Positions 1-64,000 are shown, numbered from the stretch's first letter. The stretch is 64,000 nucleotides of DNA from Haloterrigena salifodinae (GCF_003977755.1 NZ_RQWN01000003.1:310001-374000), one strand, 5' to 3'. Numbers and translations are program-made. The notes: generated from the letters alone by a model not told the origin.

Positions 1-83
1 TTCACGGAGAGTACGGTCTCGGGTACTCCAGCCGTAACAACAGCCTGGGCCTTAACTGGAGCACGAATCGTACACCCGGTATC

Positions 84-1256
84 TCAGTAGCCCAGGGAGA
101 ACGTACGATTGACCGCCAGAGCGACGAAGACGAGCGCGAGCAACGCGGCGAGGAAGCCGAAGGAGACGCCCCAGCCGAAGAGATCGGCCAGCGTACCCGT
201 GACGACCGACCCGAGCGCACCGACGAAGCCGTAGACGGTGCGGACGAGCCCGAAGCCCGCACTTCGCTCCGCCGCCGAGAGGTGGTCCATAAACCGAGGA
301 AGCAACGCTCCGCCCCAGCCGAGCCCGATCCCGAGGAGGACGACCGCGCCCGCGACGGCGGGGAGCCCCGGAACCGCCAACAGCACCGCGATGCCGGCGA
401 CGGCGAGGAACATACAGCCCGCCGTGGCGACGTCGCGACCGTAGCGATCCGACGCCGCGCCCACCCCGACGCCAGTAATCCCCTGGACGAGGAAGTACCC
501 GCCGAACACGAGGCTCGCCGTCGTCGCCGACTGGCCGCGATACGCGACGAGGAACGTCGGCAGGAACGAGGCGACGGCCTGCCAGACGAAATCCCCCAGT
601 ACGGCCAGCGCGACGGTGAAGGCGATCTTCGGCCGCCCGAGCAGTTCCACCAGCGGCTCGAGTTCGAACCGTTCGGCCATCGGCTGGTCGGGGCGCTGGG
701 GGTCGATCGGTCGGACCGTGCGGATGAACAAGAAGAAGATCGGGACGGCCACGACGACGCCGACGGCGATCGCGGCCCGCCAGCCGTAGCGGACACCGAT
801 CCAGGCGGCCACCGGCGGCACGACGAGTCCCGCGACGGGGCCGCCGCTGTTGTGGACGCCGATCGCGGCGCCGATCTCGTCGTAGGTCCGAGTCAGCAGC
901 GACGTGGCGACGCTGTAGTGGAGGCCGGCGACGAACCCGAGCGCGATAACGCAGAGCACGAACAGCGGGAACAGCGGTGCGAACGCGAGAAGCGCGCTCG
1001 CGATCGCCGTCCCGCCGACCGCGATCAGAATGATGCGCCGTTCGCCGTACCTGTCGGCGAGGACGCCGCTTGGGAACTGCGCGAGGAAGTAGGCCATCCA
1101 CATTCCCGTCAGCGCGAGCCCGATGACGGCGTTCGAGACGCCGAAGGCGGCGGTGATCTGGGGGACGACCGGACTGATGACCAGCCGGGCGGCCATCGTC
1201 GCCAGAAAGGCGAGCGTACACGCCGCCAGGACGGTTTCGTTGTATCGCCAGCGCAT
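84..1256 (-). CDS. MFS transporter
   Basis: Polytopic membrane protein of 390 residues with about twelve hydrophobic segments, typical of the Major Facilitator Superfamily. The loop between segments 2 and 3 carries the MFS signature (GVLADRYGERR, about residues 63-73), and a related ASDRYGR loop follows in the second half, as expected from the internal two-fold repeat. A charged cytoplasmic stretch around residues 180-205 (RPIDPQRPDQPMAERFELEP) separates the halves. The substrate cannot be read from sequence; the general class (sugar-phosphate or organic-anion symporter) is a guess. It stands alone, divergent from hemB. The start is the ATG just before the first hydrophobic segment; longer frames upstream look non-coding. 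Confidence 0.85.
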   Translation of the reverse strand: MRWRYNETVLAACTLAFLATMAARLVISPVVPQITAAFGVSNAVIGLALTGMWMAYFLAQFPSGVLADRYGERRIILIAVGGTAIASALLAFAPLFPLFVLCVIALGFVAGLHYSVATSLLTRTYDEIGAAIGVHNSGGPVAGLVVPPVAAWIGVRYGWRAAIAVGVVVAVPIFFLFIRTVRPIDPQRPDQPMAERFELEPLVELLGRPKIAFTVALAVLGDFVWQAVASFLPTFLVAYRGQSATTASLVFGGYFLVQGITGVGVGAASDRYGRDVATAGCMFLAVAGIAVLLAVPGLPAVAGAVVLLGIGLGWGGALLPRFMDHLSAAERSAGFGLVRTVYGFVGALGSVVTGTLADLFGWGVSFGFLAALLALVFVALAVNRTFSLGY

Positions 1257-1485
1257 GAATCGAAGTCGGGTCGCGTTTCGGCGCGGTCGTCGGGGCTCGT
1301 CGCTCGGCAGCCGGGACGAAAACGACGCGACGTTCGAGAATCACCGGTCCCGCCCCATGTCGGTGTTGCTACCGGCAGTCGACGCCTCGAGTCGGGCCTC
1401 CTCAGTTCGCGGCTAAACGACCCCAACTCGAGCCGCGGCGGGCCGCGAGCGTGATTCTTTTGCGACTGCCGCCGAAGAGACGGAT
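1257..1485. other. divergent intergenic region, MFS gene / hemB
   Basis: A 229-nt gap between divergently transcribed genes, so it must hold both promoters. A T-rich patch (GATTCTTTTGCG) about 30 nt before the hemB ATG is the best TATA candidate. No convincing operator or RNA seen. Confidence 0.4.
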
Positions 1486-2511
1486 ATGGATCTCACACAT
1501 CGTCCGCGGCGACTCCGACAGGATCGGGTGCGCGGTCTCGTCAGCGAGACGAGCCTCGAGCCGACTGATCTGATCGCGCCGGTGTTCGTCGACGCGACGA
1601 CTGACGAGCGGGTGCCGATCGAGTCGATGCCGGGCCACGAGCGGGTGCCGATCGACGAGGCCGTCGCCCGCGTCGAGGACGTCCTCGAGACGGGCGTCGA
1701 AGCGGTCATGCTGTTCGGCATCCCGGAATTGAAGGATCCCGAAGGGACGCGCGCCTGGGCCGAGGACGGCGTCATTCAGGAGGCGCTGCGCCGGATCACG
1801 AGCGAGACCGACGCCTACGTCATCACCGACGTCTGTCTCTGCGAGTACACCGACCACGGCCACTGCGGCCCCCTCGAGGAGGAGCTCCGGAGCGAAGGCG
1901 GCGTCGCCGAGGACAGCCCCGGCTGCGAGCCGACGCTGACCGTGGACAACGACGCGACCCTCGAGGCGCTCGAGAAGATCGTTACCTCACACGCCCGTGC
2001 GGGTGCGGACATGGTCGCACCCAGCGGCATGATGGACGGCATGGTCGGAGCGATCCGCGAGGCCCTCGACGGCGCGGGGTACGAACACGTTCCGATCATG
2101 AGCTACGCGGCCAAGTACGAGAGCGCCTTCTACGGCCCCTTCCGGGACGCCGCCGACGGCGCGCCCTCCTTCGGCAACCGGCGCCACTACCAGATGGATC
2201 CCGCGAACACCCGCGAGGCGCTGCGGGAGGTTCGACTGGACGCCGAACAGGGCGCCGACGTCATGATGGTCAAGCCCGCGTTGCCCTACCTCGACATCGT
2301 CAGCGCGGTGCGCCGGGAGTTCGACCATCCCGTCGCCGCCTACAACGTCTCCGGCGAGTACGCGATGCTCCACGCCGCCGCCGAGAAGGGCTGGCTGGAC
2401 TTAGAGGAAGTGGCCCTCGAGTCGCTACTGTCGATCAAACGCGCTGGTGCGGATCTGATTCTGACCTACTTCGCGGAGGACGTGGCGCGACGATTACCCG
2501 CCGGCCGGTAG
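1486..2511 (+). CDS. hemB: delta-aminolevulinic acid dehydratase (porphobilinogen synthase)
   Basis: Condenses two 5-aminolevulinate molecules to porphobilinogen in the cytosol, an early step of haem, sirohaem and cobalamin synthesis. The 341-residue length fits the family. The zinc-binding loop is clear ([14 protein letters not shown], three Cys, about residues 117-130). The first Schiff-base lysine lies in [17 protein letters not shown] and the second in [11 protein letters not shown]. hemL, which makes its substrate, lies about 3.3 kb downstream on the same strand but not in one operon. Sirohaem from this pathway would serve the nitrite reductase encoded further along. Start chosen at the ATG that yields the normal N-terminus. 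Confidence 0.97.
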
Positions 2512-2704
2512 GCGGTCGCGTCGATTTCGTGTCAACTTGATAACCGACGATTACCCGATCGCGACTGATTCGAGGTAAGGATCGTCGGATCCGACCGCTG
2601 GGGCTCAGCATTCGGACGAACGTCCAGTCAGTGCTCTCTCCGTCGCACAGGTGGCAACATCTTCCGCGCGCGAGCGACGCCCGCTCACTCGAGCCGCGAT
2701 ATCG

Positions 2705-2745
2705 GCCGCTCGCGAGCGGCGCCCGACGCTGACTGGGTTTTTCTG
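2705..2745 (+). terminator. possible hemB terminator (palindrome then T-run)
   Basis: A perfect 16-nt palindrome GCCGCTCGCGAGCGGC at 2705-2720 is followed about 15-20 nt later by a run of five T (GGGTTTTTCTGGG). Archaeal termination depends mainly on T-runs, so this is plausible for hemB. It lies about 200 nt past the stop, so confidence is low. Confidence 0.3.
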
Positions 2746-2752
2746 GGTTACA

Positions 2753-2800
2753 AAGATCGAATAGATAACCATGATTCGAAAAATCCGCAAGATCGAATAG
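2753..2800 (+). repeat. 12-nt direct repeat pair upstream of amt
   Basis: AAGATCGAATAG occurs at 2753-2764 and again, identically, at 2789-2800, with starts 36 nt apart. The pair lies about 65-115 nt upstream of the amt TATA box in AT-rich DNA, a reasonable position for an activator site. No function is established. Confidence 0.45.
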
Positions 2801-2866
2801 CCTTATACACATTAAATCTCCTCTAGATTTGGCCGTATGGCCCTATTACGCCCCCATTATCAGACG

Positions 2867-2891
2867 TTCTTAAACGCTAATCCTTATATGG
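2867..2891 (+). promoter_or_regulatory. amt promoter: diverged nitrogen motif joined to the TATA box
   Basis: This 25-nt stretch matches the nitrite reductase promoter (22254-22278, minus strand) at 19 of 25 positions with no gap. Both contain TAAACG in the upstream part and end in TTATATGG at the same spacing. TTATAT at 2884-2889 is a good TATA box; initiation would fall near 2912-2916, about 20 nt before the leader ORF. The shared layout suggests one regulator acting at the BRE/TATA edge of nitrogen genes. Confidence 0.55.
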
Positions 2892-2931
2892 AGATGGTAC
2901 GTCGTGATCGTACGTGATTAAGCAGACAACC

Positions 2932-3012
2932 ATGGTGTCGAACGATTCAGACATGGACAAACGTCTACAACGCATCGATGGGGGAACGAGTGAAACCGGG
3001 GTGGTCGCCTGA
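2932..3012 (+). CDS. 26-residue leader peptide ORF overlapping the amt start
   Basis: A short ATG ORF (begins [18 protein letters not shown], ends GVVA) opens about 20 nt after the predicted start of transcription. It closes with TGA overlapping the amt ATG as TGATG. It is hydrophilic and has no recognisable domain. The overlap implies that ribosomes terminating here can restart on amt, so it may act as a translational coupler or leader. Whether the peptide itself matters is unknown. An in-frame upstream extension of amt is excluded because the two frames differ. Confidence 0.45.
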
Positions 3013-4784
3013 TGGAGCCGACGCTCCTGCAGAGCGGGGAAGAAGTCGAGATGCTGATGGAGGCGATCAACTACACGTGGATCCTGGTTGCCACCTTCCT
3101 GATCTTCTTCATGCACGCCGGCTTCGCCATGCTCGAGGCGGGGCAGGTGCGCTCGAAGAACGTCGCCAACCAGCTGACGAAAAACTTGCTGACCTGGTCG
3201 GTCGGCGTGACGGTGTTCTTCCTGATCGGATCGACCGTTGAGGGACTCGTGGCCGGCAACGGCTTCGCGTTCCAGTTCAACGCCGAGGCCGTCAGCTGGA
3301 TGGACTGGTTGTATGGCGCCGTCTTCGCGATGACGGCGGCAACCATCGTTTCCGGGGCCGTCGCCGGCCGTGCGAAACTCCGCGCGTACGTTACGTACAC
3401 CTTCCTGTTGGCCGCGGTCATCTACCCGGTCGTCACCGGGATGACTTGGGCCGGCGGCCACATCGAGTCGATAGTCGGCACGCCGTTCTCCGACTTCGCG
3501 GGCGGGATGATCGTCCACGGCATGGGCGGCATCGCCGGACTCACCGCCGCGTGGATCCTCGGACCGCGCATGGACCGGTACAACGACGACGGGAGCGTCA
3601 ACGTCATTCCCGGTCACTCGCTGACCTTCGCCGTGCTCGGAACGCTCATCCTCGCGTTCGGCTGGTACGGCTTCAACGTCGGGACCTCAGCGATCTTCAC
3701 CGAGGGCTCCTTCGACGGGGCCATCCTCGGTCGCGTCGCCCTGACCACCACGCTGTCGATGGCCTGCGGGGCGATGGGCGCCGGCCTCGTCGCGCTGCTC
3801 AAGACTGGCAAGGTTGACACGCTCTACGTTGCAAACGGTCTGCTCGCCGGCCTCGTCGGGATCACCGCGATCCCCGATGCCTCGACCTGGTGGGGCGCGA
3901 TCCTCGTCGGTACGCTCGCCGGCGCACAACTCCCCATCGTCTTCGGACTCACCGAGAGCATTGGTATCGACGACGTCTGTGCGGTCTTCCCCGTGCACGG
4001 TTCGGCCGGCGTCCTCGGGACGCTGCTGTTCCCGGTCGTCGCCACGACCGAGTACATGAACGAACTCGGAGCCACCCGCCCCGAAGCGTTCGTCGCTCAA
4101 GTTACCGGCGTCGTCGCCATCACCGTCTGGACAGTCGGCATGACCGCCCTCATCTGGTTCGTTTTCAAGCTGGCAGGTCAGGCTCGAGTCACACCCGAAC
4201 ACGAGCGCGACGGGCTCGACGTCTCCGAACACGGCGTCGACACCTACCCCGAGTTCGGCCAGCCGGACGTCGCGACCGACGGTGGGACGGACGAGAAAAT
4301 CATCCGCACTGACGGCGGTGAGCGACTCGACGGTGAGCGCGAGCAAAGCGAGCGCGATCCACATCGGAACGCGAAGCGTTCCGAGGACGAGTCGCGATCC
4401 TCGTCAGAGCTTCGCTCTGACGGTGGCAAACCCAACGACGGCGAGCTCAAGATGATCACCGCGATCATCCGCCCCGACAAGCTCGGCGACGTCAAGAAGG
4501 GACTCGCCGAGATCGGCGCGCCGTCGCTGACGGTCACCAACGTCTCCGGCCGCGGCTCCCAGCCCGCCAAGAAGGGCCAGTGGCGCGGCGAGGAGTACAC
4601 GGTCGATCTCCACCAGAAGGTCAAGATCGAGTGCGTCGTTGCCGACATCCCGGCCCAGGACGTCGTCGAGGCCATCGGCGAAGCCGCCAACACCGGCGAG
4701 CCGGGCGACGGCAAGATCTTCGTCATGCCCGTCGAGGACGCCTACCAGGTCCGGACCGGAAAAACCGGACAGGACGCCGTCTGA
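3012..4784 (+). CDS. amt: ammonium transporter fused to a GlnK-type PII signal protein
   Basis: A membrane ammonium channel carrying its own regulator. Residues 1 to about 395 are an Amt/Mep/Rh transporter: [15 protein letters not shown] near the N-terminus, and the two pore histidines in [10 protein letters not shown] (His169) and [10 protein letters not shown] (His329). Residues 481-590 are a complete PII protein: [11 protein letters not shown] start, T-loop with RGEEY (Tyr529, near the position of the classical modified tyrosine), and the [11 protein letters not shown] and RTG signatures. A charged linker of about 85 residues joins them. In most organisms GlnK is separate and plugs the Amt trimer from the cytosol when nitrogen is plentiful; here it is tethered. 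No stop or frameshift separates the domains. Met481 could also serve as an internal start giving free GlnK. Confidence 0.93.
4321..4422 (+). repeat. palindrome-rich DNA encoding the Amt-PII linker
   Basis: The linker DNA is a string of small repeats. It begins with a direct repeat GAGCGCGA (two copies in 4335-4357). Then come inverted repeats: CGGAACGC-GAA-GCGTTCCG at 4365-4383, CGAGGA/TCCTCG at 4382-4403, and a 9-bp stem CGTCAGAGC with loop TTC at 4402-4422. The encoded residues (about 437-470) are low-complexity E, R, S and D. Three-nt-loop hairpins like these also make up the intergenic repeat at 60560-60746, so this looks like intergenic-type DNA captured in frame. Confidence 0.6.
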
Positions 4785-5141
4785 GCTCGGGACGCGCCGG
4801 TCGTCACACGCGCGTTTCGCCGAGACGCGCTCGCGCGACCCACGTTCCGCGGTGCCTCTGACAATCGGTAGTTCGGCGCCCGTTCCGAACCGGGCGCCAC
4901 CGGTCGTCGCTGATATACCGACGACCGCCATTCGTTGGTGGGACTCCCCTACCGTTTGATCGTGTCACGGTTCTCGACGGAGCGGGTCCACCGAGTTCTG
5001 GTTTTCGACCGATCGGTTTCCCGTTCGATCGGCACCGTCGCTCGAGTCGACGACGCCGCGAGTCTCGGTCGCCGACGCGGCGGGTACAATGGGAGAACCT
5101 GCCAGTACGCTTATTGAATGCGGCTACGAGACGGGGAGTGA
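4785..5141. other. intergenic region after amt-PII
   Basis: No credible gene in 357 nt. It contains an inverted repeat GGCGCCCG/CGGGCGCC (4875-4898, 8-nt loop) that could be a 3' hairpin of amt. Near the end, CTTATTGAATG at about 5110 is a TATA-like site placed correctly for the next gene. Confidence 0.45.
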
Positions 5142-5717
5142 ATGAGTCAGAAACGCGACGGGTCGGCGTTGGCGTACGACGAAGCCGAGACGGCCGACCG
5201 CAGTTCGGACCGTTCGAGCCGGACCGAATCGAGGAGAGAGATCTCGTTGCTCGAGGGTGAGGAGGTCCTCGTCGACGCGCAGCCGACGTGGTGGAACTGG
5301 ATCGGCCACGCCGTCGGCGGCGGACTGGCTGGATTGATCGGAGTGCTCGGCCTCGCGGCCGGGAGCGCAGCGGCGGGAGTGCTCGGAATCGTCACGGGAC
5401 TTGTGATCGCGGGCTATATCTGGTATCGACGGAACCGGGTCCGCTATCTCGTCACCGACCGACGGCTCGTCGTGATCGCGGGATTCACCGCCAGGACGAC
5501 CTCCGAGACGTGGATGGAAGATATTCGCGGACTACAGACGAGTACAACCGCCTTCAGTCGCGGACGGGGGTTCGGAACGGTCACCGTCTCGCACGCGGTG
5601 ATCCCACAGGGATTCAGCCGAACGAGCGCGCTGTCGCTCTCGGGCGTACCGAACTACGCCGACGTGGCGAACACGATCCGGCAGCGCCAGTCCGAGCGGA
5701 AGGCCGGCGACTACTGA
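5142..5717 (+). CDS. PH-domain (bPH2, YdbS/YdbT-like) membrane protein
   Basis: 191 residues. A charged N-terminus is followed by the short motif [15 protein letters not shown] typical of bacterial PH-like proteins. Two adjacent membrane segments follow (about residues 50-90: [15 protein letters not shown] and [17 protein letters not shown]). A cytosolic bPH2 domain comes next ([30 protein letters not shown], about 98-128; then the FGTVTVSH strand). Family members are widespread and poorly characterised, some linked to envelope stress. The ATG at 5142 lies about 30 nt after a TATA-like CTTATTG, suggesting a nearly leaderless message. Confidence 0.75.
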
Positions 5718-5787
5718 GCCGCCGCTTCGGTCCCGTCCTCGAGGAAACCTCGGTACTACTTTCCCGTCCCGTGGTCAAGGCTCGGAT

Positions 5788-7134
5788 ATGAACGACGACA
5801 ACTCTCGCGACCTGTACGACCGGGCGCTGTCGGTCATGCCCGGCGGAGTCAACTCGGCGGTTCGTGCGGCGATCGAACCGTATCCGTTCTTCGTGCAGAA
5901 GGGCGACGGCGGCCACGTCATCGACGCCGACGGCAACCGCTACATCGACTGGGTGCTGGGGCTCGGCCCGCTGCTGCTCGGCCACGACCTCCCGGAACCC
6001 GTCCAGGCGGGTATCCAGCAGAAGACCAGCGAGGGGCCGATGTACGGCACCCCGACCGAGGTCGAGGTCGACCTGGCTGAGTTCGTCGTCCGCCACGTCC
6101 CCAGCGTCGAGAAGATCCGTTTCGTCAACTCTGGCACCGAGGCGACCACCTCGGCGGTCCGGCTCGCTCGAGGCTACACCGGCCGGAACAAGATCGTCGT
6201 CATGCAGGGGGGGTACCACGGCGCCCAGGAGTCGACGCTGGTCGAAGGCGACCACGAGAACCCCCGTCCCTCGTCGGCCGGGATCCCGCAGTCGTTCGCC
6301 GAGCACACCCTCCCCGTTCCGTTCAACGACGAGGACGCCGTCCGCGAGGTCTTCGAGGAGCACGGCGACGACATCGCGGCGGTCCTTACCGAACCCATCC
6401 TGGGCAACTACGGCATCGTCTACCCCGAGGAGGGCTACCACGAGTTCCTCCGTGAGATCACCGACGAGCACGGCTCCCTGCTGATCTTCGACGAGGTCAT
6501 CACGGGCTTCCGTGTCGGCGGCCTCGGCTGCGCTCAAAGCGAGTTCGGCGTCACCCCCGACCTGACGACCTTCGGAAAGATCATTGGCGGCGGCTTCCCG
6601 GTCGGCGCCATCGGTGGCCGCGCCGAGATCGTCGAACAGTTCACGCCGTCGGGCGACGTCTTCCAGGCGGGCACCTTTTCGGGCCACCCCGTCACGATGG
6701 CCGCCGGGCTCGAGACCCTCAAGTTCGCCGCCGAGAACGACGTCTACGAGCACGTCAACGGCCTCGGCGACCGACTCCGTCGCGGGCTGACCGACATCGT
6801 CGCCGATCAGGCTCCAAGTTATACGGTCACCGGCACCGACAGCATGTTCAAGGTGATCTTCACGCGCGAAGGTCCCGGACCGGACTCCCTCGAGGAGCAG
6901 TGTCCGGCCGGCTGCCGGCAGGATCCGACCTGTCCGCGCTACGACTACAGCCCCAAGAACGCCGGCGACGTGAAAAACGCCGAGACCGAGCGCTGGCGGC
7001 GGATCTTCTGGGGCCAGATGAAAGAGCAGGGCGTCTTCCTCTCGCAGAACCAGTTCGAGTGCCAGTTCGTCAGCTACGGCCACACCGAAGACGACGTCGA
7101 GGAGACCCTCGAGGCGTACAAGCACGCGCTGTGA
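5788..7134 (+). CDS. hemL: glutamate-1-semialdehyde 2,1-aminomutase
   Basis: A PLP enzyme that converts glutamate-1-semialdehyde to 5-aminolevulinate, the substrate of HemB, in the C5 pathway of tetrapyrrole synthesis. 448 residues. Landmarks are the N-terminal [11 protein letters not shown], the [16 protein letters not shown] cofactor loop, the FDEVITGFR aspartate, and the PLP lysine in [17 protein letters not shown]. It is longer than the usual 425-430 residues because of a Cys-rich insertion near the C-terminus ([19 protein letters not shown], about residues 370-388), placed before the usual ...FFxxxLxxGVxxxxxxFE segment, here [19 protein letters not shown]. That insertion is discussed in the findings. 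Confidence 0.96.
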
Positions 7135-7275
7135 TCGGGGCGTAAGCCTGAGCCATCTCCCCTCGCGACCGACGGGGTGCGGGGGAGACCGACCAGCAGT
7201 GACGCGGGACGAGAACCGGCCGCCGGTGGCACCGGACGGCCGACCGACGACGGCGTCACAGGACTCGCGCTCGAA

Positions 7276-7950
7276 ATGAGCACACACGTCGACGAGATCG
7301 ATTGGGCCCGGATCGTCGAGCGGTTGCTCTACCTGTTTCCGCCGATCCTCGGGGTCGGACTCGTCGGGGTCTTACAGGACGCCGGGCCGGGCGTTCCCGG
7401 CCTCCAGTTCGTATTGTTGCTCCTCAGCGGGTTCGGCTACACCGCCCTGACGCTTGGATTGTTCGTCGCAATTTTCTTCGATGCACGCCGGATTCGACGG
7501 CGACCGCGGGCCAGCGGGAACTGGACGCCGAACCCGTGGCTCAACGCCGCCGCCGCGCTCGTCTCGCCCCCGGTCGCGGGCGTCGCCTATCTCGTGCGCC
7601 GACACAGACGGTTCGGGACGCCGGCGGGACGGTCGGACTGGTGGCTCGTCGTGGCGGTGTCGCTCGCGACGACGCTGTTCGGGTTCGTCGCCGCGGCCGT
7701 CGCGATCGTCTTCACGATTCCGGGGCTGCTGGCGGCCGCTATCGGGCTTGCGGGAACCGTCGCCGTCGGCTCGTTTCCGGTCGCGATCCACCAGGACGCG
7801 GCCTACGTCTGCACGCGAACCCGCTCGTGGCGACCGAACCCGGGACTCTACCTCGGGATCGCCTTTCTGAGCCTGTTCGTGCCGCCGCTCCAGCCGATCA
7901 TAGCGGGCTACTACCTCGTCCGTCGGCGCAACGCGGTCGGCCGGCCGTGA
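7276..7950 (+). CDS. multi-pass membrane protein of unknown function
   Basis: 224 residues with about six hydrophobic segments separated by short arginine-rich loops (FDARRIRRRPRASGNWTPNPW, LVRRHRRFGTP) that place those loops in the cytosol. The NPWLN-type turns and the repeated YLVRR near both the middle and the C-terminus suggest an internal duplication. No enzyme motif is visible. I chose the ATG at 7276 because the extra 33 residues of the GTG-initiated longer frame are hydrophilic and unlike the rest. It follows hemL by 141 nt and may be read from the same transcript. Confidence 0.7.
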   Translation: MSTHVDEIDWARIVERLLYLFPPILGVGLVGVLQDAGPGVPGLQFVLLLLSGFGYTALTLGLFVAIFFDARRIRRRPRASGNWTPNPWLNAAAALVSPPVAGVAYLVRRHRRFGTPAGRSDWWLVVAVSLATTLFGFVAAAVAIVFTIPGLLAAAIGLAGTVAVGSFPVAIHQDAAYVCTRTRSWRPNPGLYLGIAFLSLFVPPLQPIIAGYYLVRRRNAVGRP

Positions 7951-8021
7951 ACGTCCGCGGTAGCGACCGGACGTGTCGAGTGCACGAACGAGGCGTCTCC
8001 TCAAGGACGACCTCGTCACCG

Positions 8022-9194
8022 TTACGGCGGCGACGTCGAGCGGGCGTTCGAGGACGCGGTCGACTGCGACTCGGCCGCCGCCGGAAGTTCGACCGCAAAC
8101 GTCGTTCCGTCCGGCCCTGTCTCGGCCACGTCGACCGCGCCGTCGTATCTGGTCATGAGTTGGCGAACCAGGTACAGCCCGATCCCGTGGGAGCTTCCGT
8201 GACTCTGGGTGCGTTCGAAGAGCGTCTCGAGCGTCGAGTCGGGGATTCCGGGGCCGTTATCCGCGATCTCGACCCGGACGGTTTCGGGACCGGGATCGAC
8301 CGCGACCGAGATACGCGGCGTCGCAGCGTCGTTGTGTTCGACCGCGTTCGAGAGGAGGTTCCCGAAGACGCGAGCGACCAGGTGGTCGGCCCGAACGGAG
8401 ACCTCCGACGGGATCGACGTCTCCACCTCGACGGGGCCCCACTTGTGTTCCAGTTTCTGCACTTCGTCGGTCAGCAGTCGGGAGAGGTCGACCGCCTCGA
8501 GTTGCACCTCACCGTCGGTCGACTGCAACAGGATTCGCACGTCGTCGATCACCGTCGACATCTCCTCGGACTCGTCGATCACGATCTCGGCCCACCGTCG
8601 TTGTTGGTCGGTCGTCGCCGCTTCCTCGCGGAGCAGCGACGCGTACCCGTTGATGATCGTCGCGGTGTTCAACACCTCGTGGCGGAGGATGCCGTTGAGG
8701 TAGTCGAGGTACTCCCGTTGCTCCGCTAAGTGCTCCGCTCGGAGCGAGGCGCGTTCGGCCGCCAGGGTGCGTTCGATGGCTCGCCCCTCGAGACAGCCGA
8801 TCAGCAAGCCGACGCCGGCACCGAGTACGATGGCCCATCTGATCCACGAGACGACGTTCACCCACGACTCGGTCGGCATCGTGACGATGAGCGCAAGGTT
8901 GACGAGCGAGAAAATCACCAGTCCGCCGACTGACCAGCCGACGGCTCGCGGATAGCGACTCGGCGAGAGGTCCGCATTCCGGAGCCAGTACCCGCCGAAC
9001 GCGATCCCAGCGATGGCGGGAACGGTAGTGACGACTCCGACGAAGAATTGCCCGGTGGCAACGAATTCGACCCCCAGTGCGGCGTAGACGCCGATTTCGA
9101 CAATCACGACGAGCAGCAGCGCGACTGCGAATCCCGTTACGTACTGCGGGATTCGATCGGGGGAGACGATATCGACGTCCACGGGCCAGCGCAT
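8022..9194 (-). CDS. membrane-bound sensor histidine kinase
   Basis: 390 residues. Four membrane segments fill residues 15 to about 150 (AVALLLVVIVEIGVYAALG, VTTVPAIAGIAFGGYWL, GGLVIFSLVNLALIV, AIVLGAGVGLLIGCL). A coiled linker rich in A, E and R follows, then a HisKA domain with the phospho-acceptor in ILRHEVLNTATIINGY and a HATPase_c domain (N box LLSNAVEHND, G1 ADNGPGIPDS, G2 SSHGIGLYLV). No receiver domain is attached and no response regulator lies nearby. It sits directly downstream of the NO reductase gene on the same strand, 104 nt away. The sensed signal is unknown; sensing through the membrane segments or respiratory state is possible. The ATG is at 9194; the long frame further upstream is a shadow of the reductase. 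Confidence 0.88.
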   Translation of the reverse strand: MRWPVDVDIVSPDRIPQYVTGFAVALLLVVIVEIGVYAALGVEFVATGQFFVGVVTTVPAIAGIAFGGYWLRNADLSPSRYPRAVGWSVGGLVIFSLVNLALIVTMPTESWVNVVSWIRWAIVLGAGVGLLIGCLEGRAIERTLAAERASLRAEHLAEQREYLDYLNGILRHEVLNTATIINGYASLLREEAATTDQQRRWAEIVIDESEEMSTVIDDVRILLQSTDGEVQLEAVDLSRLLTDEVQKLEHKWGPVEVETSIPSEVSVRADHLVARVFGNLLSNAVEHNDAATPRISVAVDPGPETVRVEIADNGPGIPDSTLETLFERTQSHGSSHGIGLYLVRQLMTRYDGAVDVAETGPDGTTFAVELPAAAESQSTASSNARSTSPP

Positions 9195-9298
9195 ATACTG
9201 GTAATCAGGTTCGGTTTTGTTAGCAGTGTCGGCCCGTTCGACGGCACCCGGTCCGGGTATCGGTATCCGTCGGGACGAAAAGAGCGCCGACCGCGGCG

Positions 9299-11626
9299 TC
9301 AATCGTCGTCGCTGGCCGGGTCGACGGGATCGACGGCGTCGTCGCCAAAGACTCGGTCGGCGATGACGTGGCTGCGGATCTCCTCGGCGGTCGGCTTCCG
9401 CTGGAAGAGGAGCTTCACGGCGACGTCCCAGGCGAAGACGATCGCGCCGGCGATTAGGAGGGTGTCGCCAGGCATGCGCAGCCAGAACAGCGTCTGGATG
9501 AGCCCGCCGTTGTAGAACTCGAGGCTGCGCGAGGCGGCGTACCCCTGCGTGAACGCGGTCTCGAGCTGCAGGAAGCCGACGGGGAGCAGCGAGAGGAACA
9601 GCATCAGCGCCAGCCCGGCGTTGCACAGCCAGAACGACCAGCGCAGCCGTCGGTCGGACCAGTGTGCGTCGCGGGTGGTCACCCGGAGGATGTAGACGGC
9701 CATCCCCATCGCGAGGAAGCCGAAGGCACCGAACATCGCGCCGTGGGCGTGGGCGACCGTGAGGTAGGTTCCGCTCTCGAAGTAGCTGATCACCGGCAGG
9801 TTGATGAAGAAGCCGATGACGCCGGCCCCGAAGAAGTTCCAGACGGACGAGGCGACGATGAAGTAGAACGCCATCCGGTAGGGGAAGTCCGTTCCGGCGG
9901 CGTCCATCGCGCGGTACTGACCCAGCGCCTCGTAGAGGATAAAGAGGAGTGGGATGAACTCGAGCGTCGAGAAGACGCTGCCGATCGGCAGCCAGACCTC
10001 GGGGAGGCCGGCCCACCAGTAGTGGTGGGAGACGCCGATGATGCCGCTGCCCATGACCAGCGCGGCCTGGAAGATGACGGCCTTCTCGGCCGATTTCTTC
10101 GTCAGGAGGTTCATCGAGACCAGCGTGAGGGCGATGACGACGATGATGAAGAACTCGAAGACGCCCTCGACCCACATGTGGACGACCCACCAGCGCCAGA
10201 ACTCCGTGATGACGAAGTTCGTCTTCGGCGTGTAGAGAAAGCCGGCCGCGAACAGCAGGCCGATCGAGCCGCCCGCGTAGACGATCATGTGGGCGAGCCC
10301 GTAGCGGGGCTCGCGATCGAGCAAGGGCTTGAAGCCCCGCGCCACGAGCGCGGTCCAGCCGAGGAAGCCGACCAACAGGCCGGCCTGCCAGACGCGACCG
10401 ATCTCCAAGTACTCCAGGCCCTCGTTACCCAGTAGCCACCACAACTGTCCGTCGAAGACGTTGTTGACGCCGAGCCAGATGCCCGCGAGGCCGCCGACGG
10501 CGACGACCAGCAGCGCGCCGATCAAGCCCTTGATGTACAGCGCCTGCTTGCGCGGCTCGCGGCCCGTCAGCAGCGGCGCGAGGAAGAGACCGGCGCCGAG
10601 CCACATCGTGGCGATCCAGAGGATCCCCAGATCGACGTGCCAGGTTCGGGCGATCGTCCACGGGAGGTACTCGAGGATGTCGACGCCGAGGACCTCATGG
10701 AGGCCGAAGAAGTCGTCGCGCTCGACGTAGTAGTGGGCGAGCAGCCCGCCCATGAACGTCTGGAGGACGAACAGCAGCGCACCGATAAGGACGAATCTGG
10801 TGCTCAGCAGCTGGCTCGGGGTGAGATCGATCTCCTTCGGGTGGGGGATCGAGACGCCCGCGGCCTCCGGTTCGGGGAGTTCGACGGCCTGGTAGAGCCA
10901 GATGGCGATCCCGGCGCCGGCGACCAGCAACACCATCGCGATGACGCTCCAGGTCATCACCGCGCCGCCGGCGTCGTTACCCGCGGCCGGCGAGTACGGG
11001 AAGTCGTTCGTAAAGGAGACGTCCGAACCGGGCCGATCGGTGTGGGAGATCCAGGCGGTCCACAGCGCGAAGTCGGCGAACTGCTCGGCCTCCTCCTCGG
11101 TCGGGATCAGCCCGTCCTGAATTCCGCGCTCGCGGTCGCCCTCGTGGTACGTCTCGACGTAGTCCTGACGCACCTGCTCGTGGGCGTAGGCTTCCGCGGC
11201 GGAGTACTCGACTGTCTCGCCGTCGGAGTACTCGCTCGACTGCAGTTCCTCGCGGACCTGCGCGTCGATCGCGGCCCGTTCGGACGACTCGAGGTCCTCG
11301 TAGGCCGTATCGTGCTCCTCTTGTGCGTAGTACTCGCGCATGTGCTCGGTCTTCAACTCGAGGGCGTCGGCGGTGTAGTCGACGTCGTAGTAACTACCGC
11401 GACCGAGCATCGAGCCCTGGTTCATCAACCCGTTCTCCTGGAAGACCATCTTCCCGGACTGGACGTCGTCGCTGGTCGCGACGGTCTCGCCGTCCGGACC
11501 GACGATCGTCTCCGGTATCTCGGGTTCGTTCTCGTAGGAGAGCCACGCCCCGCCGCCCATCACGACGAGGTTCGCGACGAAGATCACCGCGAGGAACGTG
11601 GCCAGTTGCTTTCTGGAGACGTGCAT
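9299..11626 (-). CDS. norZ: quinol-dependent nitric oxide reductase (single-subunit qNOR)
   Basis: Reduces two NO to N2O using quinol electrons at the membrane, either in denitrification or as NO defence. 775 residues. One N-terminal membrane anchor (FLAVIFVANLVVMGGGAWL) precedes an extracellular domain of about 200 residues with the qNOR hallmark FQENGLMNQGSMLGRGSYY. A haem-copper-oxidase-like core with 12-13 membrane helices and clustered histidines follows (HVDLGILW, EFWRWWVVHMWVEG, VSHHYWW, VAHAHGAMFGAFGF). No separate cytochrome c subunit gene is present, which fits the quinol type. The start is at the ATG that gives a short cytosolic lead before the first helix. A histidine kinase follows on the same strand. 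Confidence 0.95.
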   Translation of the reverse strand: MHVSRKQLATFLAVIFVANLVVMGGGAWLSYENEPEIPETIVGPDGETVATSDDVQSGKMVFQENGLMNQGSMLGRGSYYDVDYTADALELKTEHMREYYAQEEHDTAYEDLESSERAAIDAQVREELQSSEYSDGETVEYSAAEAYAHEQVRQDYVETYHEGDRERGIQDGLIPTEEEAEQFADFALWTAWISHTDRPGSDVSFTNDFPYSPAAGNDAGGAVMTWSVIAMVLLVAGAGIAIWLYQAVELPEPEAAGVSIPHPKEIDLTPSQLLSTRFVLIGALLFVLQTFMGGLLAHYYVERDDFFGLHEVLGVDILEYLPWTIARTWHVDLGILWIATMWLGAGLFLAPLLTGREPRKQALYIKGLIGALLVVAVGGLAGIWLGVNNVFDGQLWWLLGNEGLEYLEIGRVWQAGLLVGFLGWTALVARGFKPLLDREPRYGLAHMIVYAGGSIGLLFAAGFLYTPKTNFVITEFWRWWVVHMWVEGVFEFFIIVVIALTLVSMNLLTKKSAEKAVIFQAALVMGSGIIGVSHHYWWAGLPEVWLPIGSVFSTLEFIPLLFILYEALGQYRAMDAAGTDFPYRMAFYFIVASSVWNFFGAGVIGFFINLPVISYFESGTYLTVAHAHGAMFGAFGFLAMGMAVYILRVTTRDAHWSDRRLRWSFWLCNAGLALMLFLSLLPVGFLQLETAFTQGYAASRSLEFYNGGLIQTLFWLRMPGDTLLIAGAIVFAWDVAVKLLFQRKPTAEEIRSHVIADRVFGDDAVDPVDPASDDD

Positions 11627-11887
11627 GACAAGCGGTGATCGAACCGCCACCCCCTCAAGTAGCGCTGCAATTCCTACGGAGTGGAAAAACGCGCGAACCG
11701 GTTCGGGCGGGGAGTCAAGGTGGAACAATCGGAACGGCTTGCGCGCCGAAATCGAGCGCTGAACGGACGCCGAACGCGGGCGTCTGCGCGACCCGCCCGA
11801 CGCCGCGGGGGTCGAGCGCGCCGCGCGCGAGGCGGTCGTCGACTGCAGGCTGTAGCTCTTTGCCGCCTATGCCGGTAGGAGTGCCCG
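11627..11887. other. divergent intergenic region, norZ / small protein gene
   Basis: A 261-nt region with the norZ promoter on one side. A possible TATA for norZ (complement of CTCAAGTAGCG) is weak. A GC-rich block at 11760-11840 is full of CG repeats but shows no clear hairpin or ORF. Confidence 0.3.
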
Positions 11888-12217
11888 ATGAGCCACATCG
11901 ACGATAGCGCCGACGAGGTCAGATCGCTCGAGATCGGGGCCGTGAACCGGCTGTTCGAGGAGACGACGTTCCCAATGACGACCGAAGAAGTTCTGACGGA
12001 GTTCGCCGACGTCGAGATCGCCTACCCGCGCCGGTCGGAGCCGCTCCGGGTGATCCTCGAGACCTCGGGTCACGAGACCTACGAGACCGCCGACGAACTC
12101 GAACTGGCGATCTTGAACGGCGTCCGGCGCGACGCGGTTGGGCGGCCCCGTTACAGCGACCGCGGGGACAGCCCCCACGAGACCGACGAACAGATGCGGA
12201 TGCAGCAGTCGTTCTGA
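11888..12217 (+). CDS. small conserved haloarchaeal protein (DUF5789-like)
   Basis: 109 residues, acidic and soluble. The pattern LEIGAVNRLFEETTFPMTTEEVLTEFADVEIAYPRR followed by LRVILETSGHETYETADELELAILNGV resembles the haloarchaeal DUF5789 family, whose function is unknown. The C-terminus is hydrophilic. It lies 36 nt before the first ferritin-like gene on the same strand, so the three genes to 13410 may form one operon. Confidence 0.65.
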   Translation: MSHIDDSADEVRSLEIGAVNRLFEETTFPMTTEEVLTEFADVEIAYPRRSEPLRVILETSGHETYETADELELAILNGVRRDAVGRPRYSDRGDSPHETDEQMRMQQSF

Positions 12218-12253
12218 CGGGCCGACGACGCGAGCGAGAGCCACCGAGAACCC

Positions 12254-12910
12254 ATGAGTACCACAGCGACCACAGCACGCGACGCACTGACGGCCCAGCT
12301 CGAACGACTGTACGCCATCGAACGGGAGCTGCAATCGGCCCTCGAGACGCTGTCGACCGACGTCTCGATCGACACGCTCGACGAGATACGCGCCCTGAAG
12401 TGTCGCGAACAGCTCCAGTACGTCATCGATCAGCATCGCGAGGAGACCGAGACGCACATCGACCGGATCGAGCGCGCCTTCGACGCCCTCGGCGCCGAGC
12501 CGAAGACGCGCCCCGTGCCGGTCCTCGACGGGCTGCTGGCCGACAAGGAGGCGTTCAACAACGTCGTCCTGAACGACGGGCTCCGACCGCTGTTCTACAT
12601 CCAGACAACGCTCCAGCTCGAGGCCGTCGAGTGTACGGCCTACGAGACGACGATGGCGCTGGCCAGCGCGCTCGAGGACGGCGAGGAAGGCGCCGAGACG
12701 GCCGGTGCTGGCGATGCCGTCGTCGACGCGCTCGAGCACAACTACGACGACGAGCGGCGGATGCGGACGGACGTAGAGGAGATCGCCGACGGCGAGGCCG
12801 TCGAGACGCTGCTGGCCTCGAGTCCGATCGACGACGCGCCCCGAGAATCGCTCGATCGCTCCCGGCGGGAGCGATCGCACGGAGACCGACACGGAGCGAC
12901 CGATCCATGA
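12254..12910 (+). CDS. YciE/YciF-type ferritin-like protein (DUF892)
   Basis: 218 residues. A predicted helical bundle begins with LTAQLERLYAIERELQSALETL and contains regularly spaced Glu/His pairs (about residues 55-70, CREQLQYVIDQHREETETHIDRIE; about 125-135, LQLEAVECTAYETT), as in the DUF892 ferritin-like family linked to stress. The core ends near LLASSPIDD (residue 195). The last 22 residues are encoded largely by a perfect palindrome and look like an add-on. It overlaps the next gene by ATGA, so the two are translationally coupled. Confidence 0.75.
   Translation: MSTTATTARDALTAQLERLYAIERELQSALETLSTDVSIDTLDEIRALKCREQLQYVIDQHREETETHIDRIERAFDALGAEPKTRPVPVLDGLLADKEAFNNVVLNDGLRPLFYIQTTLQLEAVECTAYETTMALASALEDGEEGAETAGAGDAVVDALEHNYDDERRMRTDVEEIADGEAVETLLASSPIDDAPRESLDRSRRERSHGDRHGATDP
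12853..12877 (+). repeat. perfect palindrome inside the 3' end of the DUF892 gene
   Basis: An 11-bp stem CGATCGCTCCC with loop GGC and its exact complement. It encodes the SLDRSRRERSH-like tail of the upstream protein. The small three-base loop resembles the hairpins in the amt linker and in the 60.6 kb repeat. It may be a captured palindromic element or an RNA hairpin near the coupled stop/start. Confidence 0.6.
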
Positions 12911-13410
12911 ACGTCGAAACGCTCGAGGACCTGTTCGGCCTGCAGCTCCAGCACGCCTACTACGCCGAACGCACGCACGTCGAACTGCTCTCGGAGATGG
13001 CCGATGCGGCGCCGACCGACGACCTCCGCGAGGTACTCGCCGACCACCGCGCGGAGACCGACGCCCAGATCGACCGGCTCGAGGACGTCTTCGCGGCGCT
13101 CGGTCGACATCCGCGAGCGAGTCGAACGCGGTCGATCGACGGGCTGGTCGAGTCGTGGCACGAGCACCGATCGGGGACGGACGGCGATCCCGCGGTCCCG
13201 AGCGCCCTCGAGATCGCGCTCACGGGCGAACGACTCGAGATCCGCGCCTACGAATCGCTGCTGACCCTCGCCGGCCGGCTGGCCTACGTCGACGACGTCG
13301 TCGAGCCGCTCGAGACGACGCTGGCCGAGGAGCGGGCGGCGGTCGAGGCGCTCGAGGAGGTCGAAACGGAGGAATCGATTCTGAAAACCCTCGCGATCGA
13401 GGAGGGATAA
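12907..13410 (+). CDS. second YciE/YciF-type ferritin-like protein (DUF892)
   Basis: 167 residues, paralogous to the protein just upstream: LEDLFGLQLQHAYYAERTHVELLSEMAD matches the first helix, and DHRAETDAQIDRLEDVFAALGRHPR matches the DQHREETETHIDRIERAFDALGAEP block of its neighbour. It is shorter at the C-terminus. The ATG sits in ATGA over the previous stop, so expression is coupled and a hetero-oligomer is plausible. It is convergent with the cupin gene, 11 nt away. Confidence 0.75.
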   Translation: MNVETLEDLFGLQLQHAYYAERTHVELLSEMADAAPTDDLREVLADHRAETDAQIDRLEDVFAALGRHPRASRTRSIDGLVESWHEHRSGTDGDPAVPSALEIALTGERLEIRAYESLLTLAGRLAYVDDVVEPLETTLAEERAAVEALEEVETEESILKTLAIEEG

Positions 13411-13421
13411 GGAGCGGTCGC

Positions 13422-13976
13422 CTACTCGGTACTGAACCGATCGTAGCGGGCCTGATAGCCCGCCAGCCGACCGACGGGAGCGGTCGCCGTCGCGAGCGCC
13501 CGCTGGAGCGCGAGCGGAACGCGCGCGAGGGCGAACTCGTCGCGGTAGGCGGCGGCGATCACGGCGAGTTGCAGCGGCCCCGGCAGTCCCCAGCCGTTGG
13601 TCTTCCCCTCTCGAGCGAGCCCGAACAGCGTCTCGAAGAGCCGGTGAGACTCGAGTGCGGGCCGCAGTTCGATGGTCGTGCGAACCGGCTCGTCGCCGTC
13701 GTTCCAGATCGTGTGGTCGGAGCCGGGCGGCACCGCGAAGCGAGTCCCCGGCGTCGCCGTCCACTCGTCGCCCCCGATTCGAACGCCGAGTCGGCCGGCT
13801 TCGACCGCGATCCGTTCCCGCTGGCCGGGGTGGACGTGATCGACCTTGCCGACGGCGAACCCGTCGGGCTCGAGCGTGTACTCGAATCGCAGCCCCGCCT
13901 CCGTTCGCTCTCGAAACGCGATCCGTTCGCCGGTGACCGGGTTCAAGATGGCGGCCGGCGTCGATAGCGAAGTCAC
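13422..13976 (-). CDS. cupin-domain protein
   Basis: 184 residues. Residues 20-100 form a cupin barrel: KVDHVHPGQRERIAVEAGRLGVRIGGDEW contains the first motif, and GTRFAVPPGSDHTIWNDGDEP the second, with His residues suited to metal binding. The C-terminal half (LFETLFGLAREGKTNGWGLPGPLQLAVIAAAYRDEFALARVP) is helical and seen in DoxX-neighbour cupins. No ATG exists in this frame near the domain start, so I chose the GTG at 13976; the far longer frame upstream is antisense to the next gene. Function unknown. Confidence 0.7.
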   Translation of the reverse strand: MTSLSTPAAILNPVTGERIAFRERTEAGLRFEYTLEPDGFAVGKVDHVHPGQRERIAVEAGRLGVRIGGDEWTATPGTRFAVPPGSDHTIWNDGDEPVRTTIELRPALESHRLFETLFGLAREGKTNGWGLPGPLQLAVIAAAYRDEFALARVPLALQRALATATAPVGRLAGYQARYDRFSTE

Positions 13977-14300
13977 GGTCGGGCTTCGCCGGTGCGAGGG
14001 AAAGCGCTTATCGACGGACGGCGGAGTGTCAGCGCCGCCGATACGAACGCGCGTGCCGATGCTGTGCGGCACGGGCGTCGAGCTAGAAGCGCGGCAGGCG
14101 GCTGCAGGCACCGTCACTTCAACGAATCGCGTGATAGGGACCGTATCGAACCGCGACGGCGGCGTTGGTACGGACGCCGACGAACGCGCCGTCGCCGAAC
14201 CGACCGGCGACACAGCGGCGGGAACCGCCTCCTCGGCCCACCCGACGGGGCGCCGACAGCGACCGCTGTGACGCACCGACGGCCGAACTCCCTCCTGAGT
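13977..14300. other. divergent intergenic region, cupin gene / gshA
   Basis: 324 nt without a credible gene. It should hold both promoters. TCGATAAGCGCTTTCC read on the minus strand (about 14000-14015) is a possible cupin-side element. The gshA side is GC-rich and shows no clear TATA box. Confidence 0.35.
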
Positions 14301-15398
14301 ATGAACACGAGCATCGAAGTCGAGTACTGGGTCGTCGACACGGACGGCGAACTCACCGAACCGGGCGCGCTCGCGGCGGTCTCCGAGCGAACCGAACAGG
14401 AGTTCGTCGAACCGCTGTTCGAGTTGAAGACGCCCCCCTGCGAGACGATCGACGAACTGCGGGCGACCTTCGCCGAGCAACTCGAGGACGTCCTCTCGAC
14501 GGCGGCGGCCGAGGAGAAGCGACTCGTCCCACTCGGGACGCCGATCAACTGCGGCGCGATCGACCGCCGGCCCGGCGAACGCGGGCGCATCCAGAAGGAG
14601 GTCATCGGCGAGGACTTCGCCTACGCGAAGTACTGCGCCGGAACGCACATCCACGTCGAGAAGCGCAACGTCACCGATCAGCTCAACACGCTGATCGCCC
14701 TGGACGCTGCGCTGGCGCTGGTCAACTCCTCGCCGTACCTCGACGGCGAGCGGGTGGCCAACAGCGCCCGCGCCCACTGCTATCGCAAGAAGTGCTACGG
14801 CGACTTCCCGAAACACGGCCAGCTCTGGCACTACGTCGACACCGTCGGCGAGTGGCACCGCCGGCTCGAAGATTGCTACGAGGAGTTCAAACGGGCCGCC
14901 CTCGAGAAGGGAATCGACGAGGACGCGGTCGAGGCGCAGTTCTCGACCGATGATATCGTCTGGACGCCGATCAGGCTGCGCGACGAGATGCCGACCGTCG
15001 AGTGGCGCTCGCCCGACGCGGCTCTGCCGAGCCAGTTGCTCCGACTGGCCGACGACCTCGAGACCGTAATGGAACGCGTCCACCACACGAACGTCGCAAT
15101 CGAGTCCGTAAGCGACAGTCGCCACGCCGGCCACGTCACCGACGACGGCATCAGGCTCCCCACGTTCGAGACCGTTTGTAACTTCGCCGAATTGGCGATC
15201 GACGACGGCCTCGAGTCGGCCGACGTCGTCGGCTACCTCGACCGGATGGGGTTCTCCGTCGACGACTACCACCCGATCTCGACGCGGATCGACGGCCGCC
15301 AGTACGTGACGCGAGGCGATGCGCGGGACCTCCGACTGGAGTACGCGAACCGACTCGAGGAGGACGTCGACGAACTGGTCGAGACGGTCGGCGTCTGA
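14301..15398 (+). CDS. gshA: glutamate-cysteine ligase (GCS2 family)
   Basis: Joins glutamate and cysteine to gamma-glutamylcysteine, the main low-molecular-weight thiol of haloarchaea, which lack glutathione. 365 residues. The N-terminus IEVEYWVVD is the substrate/metal-binding start of the carboxylate-amine ligase-like GCS2 family; KYCAGTHIHVEKRN is the conserved GxHxH segment, and MPTVEWRSPDAALP carries the late active-site arginine. The start is the first ATG in good frame. It is convergent with a membrane protein gene (52-nt gap). Confidence 0.85.
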   Translation: MNTSIEVEYWVVDTDGELTEPGALAAVSERTEQEFVEPLFELKTPPCETIDELRATFAEQLEDVLSTAAAEEKRLVPLGTPINCGAIDRRPGERGRIQKEVIGEDFAYAKYCAGTHIHVEKRNVTDQLNTLIALDAALALVNSSPYLDGERVANSARAHCYRKKCYGDFPKHGQLWHYVDTVGEWHRRLEDCYEEFKRAALEKGIDEDAVEAQFSTDDIVWTPIRLRDEMPTVEWRSPDAALPSQLLRLADDLETVMERVHHTNVAIESVSDSRHAGHVTDDGIRLPTFETVCNFAELAIDDGLESADVVGYLDRMGFSVDDYHPISTRIDGRQYVTRGDARDLRLEYANRLEEDVDELVETVGV

Positions 15399-15450
15399 CC
15401 GAATCACGGCAGCAAAATAGGAGGCAGGCGAACGCTCGTCGGTTCGAGTC

Positions 15451-16011
15451 TCAGTTTCCGTCGTCGTACTCGTACTCGGCTTCGGGGTCCTCGACGCCCT
15501 CGGTCCGAGAGCCGACCCAGGCGCCGAGCGAGAGCCCGTAGACGAGGTGACCCGCGTGGAACAGCGCGAGTTCGTCGGCCTCGAGTTGGATGTCCAGCAG
15601 TTCCTTTAGCATGAACTGCGAGCCGAACGCCGAGAGGACCATCCCGTAGATCGAGCCCCAGACGAGACCGCGTTGCTCGGGTTCGATCGACCGCTCGGCG
15701 TCCTGAAGGGCGAATAGGCCGCCGAAGATCGCCCCCGCCTGAATCCCGTAGACGAAGTGGAGGACGAGCCCCATGAACGTGTGCTCCTCGGGATTGTCGC
15801 CGGTGACGTACTGCGCCCAGAAGTTCGCCGACGGCGGCAGCGACCGCAGGATCGGCAGCCGGAACGCCGTCATGATGATCGTCGCGACGAACCCGGCCTG
15901 AATCCCGCGGAGGACGGCACCGGCGAGGTGCTCCTGTTGCGAGTGTCTGTCGGTGGCCTCCGTGTCCCCTTCGGTCTCGGCGATCGATCGCAGGCGGTCG
16001 GATACGGACAT
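15451..16011 (-). CDS. haloarchaeal four-helix membrane protein (DUF6789-like)
   Basis: 186 residues with four hydrophobic segments: GIQAGFVATIIMTAFRLPIL, MGLVLHFVYGIQAGAIFGGLF, VWGSIYGMVLSAFGSQFML and AGHLVYGLSLGAWVG. Tails at both ends are charged. The repeated HFVYG/HLVYG motif ahead of small-residue-rich helices suggests a duplicated two-helix unit. Similar proteins are conserved in haloarchaea without known function. Confidence 0.65.
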   Translation of the reverse strand: MSVSDRLRSIAETEGDTEATDRHSQQEHLAGAVLRGIQAGFVATIIMTAFRLPILRSLPPSANFWAQYVTGDNPEEHTFMGLVLHFVYGIQAGAIFGGLFALQDAERSIEPEQRGLVWGSIYGMVLSAFGSQFMLKELLDIQLEADELALFHAGHLVYGLSLGAWVGSRTEGVEDPEAEYEYDDGN

Positions 16012-16159
16012 CGTATGTCTGCGTGTCTACCACGAACAGCTCCTTAACCGCCCGGCGTGCAGTGGACGGGCGCTCGAGGTACCGACGAGTGGACGACCGC
16101 GGGAGTGCTCGGTTCATCGACCGTATTTTCTGCCGATAAGAGATAGAATTCTAATAGGA

Positions 16160-16942
16160 ATGCGAACGGTTCCGCTCGATGGCCCGTCGATCGCGGTCGG
16201 CGCTTACGTCGGACTGTGTGGCTACCTCGTCGGAACGATCGTCGGCATCGACGGCGCAGATACGGGGTTGCTCGCCGGCTGTGGTCTCGTCTGGCTGATC
16301 GTCGCCCTGGCGGTCGGTAGTCGGCCGGCGCTGTGGGTCTCGCTGGGCAGTCGGCGACTGCTCGCAGTGCCGATGGTCGTCGCGACGGGACCGTTGCTCG
16401 TGCTCGTCTTCGGAACGGAGTTCGGCGTGTTCGATGGATCGCTGTCGCTCCTGCGCTGTCTCTGTGGACTCGCGGTCCTCGGCCTCGTGATCTGGCTGCT
16501 CGGAAACGGGGCCTACGCCGACCGGGCGGCGGGCGAACTGCGCGCGTACTGGATCGCCAATCCGGATCCGGGCCGACGACGGCAATACCGCCGCTGGGGC
16601 TTGCTGCTCGGTCTCGGAACCGCCGCTGCGTTCGTCGGCACGCTCTACGGTGCCCCCTCGTTTCTCCTGAGTGGGCTGCTCGCGGTGTTCATTACGATGC
16701 AGATCGACGCCCGTCGACCGCGGGAGTATGAGGCCTGCGAAAACGGCCTCAAATACGCCGATATCAACACGCTGGGTACCCAGTACCTTCCGTGGGAGCG
16801 GTTCAACGAGCTGCGCGAGACCGACGAGGCGATCGTCCTCGAGCGTCGCTGGCGGCTCGACGTACGGATGGCTGCCGACGAGGTACCGCCGGACGCTCGC
16901 GAGGCGATGCGGGCGGCCGTCGGTCCGTCGTGGAACCGATAA
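16160..16942 (+). CDS. membrane protein with cytosolic C-terminal domain
   Basis: 260 residues. About six hydrophobic segments span residues 10-185. A soluble domain of about 70 residues follows (YEACENGLKYADINTLGTQYLPWERFNELRETDEAIVLERRWRLDVRM), which has the strand pattern of a small PH-like fold. That reading is an inference; no family is firmly recognised. ATG at 16160, about 20 nt after an AT-rich stretch (GATAAGAGATAGAATTCTAATAGG) that probably holds the promoter. Confidence 0.6.
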   Translation: MRTVPLDGPSIAVGAYVGLCGYLVGTIVGIDGADTGLLAGCGLVWLIVALAVGSRPALWVSLGSRRLLAVPMVVATGPLLVLVFGTEFGVFDGSLSLLRCLCGLAVLGLVIWLLGNGAYADRAAGELRAYWIANPDPGRRRQYRRWGLLLGLGTAAAFVGTLYGAPSFLLSGLLAVFITMQIDARRPREYEACENGLKYADINTLGTQYLPWERFNELRETDEAIVLERRWRLDVRMAADEVPPDAREAMRAAVGPSWNR

Positions 16943-17000
16943 GGAAACCGCGATCGCTGCCAATGCGGGGATATTTGGGACCGGTCCGGCAACGTGGCGT

Positions 17001-17975
17001 ATGGATTTCGGCGTACTCAGTACGGCCGGTATCGCCCGGAAAGCGTTTCTCCCTGCCATCGAGGCCACCGAGCACGAGGTTACGGCCGTCGCCTCCCGCG
17101 ACGGCGACCGTGCGCGGGCGTTCGCGGACGACCACGGGATCGACGAGTCCTACGAGGGCTACGACGACCTCATCGCGGACGCGGACATCGACGCCGTCTA
17201 CATCCCGCTCCCGAACGGTCTCCACGGCCAGTGGACGAAGCGCGCGGCCGACGCCGGCCTCGACGTCCTCTGCGAGAAACCGCTGACGGTCGACGCCGAG
17301 GAGGCCCGCGAGGTCGTCGACCACTGCGCGGACCGCGGCGTGACCCTGATGGAGGGGTTCATGTACCTGTATCACCCGCGGACCGAGCGAGCGATCGAAC
17401 TGGCTCGAAACGAGCTCGAGGATGTCCGCTCCGTGACGGCCGCGTTCAAGTTCCCGCTGTTCGACCGCCCGGACGACGTGCGGCTCTCGCCCGAGCTCGA
17501 CGGCGGGAGCCTGATGGACGTCGGCTGTTACCCGGTCTCGCTGGTCCGGCAGCTCCTCGGCGAACCCGAGCGCGCCTACGCGCACACGGACGACTCCCGC
17601 GGGGCCGGCGTGGACACGGAACTGGCCGGAATCTTGGAGTTCGACGATGGTTCGTCCGCGCGCGTCGCGTCCGGGTTCGACACCCAGAAAGTGCAACGCT
17701 ACCGCATCGAGGCGGCAAACGGGTGGCTCGAGGTCCGCGACGCCTTCGACGCGCCGACTGACGAGCCCCTGGAACTCGAGTACCGGATCGACGGCCGACA
17801 CGCCGTCGAGACGTTCGATGCGATCGACCAGTACAGCCTCGAGATCGAGGAATTCGCCTCGATCGTCGCCGACGGTCGGCCGCCGCGGACCGACGGCGAG
17901 GAGGCGATCGCGAACATGCGCGTCATCGACGCGCTGGCCGAGAGCGCTGAACTGGGTCGCCCGGTCGACGTCTGA
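17001..17975 (+). CDS. Gfo/Idh/MocA-family NAD(P)-dependent sugar dehydrogenase
   Basis: 324 residues. An N-terminal Rossmann domain (MDFGVLSTAGIARKAFLPAI; VTAVASRDGDRARAFA) is followed by the family EKP motif (LDVLCEKPLTVDAEEA, about residues 88-103) and the catalytic region LDGGSLMDVGCYPVSLVRQLLG with the conserved lysine-equivalent chemistry supplied upstream. It resembles haloarchaeal D-xylose 1-dehydrogenase (Gfo6) and dimeric dihydrodiol dehydrogenases, but no pentose genes surround it, so the substrate is left open. Confidence 0.8.
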   Translation: MDFGVLSTAGIARKAFLPAIEATEHEVTAVASRDGDRARAFADDHGIDESYEGYDDLIADADIDAVYIPLPNGLHGQWTKRAADAGLDVLCEKPLTVDAEEAREVVDHCADRGVTLMEGFMYLYHPRTERAIELARNELEDVRSVTAAFKFPLFDRPDDVRLSPELDGGSLMDVGCYPVSLVRQLLGEPERAYAHTDDSRGAGVDTELAGILEFDDGSSARVASGFDTQKVQRYRIEAANGWLEVRDAFDAPTDEPLELEYRIDGRHAVETFDAIDQYSLEIEEFASIVADGRPPRTDGEEAIANMRVIDALAESAELGRPVDV

Positions 17976-18050
17976 TCGCGGCCGCGCTCCGAGCGTCGGG
18001 GCCGATCCGACGACAACGCGCTTTTGCCCCTCGGGTGCGAACCACGGGCC

Positions 18051-18953
18051 ATGACAACGCTCGAGGCGAAGCTCGAGGCCGCGCGCGAGGACCTCGCGGA
18101 CCGCGACGGCGTGCTGGTCGCGTTCTCTGGCGGGGTCGACTCGAGCGTCGTGGCCGCGCTCGCCCACGACGCGCTCGGGGAGGACGCGGTCGCCTGCACC
18201 GCCAAAAGCGAGACGCTCCCCGAGGCGGAACTCGAGGACGCCAAGCGAGTCGCCGACGAGATCGGGGTCCGCCACGAGGTCGTCGCCTTCTCCGAACTCG
18301 AGAGCGACGACTTCGTCGAGAACGACGACGACCGATGCTATCACTGCCGGACGATGCGGCTGGGCGAGATGCTCGAGACGGCCCGCGAGTTCGGGATCGA
18401 GACGGTCTGTGACGGCACGAACGCCGACGATCCGGGCGCGGGCCACCGTCCCGGCCTGCAGGCCGTCGAGGAACTCGAGGTCCACTCGCCGCTGCTGGCC
18501 CACGACATCACCAAGGGAGAGGTGCGCGAGATCGCCGACCGCTACGACCTCTCGGTCGCCGACAAGCCATCGATGGCCTGCCTCTCCTCGCGAATCCCGA
18601 CGGACCTCGAGGTCACCGAGGAGCGGCTGACTCGCGTCGAGCACGCCGAAGCCCTGCTGCGCCAGTGGGGGTTCGACCAGTTCCGCGTCCGCGACCACGA
18701 CGGGCTGGCGCGCATCGAGGTCGCGCCCGACGAACTCGAGCGGGCGCTGACCCGGGAGTTCGCGGAGACGGTCCGCGAAGAGCTGTCGGAACTGGGATTC
18801 GACCACGTCACACTCGACCTCCACGGCTATCGGACGGGCAGTGTCAGTCCCGAGAGCGAGACGGAGCCCGAGACCGACGGAACTCGCGACGGCGACGAGC
18901 CGCTCGTCGAGGACGTCTTCGCCGCGGACTCGCGCTCCCGGAGCGACGACTGA
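18051..18953 (+). CDS. larE: LarE-type ATP-dependent sulfur transferase
   Basis: A PP-loop ATPase: the SGGVDSSVV loop lies at about residues 27-35. LarE inserts sulfur into the nickel-pincer nucleotide cofactor after adenylating it. The ACLSSRIP motif (about residue 180) holds the cysteine that in Lactobacillus LarE is the sacrificial sulfur donor. A second pair, RCYHCR (C-x2-C, about residue 97-102), gives the three-cysteine pattern reported for iron-sulfur-cluster forms of LarE. The last 40 residues are an acidic low-complexity tail. No larA, larB or larC is in the window. Start at the ATG about 28 nt after a CTTTTGC TATA-like box. Confidence 0.85.
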   Translation: MTTLEAKLEAAREDLADRDGVLVAFSGGVDSSVVAALAHDALGEDAVACTAKSETLPEAELEDAKRVADEIGVRHEVVAFSELESDDFVENDDDRCYHCRTMRLGEMLETAREFGIETVCDGTNADDPGAGHRPGLQAVEELEVHSPLLAHDITKGEVREIADRYDLSVADKPSMACLSSRIPTDLEVTEERLTRVEHAEALLRQWGFDQFRVRDHDGLARIEVAPDELERALTREFAETVREELSELGFDHVTLDLHGYRTGSVSPESETEPETDGTRDGDEPLVEDVFAADSRSRSDD

Positions 18954-19202
18954 TGACCGACGGCGGTTCGGGACGTGCTATCGGTTATTAAATGCTGTCC
19001 GCTCTCGCGCTCGAGTGCAGTTCCCCGGGTTCCGGAGTTGATTTCGATATTATCCGTATTACGGAGACATTATTGCACGCACTTTCAGAATATAAATATG
19101 TTTGGCGCATCGAACCCATCATTAGTTCGGTCTGTGAACTAACGTCCGGGAATATTGCTTACTTCGATACGGACGTAGCACTCGAGGCGGTATCGTTGGA
19201 TG
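18954..19202. other. AT-rich intergenic region upstream of a small gene
   Basis: 249 nt, clearly more AT-rich than the flanks. It contains TATAAATAT at 19091-19099 and, about 25 nt on, a 7-bp inverted repeat listed separately. No ORF of note. Confidence 0.5.
19091..19142 (+). promoter_or_regulatory. TATA box followed by a hyphenated palindrome
   Basis: TATAAATAT (19091-19099) is followed by TTAGTTC-N7-GAACTAA (19122-19142, exact inverted repeat), which would sit over or just after the transcription start. This position is typical for a repressor site. The regulator is unknown. Confidence 0.45.
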
Positions 19203-19559
19203 ATGGACGCCGACGTGCCGTCTGCGTGGAACACGGAAGAGAGTCGGACCTATTCCCCGGTCGACACCGATCGGGAACTGCAGTATCGGACGTATCGTCA
19301 CGAATCAGGCGACCTGCGGTTGAAGGTCGCCCCGGCGTCGCTCGACGGGGAGGATCACCCCGGATACGCGCTGACCGCGACGAGCTATCCCGGACTCGAC
19401 CTCTCCGAGACGATCCGCGTCCGGACCGTCCTCACGTTCGAACGCTGCAACAGCATCGCTCGCGACTTCATGGACCTCTTCTCGGCCAACTACGACGGCC
19501 CCGGATCGCTCGAGGACGCACTCGACTACGCCTACGAGCGAACGCGAGAACACCGTTGA
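19203..19559 (+). CDS. small acidic protein, unknown function
   Basis: 118 residues, soluble. The sequence is mixed alpha/beta in pattern (RTYRHESGDLRLKVAPASL; GYALTATSYPGLDLSETIRVRTVLTFERCNSIARDFMDLF). I recognise no domain. A start at the first of two adjacent ATG codons (19200) is equally possible. It is preceded by the AT-rich region with the TATA/palindrome pair, so it is likely a regulated single gene. It is convergent with a CPBP protease gene. Confidence 0.55.
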   Translation: MDADVPSAWNTEESRTYSPVDTDRELQYRTYRHESGDLRLKVAPASLDGEDHPGYALTATSYPGLDLSETIRVRTVLTFERCNSIARDFMDLFSANYDGPGSLEDALDYAYERTREHR

Positions 19560-19596
19560 CGATCGGCGTCCTCGCCCCCACCACGGTCTGGAATCG

Positions 19597-20262
19597 TTAG
19601 CCGTAGACCGCGCCGAGAACGCCGAACAACCAGATCGCGACGTGGGCCCCGACGACGGGCACCAGCGAGCGCCGATACAGATAGGCGAGCGTGAAGACGA
19701 GCGCGGCCAGCGAGACCTGTAGGAGATCACCGAGGCGCCAGCCGACGGCGTGAGAGAGGGAGAACACCGCCCACGAGATTCCGCCAGCCAGCCGCACGCT
19801 CCCGGTGTGTTCGGCGAGGCGCTCGACCGCGTAGCCGCGATACAGCGTCTCCTCGACGACGCCGATCGTGACCGCGGACGCGACGGCGACCCCGACGCCG
19901 ACTCGATCGATGTCCAGTCCCGTCACTCGTCGCTCCGGAAGTCCGAGCGCGTCGATCAGCGGTCCGGTCGCCGCCAGCGCGAGGAACCCGAGCACCGCCG
20001 CGGCGAACAGCGGGATCGCGTCGCGCCGGGACGGTGCTCGGACGCCGAACGACCGGAGCGATCGCCCTTCGACACCGATCGAGAGGCCGACGACGAGTCC
20101 GAGCAGTGACCACTGGAGCGCGATCGGTACCAGCGGATGGAGAGTCATTCGGAGCGCTCGAATGGCACCGGAAAGCAGCGGGAGTCCGAACAGCGCGATC
20201 GCGAGTCCCACGGTCGTCGTCCGGGAGAAATCGCGACGCGTCGTCAGATCCGTTGCAACCAT
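19597..20262 (-). CDS. CPBP-family intramembrane metalloprotease
   Basis: 221 residues with about seven membrane segments. The CPBP (Abi, Rce1-like) motifs are all present: motif 1 VVEETLYRGY (about residues 134-143), motif 2 with SLSHAVGW (about 165-172), and the later histidine in VPVVGAHVAIWLFG. In haloarchaea these proteins are common and mostly uncharacterised. They may process membrane peptides or act in protein modification. It lies just downstream of the nitrite reductase gene on the same strand, but the 129-nt gap and own TATA-like region make an operon link uncertain. Confidence 0.85.
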   Translation of the reverse strand: MVATDLTTRRDFSRTTTVGLAIALFGLPLLSGAIRALRMTLHPLVPIALQWSLLGLVVGLSIGVEGRSLRSFGVRAPSRRDAIPLFAAAVLGFLALAATGPLIDALGLPERRVTGLDIDRVGVGVAVASAVTIGVVEETLYRGYAVERLAEHTGSVRLAGGISWAVFSLSHAVGWRLGDLLQVSLAALVFTLAYLYRRSLVPVVGAHVAIWLFGVLGAVYG

Positions 20263-20391
20263 ATCCTGTTGTTTCGGCTACACGAACGTGAAATTACCTC
20301 TCGGCAGCGCTCGGCGCCGTAGTCACGGGACGGGAAGAAACGGATACCGCCGAGCGACGCGCGTATGACCGGAATCGGGACGATAATCGAG

Positions 20392-22161
20392 TCAGTCGTC
20401 GGACGGGGCCGCGGCCCCGTCGCCGGCGGCGGCCGCCGCGGACTCGCTCTCGGCGAAGGGGTACCAGGACTGCTTGGCATCGCCCATGTACGGGGCCTCG
20501 AAGTCCGTCTCCTCGGGTTCGCAGAACTCGATGAGCTGTTCCTCGCCCGTCGCCTCGACCCACTCGCGGAACGTCTGCCCGTCCGAACGGTGGGCCGCGT
20601 AGGCCTCGAGCAGGTTCCGGATCGCGCCGGGGGCCTCGTCGGCCGGGACGCGCTGCTGGATCCAGTCGATGAAGGAGGGGTCCTCGCCGACGCCGCCGCC
20701 GACGCCGATGTCGAAGGCCTCGACCATCTCGCCGTCCTTGCGTGCACGCATTCCCTGGAGACCGATGTCGGCGGTCATCGCCTGCCCGCAGTCGGCCGTA
20801 CAGCCGGAGTAGTGCATCTTGATCTTGCCGACGTCCTCGGGTAGGTCGACGTTCTTGTTGAACCAGCGCAGCATGCGGGCCATCCGCCCCTTCGTCTCGG
20901 TCAGCGCGATCGAGCAGAACTCGGTGCCGGTACAGGCCATCGTCCCGCGCTCGAACGGGCTCGGCTCGGCGGGGTACTCCTCGAGGATCGGTTCCGCGAG
21001 CAGCCCCTCGAGGTCTTCGTCGGCGACGTCGACGATGACGGGGTTCTGGCGGCGGGTCAGCCGGACCTCGCCGGAGCCGTACTCGTCGGCCAGATCAGCG
21101 AGTTCGATGGCGTCCTCGGCCGGGAGCCGGCCGACGGGCACGCTCAGGCCGACGTAGTTCCGGCCGTCCGTCTGGTCGCCGACGCCGACGTGGTCGTGTT
21201 GGCCCTCCTCGACGGGGCGGCCGGCGTTGTAGGTGTACTCCTCGCGGAAGTCCTCGCCCGCGCGGAGCATCTCGAAGTCGACGTACTCCTCCTGAAGTGT
21301 CTCGCGGATCTTCTCCATCCCCCAGTCCTCAGCGAAGAACCGGGCGCGGTTCTTCGAGCGGTTCTGGCGGTTGCCATAGTCGTGGTAGAGTTCGACGAAG
21401 CCGCGGCCGACCTCGTAGCCGTTTTCGGGCCGGACGAAGACGTCGAGCGGCGTCGCGGCGCGGGGCTGGCGACCGCCGAGTCCGCCGCCGATACAGACGT
21501 TGAATCCGCGGACTTCCTCGCCATCTACCTCCTTGGTCGCCGGCTCGAACCCGATATCGTTGAGCGAGTCCTGGGCACAGCCGACCGTACAGCCCGACGC
21601 GCTGATGTTGAACTTCCGGGGCATGTTCGCCAGCGCGTCGTCCTTGCGCAGGTCCTCCTCGAAGCGCTCGAGCAGCGGTCCGACCTCGACGAACTCCTCG
21701 GCCTTGCCGTGGAGCGGGCAGCCTGAGATGTTGCGCATCGTGTCGCCGCCCGCCGAGCGGGAGTGGACGCCGACTTCCTCGAGTAGCTCCCAGATCTCGG
21801 GGATATCCTCGAGTTTGAGCCAGTGGAGTTGGACGGACTGGCGGGTCGTCAGGTCGATCCAGCCGTTCCCGAACTCGGGGTTTTCGACTGGCCCCTTCGC
21901 GTACTCCTTCGCAACTTCGCCGATGCGGCGCAGCTGCCCCGGTTCCAGGATGCCGCTGGCGTTGGTCAGCCGCATCATAAAGTACTCCTCCTGGCCGGAG
22001 CGCTGCTGGAACACGCCCCAGAACTTGAACCGGGTGGTCCACGTGTCGACCTCGTCGTCCGGGATGGCCTCGAAGCCGCCGTTCTCAGCGAAGCGCTCGA
22101 TGTGTTCCCGCACTTCGTCGCCGTAGCAGTCTTCTTTCTGTTCTTCTTTCTTATGCACCAT
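20392..22161 (-). CDS. nirA: ferredoxin-dependent assimilatory nitrite reductase
   Basis: Six-electron reduction of nitrite to ammonium in the cytosol with sirohaem and a [4Fe-4S] cluster. 589 residues, with the two-fold repeated ferredoxin-like/sirohaem domain structure. The cluster ligands are visible as ACTGTEFC (C-x5-C) and YSGCTADCG (C-x3-C). There are no NAD(P)H or FAD domains, so ferredoxin is the likely donor, as in haloarchaeal NasD. A closely related sulfite reductase is the alternative, but the location among nasA and narK and the shared promoter motif favour nitrite. The start is at the ATG giving MVHKKEEQ; the 54 nt of extra frame upstream lack support. Confidence 0.9.
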   Translation of the reverse strand: MVHKKEEQKEDCYGDEVREHIERFAENGGFEAIPDDEVDTWTTRFKFWGVFQQRSGQEEYFMMRLTNASGILEPGQLRRIGEVAKEYAKGPVENPEFGNGWIDLTTRQSVQLHWLKLEDIPEIWELLEEVGVHSRSAGGDTMRNISGCPLHGKAEEFVEVGPLLERFEEDLRKDDALANMPRKFNISASGCTVGCAQDSLNDIGFEPATKEVDGEEVRGFNVCIGGGLGGRQPRAATPLDVFVRPENGYEVGRGFVELYHDYGNRQNRSKNRARFFAEDWGMEKIRETLQEEYVDFEMLRAGEDFREEYTYNAGRPVEEGQHDHVGVGDQTDGRNYVGLSVPVGRLPAEDAIELADLADEYGSGEVRLTRRQNPVIVDVADEDLEGLLAEPILEEYPAEPSPFERGTMACTGTEFCSIALTETKGRMARMLRWFNKNVDLPEDVGKIKMHYSGCTADCGQAMTADIGLQGMRARKDGEMVEAFDIGVGGGVGEDPSFIDWIQQRVPADEAPGAIRNLLEAYAAHRSDGQTFREWVEATGEEQLIEFCEPEETDFEAPYMGDAKQSWYPFAESESAAAAAGDGAAAPSDD

Positions 22162-22218
22162 CGGCGACCACCTCGACCGGACGATCGGAGCCGAATACGC
22201 GAAGTTCCTCACCAAACA

Positions 22219-22243
22219 TGACGTAATTCACGTTTCTACGTCA
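22219..22243 (-). promoter_or_regulatory. inverted repeat at the nitrite reductase transcription start
   Basis: TGACGTA-N11-TACGTCA, an exact 7-bp inverted repeat. The predicted transcription start (about 25 nt from the TATA box at 22256-22261) falls inside it. This fits a repressor site or a leader hairpin. The same sequence is not found in front of nasA. Confidence 0.4.
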
Positions 22244-22253
22244 CGACACTAAA

Positions 22254-22278
22254 CCATATAACGGTAATCGTTTACAAA
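22254..22278 (-). promoter_or_regulatory. nitrite reductase promoter: nitrogen motif plus TATA box
   Basis: Read on the coding strand, TTTGTAAACGATTACCGT (22261-22278) is followed directly by TATATGG. The 18-nt block is identical to one upstream of nasA (27235-27252). It contains the inverted repeat GTAA-N4-TTAC. Its place just upstream of the TATA box fits activator-assisted TFB/TBP recruitment. Confidence 0.7.
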
Positions 22279-22907
22279 TAAATAATTTTCTTCCAATCCC
22301 AGCATCGAACGTAGCATCTCCAATCGGATATGATGTGTATTAGGGTGTATATCCGACTCGAGCGACGTGGCAATTGATCGATTCGAAACGGCGAGTCGGA
22401 CTCGAGACCGGGGAGGAGTCAGCGGGGAGCGCCGATCAGTGCGCGACCGGTACCCCCGTCGCGCGCGAGACGTCGTTTACGATTCGTTGGGGGCCGGCGA
22501 TGGAATGTTCGCGAGAAGTATGCCGCCTCGAGCGGACGAACGGTCGTCCAGTTCGGTATCAGTAGTTAGTAGCGCGGTTCTCGCTTCAGAAGTATCTCTG
22601 AGTCGAAGGCGAGCGATTCGTATCCAACCTGCGGGCCCCTTCCTCAGGGCGAAAGAACGAAATCGCGCTCTGATCACCTGCTCAGCCAGTCCAGTAGCCA
22701 CTCGCAGGTCGAACTCGACGGACGATCCTAATTCAGGATGGCGGTATCGTTCATTTTTGGGTTGTCGCTCTACGAGCCGTGATCAGGTCGTAGTCCTCGA
22801 CTCTACGCAACTCGGTACGTGTAGAAGCGTATCGTACAGATGGACGACCGAACGATTGCTGTCGATGTGGCGAGTACGAGTCTGTAGTCTCGACCGGGCT
22901 CACCGAC
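22279..22907. other. gene-poor region in the nitrate cluster
   Basis: 629 nt between the nitrite reductase promoter and the 3' end of the next gene. Frames on both strands have unnatural composition (runs of Ser and Arg) and no recognisable domain, so I do not call a gene. TCGGATAT-N17-ATATCCGA at 22324-22356 is an exact 8-bp inverted repeat within AT-rich DNA. The rest shows nothing I can name; a decayed gene is possible. Confidence 0.45.
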
Positions 22908-23363
22908 TCATTTGAGAGCGTTTATGCGCGGTACGTCTGCACCGGTCGTCTTGAACTGCACTGCGTCGCTGACCTGCACGCTGTTGAATATCATGCGGTC
23001 AGTCCGATAGGCCAGCGATTCATCGGTCGCCACGTTCTGTTCCTCATTCGCTGTCTCGTGGTTAATATGAAGATTGTAATAGATATCTTCGTAGTCGGCC
23101 TCAAACTGGCGGGCAAGGGCGGCGTCAACTGTTACGTCCTGCCAGTCGGAGAACTCGTCGCGGTACTCGGCATCATCAATAGTGAGTGTTCCTTCGTGTG
23201 CTAACACAGTGTGACTCTCGTCGCCACCCCGACCCGTAATCGACTTCGCTTCGACCGTTCCCGTGACTGTTGATGACGCTGTGAGCGTAGCGTTCGCACC
23301 GGCTGCAACGGCTCCAAGGCTACCGACTGCACCGAGCGACCGGACGAACGTCCGTCGTTCCAT
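22908..23363 (-). CDS. small Tat-exported protein, unknown function
   Basis: 151 residues. The N-terminus MERRTFVRSLGAVGSLGAVAAGANA has the twin-arginine RRTFVR motif, a short hydrophobic core rich in Ala and Gly, and an Ala-x-Ala cleavage site, so it is probably exported folded. The mature part is a predicted beta-rich domain without Cys (VTGTVEAKSITGRGGDESHTVLAHEG and IDDAEYRDEFSDWQDV). It lies between narK and nitrite reductase but has its own 5' region with a TATA-like ATTTATT. Link to nitrate metabolism is not shown. Confidence 0.65.
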   Translation of the reverse strand: MERRTFVRSLGAVGSLGAVAAGANATLTASSTVTGTVEAKSITGRGGDESHTVLAHEGTLTIDDAEYRDEFSDWQDVTVDAALARQFEADYEDIYYNLHINHETANEEQNVATDESLAYRTDRMIFNSVQVSDAVQFKTTGADVPRINALK

Positions 23364-23571
23364 AGAGAGAGATCGGTCGGAAATCCCAATAAATGACCTG
23401 TAGACTTAAACAGTAGTTTCACCCAAGCGGACAGGATGTACCGTTCGCTCTCGTATCTCTACTGAACGCGATTTCCACGCGCTGCTCCGAGTACCGAAAT
23501 CGCATTGCCAACGATTTGTATCGAATCCGAAGGCTCAGTCAGCGATCGACCCGCGATCGAGGCGCGCCCGG

Positions 23572-24930
23572 TCAGTCGTCGGTGGGTGCCGACGAATTGG
23601 CGGGAACGAGCGCCGATCGAGTTCGGTAGAGCCCGCTCGAGAGACCGATCGAGATGACCCCGAAGACGAGGAAGACGACGAAGCCGGTCGCGTAGCCCGG
23701 CGTCCCCTGCAGGTCGACGAAGAGGCCGAGGACCGGCGGGATGGCGAAGCCGCCGAAAGCGCCGATGCCGCCGACCAGTCCCGAGGCGCCGCCGACGGCG
23801 TCGGGGACGTACGTCGGCACCAGCTGGAAGACGGCCGCGCTGGCGACCCCCATACCCGCGCCGAGCAGTATCGTCGCGGCGACGGCGACGGCGAACTCGC
23901 GGGTGACGACGAGCAGCGCCGTCGCGAGTACGATCGCGCCGAAGCTGACGATCGCGGTCGGCTCGCCGCCGAGCCGGTCGCTGACGACGCCACCCGGGAC
24001 CCGGATCACCGCTGCGAGCAGCGTGAAGGCGACCGCCGTGAGCGCGCCGGCGGTTCGCACGTCGACGCCGTGGACGGCCTGCCAGTACGACGGGAGCCAG
24101 GTCGTCAGCGCGAGGAAGCCGCCGAACGAGGTGAAGAACAGCGCGACGAGGACCCACGTCCGAGGAATCCTCGCCGCACCCCGGATCGAGGCCATCGCGT
24201 CGCCGCCGGGAAAGAGCTCCTGGCCGCAGGCCTCGGCGCGCCGCCGAGCCTCGCGCTCGCTGACGCCCCGCTTGACGAACTGGAAGTAAGGAGCGTCGAC
24301 GGCGGAGGATGCGTAGGCGACGGTCCCGACGATCAGGAACGCGAACCACGCGAGGTACGCGCCGGTGAGGCCGAGCACGGCCAGCGCGACGGGGAGGACG
24401 AGCGTGAACAGCCCCGGCGACGTGTTGCCGAGTCCGCCGAAGACCGCGAGTACCGTTCCCTGTTTCTCCGAGGGGTACCAGTACGACGTCTGGGTGGACC
24501 CGACGGAGAACGTCGCGATGCCACAGCCCGACAGCGCCCCGAAGAAGAACACGATCGGGTAGTGAGCCATCGTGAGCCCGTCCGGATAGGCCGTCAGCAG
24601 GAGCACCGACAGTCCGCCCATCCCGACGATCGACAGGCCGAGCAGGACCAGAAACGGTTTCTTCGCGCCGACGTCCTCGACCCACGCCCCGAAGGGGATC
24701 CGGAGCAAGGAGCCGGTCAGCTGGGGCGCGGCGACGAGCAGCCCGACCAAGAGCCCGGAGAGCCCCATTGCGTCCTGAAACTCCGAGGCGACGGGCCCGT
24801 AGCAGACGACGCCGGCGAAGCCGACGAAAAACCCGAGGGTCGCGGAGGCGACGCCCCGTCGCGGCGTTCCTTGGACGGCCGGCGCGGACGCGTCGCTCGA
24901 GTCGGGCGATTCCGACGGTCGCTCACGCAT
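23572..24930 (-). CDS. narK: nitrate/nitrite transporter, NarK type (MFS)
   Basis: 452 residues, twelve membrane helices after a hydrophilic N-terminus of about 25 residues. NarK features include the first-helix pattern ASATLGFFVGFAGVVCYGP, an arginine in LTGSLLRIPFGAWVEDVGAKK that pairs with nitrate in this family, and the glycine-rich signature VFGGLGNTSPGLFTLVLP. A second glycine-rich stretch VGGASGLVGGIGAFGGFAIPP lies in the other half. It begins 30 nt after the nasA stop, so nasA and narK form one operon. Confidence 0.9.
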   Translation of the reverse strand: MRERPSESPDSSDASAPAVQGTPRRGVASATLGFFVGFAGVVCYGPVASEFQDAMGLSGLLVGLLVAAPQLTGSLLRIPFGAWVEDVGAKKPFLVLLGLSIVGMGGLSVLLLTAYPDGLTMAHYPIVFFFGALSGCGIATFSVGSTQTSYWYPSEKQGTVLAVFGGLGNTSPGLFTLVLPVALAVLGLTGAYLAWFAFLIVGTVAYASSAVDAPYFQFVKRGVSEREARRRAEACGQELFPGGDAMASIRGAARIPRTWVLVALFFTSFGGFLALTTWLPSYWQAVHGVDVRTAGALTAVAFTLLAAVIRVPGGVVSDRLGGEPTAIVSFGAIVLATALLVVTREFAVAVAATILLGAGMGVASAAVFQLVPTYVPDAVGGASGLVGGIGAFGGFAIPPVLGLFVDLQGTPGYATGFVVFLVFGVISIGLSSGLYRTRSALVPANSSAPTDD

Positions 24931-24960
24931 CGATCGAACACCCGAAAACGGCCGCCATCG

Positions 24961-27120
24961 TTAGGCACTCGCTTCCGCAACCGCCCGCGCCTCCTGCTCG
25001 CGAGGCGCCTCGAGGCGGACCGCGCACTGTTTGAAGTTGGGCTCCTTCGAGCGCGGGTCGACGTCCGAGAGCGTGAGTTCGTTGACCGCGGGCTGGTGAA
25101 TCGGGAGCCAGACCACGCCGTCGGGGATCGACTCGTCGCGCTCGACACGGACGGTGATCGAGCCCCGGCGGGAGACGACGTGAGCGTACTCGGCGGGGTC
25201 GTCGTCGGACTCACCGGGTCGGGACTCGAGTTCGTCGGCCAGCGCGGCGGCCGTCGCGGGGCTGACCCGGGCGACGGGGTCGTCTTCGCGCGCGCGGACG
25301 CCGGAGTTGTACGCGTCGGGACGCCGGGCCGTCGTCAGCGTGAAGGGGTACTCCTCGTCGGTCGACTCCGGTAGCGGCCGGGCCTCGCCCGTCGAGAACC
25401 GCGCGCGGCCGGAAGGGGTCGGGAACGACCACGACTCTTCGCGGATGGTCGCGTCGGCGTCCTCGCCCTCCTCGTCGGTCGCCGGCCCCTCGTAGTAGCG
25501 GTAGCCGCCCGAGACGTCCGGTTCCGGCGCGGGCCAGCGAACCGCCACCTCCTCCTCGAGGCGGTCGTAGCTGATCCCCGAGAGGTCGGCGGGGGTGCCC
25601 TCGGTCAGCGCCGCCAGTTCGTCGAAGGCCGCGTCGGGCTCGAGCGGGTCGTCGAAGAGGTCGGGGACGAGCCGATCGGCGAGGTCGCCGATCAGTTCGA
25701 GGTCGGTCTTGACGCCCGACGGTGTCTCCGTCGCGGCGCGCACGCGCGAGACCGTGCGTTCCATGTTGGTCGTCGTCCCCTCCGACTCGCCCCACGTCGC
25801 GGCAGGGAACACGACGTCGGCGAGTTCGACCGTCTCGCTGCGGAAGGCGTCCTGTACGACGAGGAAGGCGTCCTTGAGCTGTTCGCGGACGCGGTTGGCG
25901 TCGGGCATGCCGGCGACGGGGTTGGTCGCGACGGCGTAGACGGCGGCGACGTCGTCGCCGATCTCGTCGACGATGCCGACCGGGCCGGGGCCGGGGTCGT
26001 CGGGCAGGCGGGATTCGGGAACGTCCCACGTCTCGGCGACCTTGCGGCGGTGGTCGGGATCGGTGAACGGGCGCTGGCCGGGCCATGACCCCTTCGAGGA
26101 GCAGACGCGAGTCCCCATCGAATTAGCCTGACCGGTCAGCGAGAACGGGCCCGACCCGGGCCGGAGGTTCCCCGTCGCCAGACAGCAATCGATCAGCGCG
26201 CCCGACGCCGCGGTGCCGTTGACGCTCTGGTTGATTCCCATCCCCCAGTAGACGAGCGTGGGATCCTCGAGCGCCGCGGCGATTCGATCGACGTCCTCGA
26301 GGGAGACGCCGGCGGCCGCGGCGGCCTCGGCGGCGTCCGGGAGGTCCTCGCGGAGGGCATCGAAACCGTCGGTCGCTTCGGCGACGAACGCCTCGTCGAC
26401 GCGGTCGGTCTCGACGACGCGCGCGAGGACGGCGCGGGCGAGGTCGAGGTCCCCGCCGGGCGAGAGGGGCACGTGGTGATCTGCGACCTCGGCGGTCTCA
26501 CTTTCGATGGGGTCGACGACGATCAGTTTCGAATCGTCGTCGTCGGCCGATTGGCTGATCCACCGGAACATGACCGGGTGGGCCGCGGCCGGGTTCGCAC
26601 CCCAGACGAGGTGGGTCTCGGCCTCGGGGATGTCGTCGTAGGTCGGCGGCGGCGCGTCGCTCCCGAAGGCGTCGTAGTAGGCCGTGACGGCCGAGGCCAT
26701 ACACAGCGTCGTGTTAGCGTCGTAGTACGGCGTGCCGAGGCCCCCACGGGCGAGTTTGCCCAGCGCGTAGGCGGCCTCGTTGGTCTGCTGGCCGCTACCG
26801 AGGACGGCGACCCCTTCACCGCCGGCGCCGTGCTCGAGCGCCGCGTCGAGCCCTTCGGCGGCGCGCTCGAGGGCGGTCTCCCAGGTCGTCGGCACCAGTT
26901 CGCCGTTCCGGCGGACGAGCGGGCGGGTGAGCCACTCGGCGCCGGGGTCGACGGACTCGGTGATACCGCGCTGACAGGCCAGCCCGTTGTTGACCGGGTG
27001 GGCGGCGTCGCCGCGGACGACGTCGAGGCCGTATCCCTGTTCGACGGGACGGTGGACGTGACCGCAGCCGACGGCACACCGCATACACGTCGTCGATACC
27101 AGATCAGTCACGCCGTCCAC
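24961..27120 (-). CDS. nasA: assimilatory nitrate reductase catalytic subunit
   Basis: Reduces nitrate to nitrite with a molybdenum bis-MGD cofactor. 719 residues. The N-terminal [4Fe-4S] site is CMRCAVGCGH with a later cysteine in GLACQRGI. Pterin-binding features follow (GSGQQTNEAAYALGKLARGGLGT; WGANPAAAHPV; GNLRPGSGPFSLTGQANSMG). The C-terminal molybdopterin-dinucleotide-binding domain spans about residues 590-719 (LTTARRPDAYNSGVRARED). No membrane anchor or Tat signal is present, so it is cytosolic, as expected for assimilation. It starts at GTG (27120); no ATG gives a complete iron-sulfur motif. It is first in the nasA-narK operon and is preceded by the nitrogen motif. Confidence 0.93.
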   Translation of the reverse strand: MDGVTDLVSTTCMRCAVGCGHVHRPVEQGYGLDVVRGDAAHPVNNGLACQRGITESVDPGAEWLTRPLVRRNGELVPTTWETALERAAEGLDAALEHGAGGEGVAVLGSGQQTNEAAYALGKLARGGLGTPYYDANTTLCMASAVTAYYDAFGSDAPPPTYDDIPEAETHLVWGANPAAAHPVMFRWISQSADDDDSKLIVVDPIESETAEVADHHVPLSPGGDLDLARAVLARVVETDRVDEAFVAEATDGFDALREDLPDAAEAAAAAGVSLEDVDRIAAALEDPTLVYWGMGINQSVNGTAASGALIDCCLATGNLRPGSGPFSLTGQANSMGTRVCSSKGSWPGQRPFTDPDHRRKVAETWDVPESRLPDDPGPGPVGIVDEIGDDVAAVYAVATNPVAGMPDANRVREQLKDAFLVVQDAFRSETVELADVVFPAATWGESEGTTTNMERTVSRVRAATETPSGVKTDLELIGDLADRLVPDLFDDPLEPDAAFDELAALTEGTPADLSGISYDRLEEEVAVRWPAPEPDVSGGYRYYEGPATDEEGEDADATIREESWSFPTPSGRARFSTGEARPLPESTDEEYPFTLTTARRPDAYNSGVRAREDDPVARVSPATAAALADELESRPGESDDDPAEYAHVVSRRGSITVRVERDESIPDGVVWLPIHQPAVNELTLSDVDPRSKEPNFKQCAVRLEAPREQEARAVAEASA

Positions 27121-27146
27121 CTCCGACCCGACACGAGACGACCGGC

Positions 27147-27165
27147 GTGTGATTTACAATCACAC
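27147..27165 (-). promoter_or_regulatory. near-perfect hairpin in the nasA leader
   Basis: GTGTGATT-TAC-AATCACAC: an exact 8-bp inverted repeat with a three-base centre, 27-45 nt upstream of the nasA GTG. It would be part of the mRNA leader if transcription starts near 27205. It could be a protein site on DNA or an RNA hairpin controlling access to the start codon. Confidence 0.5.
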
Positions 27166-27234
27166 TCTGCATCGGGGATTTGACCCAACTTCATGGACTC
27201 TTTCACAGAAATAGGGAACGTATGGGGCTACTAA

Positions 27235-27252
27235 ACGGTAATCGTTTACAAA
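27235..27252 (-). promoter_or_regulatory. nasA-narK promoter nitrogen motif
   Basis: TTTGTAAACGATTACCGT on the coding strand, identical over 18 nt to the site upstream of nitrite reductase. It is followed by TTAGTAG, a weaker TATA-like box. Its distance to the start codon is about 115 nt, leaving a leader of roughly 85 nt. Confidence 0.7.
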
Positions 27253-27499
27253 CTGTAACTATTTCCCCGATAAAGCGTCCCATCCATCAATCTACGGATG
27301 GATAGGGAGAATATAAGGATGTGAAATCATCGGACGAGGGGAGCGATCGGACGGGCGTCCACGAATCGACGGGTCATATGATGGGGACTCGTGACATACG
27401 GACGCGGAGCTCGGCTCGAGCCCTCGCGACTGCGGTCGCTCCCGAACGAAACGGTCACAGGAAAATCCGGTCGCGTCGCGAGAATCGCCGACCGAGCGG
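27253..27499. other. intergenic region between nasA promoter and tatCo 3' end
   Basis: AT-rich near nasA (27253-27320), with the inverted words CCATCCATC and GGATGGATAGG at about 27283-27307 that can pair. The remainder to 27499 is the 3' flank of the TatC gene and shows no gene I can support. Confidence 0.35.
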
Positions 27500-28474
27500 T
27501 CAGTCCCGCCCGACCCACCTCAGGACGAGGAGGGTCCCCTCGAACAGGATGATCATCGTGACGGCGACGATGATTGGCGCCATCCCGGTCGGGTCCATCG
27601 TGAACATGAAGGACAGTCCCGCAAAGCCCGCCCAGAAGTAGAGGCGCTTCTGGGCCAGCCAGCGGCGGGTCGTCACGCCCATCATGATCGCGAGCATGAT
27701 GAACAGCGGAATCTGGAAGACGATCGCGAGGAAGCCGGTCAGCGTGATGATCAGATCGAACGTTTCGCCGAGCGCGTACGCGATATCGGCGCTGCCCTCC
27801 GCGTAGTACGTGAAGTACTGGAAGAGGACGGGCAAGACGAGCACGTACGAGAACAGCATGCCGAGCGCGGCGAGAACGACGCTCAGCGGAACGGACGCCA
27901 GGTAGTACTTGCGTTCGTGGGGGTACAGCCCTGGCTTCATGAACTTGTAACACTCGTAGACGAACGTCGGCAGGGCCACCATGATGCCCAGCAGCGCCGA
28001 GAGCTTGATCCGCGTCATCCACAACTCGAGCGGATGGTAGATATGCGGCGGCGGCACTTGCTCGGCCTGGGTCGGGAAGACGTCGAGCCAGATGAACTCG
28101 AGGGCCTCCGACGCCCCCAGCAGGCCGATCGCGGTCCCGGTCGCCCCGAACAGGAGGACGATCGCGAACCGGAGCACCATCTCCTCGATGTGATCGGCCA
28201 ACGGCATCTCCTCGTCGTCCGGGGGCGTTGAGATGCCGCCGATATCGTCGTCGGGGTCGGGGTAGTCGGTCTCGCCGTGATCGGCGTGGTCGCCGACGAC
28301 GCCCTCGCCGTCGGTTTCGATCGGCCGGCCGTCGGAATCGGGCTCCTCTCCGCCGTCAGTCACGACCGGCGGGGCGTCGTCACTCCCGCCGTCGATCGGC
28401 GGGTCCACGGTGGGCGACTCCCGTGGTTCCGTGGACCCCTCGACGTCCCTACGGTTCGCCGGCTCGTCCGACAT
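27500..28474 (-). CDS. tatCo: TatC translocase subunit, single-length form (TatCo)
   Basis: Core receptor of the twin-arginine translocase, the main export route for folded proteins in haloarchaea. 324 residues: an acidic, disordered N-terminal extension of about 100 residues (repeats of D, E, G), then the TatC domain starting at MPLADHIEEMVLRFAIVLLF with six helices. The conserved cytosolic loop FVYECYKFMKPGLYPHERKY (about residues 178-197) is the signal-peptide-recognition region. It is divergent from tatCt across 143 nt, the usual haloarchaeal arrangement. Confidence 0.93.
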   Translation of the reverse strand: MSDEPANRRDVEGSTEPRESPTVDPPIDGGSDDAPPVVTDGGEEPDSDGRPIETDGEGVVGDHADHGETDYPDPDDDIGGISTPPDDEEMPLADHIEEMVLRFAIVLLFGATGTAIGLLGASEALEFIWLDVFPTQAEQVPPPHIYHPLELWMTRIKLSALLGIMVALPTFVYECYKFMKPGLYPHERKYYLASVPLSVVLAALGMLFSYVLVLPVLFQYFTYYAEGSADIAYALGETFDLIITLTGFLAIVFQIPLFIMLAIMMGVTTRRWLAQKRLYFWAGFAGLSFMFTMDPTGMAPIIVAVTMIILFEGTLLVLRWVGRD

Positions 28475-28617
28475 CTATAGAGGTATGACGGGCCCCCGGT
28501 TATAGGCCTTTTTCTTACGGACATCCTGCGAAAGCGATGAAGGTCGAGTACGCGCCCGTAGCCGGCCCCAGCACACGAAAGGTTGATAACTGGATGTCAG
28601 TTAGCCACAGACGATAA
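28475..28617. promoter_or_regulatory. shared divergent promoter region of tatCo and tatCt
   Basis: 143 nt between the two start codons. On the tatCo side a T-run (CCTTTTTCTTACGG, about 28508-28521) gives AAGAAAAAGG on its coding strand, a plausible TATA/BRE area about 40 nt from the ATG. On the tatCt side only GGTTGATAACTGG is suggestive. No operator recognised. Confidence 0.4.
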
Positions 28618-30963
28618 ATGAGTTCTGCCGTCGACGAAGATACGGCCAAAGCCATCAACGCCGGTCGGGAGACGATCGGTACGATGCTCTCGACCGCGCA
28701 GACGCATCTCCAGAAGGTATTCATCGTCTTCGTCATCGGCTTCATCGGGTCCTTCTACGCCCTTCGCGTTTTCGTCTGGGACTTCCTCGAGGCGACGGCG
28801 AAAGCGCAGATGAACGAAGAAATCGCCGAAGCGACGAATATCATCACCCGTACGCCGTTCGAGGTCATCCTCTTGCAGGCGAAGATCGGGATGCTGATCG
28901 GCGTCATCGTCGCGATCCCGGCACTGCTGTTCTTCTCGCGGCACACGCTTCGCGAGCGCGGTTTCCAGTCGGCATTTCCCGTCTCGCGCGGATACATCGC
29001 CGCCTTCGCGCTGATGTCGTTCGCGCTGTTCTGGATCGGCGTCGCGTACGCGTACGGCGTCTTCTTCCCGTTCACCTTCTCCTTCCTCGGCAAGATCGCC
29101 TACGACACCGGCGTCACGCCGAGCTGGGGCATCACCGAGTTCACCGAGTTCGTCGCCCTGTTGACCATCTCGTTCGGTCTAGCGGCGCAACTGCCGCTGG
29201 CGATGAGCGTCCTCTCGTACACCGAAATCGTTTCCTACGAGACGTTCCGGGACAAGTGGCGCCACGCGATCGTCGCGATCACGGTCTTCGGCGCGTTCTT
29301 CTCTCCACCGGACCCGTTCACGCAGGTCATGTGGGCGCTGCCGCTGATGGCCCTCTACGGCTTCAGTCTCGGCCTCGCGAAGGTCGTCGCCAACATCCGC
29401 CGGCGCGGCGCGGCCGAACTCGAGACAGGCACCGCGTTTATGAAACGGCGCCTCCTCCAGTTCGTCGGCGTACTGGTGCTCGTCGCCGCCGGGACGACCG
29501 CCTTCGTCAATCGCGACGGGTTCGATCGACTCGACGAAGCCGTCTTTCCGCTGCTCCCGGCACCGATTCGTCCCGAGGGAACGCTCGGTCTCGAGACGTA
29601 CGCGGCCGAACACGGCCTGCTGGGTGACGCCGCCGTCGGCGGCATGGTCGCCGCCGCGGTCGGGTTCCTCGCCCTCCTCGTCTACACGATCCGCGTGTTA
29701 CAGGCGCCGATCTACCCTCGGGAGGACGACCTTCGGAACGCGGAAGACCCCGAGGACGTCGACTTCGAGACGCTCTCGGTCGATGACATCGGGGAGATTC
29801 CGGCGACGGTCTTCCTCTCGATGGACGAAGAGGAGGCCCTCGACCACTCCCGACAGGCGATGTACGACGATAACCGGGAGAAGGCCCAGACGATCCTCGA
29901 CCGGTTCGACACGCTGCAGGAACAGCAGGCGGGCGACGACGCGGACGGCGAGGGCGGCGCCGCAGCCGCCGACGCGGCCGGCGGGGCGGCCGGCGGAGCC
30001 GGCGGTGACGACGACGACGAGAGCGTCTTCTCGAGCACCGCCGCGGGAATGCTCGACGCGTTCACCGAAGACGAGACCACCGAGGAGGACATCGGCGGCT
30101 ACGCCTACGATCTAGCCTTCATCGTCGACAGCCTCACGTCGAAAGCGATCTACATCGTCGGCGTCTTCATGGCCGTTCTCGGTAGTTCGTTCCTCGCGAT
30201 GTATCAGGGCGGATTCGGATTCATCCTCGCCCAGTTCGTCGATCGCGTCCCGCCGGAAGTCCTCAATGAAGTCACCGAGAACGCGGGCGAGACGAGTCAG
30301 GTGACGCCGGCGGTGATCGAGGAGCTCGGGCTGGTCGTCGCCTTACACCCCGTCGAAGTGCTGATCTTCATGGTGAAGGTGAGTACGATCCTCGGGTTCA
30401 TCGCCGTCGTCCCCCTGATCATGTACTGGGGCTGGCCGGCAGCCAGAGAGCGCGGGCTGGTCCGGGGCGACCCGCGGGTGTTCCTCGTCTGGGGACTCGC
30501 GATATTCCTCGGCTTCGGCGCCGGGCTGTTCGTCGGGTTCTACTGGATCGCCCCGTCGATAATCTCGTATCTCATCACCGACGCCCTCCAGAACGGCATA
30601 GTCGTCTCCTTCCGGATCAACAGCTTCTCCTGGCTGGTGATCTACACGACCCTCGGCGTCGGCTTCCTCTTCAACATCATCGTCACGATGGCGCTGTTCC
30701 ACGTCGGCGGCATCGTCAGCTACCGGACGATGCTCGGGCGCTGGCGACCCGTCGTCGTCGGCATCTTCACGCTGGCCGCCTTCGCTAGCCCGAAGGGCGT
30801 CCTGACGATGCTGATGCTGGCGATTCCGCTGGCGCTGACGTACCTGCTCGGGCTCATCCTCCTCTACGTGCTCACCGCCGGCGGCCGCCTGTTCGGCGGC
30901 GGCGGGGGCGGCGAACCGGCCGACCCGGAGCCCGAACCCGAATCGGGCGCGACCCCCGAGTAG
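28618..30963 (+). CDS. tatCt: tandem TatC fusion (TatCt)
   Basis: 781 residues. The first TatC domain covers about residues 20-265 and the second about 500-755. Between them lie two extra hydrophobic segments (FVGVLVLVAAGTTAFV and AVGGMVAAAVGFLALLVYTIRVL) and an acidic, Gly/Ala-rich linker (GDDADGEGGAAAADAAGG at about 440-458). The segment count agrees with the 14-helix TatCt of haloarchaea. Both halves keep the C-terminal helix pattern ITVFGAFFSPPDPFTQVMWALPLMALYGFSLGL / IFTLAAFASPKGVLTMLMLAIPLALTYLLGLI. The tail ends in a Pro/Glu-rich stretch. The product probably forms part of the translocase with TatCo. Confidence 0.93.
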   Translation: MSSAVDEDTAKAINAGRETIGTMLSTAQTHLQKVFIVFVIGFIGSFYALRVFVWDFLEATAKAQMNEEIAEATNIITRTPFEVILLQAKIGMLIGVIVAIPALLFFSRHTLRERGFQSAFPVSRGYIAAFALMSFALFWIGVAYAYGVFFPFTFSFLGKIAYDTGVTPSWGITEFTEFVALLTISFGLAAQLPLAMSVLSYTEIVSYETFRDKWRHAIVAITVFGAFFSPPDPFTQVMWALPLMALYGFSLGLAKVVANIRRRGAAELETGTAFMKRRLLQFVGVLVLVAAGTTAFVNRDGFDRLDEAVFPLLPAPIRPEGTLGLETYAAEHGLLGDAAVGGMVAAAVGFLALLVYTIRVLQAPIYPREDDLRNAEDPEDVDFETLSVDDIGEIPATVFLSMDEEEALDHSRQAMYDDNREKAQTILDRFDTLQEQQAGDDADGEGGAAAADAAGGAAGGAGGDDDDESVFSSTAAGMLDAFTEDETTEEDIGGYAYDLAFIVDSLTSKAIYIVGVFMAVLGSSFLAMYQGGFGFILAQFVDRVPPEVLNEVTENAGETSQVTPAVIEELGLVVALHPVEVLIFMVKVSTILGFIAVVPLIMYWGWPAARERGLVRGDPRVFLVWGLAIFLGFGAGLFVGFYWIAPSIISYLITDALQNGIVVSFRINSFSWLVIYTTLGVGFLFNIIVTMALFHVGGIVSYRTMLGRWRPVVVGIFTLAAFASPKGVLTMLMLAIPLALTYLLGLILLYVLTAGGRLFGGGGGGEPADPEPEPESGATPE

Positions 30964-31022
30964 TCGGTCGCCGCCGTCGTGACAACGACTGTTAAGACGG
31001 CCGCCTGCAAACGATCACGCAA

Positions 31023-31205
31023 ATGCCGAAGATCAGCGTCGAAATTCCACAGGAACTGCTGGACGATCTGGACGATCACGTCGGCGACGAAGGCAAGTTC
31101 GTCAACCGCAGCGACGCGATCCGCGCGTCGGTTCGCAAGACCCTCGACCTGTTAGACGAGATCGACGAGCGACACGACCGACTCGAGGCCGACGAGCGGG
31201 AGTAA
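31023..31205 (+). CDS. ribbon-helix-helix (CopG/Arc/MetJ-like) regulator
   Basis: 60 residues. MPKISVEIPQELLDDLDDHV gives the beta strand and first helix of an RHH fold, and FVNRSDAIRASVRKTLDLLDEI gives the second helix with the NRSDAIR motif that is nearly universal in this family. The C-terminus is a short acidic helix. It is monocistronic, 59 nt after tatCt. Its target is unknown; no toxin gene is adjacent. Confidence 0.85.
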   Translation: MPKISVEIPQELLDDLDDHVGDEGKFVNRSDAIRASVRKTLDLLDEIDERHDRLEADERE

Positions 31206-31347
31206 GCAGTTCGCCGCGACGGATCCGCGGGTACAGAGGACCAAGTAGCGGTGCGACGCGGCGCCAGTGGCGCGAAAAACGGCGCCAACAGCAGGATTCG
31301 AGCGCGGGACGAACCGAGTCAGCTCGAGTCGTCCCGAACCGGCGTCC

Positions 31348-32130
31348 TCACTCCTCGAGGGGCTGTGCGAACCCGAAGTTCGGCTTGACATCCTCGATTC
31401 GGACGTCGACGACGTCGCCCGACTCGGTGCCGGGAACGAACAGGCGGTAGCCGTCGACGCTTGCGATCCCGTCGCCCTCGCTACCGACGTCGACGATCTC
31501 GACCTCGAGTTCGTCGCCCTCTCGGACGGGGGCGGTGAGACGGCCCTTCCCGATCAGGTAGATCTCGGAGGACTCCTCGCGGCTGGCCTTCGGCGCGGTC
31601 GCGCGGACGTACTGGAACTCGTCGTCGATGTCGGCCCGGAGGTCGTCGACGTCCGGCCCCTCGAAGACCTTCACGACGAAGTTGCCGCCGGACTCGAGGA
31701 GTTCGAGCGCGGTCTCGAAGGCCTGACGCGCGAGGTACAGCGAGCGGGCCTGGTCCAGCGAGTACTCCCCGGACATGTTAGGTGCCATGTCCGAGACGAC
31801 CACGTCCACGGAGCCGCCCGCGGCGTCGGTGACGCGGTCGCGGGTCTTCTCCTCGGTCATGTCGCCGCGGATCGTCTCGACGCGCTCGTTCAGCGTCTCG
31901 TCCTCTAAGTCCTTGATCCGCTGGAGGTCGACGCCGATGACGGTTCCCTGCGGACCGACCTTCTCGGCGGCGACCTGCAGCCAGCCGCCGGGGGCGGCAC
32001 CAAGGTCGACGACCGCGTCGCGTCCGGAGATAACGTTCTCGAGGTCGTCGAGCTGTTTGAGTTTGTAGGCCGCCCGACTCCGGTAGCCCTGCTGTTTCGC
32101 CCTGTTGTAGTAGTCGTCTTTGCGAGCCAT
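31348..32130 (-). CDS. rlmE: 23S rRNA uridine 2'-O-methyltransferase with TRAM domain
   Basis: Methylates the ribose of a uridine in the A-loop of 23S rRNA (RlmE/FtsJ family). 260 residues. The K-D-K-E catalytic set is visible: SRAAYKL (Lys), VVSDMAPN (Asp), NFVVKVF (Lys) and SSEIYL (Glu). The SAM site is VVDLGAAPGGWLQVAAEKVG. Residues about 205-260 form a TRAM domain (VREGDELEVEIVDVGSEGDGIASVDGYRLFVPG), an RNA-binding add-on typical of haloarchaeal RlmE. Divergent from the small gene at 32309. Confidence 0.93.
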   Translation of the reverse strand: MARKDDYYNRAKQQGYRSRAAYKLKQLDDLENVISGRDAVVDLGAAPGGWLQVAAEKVGPQGTVIGVDLQRIKDLEDETLNERVETIRGDMTEEKTRDRVTDAAGGSVDVVVSDMAPNMSGEYSLDQARSLYLARQAFETALELLESGGNFVVKVFEGPDVDDLRADIDDEFQYVRATAPKASREESSEIYLIGKGRLTAPVREGDELEVEIVDVGSEGDGIASVDGYRLFVPGTESGDVVDVRIEDVKPNFGFAQPLEE

Positions 32131-32308
32131 GATCGAGTTGTGACATCGCTAGTGGCCCGGTACGGATAGGTGTGGCGAGATGACGGCCGGAAACGCCATC
32201 GAGACCGGTGGAGACCAGTCGACGGCCCGAAAATCGGAGCGCTCGCGGAACCGGAAGGTAGCAGTTTCGTGCATGCTGCTTACGGCGAGCGGCCGCGACC
32301 GCTCGCAC

Positions 32309-32554
32309 ATGGACACGCCACCAGAACTGGAAGCCGCGGTCGACGATCGCGACGACGTCACGATTACGAAACGCGAGTACGGCACCGAGCAGGTCATCGC
32401 CGTCGATTTCGGCCCGACCGGCGCCAAGCCGTCGCTCGACGTCGTCGAGGGGACGGCAATCGTCGTCGTCGACGGCCAACAGTTCGAGTTCGACATCCCC
32501 GCCGGCGCGAGCGACGTGACGGTCAACGACGGAATCCTGACGATTACGAACTGA
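32309..32554 (+). CDS. small acidic haloarchaeal protein (Hsp20-like pattern)
   Basis: 81 residues, predicted beta-rich: DVTITKREYGTEQVIAVDFGP, LDVVEGTAIVVVDGQQFEFDIPAGASDVTVNDGILTI. The end (DIPAGASDVTVNDGILTITN) resembles the last strands of alpha-crystallin/Hsp20 domains, but the protein is too short for a full one. I start it at the ATG at 32309, because the 43 residues upstream in this frame are rich in Arg and unlike the rest. Its stop abuts the stop of the convergent gene. Confidence 0.6.
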   Translation: MDTPPELEAAVDDRDDVTITKREYGTEQVIAVDFGPTGAKPSLDVVEGTAIVVVDGQQFEFDIPAGASDVTVNDGILTITN

Positions 32555-33244
32555 TCAGTCGCTCGAGTCGCCGGGGTCGCCCCGGCGGGCGACGTCCTCC
32601 TCGGAATCGATCTCGGCCTCCGGCTCGCCGTCGGTCACCTCGTCGGGATCGACGTCGACGTCGTCGCGGTCGCGGTCGTCGGCGGTCGTCTCCTCGACCC
32701 GGCCCGCCGTATCCTGTGACGATTCGATCTCCGCCGGCGACTCCATCTGGTCGTCGGGATCGACCCGCGGCCCATCCTCCGGGGAGTCGTAGAACTCGTC
32801 GTCCTCGACCATCGGGTCCGTCCCCTCTCGGTTGCCGATTTCGTTATCCGGCGTCGTCCCGGGCTCGTCGGGCGGCGCTTCGGTGGGGTTCGAGGCTACC
32901 GGCTCGCCGGGGTCGTAGTCGGCGTCCTGGGAGCCGATCTCGGCAGCCCCGTCGTCGGACGACGCCTCCTCGTTCGGCTCGTCGCCCGACGTGACGGCGT
33001 CCGCCGCGACCTCGGCTTCGAGTCGGATCGCGTCCCCGGTCCATTCGCCGACGGCGCTGTCGGCAAGCGGGACAGCCTCCTCGCCGCTCCCCCAGTCGAG
33101 AGCGGCTCGCGTCGAGTCGCCGACGTCCGACGCTGGTTCCACGTAGGCGGTCTCCGGATCGACGTCGGCGACGACACCGACCCGTTCGCCGTCGGCCGTC
33201 TCAACGGGCTTTCCGACGTCGTCGCTGGTGAAGCTCGGGCTCAT
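32555..33244 (-). CDS. PRC-barrel-like domain with long acidic tail
   Basis: 229 residues. The first 75 (FTSDDVGKPVETADGERVGVVADVDPETAYVEP, then WTGDAIRLE) resemble a PRC-barrel fold and align by eye with the protein at 35305 (GKxIxxxxGxxIGVVxDID...VEP...DAIRL). The remaining 150 residues are disordered and very acidic, with repeated D, E and P, as in many haloarchaeal tails. No catalytic motif. Function unknown; PRC-barrels often mediate protein contacts in RNA processing or photosynthesis. Confidence 0.6.
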   Translation of the reverse strand: MSPSFTSDDVGKPVETADGERVGVVADVDPETAYVEPASDVGDSTRAALDWGSGEEAVPLADSAVGEWTGDAIRLEAEVAADAVTSGDEPNEEASSDDGAAEIGSQDADYDPGEPVASNPTEAPPDEPGTTPDNEIGNREGTDPMVEDDEFYDSPEDGPRVDPDDQMESPAEIESSQDTAGRVEETTADDRDRDDVDVDPDEVTDGEPEAEIDSEEDVARRGDPGDSSD

Positions 33245-33338
33245 CTCCTCGGGGTTCGCCCGGCCAGAAAAAGCCCTTCCTGCCTGCAGGTGCTCGGGCG
33301 CTCACCGACCGACACCGCCGGTTATCGGGGTCAAGCGC

Positions 33339-33977
33339 TCACGCCGACTCGAGGGCCGCCCGCAGATCCGACTCGATCGCGTCGACCTTACTCCGGTCGT
33401 ACAGCGCTGCGGCCGGGTGAAACGACGGGCGGACGATCCGCTCCGTCCGTTCTCCCGGGTCGGACCCTCCCTCGCTCGAGGAGTCGGTATCCTCCCCGTC
33501 CGAGGCGTGCGAAGCGGGTGGCACCTCGCGCTCGAATGCCTCGCCGTGCAGGTCCGTGATCGTCTCGTCGGTCTCGAGGAGTTCGGCTGTCGAGAAACTG
33601 CCCATCGGGACGACGACCGCGGGATCGACGCGCTCGAGTTCGGCCTCGAGCACCGGCCACCAGGCCTCGATCTCGTCGACGTGAGGATCGCGGTTCTCCG
33701 GCGGCCGCACCTTGACGAGGTTGGTGATGTACAACTCCCGCCGGTCGTGGCCGATCGACTCGAGGGCGCGGTTCAGTTGCTGGCCGGCCTGGCCGACGAA
33801 CGGTTCGCCCTGCTCGACTTCCTGGCCGCCCGGCGCCTCGCCGACGAGCATCACGTCGGCCGACAGCGGCCCGACGCCGGGGACGAACTGTTCCGGATCG
33901 CGGTGCTCGTCTGGCACCGCCTCGAGCGCGTCGGCGAAGACGTCCTCGAACGTCCAGTCTGTGTCCGGGTCGCTCAT
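33339..33977 (-). CDS. uracil-DNA glycosylase superfamily protein lacking cluster cysteines
   Basis: 212 residues. The UDG-superfamily core is plain: VMLVGEAPGGQEVEQGEPFVGQAGQQLNRAL (motif 1, about residues 42-72), ITNLVKVRPPENRDPHVDEIEAWWPVLEAEL, VVVPMGSFSTAELL, and SFHPAAALYD near the C-terminus (the HPA motif). It is closest to family 4/5, whose members normally hold a [4Fe-4S] cluster with four cysteines. Here there is no cysteine at all. An acidic insertion (ASDGEDTDSSSEGGSD, about 155-172) precedes the last motif. It may be a cluster-free repair enzyme or a protein with a changed role. Confidence 0.8.
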   Translation of the reverse strand: MSDPDTDWTFEDVFADALEAVPDEHRDPEQFVPGVGPLSADVMLVGEAPGGQEVEQGEPFVGQAGQQLNRALESIGHDRRELYITNLVKVRPPENRDPHVDEIEAWWPVLEAELERVDPAVVVPMGSFSTAELLETDETITDLHGEAFEREVPPASHASDGEDTDSSSEGGSDPGERTERIVRPSFHPAAALYDRSKVDAIESDLRAALESA

Positions 33978-34182
33978 GGTGGCAAGCTACGACTGCCGCG
34001 GAAAACACCGTTTCCTTGCGTGCGCACCCTGCGAGCGGTCTCGAGCGCGACCGCTTTCGGCCCGAGGGTCGTTCGCAAGCGCGTTCGGTACGAGCGCGGC
34101 CGCCGCGCCGAACGATCCCCTCGAGCGATCGGCGGCGACGCCGCCCCCAACACTCAACTCCGTCCTCGGTGGAGCGACGCGT

Positions 34183-34827
34183 ATGCCGGCCGACGGATCG
34201 CCCACCGTGACCGACATCGAGTTGCCCGACGCGACCCTCGAGGGAGAACTCGCCGTCCCGGAGGGATCGAACGGCCTGGTCGTCTTCGCCCACGGAAGCG
34301 GCAGCAGCAGGCACAGCCCGCGGAACAACTTCGTGGCGGAGCGGTTACGCGAGCGGGGGCTGGGAACGCTCCTGTTCGATCTGCTCACCGAACGCGAAGA
34401 CCGGGACCGGGAGACCCGGTTCGACATCCCGCTGTTGACCGATCGGCTCGTCGCGACGACCGAGTGGCTCCGCGAGCGTCCGGAGAGCGGTGGCCGCACG
34501 GTCGGCTATTTCGGCGCGAGCACGGGCGCCGCAGCGGCGCTCCGCGGAGCGGTCCGCCCGGAGACCGAGATCGGGGCGGTCGTCTCTCGGGGCGGCCGCG
34601 TCGATCTGGCGGCCGAGGTCGTCGACGACGTCCGCGCGCCGACGCTGCTGATCGTCGGCGGCGAGGATGAGTCGGTCCTGCAGGTGAACCGCGAGGTCCA
34701 CGACGCGCTGGCCTGCGAGCGGGACCTCCGGATCGTCGAGGGCGCCGGCCACCTCTTCGAGGGCGAGGGCGAACTCGAGGCCGTCGCCGACCGCGCCGCC
34801 GACTGGTTCGCGACCCACCTCGAGTGA
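34183..34827 (+). CDS. alpha/beta hydrolase (dienelactone-hydrolase-like)
   Basis: 214 residues. The core strand VVFAHGSGSSRHSPRN is followed by the nucleophile region VGYFGASTGAAAALRGA, where Ser of GASTG is the expected catalytic residue. The later Asp is probably in VGGEDESVLQVNREV and the His in VEGAGHLFEGEGEL. That completes a Ser-Asp-His triad. Similar proteins are often annotated as phosphoribosyltransferase-linked hydrolases. Substrate unknown; the signature HGSGSSR is typical of this subgroup. Confidence 0.78.
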   Translation: MPADGSPTVTDIELPDATLEGELAVPEGSNGLVVFAHGSGSSRHSPRNNFVAERLRERGLGTLLFDLLTEREDRDRETRFDIPLLTDRLVATTEWLRERPESGGRTVGYFGASTGAAAALRGAVRPETEIGAVVSRGGRVDLAAEVVDDVRAPTLLIVGGEDESVLQVNREVHDALACERDLRIVEGAGHLFEGEGELEAVADRAADWFATHLE

Positions 34828-34930
34828 GTTGCGAACGGACTCGTCGCCCTTCGATCGGCTTCGGATCCCGACTCGGGAGGGAGCGTATTCAGGGTGTACC
34901 GTTAGGCGCGCGGCCGACGGACGTCCGCGT

Positions 34931-35200
34931 ATGGCAGACGTACCAGACGTCAACAAGGTGGAGACCGAGGACGACTACATCCACGTTCGGTTCCGCGATC
35001 CGGACGAGTACGACGAGGTCCGGACGCCCGACTGGGCGGAGGATCCGGCGGAGTCCGTCTCCGAGGGGAGCGAGGTACGTACCGGGAAGGTCGAGGGTGA
35101 GGACGACTGGGAGGTAACCAGCGTACTCATCAAGAAAAGCGTTGGCGAGGACAAAGCCGAGGAAGAGGCGAAAGAGATCGTCGAAAAGATCGAATCCTGA
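34931..35200 (+). CDS. small conserved haloarchaeal protein
   Basis: 89 residues, acidic, with no Cys. Order: a strand (DDYIHVRFRDPDEYDEVRTPDWA), a loop, a second strand (GSEVRTGKVEGEDDWEVTSVLIKK) and a terminal helix rich in K and E. The arrangement suggests a small nucleic-acid- or protein-binding fold. I recognise no named family. A start at 34931 removes an Arg-rich upstream stretch that is unlikely to be coding. Confidence 0.6.
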   Translation: MADVPDVNKVETEDDYIHVRFRDPDEYDEVRTPDWAEDPAESVSEGSEVRTGKVEGEDDWEVTSVLIKKSVGEDKAEEEAKEIVEKIES

Positions 35201-35304
35201 CGGGGTCGAGCGGTCCGCGGTCCGCGATCCGCGACCAGCCTCCGATTGACTCGGTTGCGAACACCGGGCCAGCAGGTATTCCGTCGAACAGTGGACGGCT
35301 ACGC

Positions 35305-35556
35305 ATGAGCGAGGAGATCACGGCGGACGAAGCCGGAAAACGGATCCTCGACAGCAACGGCACCGAGATCGGCGTCGTAGTCGACATTGACGCCAACAAG
35401 GGGACGGTGTCCGTCGAACCCGAGCAGGCGAAACTCGGCGGCGACCTCGAGAGCCGACTGGGCTGGGGGCGGGACGCCCAGAGCCAGTACCCGCTCCGCC
35501 ACGATGCGATCGACGACATCACCGACGAGGCGATCCGGTTACGCGAGGAGTACTGA
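35305..35556 (+). CDS. PRC-barrel-like small protein
   Basis: 83 residues. [33 protein letters not shown] is a typical PRC-barrel opening, followed by [28 protein letters not shown]. It lines up with the N-terminal domain of the protein at 32555 and contains no acidic tail. It lies 87 nt before pcn, on the same strand. Confidence 0.65.
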
Positions 35557-35610
35557 CCGGATCCGCGGCCGCGAGCGATCGCCTCCGCGGAGTCGCGCGT
35601 AAAGGGTGGC

Positions 35611-35618
35611 TTTTTATG
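35611..35618 (+). promoter_or_regulatory. TATA box of pcn
   Basis: CTTTTTATGG is centred about 28 nt before the PCNA ATG at 35643. The spacing predicts that transcription begins at or next to the start codon, giving a leaderless mRNA. It also rules out the upstream in-frame ATG at 35616, which overlaps the TATA box. Confidence 0.6.
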
Positions 35619-35642
35619 GCAACCGTCCGTAGCCCGGCGTAT

Positions 35643-36386
35643 ATGTTCAAGGCCATCGTGAGCGCGGAAACGCTCACCAGCGCGCTCGATTCGATCAGCG
35701 TGCTGGTCGACGAGTGCAAGATCCACCTCGAGGAGGACGGCCTCGAAATCCGGGCCGTCGATCCCGCTAACGTCGGCATGGTCGACCTCTCGCTCGATGC
35801 CTCGGCGTTCGAATCCTACGAGGCCGACGGCGGGCTGATCGGCGTCGACCTCTCGCGGCTCGAGGACATCGCGAGCATGGCCGAGTCCGGCCAGCTCGTC
35901 CAGCTCGAACTCGACGAAGAGACGCGGAAGCTACAGATCCAGATCGAAGGGCTCGAGTACACCCTGGCGCTGATCGACCCCGACTCGATCCGCCAGGAGC
36001 CGGACATTCCGGACCTCGATCTACCCGCGGAGGTCGTCCTTGAGGGGAAAGACGTCAACCGATCGGTCAAGGCCGCCGACATGGTCTCCGACCACATCGC
36101 GCTGGGCGTCGACGAGGGCGAGGAGTACTTCTACGTCGACGCGGAGGGCGACACCGACGACGTCCACCTCGAACTCACCGAAGCGGATCTGATCGACCTG
36201 CAGGTCGGCCCGGCCCACTCGCTGTTCTCGCTGGACTACCTGAAGGACATGAACAAGGCAATCCCCTCGGATACCGAAGTCACGCTCCACCTCGGCGAGG
36301 AGTTCCCGGTCAAGATCTACTTCGGCTTCGCGGAGGGGCAGGGTCAGGTCACCTACATGCTCGCGCCGCGCATCCAGAGCGACTGA
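35643..36386 (+). CDS. pcn: DNA polymerase sliding clamp (PCNA)
   Basis: 247 residues, the standard archaeal PCNA length. It forms a trimeric ring that tethers DNA polymerases, ligase and other replication factors. Recognisable parts: [51 protein letters not shown] at the N-terminus (first strand-helix unit), the interdomain connector ([22 protein letters not shown], about 115-136) and the C-terminal [10 protein letters not shown]. The protein is highly acidic on the outside, as in Haloferax PCNA. Confidence 0.97.
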
Positions 36387-36525
36387 ATCGAACCGCCGTT
36401 CGGCTCGGTTGACTGCCGACGGCACCACTCGACGGTCGCGACGGCGGCCGCGGGAGCACGCTATTACTTAAAAATATCATATGGGAAGGTGGGAGGCTAC
36501 CAGTCTCTCTCGAGTAGTCCGGGCC

Positions 36526-36843
36526 ATGCCCTCCACAGACGGTCCGGCGGACACCAGCGACGCGGACGAGCCGACGTTCACGACGACGTTCGATCCGGAC
36601 GTCGGCGAGCGAGCCAGCGAGGCCGTCATCACGGCGGTCGCGGCACTGACCGGCAGCCGCCCGGTCGATCTCGAGCCCCTCTACGAGGCTATCGATCCTG
36701 ACGCGCTAGACTCGCTGGTCGACCACGCCCGGCGAGCGGACGCCAGCACCCACGAACTCTGGTTCCCCTACGCGGGGTACGAGATCGGCGTGCGAAGCGA
36801 CGGTCGAATCCAGTTCTACGACGGCGCCGCCCCGACCGCGTAG
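36526..36843 (+). CDS. HalOD1 domain protein
   Basis: 105 residues. The domain VITAVAALTGSRPVDLEPLYEAIDPDALDSLVDHA followed by LWFPYAGYEIGVRSDGRIQFYD matches the haloarchaeal output domain HalOD1, found at the ends of signalling proteins and as stand-alone units. Start at the ATG at 36526: a TATA box (TTAAAAATAT, about 36468-36477) predicts transcription from about 36500, after the earlier possible start at 36481. Confidence 0.75.
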   Translation: MPSTDGPADTSDADEPTFTTTFDPDVGERASEAVITAVAALTGSRPVDLEPLYEAIDPDALDSLVDHARRADASTHELWFPYAGYEIGVRSDGRIQFYDGAAPTA

Positions 36844-36873
36844 ATCCGGGGTTCACGCGGCCGCCGCAGGCGA

Positions 36874-37740
36874 TCAGTCGTGGTCTGCAAGAAACGCCCG
36901 CAGTTCCTCGTTCATCCGATCGGCGTGCTCGATGAAAAAGCAGTGCGAGCCGCCCTCGAACCGCTCGAGTCGCGCGTTCGGAATCGCCTCCTCGAGTAAC
37001 AGCCCATTCTCGAAGGGGACCACGCGGTCGTCGGTCCCGTGGAGCACCAGTGTCGGCACGCGGAGCCCCTCGAGCCGATCGCTGACGTCGAAGTCGAGGA
37101 CGGCCGCAGCCTGAGCCTCGCGAGCCGGATCGTCGGCGTCCTGCTCGAGTCGCCATTCGATGATCCGGTCCATCAGGTGCGGGTTCCGATTCGTAAACCG
37201 CTCGGTGAAGGCGGGGCGCATCCGGTGGCGGAGTTTCTCGCGCTCGCTCGCGCCGTCGGGGACGTCGAAGATGAATTCCTGGGTCTCGTCGGGAACCGGG
37301 ACCGCGTCGGGGCCGCCGTGGCTCGTACAGCACAGCGTCAGCGTCTTCGCCCGCGTGTACTCGAGCGCGTAGCGCTGGGCGATCATTCCGCCCATGCTCG
37401 CGCCGACGACGTGGGCCTGGCGGACGCCGGCGTCTTTGAGGACTTCCTCGAGGTCCGCGGCGAGGCCGCCGATCGAGTAGCCGGCCAGTTTGAAGATGAG
37501 GGGCGCGCGGAGTTTCCGCGGCAGGCGCGGGAGCAGCGGGGGGAGGCCGACGTCGGATCGACCCGTCCCGCGGTTGTCGGGCGCGATCACGTCCCGGTCG
37601 TCCGCGACGGCCTCGCGCTGCCAGCGCCACATCCAGCGCCCGTAGCCCAGTCCCTGCACGAAGACGACCGGCGTTCCGCCGCCCTCGCTCTCGTCGTATT
37701 CGTAGTGGATCGACACGCCGTCTCGAGTGGCCCGTGGCAT
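36874..37740 (-). CDS. alpha/beta hydrolase
   Basis: 288 residues. The fold is complete: VVFVQGLGYGRWMWRWQREAV (oxyanion strand), the nucleophile elbow VVGASMGGMIAQRYALEY (catalytic Ser, about residue 104), the Asp in LVLHGTDDRVVPFENG (about 231) and the His in FEGGSHCFFIEHADRM (about 262). It resembles 3-oxoadipate enol-lactonase and haloalkane-dehalogenase-type enzymes, without a decisive substrate clue. The ATG at 37740 gives MPRATRDGVSIHYEYDE, the expected first strand. Confidence 0.82.
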   Translation of the reverse strand: MPRATRDGVSIHYEYDESEGGGTPVVFVQGLGYGRWMWRWQREAVADDRDVIAPDNRGTGRSDVGLPPLLPRLPRKLRAPLIFKLAGYSIGGLAADLEEVLKDAGVRQAHVVGASMGGMIAQRYALEYTRAKTLTLCCTSHGGPDAVPVPDETQEFIFDVPDGASEREKLRHRMRPAFTERFTNRNPHLMDRIIEWRLEQDADDPAREAQAAAVLDFDVSDRLEGLRVPTLVLHGTDDRVVPFENGLLLEEAIPNARLERFEGGSHCFFIEHADRMNEELRAFLADHD

Positions 37741-37911
37741 ACTCGGAGAGACGTGTCGGACGCCCTTGAAATCGATCCCGACGACTGGCCGAAAACCGGT
37801 CGATATCGCCTCCATCGCCCGTCGCGGGGCGGTCCAATCGCGGCTTACTCGCGATCGTCCCCCGTCGAACAATCAGCGGCTTTAACCCCACGCAGTAACA
37901 TCCCATTACCG
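37741..37911. promoter_or_regulatory. divergent promoter region, hydrolase / priL
   Basis: 171 nt. On the priL side CTTTAACC at about 37880-37887 lies some 28 nt before the ATG, so priL is probably leaderless. The other side shows no clear TATA box. Confidence 0.45.
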
Positions 37912-38994
37912 ATGCAGCGACTGCACGCCCGGTACCCGTTCCTCGAGACCGCCCGCGACGCCGTGGCGACGGAGGCCGTCGATCTGGCCACCGTCGTCGA
38001 CCAGGATCGGGCGGTCGTCAACCGCGCCCGCGAGCGCGTGGTGGCGGCCCTCGAGGACGGCGAGACGGGCGAGCCGCGACGAGACACGCGCGTCGAACTG
38101 CTCTCCTATCCCGTCGCGCGCGTCCTCGTCTCGATGGTCGAGGAGCGCGTCCTCGTTCGCAAGTACGCCCGCGCCGAGGCCGCGACCGCCTACGATCGCT
38201 TTACGACCGACTTCGAGGACACCACGGAACTGAAAAGCGTCGAGTCGACCGGGCTGGACCTCGAGACCCTTCTCGCGGAGTTCGACCTCGACGGCGCGGT
38301 CCGGGAGACCGCCGACGGCTACCGGATCGACGTCGGCACCTACCTTCCCCTCGCCGAGGACCTGTGGGGCGACGAGTGGCACCTGGTCAACCGCGCGCTG
38401 ACCGACGGCGAGGTGCCGGTCGACCACGACGAACTCCTGACCCTGCTCCGAGAGGCCATCCGGGGCCGCATCGAGGACGGCCTCCCCTTCGACGTTCCCG
38501 CAGTCATCGCCGCTGCCCTCGAGGACGAGGCCGCCGAGATCCGCGAGGTACTCGCCGATCTCGAACTCACGCAGGACATCGATACTGTCGTTCCTGACCT
38601 GTTCCCGCCGTGTATGAAGGCCCTGCTCGACGATATCCAGAAGGGCGAACACTTGCCCCACCACTCGCGGTTTGCGATCACCGCCTTCCTGACGAGCATC
38701 GGGATGACGACCGACGAAATCGTCGAACTCTACCGGGTCAACTCGTCGTTCGGCGAGGAGATGACCCGCTACCAGACCGACCACATCCGCGGCGACAGTT
38801 CGCCGACGGAGTACTCGCCGCCCTCCTGTGCGACGATGCAGTCCTACGGCGACTGCGTGAACAAGGACGACCTCTGTGAACGCATTCCTCACCCGATGGC
38901 CTACTACGAGGAGCGGATCGACGACGCCGACGACGACGAGATCGATGACTGGCGGGAGGCCGAGCGCGAGGAGCAGTCGGCCAGCGGCGACTGA
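37912..38994 (+). CDS. priL: DNA primase large subunit
   Basis: 360 residues. With PriS it synthesises RNA/DNA primers at the replication fork. The C-terminal [4Fe-4S] domain (about residues 225-325) supplies four cysteines: FPPCMKALLDDI (first), PPSCATM, YGDCVN and DDLCERIPHPMAYY, with the characteristic helix HLPHHSRFAITAFLTSIGM between them. The N-terminal helical domain is typical. priS is not in the window. A short acidic tail ends the protein. Confidence 0.95.
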   Translation: MQRLHARYPFLETARDAVATEAVDLATVVDQDRAVVNRARERVVAALEDGETGEPRRDTRVELLSYPVARVLVSMVEERVLVRKYARAEAATAYDRFTTDFEDTTELKSVESTGLDLETLLAEFDLDGAVRETADGYRIDVGTYLPLAEDLWGDEWHLVNRALTDGEVPVDHDELLTLLREAIRGRIEDGLPFDVPAVIAAALEDEAAEIREVLADLELTQDIDTVVPDLFPPCMKALLDDIQKGEHLPHHSRFAITAFLTSIGMTTDEIVELYRVNSSFGEEMTRYQTDHIRGDSSPTEYSPPSCATMQSYGDCVNKDDLCERIPHPMAYYEERIDDADDDEIDDWREAEREEQSASGD

Positions 38995-39001
38995 TTCTGC
39001 A

Positions 39002-39385
39002 TTAGTTGCGCTCTCGCTCCTCGAGGTCGTCGGCCCGTTGCTGAATCTCCCGGAGCGCGCTCTCCTGTTCGCCGCGCGTGAGGCCACCGGATTCGGCGTG
39101 CCGGCCGTCGTACTGCCAAGACGGGATCGTGTTCCAGACGTCCCGGACCTCCTCGTCGTCGGCGGCGGTCTCGCCGGCCGTCGCGGCGCGACGCCACGCG
39201 AGGGCGGCCGCGAGCAGCGTCAGCACCGCGACCGCGCCGACGGCGGCGGGCGCCTCGAGGACCGATGCCGAGAGACCGACAATCGCTGATCCGAACACGA
39301 AGGTTCCGACGACGGCGGCGATCACCGACCACCTCGAGCGAGATCGCGTCGATTCGGCGTCGAGAGCGGCGTCGGGACTGCGCAT
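39002..39385 (-). CDS. two-helix membrane protein with charged C-terminus
   Basis: 127 residues. Two hydrophobic segments (VIAAVVGTFVFGSAIVGLSA and AAVGAVAVLTLLAAALAW) are joined by a short loop, with a soluble C-terminal part (RDVWNTIPSWQYDGRHAESGGLTRGEQESALREIQQRADDLEERE) ending in an amphipathic helix. No family recognised, though this layout is common in haloarchaea. The ATG at 39385 gives MRSPDAAL; an in-frame ATG four codons earlier is possible. Its stop lies 7 nt from the convergent priL stop. Confidence 0.55.
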   Translation of the reverse strand: MRSPDAALDAESTRSRSRWSVIAAVVGTFVFGSAIVGLSASVLEAPAAVGAVAVLTLLAAALAWRRAATAGETAADDEEVRDVWNTIPSWQYDGRHAESGGLTRGEQESALREIQQRADDLEERERN

Positions 39386-39428
39386 ACAGTATATCAACGC
39401 AATAACTGCAAAAAGTATTGTGCCGCCG

Positions 39429-39698
39429 TCAGATCGCGCTGCCGGTGTCGGCGTCCGTCTCGTCGTCGGTCTCGAGGCCGTCCTCGGGGTCGTTCAGGAG
39501 GTACGCGAGACCAATGCCGACCGCGAGCATCAGGATGATAAAGCCGGTGATGGCGCCGACGAGCAGTTCACCGCCTTGGGGAGAGAGTGTGCCGCTGGAC
39601 CCGCCGTACTGGGTCCCGATAGCAATCATAGTGCCGAGCATCAGCACGACCATCGAGAGGGAGACGCCAATTTCGATGATCTGTTCGCGGTCGAGCAT
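39429..39698 (-). CDS. two-helix membrane protein
   Basis: 89 residues. MLDREQIIEIGVSLSMVVLMLGTMIAIG forms the first helix and LLVGAITGFIILMLAVGIGLAYLL the second, with an acidic C-terminal tail of about 18 residues. It is 43 nt upstream of the previous membrane protein on the same strand, so the two may be one operon. Function unknown. Confidence 0.6.
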   Translation of the reverse strand: MLDREQIIEIGVSLSMVVLMLGTMIAIGTQYGGSSGTLSPQGGELLVGAITGFIILMLAVGIGLAYLLNDPEDGLETDDETDADTGSAI

Positions 39699-40057
39699 TG
39701 ATTCGTTGCTTTCGGCGGCCGAAGCAAAAGCGCTTCGAAGGGCGCGCTACCGATACCGAATTCGGAACGAACGTCGCGGCTGTACGGTGTCGGGAACGAT
39801 CGGTAGGCCTGTTGAACGCGCTATAAGCGATGCGTACGGCTCTTCGGTCCCGTAATCACCTCGCCGTGTTACTGCTCTCCGCGGAGGCGGACGAGAGTGG
39901 CTCGGTCACCGGCCGGGTCCGTCGATGAGTTCCGAGAGCACCCGAATCCCGTATCGCGTACGAACTATCAACACCGTTCGTCGGCGAGAGAGAACCGTCC
40001 GACGAGAGACCAAAGCCGCTCATACCAAAGCCGTAGCCGCCGCTGAGTTGCAGTGGA
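39699..40057. other. intergenic region upstream of the beta-helix gene
   Basis: 359 nt without a credible gene. A direct repeat ACCAAAGCCG occurs twice within 25 nt (about 40009-40033). CGCTATAAGCG at about 39818-39828 is TATA-like but more than 200 nt from the next start. Otherwise nothing I can name. Confidence 0.35.
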
Positions 40058-41134
40058 ATGTCAAATGGTAATCATCAGGAGACGGTTGACCGACGATCGT
40101 ACCTCGCCGGAAGCGCCGTAGCACTGAGTGCCCTCTCGATGGGGTCCGGGGTCGCGGCCGCTGGTGACGGGAAGAAAAACGGAAACCACGATCCCGCGGA
40201 CGGGGATCGAACCGAGAGCACGATCACCGAGTGTACGACGATCACCGAATCCGGCACCTACGTGCTCGCGGACGACCTCGAGACGGCGCCGGAGACGGCC
40301 TGTATCACTGTTCGGGCCAGCGACGTACTGATCGACGGACGGGGCCACACGATCTCCGGTCCGAACGGACAGGGGGTCGAGGGCGTCGGCGTGTCGGTCC
40401 AGCCGCCGGGCGAAGAATCGATTTCGAACGTGACGGTCACGGACCTCACTCTCGAGCGCCTTCGTACCGGGATCGTTTTCGACGACGTGACGGATGGGGT
40501 GATCAAAGCAGTCACGAGCGAGATGACGACGATCGCCGGCACTAACTTCGTCCTGGTCGACGCCGACCGGAACACGCTCGTCGACAACGACCTCGAGCGC
40601 GGTGGATCGGGGATATACCTCATCAACGCGAACGAGAACGTTGTAGTTGGTAATTCCACAGCCAATACGTTTTTCCCCGGTCTCGATCTCCTCGAATCGG
40701 ACGGGAATACGCTCGTCGGGAACACCGTAACCAGCGTCGACGGAGTCGGCATCCTCCTCCAGCGGTCGGACGGGAACCACCTCCTGCAGAACACCGCGAC
40801 GCTGAACGCCATCGGGATCTCCCTCGTGGGCTCGAACGACAATCGCCTCGACCTGAACGCCGCGAACGAGAACATCGCCGTGGGAGGCGGTTCGGGCTTC
40901 CACCTATCGGGATCCGATCGGAACAGCGGCCGCGGCAACACCGCCGAGGAGAATCCGTTCGGACCGATCAGCATCAGCGGCGCCGGGAACGCAATCGAAG
41001 TCAACGGGACGGTGTACACCGGCGATCCCGCGACGGAAACGGTCGAGGCGGAGGCCGACGACGACACCGTCGAAGAGGGTCTGACCGAGGCGAAAAACGA
41101 GGTTCTGGCGTTCACCGACACGAACAGGCCGTAG
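40058..41134 (+). CDS. Tat-exported parallel beta-helix (NosD/PbH1-type) protein
   Basis: 358 residues. The N-terminus contains the twin-arginine motif VDRRSYLAGSAVALSALSMG and an AAA-type cleavage site, so it is exported. The mature protein has repeated PbH1 rungs at 20-25 residue spacing (DRNTLVDNDLERGGSGIYLINANENVVVGN..., SDGNTLVGNTVTSVDGVGILLQRSDGNHLLQNTATL...), the pattern of right-handed beta-helix proteins such as NosD or polysaccharide-modifying enzymes. No catalytic residues can be assigned. A short acidic helix ends the protein. Confidence 0.82.
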   Translation: MSNGNHQETVDRRSYLAGSAVALSALSMGSGVAAAGDGKKNGNHDPADGDRTESTITECTTITESGTYVLADDLETAPETACITVRASDVLIDGRGHTISGPNGQGVEGVGVSVQPPGEESISNVTVTDLTLERLRTGIVFDDVTDGVIKAVTSEMTTIAGTNFVLVDADRNTLVDNDLERGGSGIYLINANENVVVGNSTANTFFPGLDLLESDGNTLVGNTVTSVDGVGILLQRSDGNHLLQNTATLNAIGISLVGSNDNRLDLNAANENIAVGGGSGFHLSGSDRNSGRGNTAEENPFGPISISGAGNAIEVNGTVYTGDPATETVEAEADDDTVEEGLTEAKNEVLAFTDTNRP

Positions 41135-41189
41135 ATCGGCGGCTACTCGAGCCCGCTGTGCAGTCCACAGCGCAGTCGGGATTGATAAA

Positions 41190-41210
41190 CCGGCGGCCTG
41201 CAACCGCCGG
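41190..41210 (+). terminator. GC hairpin after the beta-helix gene
   Basis: CCGGCGG-CCTGCAA-CCGCCGG, an exact 7-bp inverted repeat, 56 nt past the stop. No T-run follows, so its role in termination is uncertain. The TATA-like GTTATATCG at 41218-41226 probably serves the next gene. Confidence 0.35.
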
Positions 41211-41288
41211 CGCGCCCGTTATATCGCTCGATCCCCTACAGTCGTCGAATAGCCATCCGACCAGTCCAGCGATCAGTCTGACGCATCC

Positions 41289-41912
41289 ATGAACACAACA
41301 GCGTCACCGAAAACAGCTCTGCCAGTACCGTCAAGCGACCACCTCGAGGAGCGCTCGCGCCGCGCTCGCACCGAACCGATGTCCGTGCTGGCGCTGGGCG
41401 ACGGCCTCTACGAGGTCGAGTCGGCCAGCGACCACACCTACCTCGTCGACCTCGAGTCGGGTCGCTGCACCTGTCCGGATCACGTCTTCCGAGAGGCCCG
41501 CTGCAAGCACATCCGCCGCGTAGCGATCGAGATCACCCACGGCCGAACGCCGCCGCCGGGCGAGATCGCCGTCGCGTGTCACGACTGCGGCGACGCGGTC
41601 TTCGTCGACGAAGACGCCAGCGAACCGTTCTACTGTGAGGCCCACGAGATCCGCGCCGGCGATACCGTCCGCGACCGCGAGACCGACGACCGGCTCACCG
41701 TCGTCGACGTCTCCGACCTGCGGGCCGACGTCGTCACGATCGGCGGCCGCGACACCACCGTCGCCGACTACGCGACCAACGAGGACTACGACCCCGACGT
41801 GCCCGTCGTCGGGGCCGTCTACCCCCACGCAACCGTCGCAAAGAACGGCGTCGTTCCCGGCTCGCTGAAGGTCTACGTCTTCCCGCGAACGCGACTCGAG
41901 AAGGCCACGTAA
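41289..41912 (+). CDS. SWIM zinc-finger protein
   Basis: 207 residues. The SWIM motif is RCTCPDHVFREARCKHIRRV (C-x-C-x10-C-x-H, about residues 58-77), a zinc-binding module seen in transposases, chromatin factors and SWI2/SNF2 ATPases. A second possible metal site follows (CHDCGDAVFVDEDASEPFYCEAH). The C-terminal half is beta-rich with no known family. No SNF2 helicase is adjacent. A TATA-like GTTATATCG lies about 65 nt upstream. Confidence 0.75.
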   Translation: MNTTASPKTALPVPSSDHLEERSRRARTEPMSVLALGDGLYEVESASDHTYLVDLESGRCTCPDHVFREARCKHIRRVAIEITHGRTPPPGEIAVACHDCGDAVFVDEDASEPFYCEAHEIRAGDTVRDRETDDRLTVVDVSDLRADVVTIGGRDTTVADYATNEDYDPDVPVVGAVYPHATVAKNGVVPGSLKVYVFPRTRLEKAT

Positions 41913-41997
41913 TCTCCCTGCTTCGTTTTCGGTCCGATCGATTCCAGACTGCACCGGGACGATTATCGAGGACATCCCGGGACTGGCCTCGAAGCAG

Positions 41998-42357
41998 ATG
42001 TGCGACCAGGTCGCGCTGTACCTCGTCGAGGAGACGGGAAACGATCTCACCGAAGCCGAGGTGACGATCCCCCACGACTCGGTTGAGTGGTCGGTAATCG
42101 ATGCGATCGACCCTGAGCAGCTGCCGACCGAGAGGCCGACGCAGGTCCGCGAGATCGAAACCCGTGTGAGCGAGGCAACGCCGCGGCTGGCCTCGAGGCG
42201 GTCGGTCGGTGAGACCGTTCAGGAATCCACGACTGAACGCAGCGCAACAGGGGGCGGGTCTAATCCCGGTCTCGAGGCCGTCGACGACCACCATGAGCAG
42301 CTCCGGTTCAGTGTGGAAGACGTGAACGCCGCCGCTTCAAGAGTTCCCACTATTTGA
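41998..42357 (+). CDS. uncertain ORF, possibly a gene fragment
   Basis: 119 residues. The first 60 (MCDQVALYLVEETGNDLTEAEVTIPHDSVEWSVIDAIDPEQLP) have protein-like composition and an amphipathic pattern; the remainder is low-complexity. The frame stays open upstream without a start (IPDCTGTIIEDIPGLASKQ), which suggests the middle of a larger, lost gene. It overlaps the convergent winged-helix gene by about 20 nt. It lies in an accessory region with compositional shifts. I cannot name a family; it may be a remnant rather than a live gene. Confidence 0.3.
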   Translation: MCDQVALYLVEETGNDLTEAEVTIPHDSVEWSVIDAIDPEQLPTERPTQVREIETRVSEATPRLASRRSVGETVQESTTERSATGGGSNPGLEAVDDHHEQLRFSVEDVNAAASRVPTI

Positions 42358-42660
42358 TTGATGCTCCGTCTCGTGTTCGTCTACGAATCCGCTCAGTTCC
42401 TGTAGATACGCCTGAAACGCAGTAACGCCGGCCGTTGTAAGATGGTAGCGCGTTTCGAACCCGTTTTGAGCCCACGCGCGTCTATCCTCAACGTATCCTG
42501 CCTGCTCTAATTTTTCTGTGTGCGAGGCGAGATTCCCATCCGTGAGATCCAGATGATTCCGAATGTGGGTGTACGAGACGTCTCTGTGTTTGTATAGAAC
42601 CCCCATGATCCGGAGTCTAGTTGGTTGATGGATGAGCTTGAGATCCGATGGGAGATTCAT
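42337..42660 (-). CDS. winged-helix transcriptional regulator
   Basis: 107 residues. LIHQPTRLRIMGVLYKHRDVSYTHIRNHLDLTDGNLASHTEKLEQAGYV is a winged helix-turn-helix of the ArsR/MarR-like (HTH_27) type: recognition helix TDGNLASHTEKL, then a wing (DRRAWAQNGFETRYHLTTAG). It starts one base after the stop of the upstream membrane protein gene (TGA-A-ATG), so the two are translationally coupled. Base composition is lower in GC than in neighbouring genes, a sign of transfer. The probable role is to control the adjacent membrane protein. Confidence 0.75.
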   Translation of the reverse strand: MNLPSDLKLIHQPTRLRIMGVLYKHRDVSYTHIRNHLDLTDGNLASHTEKLEQAGYVEDRRAWAQNGFETRYHLTTAGVTAFQAYLQELSGFVDEHETEHQSNSGNS

Positions 42661-42661
42661 T

Positions 42662-43294
42662 TCAGCCTCGATATGTGATTATCCAGCCTGTGACAAAATA
42701 CGCACATCCCTGGACGAGTCCGAGTGCAAATCCTTCCCCAGTAAGTGAAAGGTCTCCCAAGCGAATTGCGATGCTTGCGAGGACGATCGCGGTGCCGGCC
42801 ACGATCATCGGTGTGAGAACCCATCTCGAGTTATACACGAAATAGAAGACGACGCCGATGATGGCTGTGAGGATGCCGCCAGTTATCCCCATGATGGTGT
42901 AGATGGTCGCATCGGATCCGAGTGTGATTGAGACGACGGCTGCAATTACGAAGAACAGAACGGTAAATCCTATTCCCAAGGCTCTTTCGCTGAGTGACTG
43001 TTGCTCCTGACCTCGTGTGATCGAGTGTGTGGACCAGAGTGTTGCCGTGATGATAACCGCGCCAGCTATCCACGGGAGCCAGAGGACTGCGAGTGCGAGT
43101 GAGCCGTTATCGTAGTTGGTCAGCCAGGGGTCGGCTGCTGTGTAGGAGATCGGGATTGCTGCGATCGCCAGCGCGAACACCATGAGATTCAGACCAAATG
43201 TGCGTGCAGTCAGTGTTTCGTCGTATCCCCCAATCTCTGAGAGCGCCTGCGCTGCTTCGTTTGCAGGGAAGTCTTCAGTCATGTCTTTCGTCAT
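42662..43294 (-). CDS. multi-pass membrane protein coupled to the winged-helix regulator
   Basis: 210 residues. Six predicted membrane segments follow a soluble N-terminus of about 35 residues (LNLMVFALAIAAIPISY, LAVLWLPWIAGAVIITATLW, GIGFTVLFFVIAAVVSITL, IMGITGGILTAIIGVVFYFV, WVLTPMIVAGTAIVLASIAI, FALGLVQGCAYFVTGWI). It resembles no family that I can name. Starting at the ATG at 43294 (MTKDMTEDF); an ATG four codons later is an alternative. It is first in a two-gene operon, with codon use and GC unlike the flanks. A membrane sensor paired with a DNA-binding partner is a reasonable inference. Confidence 0.65.
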   Translation of the reverse strand: MTKDMTEDFPANEAAQALSEIGGYDETLTARTFGLNLMVFALAIAAIPISYTAADPWLTNYDNGSLALAVLWLPWIAGAVIITATLWSTHSITRGQEQQSLSERALGIGFTVLFFVIAAVVSITLGSDATIYTIMGITGGILTAIIGVVFYFVYNSRWVLTPMIVAGTAIVLASIAIRLGDLSLTGEGFALGLVQGCAYFVTGWIITYRG

Positions 43295-43575
43295 CACTTT
43301 TCCCTTATCGCTACGAACGTATATTGAATCTGAACCTTTGTAAGGCAAAGTACGTCTCCGGGACCGGACGCGAAACCGATCGTATCGTCGCCTGTACCGA
43401 GTCGTAAGTCCACAACGATGTCGGTGACTTGTCTGCTGGTACGGGATGGTCGTCAGGTCAACGTAGTGCTGGCTCGCTGTCTCAATCGAGAAGTCCGTCG
43501 CTCCCCAGCGGTAGGGTTCGTTGACGACGCTCTATCGGCGCCTCCAAACGTGATCCCCCTGCTTACGTGGCCACT
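43295..43575. other. upstream region of the membrane-protein operon
   Basis: 281 nt. AACCTTTGTAAGG at about 43329-43341 may contain the promoter of the coupled pair (CCTTACAAAGG on the coding strand). The rest leads into the hairpin repeat at 43576 and carries no credible gene. Confidence 0.35.
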
Positions 43576-43753
43576 GGGGATGGCTACGCTCTCCCCAGCC
43601 GATTCGTTCGCTCTCGAGTCCGCTCACTCATCCAACGGAAGACGCGCCGCGTCTTTCAAGTCGTTCGCTTGTGCCACTCGCAAAGAGCCCGCACGACTTC
43701 GTGCCACAGTTCGTAATCCACCCACCGCGGCACAGCGCGCCCCACCGCACGGC
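43576..43753 (-). repeat. hairpin-string repeat, copy B
   Basis: A non-coding block of about 178 nt, read on the minus strand. It begins with GCCGTGCGGTGGGGCGCGCTGT-type DNA (43732-43753; 20 of 22 positions match copy A) and ends with AATCGGCTGGGG plus a CCCC closure (21 of 30 match over 43576-43605). Inside lie GCACGA/TCGTGC (43691-43704), AAGACGC-GCC-GCGTCTT (43639-43655) and CTGGGGA/TCCCCAG (43574-43598). The interior is mostly different from copy A, but the hairpin layout is similar. Confidence 0.6.
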
Positions 43754-43849
43754 AGTTGATCGAGTCGAAACGAGCAAAACAGAATTAGCCAACGAGTCGC
43801 GAATTCGAGTTACGTAAACGATCGAAAACCGATGGCGCGTTGATGCACA

Positions 43850-43857
43850 GCCGTTTT
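43850..43857 (+). promoter_or_regulatory. TATA box of the acyl-CoA dehydrogenase gene
   Basis: GTTTTATTG is centred about 31 nt before the ATG at 43886. This predicts a transcription start near 43880 and supports that ATG over one nine codons earlier at 43859. Confidence 0.5.
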
Positions 43858-43885
43858 ATTGTGGATCGTCAACAACAATCACGGC

Positions 43886-45823
43886 ATGAGCACGGGGCTC
43901 GATCACGGCCGATTCGACGAGGGACGGGCGATCAACTACTGGGAGCTCGACCGTCCCCTCGAGCGCGAACTCCGCCGGCTGTATACGAACGACGAGTTCG
44001 AGTGGGCCGAGCCCCGCCTCGCCGAGTTCGGCGAGGTCGTCGGCCACACGATCGCGGACAACGCCGACTACATCGACGACCACGGGCCGGAGCTCGAGTC
44101 CTACGACGAACTCGGCGAGGTACAGAACCACGTCCGATACCCGGCCGAACAGCTCGAGAACGATCGGTTAGCTTATGAGCGGGGGATCGTCGCCGACGCC
44201 TTCGAAGCGCCGCCCGGCCGCGACGAGCCAATGCCGCTGGCCCACACCCTCGCGATGCAGTACCTGCTGTCGTACGCCGACGTGGGCTTCGACTGTCCAG
44301 TTGCAATGACCGCCGGCGCTGCGCTCGTCCTCGAAAAGTTCGACGACGGCTCGCTCACCGACTACTACGACGCCCTGACGAGCCGCGAGTACGACGACCT
44401 GATCGAGGGCGCGATGTTCCTCACCGAGAAGCAGGGTGGCAGCGACGTCGGGGCCAACGAGACCCGCGCCGAGTACGACGAGCAGGCCGGCTACTGGCGC
44501 CTCCACGGCGAGAAGTGGTTCTGCTCGAATATCGACGCCGAGGGCACCCTCGCGCTCGCTCGAGCCGACGGCGCCCCAGAGGGGACCGCCGGACTCTCGA
44601 TGTTTCTCGTCCCCCACGCCGATCCGGATTCCAACGAGAGTCCCGCCGACGGCCCCCTCACCAAGGGCGACCGCCTCGAGGACGGCCCGCTCGAGCCCGA
44701 GTCCGTCAACGACCAGCTCTACCGACGGCTGAAGGACAAACTCGGTACCACGGCGGTCCCCACCGGCGAGGTGGAGTTCACCGGCGCGAAAGCCTTCCTC
44801 GTCGGCGAGGAGGAGCAGGGGTTCAAACAGATGACCGAGATGCTCAACCTCGAGCGGCTCTCGAACGCCGCGGCGGCCTGCGGACTGATGGGGCGGGCGG
44901 TGCTCGAGAGCACGATCTACGCCGCCAACCGGGAAGCGTTCGGCGATACGATCGATCAGTTCCCCCTGATGCGCGCGGACCTCGTGGACATGACCGTCGC
45001 CCACGAGGCCGCGACGGCGTTCACCTTCGAGGCGGCGCGGTTGCTCTCCGAGCGCGAGCGGGCCGAACGGCGTGCCCGCTCCGACGACGCCGCGAGCGCA
45101 GACGAGGATACCCCAAGCGCGACTGCGGACGAGAGCGCCGATGGCGCCTACCGCCTCATGCGACTGCTGATCCCCATCGCCAAGCTCCGAACGGGTCGGA
45201 TGGCCGTGGATACCGCCTCCTACGCGATGGAGGTCCACGGCGGCAACGGCTACGTGAACGACTTCGTCACCAACCGCCTGCTCCGGGACGCGCAGGTGCT
45301 CCCGATCTGGGAGGGCACCGAGAACGTCCTCTCGCTGGACGTCCTCCGGGCCCTCGAGCGCGAGGATGCCCACGAACCGCTGCTCGAGACGATCGAGAAC
45401 CGGCTCGAAACGGTCACCCACCCGGCGCTTGCGGACGCCGTCGAGACCGTCGAAGCCGAGTACGAGGACCTCGCGGCCGCCCTCGCGACACTGGCGACCG
45501 AGGACGGCGAGTACGCGCAGCTCTCGGCCAAGCGCCTCGCCCACTACGTCTTCGACGTCTTTACCGCCGCATTGCTGCTCGCACAAGCGCAGACGGCGCT
45601 CGAGGCCGATGACGAGACGAAACGTGAGGAGAGCGGCGAGAACACCCGAAACGGCCGAATCGCGCTGATCGCACGACGGTTCGTCGCGATCGAACTCGAG
45701 GAGCGGCCGGCCCGCGGAATCACGATCGGCGATCGGGACGTCCTCGAGGCCTTCGAGTCGATCGTCCGCGGCGGGCCGGTCGATCCGGAGATCCTCTCGG
45801 CGACGGCTCCGGCGGACGACTGA
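43886..45823 (+). CDS. acyl-CoA dehydrogenase family protein (AidB-like)
   Basis: 645 residues, a flavoprotein that would oxidise an acyl-CoA or related substrate. The FAD/substrate motifs are FLTEKQGGSDVGANETRA (about residues 185-202) and WRLHGEKWFCSNIDAEGTLALARADG. A later segment ALQIWEGTENVLSLDVL-like (PIWEGTENVLSLDVL) is also conserved. The AidB-like subgroup has an N-terminal extension and the GGSD motif. Two acidic low-complexity insertions (SDDAASADEDTPSATADESA and ETKREESGENTRNGR) enlarge it. Substrate unknown. Confidence 0.85.
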   Translation: MSTGLDHGRFDEGRAINYWELDRPLERELRRLYTNDEFEWAEPRLAEFGEVVGHTIADNADYIDDHGPELESYDELGEVQNHVRYPAEQLENDRLAYERGIVADAFEAPPGRDEPMPLAHTLAMQYLLSYADVGFDCPVAMTAGAALVLEKFDDGSLTDYYDALTSREYDDLIEGAMFLTEKQGGSDVGANETRAEYDEQAGYWRLHGEKWFCSNIDAEGTLALARADGAPEGTAGLSMFLVPHADPDSNESPADGPLTKGDRLEDGPLEPESVNDQLYRRLKDKLGTTAVPTGEVEFTGAKAFLVGEEEQGFKQMTEMLNLERLSNAAAACGLMGRAVLESTIYAANREAFGDTIDQFPLMRADLVDMTVAHEAATAFTFEAARLLSERERAERRARSDDAASADEDTPSATADESADGAYRLMRLLIPIAKLRTGRMAVDTASYAMEVHGGNGYVNDFVTNRLLRDAQVLPIWEGTENVLSLDVLRALEREDAHEPLLETIENRLETVTHPALADAVETVEAEYEDLAAALATLATEDGEYAQLSAKRLAHYVFDVFTAALLLAQAQTALEADDETKREESGENTRNGRIALIARRFVAIELEERPARGITIGDRDVLEAFESIVRGGPVDPEILSATAPADD

Positions 45824-45914
45824 GCGGAGACGATCGTGCGGACGCGAGTACGAACGGACGCCGGCGGGAACTACCCGCAGCGACGGTCGAGCGCAGCAGG
45901 GGAAACGGCTCCGC

Positions 45915-46070
45915 TTACGAGAGCCGACGGAACTCGGTTCCGCCGCAGGGGCAACTCGCTGGCGACCCGATCGGCCGGATCCGACCATCCGGCCAGATGC
46001 GGGCCGCGAACACGGAGCCGCAGTTCTCGCAGATCGCCGTCCCGCGTGCGACTGTCGTCGAGTCGGTCAT
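45915..46070 (-). CDS. small zinc-ribbon protein
   Basis: 51 residues. CENCGSVFAARIWPDGRIRPIGSPASCPCGG contains C-x2-C and C-x-C pairs spaced as in a zinc ribbon. Very short zinc-finger proteins of this kind are abundant and often functional in haloarchaea. I start at the ATG at 46070 (MTDSTTVARGTAICENC); the longer frame begins with unlikely residues. Confidence 0.6.
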   Translation of the reverse strand: MTDSTTVARGTAICENCGSVFAARIWPDGRIRPIGSPASCPCGGTEFRRLS

Positions 46071-46163
46071 TCGTCGTGGTGTAGAGCGATCGACGGGGAA
46101 GTCGATTGAGCCCAACTAGTTGGGAACGACGGCGGCCGGCGATAGCGCTCGATCTTGGAGACC

Positions 46164-46685
46164 CTATTCGAGCAGGTCCGCGGCTTCCTCGACGCCCATG
46201 ACGTCCTGTTTGACGGCGTTGAGCACGCGGAGGATCTCCTCGTCGGGGCCGTCGTCGCCGCCGTCGCCGACCTCCTCGAGGGTGACCTTCTCGGAACGGC
46301 CGACGAACTCGTCGAAGTCGGTGCCGTCGGCGATGGCGGTCTCCTTCTTGACGCGGTAGTTACCGCCGTCGGTGACGTGGAGGTCGCCGGGGTGGAAGAA
46401 GTACCAGTCCTCGCGGTCGAAACGGACGCCGATGCGGGGTTTTGCGCCGAAGTTCTGCGCGAAGAAGATCAAGGCCTCGACCTCCTCGCCGGTAAGATAG
46501 ATCGGGTCGCCGGCGCTCGATTTCGCTTCGATCGCGTAGAATACCTCGCTGTCGCCCGCGAGGACGTCCGGGAGTTCGCGTTCGGTCGCGGAGCCGCTGG
46601 CGGGCGCGCGCATCACCGCGAAGCCGGCCGCGTCGAGTTCGTTGACGAGCTCCCGCTCGCGGCGGTCGCCCTTCGCCTGAGACAT
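46164..46685 (-). CDS. hjc: Holliday junction resolvase Hjc
   Basis: Cuts four-way DNA junctions during recombination. 173 residues. The nuclease core is intact: [40 protein letters not shown] (Glu near the start, Asp in ELPDVLAG), then [16 protein letters not shown] (E-x-K). After the core, the C-terminal 55 residues are an acidic extension ending in a helix ([24 protein letters not shown]), common in haloarchaeal Hjc. Start at [10 protein letters not shown]. Confidence 0.93.
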
Positions 46686-46748
46686 ACCGGCCTCTCGACC
46701 GCGGGCGGTAATAAAAGGACGGAGGGCGCGGTGAAAGTGTTCGCTCGG

Positions 46749-47585
46749 CTACAGCGGGAGCGGCAGGGTTGCGACGGTCACCGCCAGATCGAGGAGGCCC
46801 TCGGTGGTCGGCCCCGACTGCTCGAGGTCGTAGACGAGGGTGATGTAGATCAGTCCGAACTGGAATCCGTTGTAGACGGCGTGAGAGAGGATCGGAACGA
46901 GCAGGTTCTCGCTTTTCGCGTAGAGGTAGCCGAAGATGAGCCCGCCGCCGAAGACGGACGCGATCGGGACCATGGTCGCGAGCAGCGAGTTCGATTGGAC
47001 GGCGTAGGAGACGAAGTGAACGAGAGCGAAGATGGCGCTGGCGATGACGATCGCGTGGGTGCGGCTGAACGCCTCATAGAGGCGCTTCTGAACCACGTTC
47101 CGGAAGAGGAACTCTTCGGCCGGCGCGTTGAAGAAGAAAACGACGCCGATCATGATCAGGACCATCGTCGGATCGTCGCCGATGTAGGTCATCACGTTGT
47201 TTTCCGAAGAGGGCAAGGAGAGCGTCGAGACGACGACGGCCACGAGGACGTAAAACACGAGGATGCCGACGACGCCCGCGATGGCGTAGATCCAGCCCTG
47301 TTTCGTCGGCATCCGGAGGTCGACGTACCCCCAGCCGCGATCAGTGACGGCGAGGTAGATGGCACCGGCCAGCGCGATCCCGACGAAGTTGAGCGAGAGC
47401 ATCGCCGTTTTGGCGGTGATCGACGCGTCCACCGGCGAACGGAGAAGTTCGGGATCAAGCAGAAACGCCGGCAACGTCGTGAAGTTTGGGGCCACGAGGA
47501 CGCCGAAGATCGTCAGTCCGATGGCCACGAGCGTCGAGCGAAACGGACCGTCCGTCCGCTCGCGGTGCCGTTGTGATGTCTCCAT
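46749..47585 (-). CDS. CPBP-family intramembrane metalloprotease (second copy)
   Basis: 278 residues with about eight membrane segments. Catalytic motifs: NAPAEEFLFRNVVQKRLYEAF (EE-x3-R, about residues 155-175), ALVHFVSYA, and LSHAVYNGFQFG. It is longer than the CPBP protein at 19597 and only distantly alike. The ATG at 47585 is preceded by a short untranslated stretch; the long frame upstream is a shadow of the PAS gene. Confidence 0.85.
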   Translation of the reverse strand: METSQRHRERTDGPFRSTLVAIGLTIFGVLVAPNFTTLPAFLLDPELLRSPVDASITAKTAMLSLNFVGIALAGAIYLAVTDRGWGYVDLRMPTKQGWIYAIAGVVGILVFYVLVAVVVSTLSLPSSENNVMTYIGDDPTMVLIMIGVVFFFNAPAEEFLFRNVVQKRLYEAFSRTHAIVIASAIFALVHFVSYAVQSNSLLATMVPIASVFGGGLIFGYLYAKSENLLVPILSHAVYNGFQFGLIYITLVYDLEQSGPTTEGLLDLAVTVATLPLPL

Positions 47586-47662
47586 GCCCGCCCGTACGGG
47601 GACCGGATCCTTGGGCGTTCCGAGTAGGACCGCCGTCGCTGGACGGGGGCTCCGGCAGCGGC

Positions 47663-50600
47663 TCAGGAGCCGTCGGTGAGCGAGAGCGTCTCGTCGTCGA
47701 ACAGGCGCGCCAGCAGCCGCTGCTGGCCGATCCGGAGGTGGCGGTTGACCGTCGGCTGGGTCACCTCGAGCATCTCGGCGATCTCCTCGCCGGTGCTCTC
47801 GCGGGGCCACTCGAAGAAACCGGCCAGATACGCAGTCCGAAGCACCTCGAGCTGTCGGTCGGTCATGTCCTCGAACAGCGACGTCACCAACTCCTGGCGG
47901 GTGTGCATCGTTCGCTGGACGTGCCGGCGCGACCGGAGGTCGACGCGCTCGTACCGATCCCGGAGCATCTCGACGAACTCGCGAACGTCGGTCGTCACGG
48001 GGACGTCGACAGTGACCTCGGTCCGGCCCTCGTCGGCCGTGATCGACCGCGGGCTCCCGCCGTGGCGGACCAGCCGCGAGGCGAGGACGTCGCCGGTGAC
48101 GGTCGCCTCGAACAGACAGCGCGAGTCGGATTCGGTGACGAGGCGCGCGGACGTCACGGAGACGAGGCCGTCGAGCGCGTCGCGGACGGCCTCCGACGAC
48201 GCCCCTCGAGTCTCGAAGAACAGGGACGTCTCCGACTCGCCGCGGGTGCCGAGCCCCTCGTAGGTGACCGCGGCGCCGGTCGCCGTCGCGATCCGTGACA
48301 GGACGTCGTCGGTCTCGAGGTCGAGGGTCAGTTCGACGAGCGTCTCGGCGTGGAGGGCTTCCTGGGTTTGGGCCGCGTTGATCGCGTTCGCGATACCCTC
48401 GCCGAGTTCGGCGAACACCGAGCGCTCGAGGTTGGTGAACGCGTCGGGTTCGTCGGCGTAGACCGTCAGGACGCCGTAGCTGTACTCCTCGAAGGAGAGC
48501 GGGACGGCGACGGCCGACTGGAAGCCCGCGTCGAGCGCGTTCGTTCGCCACGCCTCACCCTGGAGGCCCTCGACGACGTTCTCGACGACCGTCGGCGTCC
48601 CCGACCGAGCGGCCCGAACCGCGGGCTCCTGAGACTCGCCGTCGAGACCGAAGTCGACCGCGTCCAGGTACTCCGGGTCGTCGCCGGCCCAGGTGCGCGG
48701 CTCGAGGGTCGAGCCGCTCGCGTCGAGGTCGCCGATCCAGGCGAAGGAAACATTGTCGGCCGCGACGAGTCGCTCGGGGACGGTTCGCTCGATCTCGTCG
48801 CGGCCGTCGGCGCCGATGAGCGACCGGTCGATCCCGCGGATGATCTCCGTGATCTGAATCTGGCGGCGAAGCCGACGGTTCTGGCCCGCCAGCTCCGCGT
48901 CGCGCTCCCGGAGGTTCGCCTCGCTCTCGAGGCGGTCGAACGCCGCTTCGGTGGTCGCGACGAGCGTCTCGAACAGCCGGCGGGTTTCGTCGTCGATCGT
49001 CGCGGGTGAAGCGAGCAGGACGAAAACGCCGTAGTCACCGATCGGAACGAGTAGCCCGCCGGGAGCGTCGCCGCCGAACAGCGGCGATCGATCGCCGATC
49101 TCGGCGTCGTCGACGACGGTCTGGGTGCCCGTCACGTAGGTCGACCAGAGCACGGAATCGCTGTCCCCGACCGCGATGGACGGTGCGCCGCCGGATCGAT
49201 CGGCGAAGCCGGCCGTCGACGAGACCGGTTCGAACCGATTGGTCTCGGAATCGAGCAGGTAGACGCCGGCGCCGGCGTCGCCGGACTCGAGCAGGTCGGC
49301 GGCCGTATCGACGACCAGATCGGCGACGGTCGACTCCGTCTCGGCGTTGAGCAGTCCGCGCGCGGTCTCGTGGAGCGACTCGAGGGCCAGTTCCCGGCGC
49401 TTTCGGTTAGAGACGTCCTGGACCGTGCCCCGGTACTTGTGGAGCTCGCCGGCCTCGTCTCGGATCGGTTCGCTGATCGCGCGAACCCACCTGATCTCGC
49501 CCTCGCTGGTCCGAATCCGGGCCTCGAGATCGTACCCCGTCTCCGTCTCGATGGCCGTCTGGACTTGCTCGCGGACGAACGCTCGGTCGTCGGGATGGTA
49601 GCACTCGATCGTCCGCTCGAGGTCGGGCGTGACGCCGGACGGGAGGTCGTGGAGCCGATACATCTCGTCGGTCCAGGTCGTCGTCGACGGGTCGGATCGG
49701 ACGTCCACTTCCCAGCCGCCGATCGATGCCATCCGCTGGACCCGCTCGAGTAGGTCGGTCGTTCGCTCGAGTTCGCGCTCGCGTCGCTTGCGGTCGGTAA
49801 TGTCCTGAATCGAGCCGCGGACGGTGACGACCTCGCCGTCGTCAGCGATGGGTTCTCCGATCGTCCGAACCCACTGTATCTCGTCGTCGGGCGTGTGCAT
49901 CCGCACCTCGAGATCGTAGCTCTCGCCGTGTTCGACCGCGTCATCGACGGCCGACAGGACCCGCGACCGATCGTCGGGGTGGTAGAGTTCGACCGCGTCT
50001 GCCACGTCCAGCGTTTCCGCCCGACCCACCCGACCGAACAGTCGCTCGAGTTGCGGCGTCAGCGTCAGCTCGTAGGGATCGGTCGTCACGTCGAGCTCCC
50101 AGCCGCCGACGCCGGCGATCCGCTGGGCCTGCTCGAGTAATTCGGTCGTCCGTTCGAGTTCTCGCTCGCGTTCCTTGCGCTCGGTGATGTCGCGGACGAC
50201 CCCTGCCGTGCCCGCGAACTCGCCGTCCTCGGACGGCAACAGCGCCATGTGGTTTTCCGCCTCGATCACGTTGCCGTCGGCGGTCTCGAGGTCCATCTCG
50301 AAGGTCTCGTAGAGCTTGTCCTCCCGGAGCAGCTCCCGGACCAACTCCCGGGCGGTCTCGAGGTTCGACGGAGAGATCACGTCCTCGATGTCCGACCCGA
50401 TCAGCGTTTCGGGCTCGTACCCCGCCAGCGGCTCGATCGCGTCGTTGACGAACTGGAACGTTCCCGACGCGTCGAGCGTGTAGACCGGGTCGCCGATCGC
50501 CTGGATAATCGTTTCGTAGCGCTCGAGTTCGCGCTCGCGTTCCTTGCGCTCGGTGATGTCGCGGACGACCCCCGCCGTGCCCGCGAACTCGCCGTCCTCG

Positions 50601-52831
50601 GACGGCAACAGGGCGATGTGCGTTTCGGTCTCGATTACGTCGCCGTTGGCCGTCATGAAATCCGTCTCGACGGTGGCGTACGGTCCCTCCTCCTCACGGA
50701 GCAGCTCGCGCACCTGTTCGCGGGCCCGCTCGAGATCCGGGGGCGGCAGGAGCGCCGAGACGTCGTCGCCGATCAACGCCTCGGGATCGTACCCCGCCAG
50801 CGTCTCGATGGCGTCGTTGATGAACCGAACCGTCCCGTCCTCGTCGAGCGTGTAGACCGGGTCGCCGATCGACTGGACGATCGTCTCGTAGCGCTCGAGT
50901 TCGCGCTCGCGCCGTTTGCGATCGGTGACGTCCTGCATCGACCCCCGAACGGCGACGGTTTCCCCGCCTTCGCGGACGGGATCGCCGATCATCCGGACCC
51001 AGCGCGGCTCGTCGTCGGTCGATCGGAGCCGCGCCTCGAGATCGTACGTCTCGCCGTCCTCGACGGCGCCGGAAAGCGCCGACCGAATCGCCGGCCGATC
51101 GTCCGGACGGAACTGCGCGAGCATCTTGTCGGGTGTCAGGGTCGTTCCCGGATCGAGGCCGAGTTGTCGGTAGAACTCGTCGGAGGCGGTCACCTCGTAG
51201 GGGTCCTCGCGGACGTCGATTTCCACGCCGCCGACCGACGCCAGCCGCTGGGCCTGCTCGAGCAGCTCGGTCGTCCGCTCGAGATCGCGCTCGTAGCGGG
51301 TTCGTTCGGAGATGTCGCGACCGATGCCGGTCACGACGGTCTCGCCCTCGAGGTCCTCGAGTCGGGTCGCGACGAACTCGTAGGGAATTAACTCCCCATC
51401 GGCGGTCCGGATCGGCACCTCCACGCGGGCCGTGCCGGTCTCGAGAACCTCGGCGATCGTCTCGTTGATGGCCGGACGATCCGCCTCGGCGAAGAACTCG
51501 ATGGCGTCCATCGAGCCGATCTCGTCGGCGTCGTAGCCGCTGACCGTGGCGAGCGACTCGTTCCACCGTAGGAGGGTCCCGTCCTCGTCGATCACGTAAA
51601 ACACGTCGTCGATGGCGTCGAGGACGTCGTCGGTGTAGGCCTTGTATCGCTGCAGTTCCCGCTCGCGCTCGCGCAACCGCCGCTCGTCGGCCTTCCGGTC
51701 GGTCATGTCGCGACTGATCGCCAGAAACCGGTTCTCGTCGGCGAAATCGATCCGGATCAGGTGAACCTCGACGGGGAACGTCGAGCCGTCACGGCGGCGG
51801 TACCGGTCCTTGAACTTGCGCCGCTCGCCGACCGAGAGCTCCGCGAGCAGCGCCTCGACGTCGGCGGCGTCGAACAGCTCTTCGTGCTCCCAGATCTTCG
51901 TGCCGACCAGCTCCGACTCCTCGTACCCCAACACCTCGCAGAACCGGTGGTTCGCCTCGACGATTGTCCCCTCGGTATCGAGCACGTCGATCATGTCGGG
52001 GGAATTCTCGAACAGCGCCTCGAGGCGCGCGCTCGTCGACTCCAACCGGCGTTCGCGGTCCTTGCGCTCGGTGATGTCCTCGAGGGCGCCCATCGTGCCG
52101 ACGATCTCGCCGTCGGCGCCGTGGATCGGGGCGGCGGAGATACTCACGTCGATCCGCTCGCCGTCTTTCCTCACCCGCCGAGTCTCGAGCCCGGCGATCG
52201 ACTCGCCATCGAACAGTCGGTCGAAGATCTCGCGGTGGTCTTCCCCCCGGTCGTCCGGAATGAACGGCAGTGGTTCGCCGAGCACCTCGTCCTCGCTCCA
52301 GCCGAAGATACGTTCGGCGGCGGGGTTCCACAGCGTCACCGTCTCGTCGGTGTCGAGCGCGACCAGCGCCGACGGGGAGGCCTCGATCATCGCACTGAGG
52401 CGCTCGTTCGTCTCCCGGAGCTCCCGTTCGCGCTCGTCGAACCGGCGCTCCCGTTCGCGCTCCCGGACCGCCGTCGTCAGTTCGTCGATCGCCGTCGAGA
52501 GGCGACCGAGGGCATCCTCGCGGTCGAGTTCGAAGTCGACGGCTTCGGCGTCCGCTTCGGGACCGGCGATCGCCTCGTCGACCTCGCCGTTGCGAACCTG
52601 CGAGACGAACGTCTCGAGTTCGCCCGCGAGGCGCTCGAGCGTCGACTCCCGATCGGCGCCGTCGCGAGCGGCAAGTCCGAGGACGAACGGGAGCGGGACG
52701 ATCGACGGGTCGTAGAGTTCCGGTCCAAGACCGAGGAATAGCGAACCGGCGAGAATCACCCCGAGGAGGACCGGCGACCGCCGGCCGAGAGACCCGTCGA
52801 GAATGCTGCTGCGTGACGAACGACTGACCAT
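47663..52831 (-). CDS. membrane-anchored multi-PAS/GAF regulator with Bat-type HTH_10
   Basis: 1722 residues. N-terminal hydrophobic segments (SPVLLGVILAGSLFLGLGPELY and a second at about 45-58) may anchor it. I count eight PAS domains: about residues 143-255, 263-380, 400-515, 520-640, 643-765, 766-888, 889-1010 and 1011-1130. Two GAF-like domains follow (about 1149-1300 and 1328-1480), then a bacterioopsin-activator-type region and a C-terminal HTH_10 (TDRQLEVLRTAYLAGFFEWPRESTGEEIAEMLEVTQPTVNRHL). There is no HisKA or HATPase domain, so it is a one-component sensor and DNA-binding protein rather than a kinase. PAS5 and PAS6 are a recent duplication. Ligands (redox, light or small molecules) are unknown. 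Confidence 0.9.
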   Translation of the reverse strand: MVSRSSRSSILDGSLGRRSPVLLGVILAGSLFLGLGPELYDPSIVPLPFVLGLAARDGADRESTLERLAGELETFVSQVRNGEVDEAIAGPEADAEAVDFELDREDALGRLSTAIDELTTAVRERERERRFDERERELRETNERLSAMIEASPSALVALDTDETVTLWNPAAERIFGWSEDEVLGEPLPFIPDDRGEDHREIFDRLFDGESIAGLETRRVRKDGERIDVSISAAPIHGADGEIVGTMGALEDITERKDRERRLESTSARLEALFENSPDMIDVLDTEGTIVEANHRFCEVLGYEESELVGTKIWEHEELFDAADVEALLAELSVGERRKFKDRYRRRDGSTFPVEVHLIRIDFADENRFLAISRDMTDRKADERRLRERERELQRYKAYTDDVLDAIDDVFYVIDEDGTLLRWNESLATVSGYDADEIGSMDAIEFFAEADRPAINETIAEVLETGTARVEVPIRTADGELIPYEFVATRLEDLEGETVVTGIGRDISERTRYERDLERTTELLEQAQRLASVGGVEIDVREDPYEVTASDEFYRQLGLDPGTTLTPDKMLAQFRPDDRPAIRSALSGAVEDGETYDLEARLRSTDDEPRWVRMIGDPVREGGETVAVRGSMQDVTDRKRRERELERYETIVQSIGDPVYTLDEDGTVRFINDAIETLAGYDPEALIGDDVSALLPPPDLERAREQVRELLREEEGPYATVETDFMTANGDVIETETHIALLPSEDGEFAGTAGVVRDITERKERERELERYETIIQAIGDPVYTLDASGTFQFVNDAIEPLAGYEPETLIGSDIEDVISPSNLETARELVRELLREDKLYETFEMDLETADGNVIEAENHMALLPSEDGEFAGTAGVVRDITERKERERELERTTELLEQAQRIAGVGGWELDVTTDPYELTLTPQLERLFGRVGRAETLDVADAVELYHPDDRSRVLSAVDDAVEHGESYDLEVRMHTPDDEIQWVRTIGEPIADDGEVVTVRGSIQDITDRKRRERELERTTDLLERVQRMASIGGWEVDVRSDPSTTTWTDEMYRLHDLPSGVTPDLERTIECYHPDDRAFVREQVQTAIETETGYDLEARIRTSEGEIRWVRAISEPIRDEAGELHKYRGTVQDVSNRKRRELALESLHETARGLLNAETESTVADLVVDTAADLLESGDAGAGVYLLDSETNRFEPVSSTAGFADRSGGAPSIAVGDSDSVLWSTYVTGTQTVVDDAEIGDRSPLFGGDAPGGLLVPIGDYGVFVLLASPATIDDETRRLFETLVATTEAAFDRLESEANLRERDAELAGQNRRLRRQIQITEIIRGIDRSLIGADGRDEIERTVPERLVAADNVSFAWIGDLDASGSTLEPRTWAGDDPEYLDAVDFGLDGESQEPAVRAARSGTPTVVENVVEGLQGEAWRTNALDAGFQSAVAVPLSFEEYSYGVLTVYADEPDAFTNLERSVFAELGEGIANAINAAQTQEALHAETLVELTLDLETDDVLSRIATATGAAVTYEGLGTRGESETSLFFETRGASSEAVRDALDGLVSVTSARLVTESDSRCLFEATVTGDVLASRLVRHGGSPRSITADEGRTEVTVDVPVTTDVREFVEMLRDRYERVDLRSRRHVQRTMHTRQELVTSLFEDMTDRQLEVLRTAYLAGFFEWPRESTGEEIAEMLEVTQPTVNRHLRIGQQRLLARLFDDETLSLTDGS
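50171..50910 (-). repeat. intragenic tandem duplication of a PAS unit
   Basis: Two successive PAS-plus-linker units of about 369 nt (123 codons). The words TTCCTTGCGCTCGGTGATGT and following bases recur at 50171 and 50540, with about 70 nt nearly identical. The encoded segment LLPSEDGEFAGTAGVVRDI is repeated exactly. Synonymous differences are few over this part, so the duplication or a gene-conversion event is recent. Confidence 0.7.
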
Positions 52832-53105
52832 AAGCGACGTATGCGAGGACCGTACATGATCTGCAGGGATCGTATCGCCCGATCGCTGGCGAAATTTACC
52901 GCGAGACTACGCTCCGTAGTGGCCGTCCGGCAACTCGGGCACGACAACCGCTCGCGATCGGATCGACCGACCGACGAGATGTCCCCTCGAGCGGTTCAGT
53001 TCGGCCGATTCGGTCGGGCTTCTATATGTGTAGTGTCTCGATCGCGACGGGTTTACGTGTATAATGAATAGCCGGATAGCCACCGCTGGCCTTTGAACGA
53101 CTAAC
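52832..53105. promoter_or_regulatory. divergent promoter region of PAS regulator and HalOD1 gene
   Basis: 274 nt. On the plus side GTATAATG at about 53059-53066 is a TATA candidate some 40 nt before the HalOD1 start. TTCTATATGTG at about 53020 is another. No clear TATA on the other side. No gene between. Confidence 0.4.
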
Positions 53106-53363
53106 ATGTCCGGAACGACGCTCGACTACCACAACGATTCGCTCAGTCTCTCAGTGATCGAGGCCCTCGCCGACGCGACCGACACCGACCCCGTCGAACT
53201 CGAGCCGCTGTACCACGTCGTCGACCCCGAGGCGCTCGATCAGCTCTTTCAGGGAACCACGCCGGCAACCGCGCGCGTCCAGTTCAGCTACGGCGAGCAC
53301 ACCGTCGAAGTTCGCGGCGACGGAACCATTCTGGTCGACGGAACGGTCCATGAGAGCCCGTAA
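53106..53363 (+). CDS. HalOD1 domain protein
   Basis: 85 residues. LSVIEALADATDTDPVELEPLYHVVDPEALDQLFQ followed by VQFSYGEHTVEVRGDGTILV matches HalOD1, as in the protein at 36526 (shared words DLEPLY/ELEPLY, DPxALDxL). It is divergent from the giant PAS regulator and followed by a PAS protein on the same strand, so these three probably belong to one signalling group. Confidence 0.75.
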   Translation: MSGTTLDYHNDSLSLSVIEALADATDTDPVELEPLYHVVDPEALDQLFQGTTPATARVQFSYGEHTVEVRGDGTILVDGTVHESP

Positions 53364-53434
53364 GCGGTGCGGTCGAACAACGACGAGGCCAATCGACCCC
53401 TCCGGCACCGAGCCCAGCGGCGCGAATCGATCGG

Positions 53435-53440
53435 GAGGAC
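53435..53440 (+). promoter_or_regulatory. strong ribosome-binding site that fixes the PAS-protein start
   Basis: GGGAGGAC directly before the ATG at 53445, complementary to the 3' end of 16S rRNA. Most genes here lack such a site, so it indicates translation from within a longer mRNA. Confidence 0.5.
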
Positions 53441-53444
53441 GCCG

Positions 53445-54236
53445 ATGACGCCGGCAACGGTCGCGCCCGTCCTCGACGGCCCGTCGCCGATCGCCGGGGA
53501 GCTCACGGCCCTCGCCGTCGGCGATCGACGGCACACCGAGCGAGTCGAAGCCGCCGTCGACGACGACGATCAGATCACGGTTCGGACCGCACCGTCGGTC
53601 GCGGACGCCCTCCCGGAACTCGACGACGTCGACTGTTTTGTCGGCTCTTACCCGCCGGAAAACGGCACCGGACTCATCGAGCGGGTCACCGAAGGGGCGA
53701 TCGACCTCCCGATCGTCCTGCTCGTCGACGAGGGAGCGACGGTCGAGGATGGGGTGCGCTCTCACGACTGGCTCGACTGGGTGGACCGCGCCGCGGCGAT
53801 CGAGGACGGCGAGCGGCTGCGCCGTCGGATTCGGTCGCTCGTCGAGCGGCGGCGACTCGCCGGACTCACTCGGCGCTCGCTGGCCGGTATCGAACTCGCC
53901 GGGGACGCGATCGCCATCGTCGCGCCCGACGGCACCGTCCAGTTCGCGAACCGTGGATTCGCGATGCAGTTCGGCTACAGTCGGGACGACCTCGCCGGAC
54001 GTTCGTGGCGGACGCTGTTTACCGACGACAGCGTCGATCGCCTCGAGACGGCCGCGGTGCCGACGGTCGCGGACGGCTGGCGTTGGACCGGAAGCTGTAC
54101 CGGCCGTCGAAACTCGGGGGTGACGTTTCCGGTTCGGGTTCGCCTGGGCGGTCCCGAGGACGGTGGGCTGGTATTCGTCGTCGAACCCGTCGATACGGAC
54201 GCCGAACGGGACGCCGATGCGGGCGACTCGAGCTAG
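53445..54236 (+). CDS. signal-transduction protein: receiver-like domain plus PAS
   Basis: 263 residues. The first 130 have the alternating pattern of a receiver-like domain (ELTALAVGDRRHTERVEAAVDD..., DLPIVLLVDEGATVEDGVRSHDWLDWVDRA), but the expected phospho-Asp strand is diverged (DVDCFVGSYPP). A PAS domain follows at about 150-250 (LAGDAIAIVAPDGTVQFANRGFAMQFGYSRDDLAG). No kinase domain. The ATG at 53445 has a strong ribosome-binding site (GGGAGG, 8 nt upstream), so I prefer it to the GTG at 53367. It may form an operon with the HalOD1 gene. Confidence 0.75.
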   Translation: MTPATVAPVLDGPSPIAGELTALAVGDRRHTERVEAAVDDDDQITVRTAPSVADALPELDDVDCFVGSYPPENGTGLIERVTEGAIDLPIVLLVDEGATVEDGVRSHDWLDWVDRAAAIEDGERLRRRIRSLVERRRLAGLTRRSLAGIELAGDAIAIVAPDGTVQFANRGFAMQFGYSRDDLAGRSWRTLFTDDSVDRLETAAVPTVADGWRWTGSCTGRRNSGVTFPVRVRLGGPEDGGLVFVVEPVDTDAERDADAGDSS

Positions 54237-54487
54237 GTCGGTTTCCCGCTGTTCTATCTACGACGCTGCCTTCTCCGTCTCAGTAGCGGCGAGAGCGTTA
54301 CCAGTGTGACCATCCGCGTCTCTGATAGCTGTCAGAAAAGGCGTGCCGAGTACAGAGCGCGTATCTTGCAATCGGTTCGGGACTGGTTCTCTCGAGAGTC
54401 ACGACACCGGGTTCGGTGGCATCGCCCTGTGGCCGAGAGGTGGAATTCCCCGGCAGTGTTAAATGTGGGATGATTGAATAGTATCCT

Positions 54488-55306
54488 ATGCGTATGTCTC
54501 CGCTCTCAGCGATCGCCGTCGTTGCCCTCCTGGTCTTCGCGGGATGTACTGGGCTTCCAGGTGCAGACGAGAACTCGTCGCCTGACGCGTCCCCCGACGT
54601 GTCCCCTGACGAGTTCCCGAACGCGTCGGCCATCGACCAGTCGGTGTTCGATAGCCACGCAACCGTGATGGCGAACACGAGTTTCACGCTCTCGACCGAG
54701 AAAAACCGAACGGATCGCGTGCTCCACCCTTCGGAGAAGGACGTCAGGCACATGAACGACACGAGCCGGTTTCTCGCCGAGCCCAGCAATTCGCAGTACC
54801 TTCTAGACACCACCGGTTACTTTTCGGGGAACGGGAGCACCTACTCGAACGGAAGTGCGGAGTACGTGCTGTTCGAGGACGACCGCACGACGGTGCGGAA
54901 ACTCTCCCCCGCATCGGTGTTCAACGAATCGAGCGACCGGTACCTCTGGCGAGGGTTGTTCAGCAACGACAGCATGCGCCAGCTCGATCACGCTGCGATT
55001 GACGCCACCTACGAGCGCGAAGGCGTCGAGACGTTCCAGGGCGTTCCGGTGATGCGGTACGAGGCCACGGGCGTCGACGCGCTGTCCGACTCGTGGGCGG
55101 GAGGCGAGAACGCGAGTTCGTGGTACGAGGAGTTCTCAGCGACACTCCTGCTCGACGAAGACGGCGTCATCCGCCACTACGAGTACGAATTCGTCTGGGC
55201 CGAATCCACGACCCAGAGGATTACGCAGTCGTACACGCTGTCCGACGTGGGGAACACCGACGTCGAGAAACCGGACTGGGCGGAAGACGCGACGGCGGGG
55301 TCGTAA
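54488..55306 (+). CDS. haloarchaeal lipoprotein
   Basis: 272 residues. The signal ends in a lipobox (LLVFAGCTG, Cys at about residue 20), so the protein is anchored outside through a lipid. A Ser/Asp/Pro-rich spacer follows (ENSSPDASPDVSPDE), then a beta-rich domain with several N-x-S/T glycosylation sites (NTSFT, NDTSR, NGSTYSNGSAEY, NESSDRY). LolA/LppX-like folds are seen in such proteins, but I assign none. No partner gene is obvious. Confidence 0.75.
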   Translation: MRMSPLSAIAVVALLVFAGCTGLPGADENSSPDASPDVSPDEFPNASAIDQSVFDSHATVMANTSFTLSTEKNRTDRVLHPSEKDVRHMNDTSRFLAEPSNSQYLLDTTGYFSGNGSTYSNGSAEYVLFEDDRTTVRKLSPASVFNESSDRYLWRGLFSNDSMRQLDHAAIDATYEREGVETFQGVPVMRYEATGVDALSDSWAGGENASSWYEEFSATLLLDEDGVIRHYEYEFVWAESTTQRITQSYTLSDVGNTDVEKPDWAEDATAGS

Positions 55307-55382
55307 CGGCTCGAGCGGGTCGAATCGAGCGTTGTAACGGACCCTCCAAAACGGCTCCCGAGACCGCGGTATCGACTCCGGC

Positions 55383-56672
55383 TTACGTCCCGTGGTCCCA
55401 GGAGTCCATGTACTCGCGCTGGGTGTCGGTCAGCGAGTCGTGGTCGACGCCCTCGGCCTCGAGTTTGATCTCGGCGATCTCCTTGTCGAGTTCGTCGGGC
55501 ACGTCGTGGACGCCCGCGTCGTACTGGTCGCCGTTCTCGAGCATCTCTCGCACGCAGACGGCCTGGACGCCGAAGCTCTGGTCCATCACTTCGACGGGGT
55601 GGCCCAGCGAGACGGGCGCGGCGAGGTTGACGAGTCGTCCCTCGGCGATGACGTTCAGTTTGCGGCCGTCCTCGAGTTCGTAGCCCTCGACGCCGTCGCG
55701 GGCCTCGTAGCGGTCGACCGCGAGGTCGTCCAGTGCCTCGAGGTCGATCTCGATGTCGAAGTGGCCCGCGTTCGCGAGCAGGACGCCGTCTTGCATCTTC
55801 TCGAAGTGCTCCTCGACGATGACGTCACGGTTGCCCGTCGTCGTCAGGAAGACGTCGCCGACCTCGGCGGCCTCGGCCATCGGCATGACCTCGTAGCCCT
55901 CCATGTGGGCCTCGAGGGCGCGCCGGGGCTCGACCTCGGTGACGATGACGTTCGCGTTCTGACCCGATGCCTTCTGTGCGACGCCCTTGCCGCAGTAGCC
56001 GTAGCCCGCGACGACGACGTTCTTGCCGGCCCACGAGAGGTTCGTGGTCATGGCGATGGAGGCCAGCGAGGACTCGCCGGTGCCGTGGACGTTGTCGAAC
56101 AGCCGCTTCATCGGCGTGTCGTTGACCGCGAAGACGGGGTACTCGAGCGCGCCGTCGGCGTCCATCGCGCGCAGGCGGTGGACGCCCGTGGTCGTCTCCT
56201 CGGCGCCGCCGACGATGCCGTCGATCAGCTCGGGGTAGTCCTCGTGGATCGCGGCGACGAGGTCCATCCCGTCGTCGACCGTGATCGTCGGCTCGTGGGC
56301 GATGACGGCCTCGATGGCGGCGTAGTACTCCTCGTCGTCGACGCCGCGTTTCGCGTAGCTGGTGATGTTCTCGTGGGTATCCAGCGCGGCGGAGACGTCG
56401 TCGTGGGTCGAGAGGGGGTTACAGCCGGTGACGGCCACCTCGGCGCCGCCCTCCGCGAGCGTCTCGACGAGCATCGCCGTCTTCGCTTCGACGTGCATCG
56501 CCATCCCGATGCGCTCGCCCTCGAAGGGCTGGTTGGCGACGAACTCCTCGCGAACGGACTCGAGGATGGGCATGTGCTGTGCGGCCCAGTCCATCTTTCG
56601 ACGACCCTCCTCGCGCGCAGACTCGAGGTCGTCGAGTTGCTCGCTGATCGGCGGATACGCAGTGTCGGTCAT
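55383..56672 (-). CDS. ahcY: adenosylhomocysteinase (S-adenosyl- or S-inosyl-homocysteine hydrolase)
   Basis: 429 residues. Reversible hydrolysis of S-adenosylhomocysteine (SAH) to homocysteine and adenosine, removing the inhibitor of methyltransferases. The NAD-binding Rossmann site is VVVAGYGYCGKGVAQKASG; other conserved segments are AMHVEAKTAMLVETLAEGGAEVAVTGCNPLSTHDD, NDTPMKRLFDN and NAGHFDIEIDL. The C-terminus MDSWDHGT replaces the usual KPDHYRY, as in archaeal forms. In some archaea the enzyme prefers S-inosylhomocysteine made by a deaminase, and such a deaminase is encoded 1.4 kb away. Confidence 0.95.
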   Translation of the reverse strand: MTDTAYPPISEQLDDLESAREEGRRKMDWAAQHMPILESVREEFVANQPFEGERIGMAMHVEAKTAMLVETLAEGGAEVAVTGCNPLSTHDDVSAALDTHENITSYAKRGVDDEEYYAAIEAVIAHEPTITVDDGMDLVAAIHEDYPELIDGIVGGAEETTTGVHRLRAMDADGALEYPVFAVNDTPMKRLFDNVHGTGESSLASIAMTTNLSWAGKNVVVAGYGYCGKGVAQKASGQNANVIVTEVEPRRALEAHMEGYEVMPMAEAAEVGDVFLTTTGNRDVIVEEHFEKMQDGVLLANAGHFDIEIDLEALDDLAVDRYEARDGVEGYELEDGRKLNVIAEGRLVNLAAPVSLGHPVEVMDQSFGVQAVCVREMLENGDQYDAGVHDVPDELDKEIAEIKLEAEGVDHDSLTDTQREYMDSWDHGT

Positions 56673-56967
56673 ACGTCGACTGAGTGGAAGGGGCGCCAAA
56701 ACGCTACCGAAGCGATGTCGGGCGCGGAACGGCTGTCCGAAGCGAAACGATCGGTCGACGAGCGACTCTCCGGCCGGGAACTGTCGCTCGATCAGTATCG
56801 ATTTCGGTCGAAAAAGTCGTTCGAACGGCAACTACAGGGTGTCGGTCGATGATCGAAAGCGCCCGAACCGCCTCGAGCGCGCTCGATCGGAGCGGACGGC
56901 GACGACGGGGTTCGTGCCTCTGACGATCCGAACGCCGCACCGTCGACCGCCGTCTGTCGATCGGTCG

Positions 56968-57939
56968 TTAGTTGCCCGGGCCGGCGTGTTCCGGCGGACC
57001 GCCGCCGTTCCCGTCGTCTTCACCGTCATCTTTGTCACCGTCGTCGTCTTCATCGTCCTTGTCCGGCGAACCGGCGTGTTCCGGCGGACCCTGACGCTTC
57101 TCGTCGTCGTCGTCGACGTCGTTACCGTCGTCATCGCTCGGCGGGCCGGCGTGGTCCGGCGGGCCCGCGTGATCGGGCGCGTTACCCGGGTTGTGCTCGA
57201 CGACGAAGCCGGCCAGCCTGACGCCGAACGGTTCGTCGCTCTCGTTGTCGGAGGCGTTCTCCTCCATGAACTGTCCGACGAGCGCGCCGAAGTTGCCCGG
57301 GAGGCCGTCGTTGGTCTCCTCGGCCGGCGAGAGCGTCGCCGTCGTCTCGAGGCTTTCGTTCCCGACCGTCGCCGAGAACGCGACTTCGACGCTCTCGTTG
57401 CCCTCCGGCGCCGAGAGCGTCAGGGTACCGTTCTCGTCGGTCGCGTGCGTGCCGCTGTCCGCGTAGCTGGCGTTCTCGTCGACCGTCGAGACGGCGACGT
57501 CCGTCGCGACGCCCTCGCCGTTCTCGGTGACCGTGACGGAGACGTCGGCGCCGTCCTGCGCGACGTCGATCCCGGTGCTACCCGATTCTGCGGGGGCCTC
57601 GAGGGTCGCCGTCGTTTCGGCCGTCTCGTTGCCGAGCGTCGCGGTGACGGTCACCGTCACGTTTTCCTCGGGCGTCGGGAGGACGACCGTGCCGTCGTCG
57701 GCCACGTCGTACTCGTCCGCGCCCACGTAGGACGCGTTCTCGTCGACCGTCGCTACGTCGACGGTCGCGTTCGCGGTCGATTCGTTCGCGTCTACCGTTA
57801 CGATCACGTCATCCGCCTGCGAGACGGACACCGAGAGGTCGTCGTGGTCAGTCGTCGCGGCTGCCGCACCCATCGGTGCGAGGGCCGTACAGACCATGAC
57901 GGCAGCCAGTGCCGCCGCAAGCAGTCGATATCCGTTCAT
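56968..57939 (-). CDS. secreted two-repeat protein with GPPEHAGP-type tail
   Basis: 323 residues. A signal peptide (LLAAALAAVMVCTALAPMGAAAA) is followed by two tandem beta domains of about 70 residues, each with VDENASY, GT(x)ATD/DDGT, (N)ETTATL and a closing proline. The C-terminus has repeats of the form GPPDHAGPP, GPPEHAGSP and GPPEHAGPG separated by very acidic linkers (KDDEDDDGDKDDGEDDG). N-glycosylation sites are frequent. No transmembrane or PGF-CTERM anchor is visible. The gene lies between ahcY and the SAH deaminase on the same strand, without evident link. Confidence 0.7.
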   Translation of the reverse strand: MNGYRLLAAALAAVMVCTALAPMGAAAATTDHDDLSVSVSQADDVIVTVDANESTANATVDVATVDENASYVGADEYDVADDGTVVLPTPEENVTVTVTATLGNETAETTATLEAPAESGSTGIDVAQDGADVSVTVTENGEGVATDVAVSTVDENASYADSGTHATDENGTLTLSAPEGNESVEVAFSATVGNESLETTATLSPAEETNDGLPGNFGALVGQFMEENASDNESDEPFGVRLAGFVVEHNPGNAPDHAGPPDHAGPPSDDDGNDVDDDDEKRQGPPEHAGSPDKDDEDDDGDKDDGEDDGNGGGPPEHAGPGN

Positions 57940-58098
57940 CCCGGTCGAGACATTCAGGAGTTCATGAATAAACCCCCGCGGCGGTTCGGGACGTTTCTTT
58001 CGCACCGAAACGTATCAAGAGACGGTTTTAACGTTTATAACTAGTTCTGAACGTTCAGATTTCGGGCGGACGGCGCCGCTAGCCGACCGCGAACCCCC

Positions 58099-59397
58099 TC
58101 ACTCCTCGGCCGCGGTGACCAGCATCTCGGCGGCCTCGGTCGCTCGCGCTCGAACCGCGTCCTCCTCGAGCGTCAGCACCTCGCGGTCGCGCATGAGGAC
58201 CTGCCCGTCACAAACGGTGTGGCGGACGTCTGCTGCCGCGGCGGCGTAGGCGAGGTGGCTCACGAGGTCGTGGCGGGGCGTCAGGTGGGGCTCTTCGAGG
58301 TCGATCACCGCGAGGTCGGCGGGGGCGCCTTCCTCGAGGCGACCGGTGTCGAGGCCGATCGCCTCGGCGCTGCCCCGGGTCATCATCTCGACGACCGCCT
58401 CCGCAGGGACGGCGCTGGCGTCGTCGGCCGCGAGTTTGCCGATCATGGCCGCGTCGCGGGCCTCGTCTAACATCGAGAGGTCGTTGTTCGAGGCCGCGCC
58501 GTCGGTGCCGAGGCCGACGGTGACGCCGGCCTCATGCATGCGCTGGACGGGGGCCATCCCGCTGGCGAGTTTCATGTTCGAGGCCGGGCAGTGGATCACG
58601 CTCGTCCCCGCCTCGGCGAGCAGGCCGATCTCGCTCTCGTCGACATGGACGCCGTGGGCGACGAAGTCGCCGTCCTCGAGCATTCCCTTTTCCGCGGCGT
58701 AGGCCAGCGGCCGCACGCCCTCCTCCTCGACGATCGGGACGACCTCGTCCTCGGTCTCGTTGGCGTGGTAGTGGATCGGGACGCCCAGATCGCGGGCCTG
58801 CGGGACGAACTCCTCCAAGTACTCCCCGTCGACGGTCGTCAGCGAGTGAGGCATGAACGCCGACGCGATGCGCCCGTCAGCCATCCCGTCGATCTCCGCC
58901 GCGACCTCGAGGCCCTCGCGGGCGTCCTCGCGGGCCGCGTCCGCGTCCTTGGCAACGGAGATCACGCCGTGGCCGAGGCGTGCGCGCAGCCCCGCGTCGG
59001 CGACCGCCTCGGCGATCGTCGGAACGAAGAAGTACATGTCCGCAAACGCGGTCGTCCCCGACTTGATCATCTCGAGGACGCCGAGTTCGGTCCCCGCGCG
59101 GACGGTGTCGGCGGTCAGTTCGGCCTCGACGGGCCAGATGTCCTCCCGCAGCCAGGCGTCCAGCGGCTTGTCGTCGGCGTACCCGCGCAACAGGCTCATC
59201 GCGACGTGACAGTGGCCGTTGACGAATCCCGGCGTGACCAGGGAGTCCGCCGCGTCGAGGGTCTCGTCAGCGTCGGCGGCGAGGTCGTCGCCGACCTCGA
59301 GAATCTCGCCCGCTTCCTGATCGATCAGTACGTCCGCACGGGTCACCGTGATGTCGGGCAGCAAGACCTGCCCGCCGGTGATGGCCAGCGTCGTCAT
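58099..59397 (-). CDS. mtaD: 5'-methylthioadenosine/S-adenosylhomocysteine deaminase
   Basis: 432 residues, an amidohydrolase that removes the amino group from SAH, methylthioadenosine or related adenosines. Metal ligands: NGHCHVAMSLLRGY (H-x-H, about residue 62), HYHANETEDE (His), FVAHGVHVDE (His) and VGLGTDGAASNNDLSML (Asp). The small N-terminal and C-terminal beta sandwich flanks the barrel. Chlorohydrolase-type enzymes are close relatives, but the SNNDLSM segment fits the MtaD/DadD group. Together with ahcY it may route SAH through S-inosylhomocysteine. Confidence 0.85.
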   Translation of the reverse strand: MTTLAITGGQVLLPDITVTRADVLIDQEAGEILEVGDDLAADADETLDAADSLVTPGFVNGHCHVAMSLLRGYADDKPLDAWLREDIWPVEAELTADTVRAGTELGVLEMIKSGTTAFADMYFFVPTIAEAVADAGLRARLGHGVISVAKDADAAREDAREGLEVAAEIDGMADGRIASAFMPHSLTTVDGEYLEEFVPQARDLGVPIHYHANETEDEVVPIVEEEGVRPLAYAAEKGMLEDGDFVAHGVHVDESEIGLLAEAGTSVIHCPASNMKLASGMAPVQRMHEAGVTVGLGTDGAASNNDLSMLDEARDAAMIGKLAADDASAVPAEAVVEMMTRGSAEAIGLDTGRLEEGAPADLAVIDLEEPHLTPRHDLVSHLAYAAAAADVRHTVCDGQVLMRDREVLTLEEDAVRARATEAAEMLVTAAEE

Positions 59398-59525
59398 GGC
59401 TCGGCGTTTCGCGCGGAGGGGCCTTATACTGTCGACCCGGAACCGGGCCGCATCCGCGACGGGTCGGGTCCGCCGACCCCGCCGACGGCCCGGAGATTTA
59501 TCCGTTATTTCGATGAACCGCCACC

Positions 59526-60515
59526 ATGAGCGGGAGCGACGACGACCGAACGGGGAGGTCCGAAGCGACGGCCGGCCGCGACGAGCGGCCGCCGTCCGAC
59601 CGCCGCGACGACTCGCGGACCGACCGGCCGACGGTCGACCTGCAGGACGATCGGGAGCGAAGCGTCTCGAGTCCGGAGCCGGACCGCGGCGGCTCGGAGC
59701 CGCCGGCCGCTCCCGGCACCCGGCGAAACCGGGTCTGGGCCGCGCTCCTGCTCTCGCTCGCGGTCGTCGCCGTCGGCACTGCGGGGACGATCCTCGTCGT
59801 CCACGACGCGCCGACGGCGGCCGCCGGAGCCGCCGTGCTCGGCGTCGGACTGGGCGCGGCCGGTCTCGTCGGCCGGACGATCGCACCGTCGCTTCTCTCC
59901 GCCCTCGAGACCGGGTGGGAAGAACACCGGCCGTACGTCTGGTTCTCGGCGGCACTGTTCGCCGTCGGGATCGCGCTCGGCGTCGCGCTGTACGCCGCCG
60001 GCGTCGACCTGACCGAGCTGCTGCTCGAGATGCTCACGGAGGATCTCGGCGAGGGCGAACTGCCCGGCGGCGGCGTCGATCCCGTCGGCGAGGTCGCCTT
60101 CGATCCCACGGCGTCGTTTTTTATCGCGAACAACACGCCGCCGTTCCTGTTCGCGATCGGTGGCGCACTCACGCTGGGGATCGCGACGCTGCTCATCATG
60201 GTCTTCAACGGAGTGCTCATCGGCAACGTCGCGGTTGTCCTCGGCGCCGAGACCAGTCCAGCGGTGATCGTCGCCCTGATCGGCCCGCACGGGCTCTTCG
60301 AACTCCCGTCGCTGTTCATCGCCGCCGGCGTCGGCTTCCGGTTCGTCCACCGGGTCGGCCAGCGGATCGCTGGCTCCCGCGACGCGCTGTTCACCAAAGC
60401 CTACCTCGCGCGGACGACCGCGCTGGTCGTCTTCGGCTGGCTGCTGCTCGTCCTCGCCGCGTTCGTCGAGGCCTACGTGACGCTACTCCTCGCCGACGTG
60501 CTCGTCCCGCTGTGA
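59526..60515 (+). CDS. SpoIIM-family membrane protein
   Basis: 329 residues. The first 70 are charged and disordered. Segments from about 75 on form the SpoIIM/DUF95 core, with the signature LIGPHGLFELPSLFIAAGVGFRFV (about residues 255-278) and the preceding NNTPPFLFAIGGALTLGIATLLIMVFNGVLIG. In archaea the family is not linked to sporulation and often accompanies RDD or MoxR-type envelope genes, none of which is present here. Convergent with copA across the repeat A. Confidence 0.82.
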   Translation: MSGSDDDRTGRSEATAGRDERPPSDRRDDSRTDRPTVDLQDDRERSVSSPEPDRGGSEPPAAPGTRRNRVWAALLLSLAVVAVGTAGTILVVHDAPTAAAGAAVLGVGLGAAGLVGRTIAPSLLSALETGWEEHRPYVWFSAALFAVGIALGVALYAAGVDLTELLLEMLTEDLGEGELPGGGVDPVGEVAFDPTASFFIANNTPPFLFAIGGALTLGIATLLIMVFNGVLIGNVAVVLGAETSPAVIVALIGPHGLFELPSLFIAAGVGFRFVHRVGQRIAGSRDALFTKAYLARTTALVVFGWLLLVLAAFVEAYVTLLLADVLVPL

Positions 60516-60559
60516 GAGCAGAACTCGACACCCGGCGTTCGACGCTTCGAACTAACTTT

Positions 60560-60746
60560 GCTGTGCGGTGGCGCGCGCTGTCGGCTGGTCGAGTGATACC
60601 GAGACCAGCCGAAACTATCGTGCGAGGGATGAGCGAACGCTCGAAGAGCGTGAGCGTTAGCGCGGAACCACCGGTTCCGCGAACCATCCGAGCGGGCGCG
60701 AAGCGCCCGCGAGGAGAAATCGGCTGGGGTGGGTGTGAAATTCCCC
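60560..60746 (+). repeat. hairpin-string repeat, copy A
   Basis: About 187 nt in the convergent gap between the SpoIIM-like gene and copA. It begins with GTGCGGTGG and GCGCGCTGT (60560-60581) and ends with AATCGGCTGGGG and a CCCC closure (60718-60746). Internal hairpins: CGGCTGGTC/GACCAGCCG (60582-60611, 9-bp stem), ACGCTC-GAA-GAGCGT (60637-60651), GCGGAACC-ACC-GGTTCCGC (60662-60680) and GCGGGCGC-GAA-GCGCCCGC (60692-60710). No ORF is supported. Both ends match copy B at 43576-43753 (minus strand). Confidence 0.7.
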
Positions 60747-60844
60747 GTTGCCACGGTATGCAGAACGCTCACCGTTGCTCGACGGTTCGTCACCGAATCA
60801 GGTGAAGTCCGCCAGAAGGTAGAATCCGCAGATACCGCACGCGA

Positions 60845-63442
60845 CTAGCGTCGCAGCCGACCGAGCAGTTCGTAGTCGCGGTCCGGCGTGTACCGCCGGA
60901 ACAGCAGGCTGTTCGAGAGCACGGACACCGACGACAGCGCCATCGCGCCGGCCGCGAGCACCGGCTGGAGCAGCCCGAGCGAGGCCAGCGGGATCATCGC
61001 GGTGTTGTAGCCCAGCGCCCAGACGAGGTTCTGCTTGATCTTCGCCAGCGTGGCCTCGGAGATGCGGATCGCCTTCACCACGTCGAGCGGATCGTCGCGC
61101 ATCAGGGTCACGTCCGCGGCCTCGATGGCCACGTCGGTCCCCGAGCCGATGGCGGTGCCAACGTGGGCGACCGCCAGCGCGGGCGCGTCGTTGACGCCGT
61201 CGCCGACCATCATCGCCTTGCGGCCCGCCGACTGGATGTCCTCGAGGGCGTCGGCCTTGTCCTCGGGCAACACGCCGGCGCGGACGTCGTCGGGGTCGAT
61301 CCCGACCCGCTCGGCGACTGCGCGGGCCGTCCGCTCGTTGTCGCCGGTGATCAACATGACGTCCAGCCCGCGCTCGCGCAGGTCGGCGACCGCGTCGGCC
61401 GAGCTCTCCTTGACCGTGTCGGCGTCGGCCACCACGCCCGCGACCGCGCCGTCGACCGCGACCAGCATCGCGGTCTTGCCCTCGCGCTCGAGGCGCTCCA
61501 TCTCGTCGGCGGCGGGTGCGGGATCGACGGCCTCGCTCTCGAGCAGCTGCCGGTTGCCGACCAGCACCTCGCGGCCCTCGACGGTCGCCCGGACGCCCTG
61601 TCCGGGGACGTTTTCGAAGGCGTCGGGGGCGGAGAGCTCGAGGCCGCGCTCCTCGGCGCCCTCGACGATGGCCTGGGCGAGCGGGTGTTCGCTGTTGCGC
61701 TCGGCGCTGGCGGCCAGTCGGAGCACCTCGCTCTCGTCGAGCCGCGCTCGAGCGGCCACCGCGCCGCCGTCCGCTGCCGTCTCACCGCCGTCCGTCGCGG
61801 CCGTCTCGTCCTTGAGGGCAACCACGTCGGTCAGCGTCATCTCGCCGGTCGTCAGGGTCCCGGTCTTGTCGAAGACGACGGTGTCGACGTCCTTCGCGCG
61901 CTCGAGCACGTCGCCGCCCTTGAACAGGACGCCGTTTTGCGCGCCCAGCGTCGAGCCGACCATCGTCGCCGCGGGCGTCGCCAGCCCGAGTGCGCAGGGA
62001 CAGGCGATCAGCACCGCGGAGGCGAAGACGACGACGGCGAACTCGAACGTCGAGAGCGCGGCCGGGCCGCCGCCGACCAGCCCCAGCACCGGCACCGCGC
62101 CGACGAGACCGGCCAGCGCCTCGGGGAAGAGGAACCAGACCAGCCCCCAGAAGGTCGCGTTGAGGATGACCGCGGGGACGAAGTACGCCGAGATGCGGTC
62201 CGCGAGGTTCTGGATCTCGGGCTGACGGGACTGGGCCTCCTTGACGGTCTGGACGATCCCCTGTAGGGCCGTGTCCTCGCCGACCTTGGTCGCCTCGACG
62301 ACCAGTACACCGTTCTCGTTGATCGTCGAGCCGATCACCTCGTCGCCCGACCCCTTCTCGACGGGGACGGACTCGCCGGTCACCATCGACTCGTCGACCG
62401 CGGATTGGCCGTCAACGACGACGCCGTCCGTCGGAATCTTCTCGCCCGGGCGGACCTTCATCCGGTCGCCGACCGCGACGTCCTCGAGGGGAACCTCCCG
62501 TTCGGATCCATCATCGTCGACCAGCGTGGCCGTCTCGGCCTCCATCTCGAGGAGTTTCCGCAGGGCGTCGCCGGCCTGGCCCTTCGAGCGGGCCTCGAGG
62601 TAGTTGCCCAGCGTGATGAACACGAGGATCATCGCGGCGGTGTCGAAGTAGAGATTGCCCGCCAGCAGGCCCAGCAGGACGACGAGGCTGTAGACGTACG
62701 CCGTCGAGGAGCCCAGCGCGATCAGCACGTCCATGTTGGCGGTCCGATTCCTCGCGAGCGCGGTGTAGGAGTTCTCGAGGAACTCGCGGCCCAGCAGGAC
62801 GTAAACGGGCGTCGCGAGCAGGAATTCGACCCACCCGAAGGAAACGCCGAAGACCGTCTCAGGGACATACGCACCCCCGAGCAGGAACTTATCGGCGAGG
62901 AAAAGCAGGAACGGGGCCGACAGCACGGCGCCGAAGATCGTCAGCCGGCGCTGCTTGCGGATCTCGGCCTGTCGCGCCGCGTCGCGACGGTCCTGGTCCG
63001 ACTCGTCACTCCCGTCCGCATCGTCGCGAACGGGCGTGTAGCCGGCGTCCTCGATCGCCGCGTAGAGATCTCCGAGCGAGGCGTCGGCGGGATTGTACGC
63101 GACGGACGCCTCGTCGGTCGCGTAGTTGACCTCCGCCTCAATAACGCCAGGGACGGACTCGAGCGCCGACTCGTTGGTCTCGGCGCAGTTCGCACAGGAC
63201 ATGTCCGTGATCCCGATCGACCGACTCGCGCGGTCGGCCTCGTAGCCGGCCTCGTCGATCGACGTGTAAATCTCGGCGAGCGATACGGCGTCGGGGTCGT
63301 ACTCGACGGTGCCCTCGTCGGTGGCGAAGTTGATGTTCGCCTCGCTTACGCCGTCGAGGGATTCCAGGGCATCGCTGATCGTCTGCGAACAGTTCGCACA
63401 GCTCATGCCCCGGATATCCAGGTGTGCGGTCCGGGTGCTCAT
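60845..63442 (-). CDS. copA: copper-exporting P1B-type ATPase
   Basis: 865 residues. Two N-terminal heavy-metal-binding domains, with [11 protein letters not shown] (about residue 13) and [11 protein letters not shown] (about 81), are followed by eight membrane segments. The ion path motif is [16 protein letters not shown], the phosphorylated aspartate lies in [13 protein letters not shown], the HP motif in [13 protein letters not shown], and the hinge in [13 protein letters not shown]. The N-terminal GMSCxxC modules and CPC indicate copper or silver export. The upstream TRASH-domain regulator on the same strand supports copper. The message probably starts close to the ATG (see the TATA box). 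Confidence 0.95.
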
Positions 63443-63474
63443 TACTAGCTACTACGCGGTGGTGACTTACCCCC

Positions 63475-63480
63475 TTTATT
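63475..63480 (-). promoter_or_regulatory. TATA box of copA
   Basis: AATAAA on the coding strand (CCAATAAAGGGGG), about 35 nt before the copA ATG. Transcription would begin near 63450, giving a very short leader. The imperfect palindrome TTTCG-AGT-CGAAA at 63513-63525, at the end of the regulator gene, may be its operator. Confidence 0.45.
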
Positions 63481-63526
63481 GGTTCGAACGCAAAGTTTCG
63501 GACCGCAGTTTCTTTCGAGTCGAAAC

Positions 63527-64000
63527 TCAGACGCCTTCCTCGAGCCGATCATATCGGCCTTCGAACCGGCTCGAACAGGACGGACAACAGAAGTGGTACA
63601 CCTCCCCGTCGATTCGTGTCGATTCCCCCTCGCTGTCGACGGTGTTCCCACACTCCGCGCAGGTGAGCGCGAACTGCGTCCCCTCGAGCGAGGGCGTCCA
63701 CTCGGCGTCGTCCAGCAGCGTCACGTCGTACTCGCAGTCCGCGGCGTCGGGGAGCAGTCCCTCGAGCCACTCGCGGACGCGCCTGACCTGCGCACGGGCG
63801 TAGAACCAGATCTCGCCGTCGGCGGTGACGAACACGTGCTCGACGGCGTCGGCCTCGGCGGCCGCCATCCGGCAGTCCTCGACCGCACCCGGTGGAGTGG
63901 TCACTTGCACGAACACCGGAACGCCCGCCCGGAGCTGGGATTGGTCCACGTCGAGGGTGAACCGGTTGATGATCCCGGCTTCCTCAAGGCGCTGGACGCG
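63527..64000 (-). CDS. Lrp/AsnC-type regulator with TRASH metal-binding domain (5' end cut off)
   Basis: 158 residues visible; the gene continues beyond the window. The first visible residues (RVQRLEEAGIINRFTLDV) are the end of an Lrp/AsnC helix-turn-helix. The middle (VFVQVTTPPGAVEDCRMAAAEADAVEHVFVTADGEIWFYARA) is an effector-type domain. The C-terminus is a TRASH domain with four Cys (LTCAECGNTVDSE ... YHFCCPSCSSRF) that binds metal. Similar proteins control copA in haloarchaea and Sulfolobus (CopT-like). It lies 84 nt upstream of copA on the same strand. Confidence 0.85.
   Translation of the reverse strand, partial: RVQRLEEAGIINRFTLDVDQSQLRAGVPVFVQVTTPPGAVEDCRMAAAEADAVEHVFVTADGEIWFYARAQVRRVREWLEGLLPDAADCEYDVTLLDDAEWTPSLEGTQFALTCAECGNTVDSEGESTRIDGEVYHFCCPSCSSRFEGRYDRLEEGV

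Follow-up and report, generated by a model that had tools for sequence, protein, structure and literature searches.

A dyad element at the nasA-narK, nirA and amt-glnK promoters of Haloterrigena salifodinae as the probable operator of a haloarchaeal nitrogen regulon

The promoters of the assimilatory nitrite and nitrate reductase genes of Haloterrigena salifodinae share an 18-bp element, TTTGTAAACGATTACCGT, and a diverged third copy stands before the fused ammonium transporter and PII gene amt-glnK. The original prediction had read the first two copies as the binding site of a nitrogen regulator. Comparative genomics supports this reading well, because the element is present in nearly all orthologous promoters of the Natrialbaceae, with variants elsewhere, and extends to amt-glnK and narK; the sequence comparisons make it almost certainly the operator of a nitrogen regulon. 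In the full explanation, which we hold to be probable on balance, the operator of nasA-narK, nirA and amt-glnK would be bound by an Lrp protein acting as activator. All coordinates refer to the window, the 64,000-nucleotide stretch analysed here (GCF_003977755.1 NZ_RQWN01000003.1:310001-374000).

No description of the element was found in the open-access literature; subscription journals lay outside this search and may hold an earlier one. Palindromes of unspecified sequence have been mentioned for the nasABC and nasD promoters of H. mediterranei (PMC2483277), and papers of 2013 and 2021 describe the mechanism that controls haloarchaeal nitrogen-assimilation genes as unknown (PMC3831643, PMC8143581). 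A family-wide operator with three strict sites in the genome, together with a named candidate protein, makes the question of the regulator testable, and the shared element joins ammonium uptake (amt-glnK) and nitrate assimilation in one regulon.

Three copies of the element in the window

The genes and promoter features of the three units are as follows.

20392-22161, minus strand: nirA, ferredoxin-dependent assimilatory nitrite reductase (Pfam NIR_SIR and NIR_SIR_ferr)
22256-22261, minus strand: nirA TATA box TTATAT, abutting the element
22261-22278, minus strand: nirA-promoter element, exact match to TTTGTAAACGATTACCGT
23572-24930, minus strand: narK-type nitrate transporter (MFS_1)
24961-27120, minus strand: nasA, assimilatory nitrate reductase (NCBIfam equivalog NF041323, 1225.7 bits against a cut-off of 1000)
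27228-27235, minus strand: nasA TATA-like box TTTAGTAG, abutting the element
27235-27252, minus strand: nasA-promoter element, exact match to TTTGTAAACGATTACCGT
2867-2884, plus strand: third element copy, TTCTTAAACGCTAATCCT, in the amt-glnK promoter
2884-2889, plus strand: amt-glnK TATA box TTATAT
3012-4784, plus strand: amt-glnK fusion, an ammonium transporter with a C-terminal PII domain (PF00909, PF00543)

The nearest NCBIfam models for NirA (ferredoxin--nitrite reductase) and for the transporter (NarK family) both score below their cut-offs. The narK gene lies 30 bp behind nasA and is probably in one operon with it. Open frames similar in length to amt-glnK occur in most Natrialbaceae, which suggests from sequence that the fusion is general in this family; Haloarcula has a separate glnK. 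Between narK and nirA, a predicted exported protein of 151 amino acids is encoded at 22908-23363 (minus strand). It has no Pfam or NCBIfam match, a homologue is absent from all nirA loci fetched, and the gene is perhaps a lineage-specific insertion.

The 18-mer occurs exactly twice in the window, and both copies read in the direction of nirA and nasA, whose coding strand is the minus strand. The identity over the 18 bp initially given as the shared length was borne out; the true shared stretch is one base longer, 19 bp, and begins at 22260 in the nirA copy. Beyond these 19 bases the flanks of the two copies differ. The GTAA-N4-TTAC arrangement described earlier is present inside the 18-mer, and the proposed location just upstream of the TATA region proved right for both units, each copy directly abutting a TATA-like box (TTATATGG for nirA, TTTAGTAG for nasA). 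The view that an 18-nucleotide match is improbable by chance agrees with the roughly 0.01 matches expected per shuffled window when up to three mismatches are allowed, and the whole genome (4.96 Mb) contains no further site with two or fewer mismatches to the 18-mer.

The copy at amt-glnK, overlooked in the original prediction, was revealed by a discovery matrix trained only on the nirA and nasA sites of relatives. Scores of this matrix in the window were 44.1 and 43.2, followed by 22.0 at 2867-2884 (plus strand); in the shuffled-sequence control, per 64 kb, none was as high as 6. In about 28 of 30 Natrialbaceae amt loci, the best same-strand match had the equivalent position, usually -128. 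A degenerate pattern comprising element and TATA, TNNNTMAACGNTNANNNTTWWR, yielded exactly three sites in the genome, those of nasA, nirA and amt, and the reversed-pattern control yielded none. When one mismatch was allowed, six matches were obtained in the own genome versus three for the reversed control; because this is only about twice the control, no further weak sites are claimed. Between amt and nas sites there is a consistent difference in sequence (CAACGCTAAYCC versus AAACGATTACC), which could mean two regulators.

The element is an imperfect dyad centred between C9 and G10, with the consensus TTTGTAAACGATTACCGT and T-N-A-A-C|G-N-T-N-A as its most constant part; the perfect form, CTGTAAACGATTACAG, is seen in one relative. 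Columns with little or no variation are T5, A7, A8, C9, G10, A14, T18 and T19, and T12 is strong. In Natrialbaceae promoters the information content is highest over element and TATA, columns 18-22 being conserved at the nirA TATA box and the nasA box being kept in relatives. A conserved GTGA at element position 47-50 in the nirA, nasA and amt promoters is likely the transcription start, a position predicted from sequence.

The adjacency to TATA, the merging of the 3' T's of the element with the TATA box and the fixed spacing from the element to the putative start are also features of what an extended core promoter might look like, that is, a form of BRE recognised by one TFB/TBP pair in particular and not a regulator site. 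However, the constant columns are mostly distal (positions 5-14) and dyad-symmetric, the element is much longer than a BRE, and there are just three strict genomic sites, all at nitrogen genes. We regard a core-promoter function as very improbable.

Conservation of the element and of the leaders

The nirA loci were taken from about 80 genomes; the genomes share ancestry, and the conservation counts given here are not independent. Among 61 genomes (the own genome and relatives), many contain exact or near copies of the element paired or tripled about 2-7 kb apart, and the reversed pattern was almost silent. In Natrialbaceae the element is in coding orientation and ends about 100-107 nt upstream of nirA and 108-119 nt upstream of nasA, and a TATA box of the TTATATGG or TTTAGTAG type follows directly. 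Orthologous sites with a final-matrix score of at least 14 were present in 35 of 35 nirA and 29 of 30 nasA promoters of this family. At the same threshold we counted 132 sites in 1,874 kb of real loci as against one in 479 kb of shuffled loci, and 104 of the 132 fall in nasA, nirA, narK or amt promoters. Some of the sites counted had also served to train the final matrix, so that independent testing comes from amt, the paralogue control and the other families. Promoters of the nirA paralogue (about 54% identical) carried the element in 0 of 10 cases. Variants were found in Haloarculaceae and in part of the Haloferacaceae, and also before narK in other genera; outside Natrialbaceae the sequence drifts, for example to TTCGTAAAGAGTTACTGTTATAC in Haloarcula nasA and to TTTCTTAAACGATTAGGGTTTTATG in genus g68. 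In Natronococcus, nasA has been relocated away from nirA and has retained the element.

The findings are those of a regulon in two respects: one sequence recurs before several transcription units of linked function, and it keeps a constrained position in orthologous promoters while control promoters lack it. They also bear on the thought that two exact copies 5 kb apart in one cluster are a coincidence, or a recent functionless promoter duplication between neighbour genes. The unrelated flanks, the orthologous sites kept across many genera, the element at the relocated Natronococcus nasA, the diverged amt copy about 20 kb away from the nas copies and the empty paralogue control all contradict this, and the conservation data can be said to have refuted it already, leaving it next to no probability. 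The motif had been envisaged upstream of nasA, nirA, narK, glnA and amt, which holds for all of these genes except glnA. In five glnA-lrp regions examined no match scored 13 or more, and glnA was rejected as a target.

Several sites stand apart from these counts. Judged by the 18-mer alone, the element seemed to be missing from Halorubrum and other divergent loci. In the Halorubrum nirA loci (L106, L108 and L129) and in L137, a different conserved sequence, TTATAAAANCCGAACTATTTTATG, stands as far from nirA as the element does elsewhere; it may have diverged from the element or replaced it, and was not counted as the element. The variant TACGTCAACGATAATCCTTATG precedes the gene of a sodium-dependent transporter by 28 nt in locus L152, and the identical variant 22-mer occurs in L164 and L166, which with L152 represent three genomes of the same genus. 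In a genome without nirA, an element-like site (L226, 5141, minus strand) precedes a class-III aminotransferase gene by about 70 nt. The sodium-dependent transporter of L152 and the aminotransferase of L226 are possible extra members of the regulon.

Downstream of the element, the leaders of the three units contain further features.

22151-22219, minus strand: nirA upstream ORF (MFGEELRVFGSDRPVEVVADGA, then stop), its stop overlapping the nirA start
27108-27194, minus strand: nasA upstream ORF, its stop TGA overlapping the GTG start (GTGA)
27147-27165, minus strand: nasA-leader palindrome GTGTGATTGTAAATCACAC, a conserved sequence inside the upstream ORF
2932-3012, plus strand: amt-glnK upstream ORF, with a TGATG overlap with the amt start

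The stop of the nirA upstream ORF lies over the start region in 35 of 35 Natrialbaceae, at the same base in 33, and the nasA upstream ORF ends over the start codon in 29 of 29. For amt, the stop is at a near-fixed point in 17-19 of 30 relatives, 17 of them having it at the position seen in the window. Changes in upstream-ORF length among relatives come mostly in steps of three, in counts that shared ancestry inflates, and the peptides are modestly conserved. This arrangement suggests translational coupling. The GTGTGATTGTAAATCACAC palindrome is kept in about half of the Natrialbaceae and is decaying in the rest; because third codon positions are conserved, it was probably selected as DNA or RNA, and it may be an operator or an RNA hairpin. 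One could combine these features into a two-layer cassette in all three units, with an Lrp-bound operator at the TATA box and a frame-kept upstream ORF, plus the palindrome in the nasA leader. We think such a cassette decidedly unlikely; if true, nitrogen status would set both the transcription and the coupled translation of the genes for nitrate, nitrite and ammonium acquisition.

Mode of action and candidate regulator

In the mechanism that we propose for the small haloarchaeal nitrogen regulon of nasA-narK, nirA and amt-glnK, a dimeric regulator would bind the imperfect dyad immediately before the BRE/TATA region and, under a shortage of fixed nitrogen, would most likely recruit or stabilise basal factors. 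The regulator may be an NF041396 Lrp/AsnC protein, either the glnA-linked Lrp, a nas-associated second copy or both, and would sense a ligand that reports nitrogen status, such as an amino acid.

An activator is fairly probable, because the element lies just upstream of TATA and because a promoter mutant of H. mediterranei was inactive without being derepressed: a 5-nt TAGAT change in region 2 of p.nasABC abolished nitrate-dependent activity and gave no derepression on ammonium (PMC8143581). TAGAT inside the element (TTnnTnAACGATTA) was not found in any nasA promoter examined. Repression deserves some weight because the element may overlap the BRE. As a repressor operator, the element would hold a protein that blocks access of TFB/TBP when ammonium is present, and its overlap with the expected place of the BRE, its contact with the TATA box and the silencing of nas transcription by ammonium in H. 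mediterranei (PMC2483277, PMC8143581) would all be in keeping with this. Yet the H. mediterranei promoter change, at a site that may or may not be this element, killed activity on nitrate without derepression on ammonium, and the element is placed upstream of TATA, not across it; a repressor operator is to our mind unlikely.

The best candidate for the regulator is the haloarchaeal Lrp (NF041396). An Lrp of this type is present in 41 of 41 Natrialbaceae tested, and six of seven Lrp proteins score above the family cut-off, a diverged copy (L076) reaching only 124 bits. In nearly all Natrialbaceae one lrp copy lies about 145 bp from glnA. Linkage to element-bearing units is seen in Natronococcus, where two genomes have lrp about 100 bp after nasA, behind the element, and in Haloarculaceae, where each amt copy in the loci examined has an Lrp/AsnC gene next to amt-glnK; in the genome of the window lrp is unlinked to them. 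In the Lrp tree, whose deepest node is weakly supported, the nasA-linked copies form a second clade that is never glnA-linked. This clade is represented in 12 of 18 genomes with nirA versus 1 of 17 without it (Fisher p=0.0003, species treated as independent). As six nirA-containing genomes are without it, a single Lrp type could account for every site only if that type were the glnA-linked Lrp.

In the own genome, a second-clade Lrp gene (locus L223; contig C1, 428000-435500) has as its neighbour an ABC transporter with a binding protein that comes closest to TupA, which binds tungstate. Molybdoenzymes include nitrate reductase.

In H. mediterranei, the glnA-adjacent Lrp HFX_0246 was the promoter-specific protein pulled down on p.nasABC, and this occurred on both nitrate and ammonium (PMC8143581), a result that would leave the switching to a ligand. 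That Lrp is the protein binding the element is in our estimate slightly favoured. The nitrogen-regulon operator could instead be bound by a protein encoded elsewhere, such as an HTH_10 activator (Bat/NarO/DmsR-like) or an undescribed winged-helix protein. Its architecture resembles the denitrification semi-palindrome CGAAYATDKTYG, which is likewise a promoter dyad of even length; next to the nas cluster of the window there is no regulator gene; Lrp proteins are many and ubiquitous, which makes linkage alone weak; and the six nirA genomes without the second Lrp clade point the same way. On the other hand, no such gene was recognised among the recurrent nas neighbours in the loci examined, Lrp genes turn up in two further, independent contexts apart from glnA, and the promoter-specific protein of the published pull-down is an Lrp (PMC8143581). 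We consider a non-Lrp regulator possible but doubtful.

Comparison with known systems

The CGAAYATDKTYG semi-palindrome, found in denitrification promoters of Hfx. volcanii and Hfx. mediterranei, is related to a motif described with NarO in H. volcanii (PMC10062603). Like this semi-palindrome, the element is a short dyad of even length that lies in promoters of haloarchaeal nitrogen-oxide genes. Its arms are GTAA and TTAC around N4, unlike the CGAAC and GTTCG arms of the semi-palindrome, and no CGAAC-N4-GTTCG-like arms were found in it. Furthermore, the semi-palindrome serves respiratory genes and has been reported before 83 promoter regions, whereas the element serves assimilatory genes and has three strict sites. 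Another haloarchaeal sequence, AAAGACTAART, was described in the alanine/ammonium response of Hfx. volcanii for a gene set that includes amt1 and amt2, and there too an Lrp was proposed (PMC6801745). It bears a vague likeness to AAACGCTAAT of the amt sites, but it is shorter, is reported upstream of 492 genes and is not described there as anchored to TATA (PMC6801745).

The operator of the methanogen regulator NrpR has dyad symmetry and lies near the promoter. The element would likewise be an archaeal nitrogen operator with a dyad near the promoter, but the NrpR gene is missing from the Haloterrigena genome, and NrpR was rejected as the regulator since PF01995 is absent there. The search for this domain was negative in the own genome and in 18 of 20 relatives (2 of 21 genomes positive); the PF01995 genes lie in two Natrialbaceae genomes (G007 and G006; loci L241, L242 and L243). 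Repression by NrpR is mentioned in PMC3584215.

Among archaeal Lrp proteins, the Ss-LrpB consensus is a 15-bp odd palindrome (PMC4046817). The element is an even-length dyad, which counts against Lrp in a comparison with one archaeal Lrp consensus. Sa-Lrp of Sulfolobus acidocaldarius is glutamine-responsive and contacts nitrogen-assimilation promoters (PMC3584215); its site, in a different phylum, differs from the element in being bipartite, AT-rich and far upstream of the start. For the haloarchaeal Lrp (NF041396) no DNA consensus was found in the literature surveyed. Contrary to what Lrp autoregulation would lead one to expect, the lrp and glnA promoters, and thus glnA-lrp itself, lack the element. 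The haloarchaeal Lrp OE3923F of Hbt. salinarum adjoins glnA and affects it (PMC2894021), and among the relatives examined here, genes homologous to those of OE3923F and HFX_0246 show linkage with nasA, amt-glnK and glnA.
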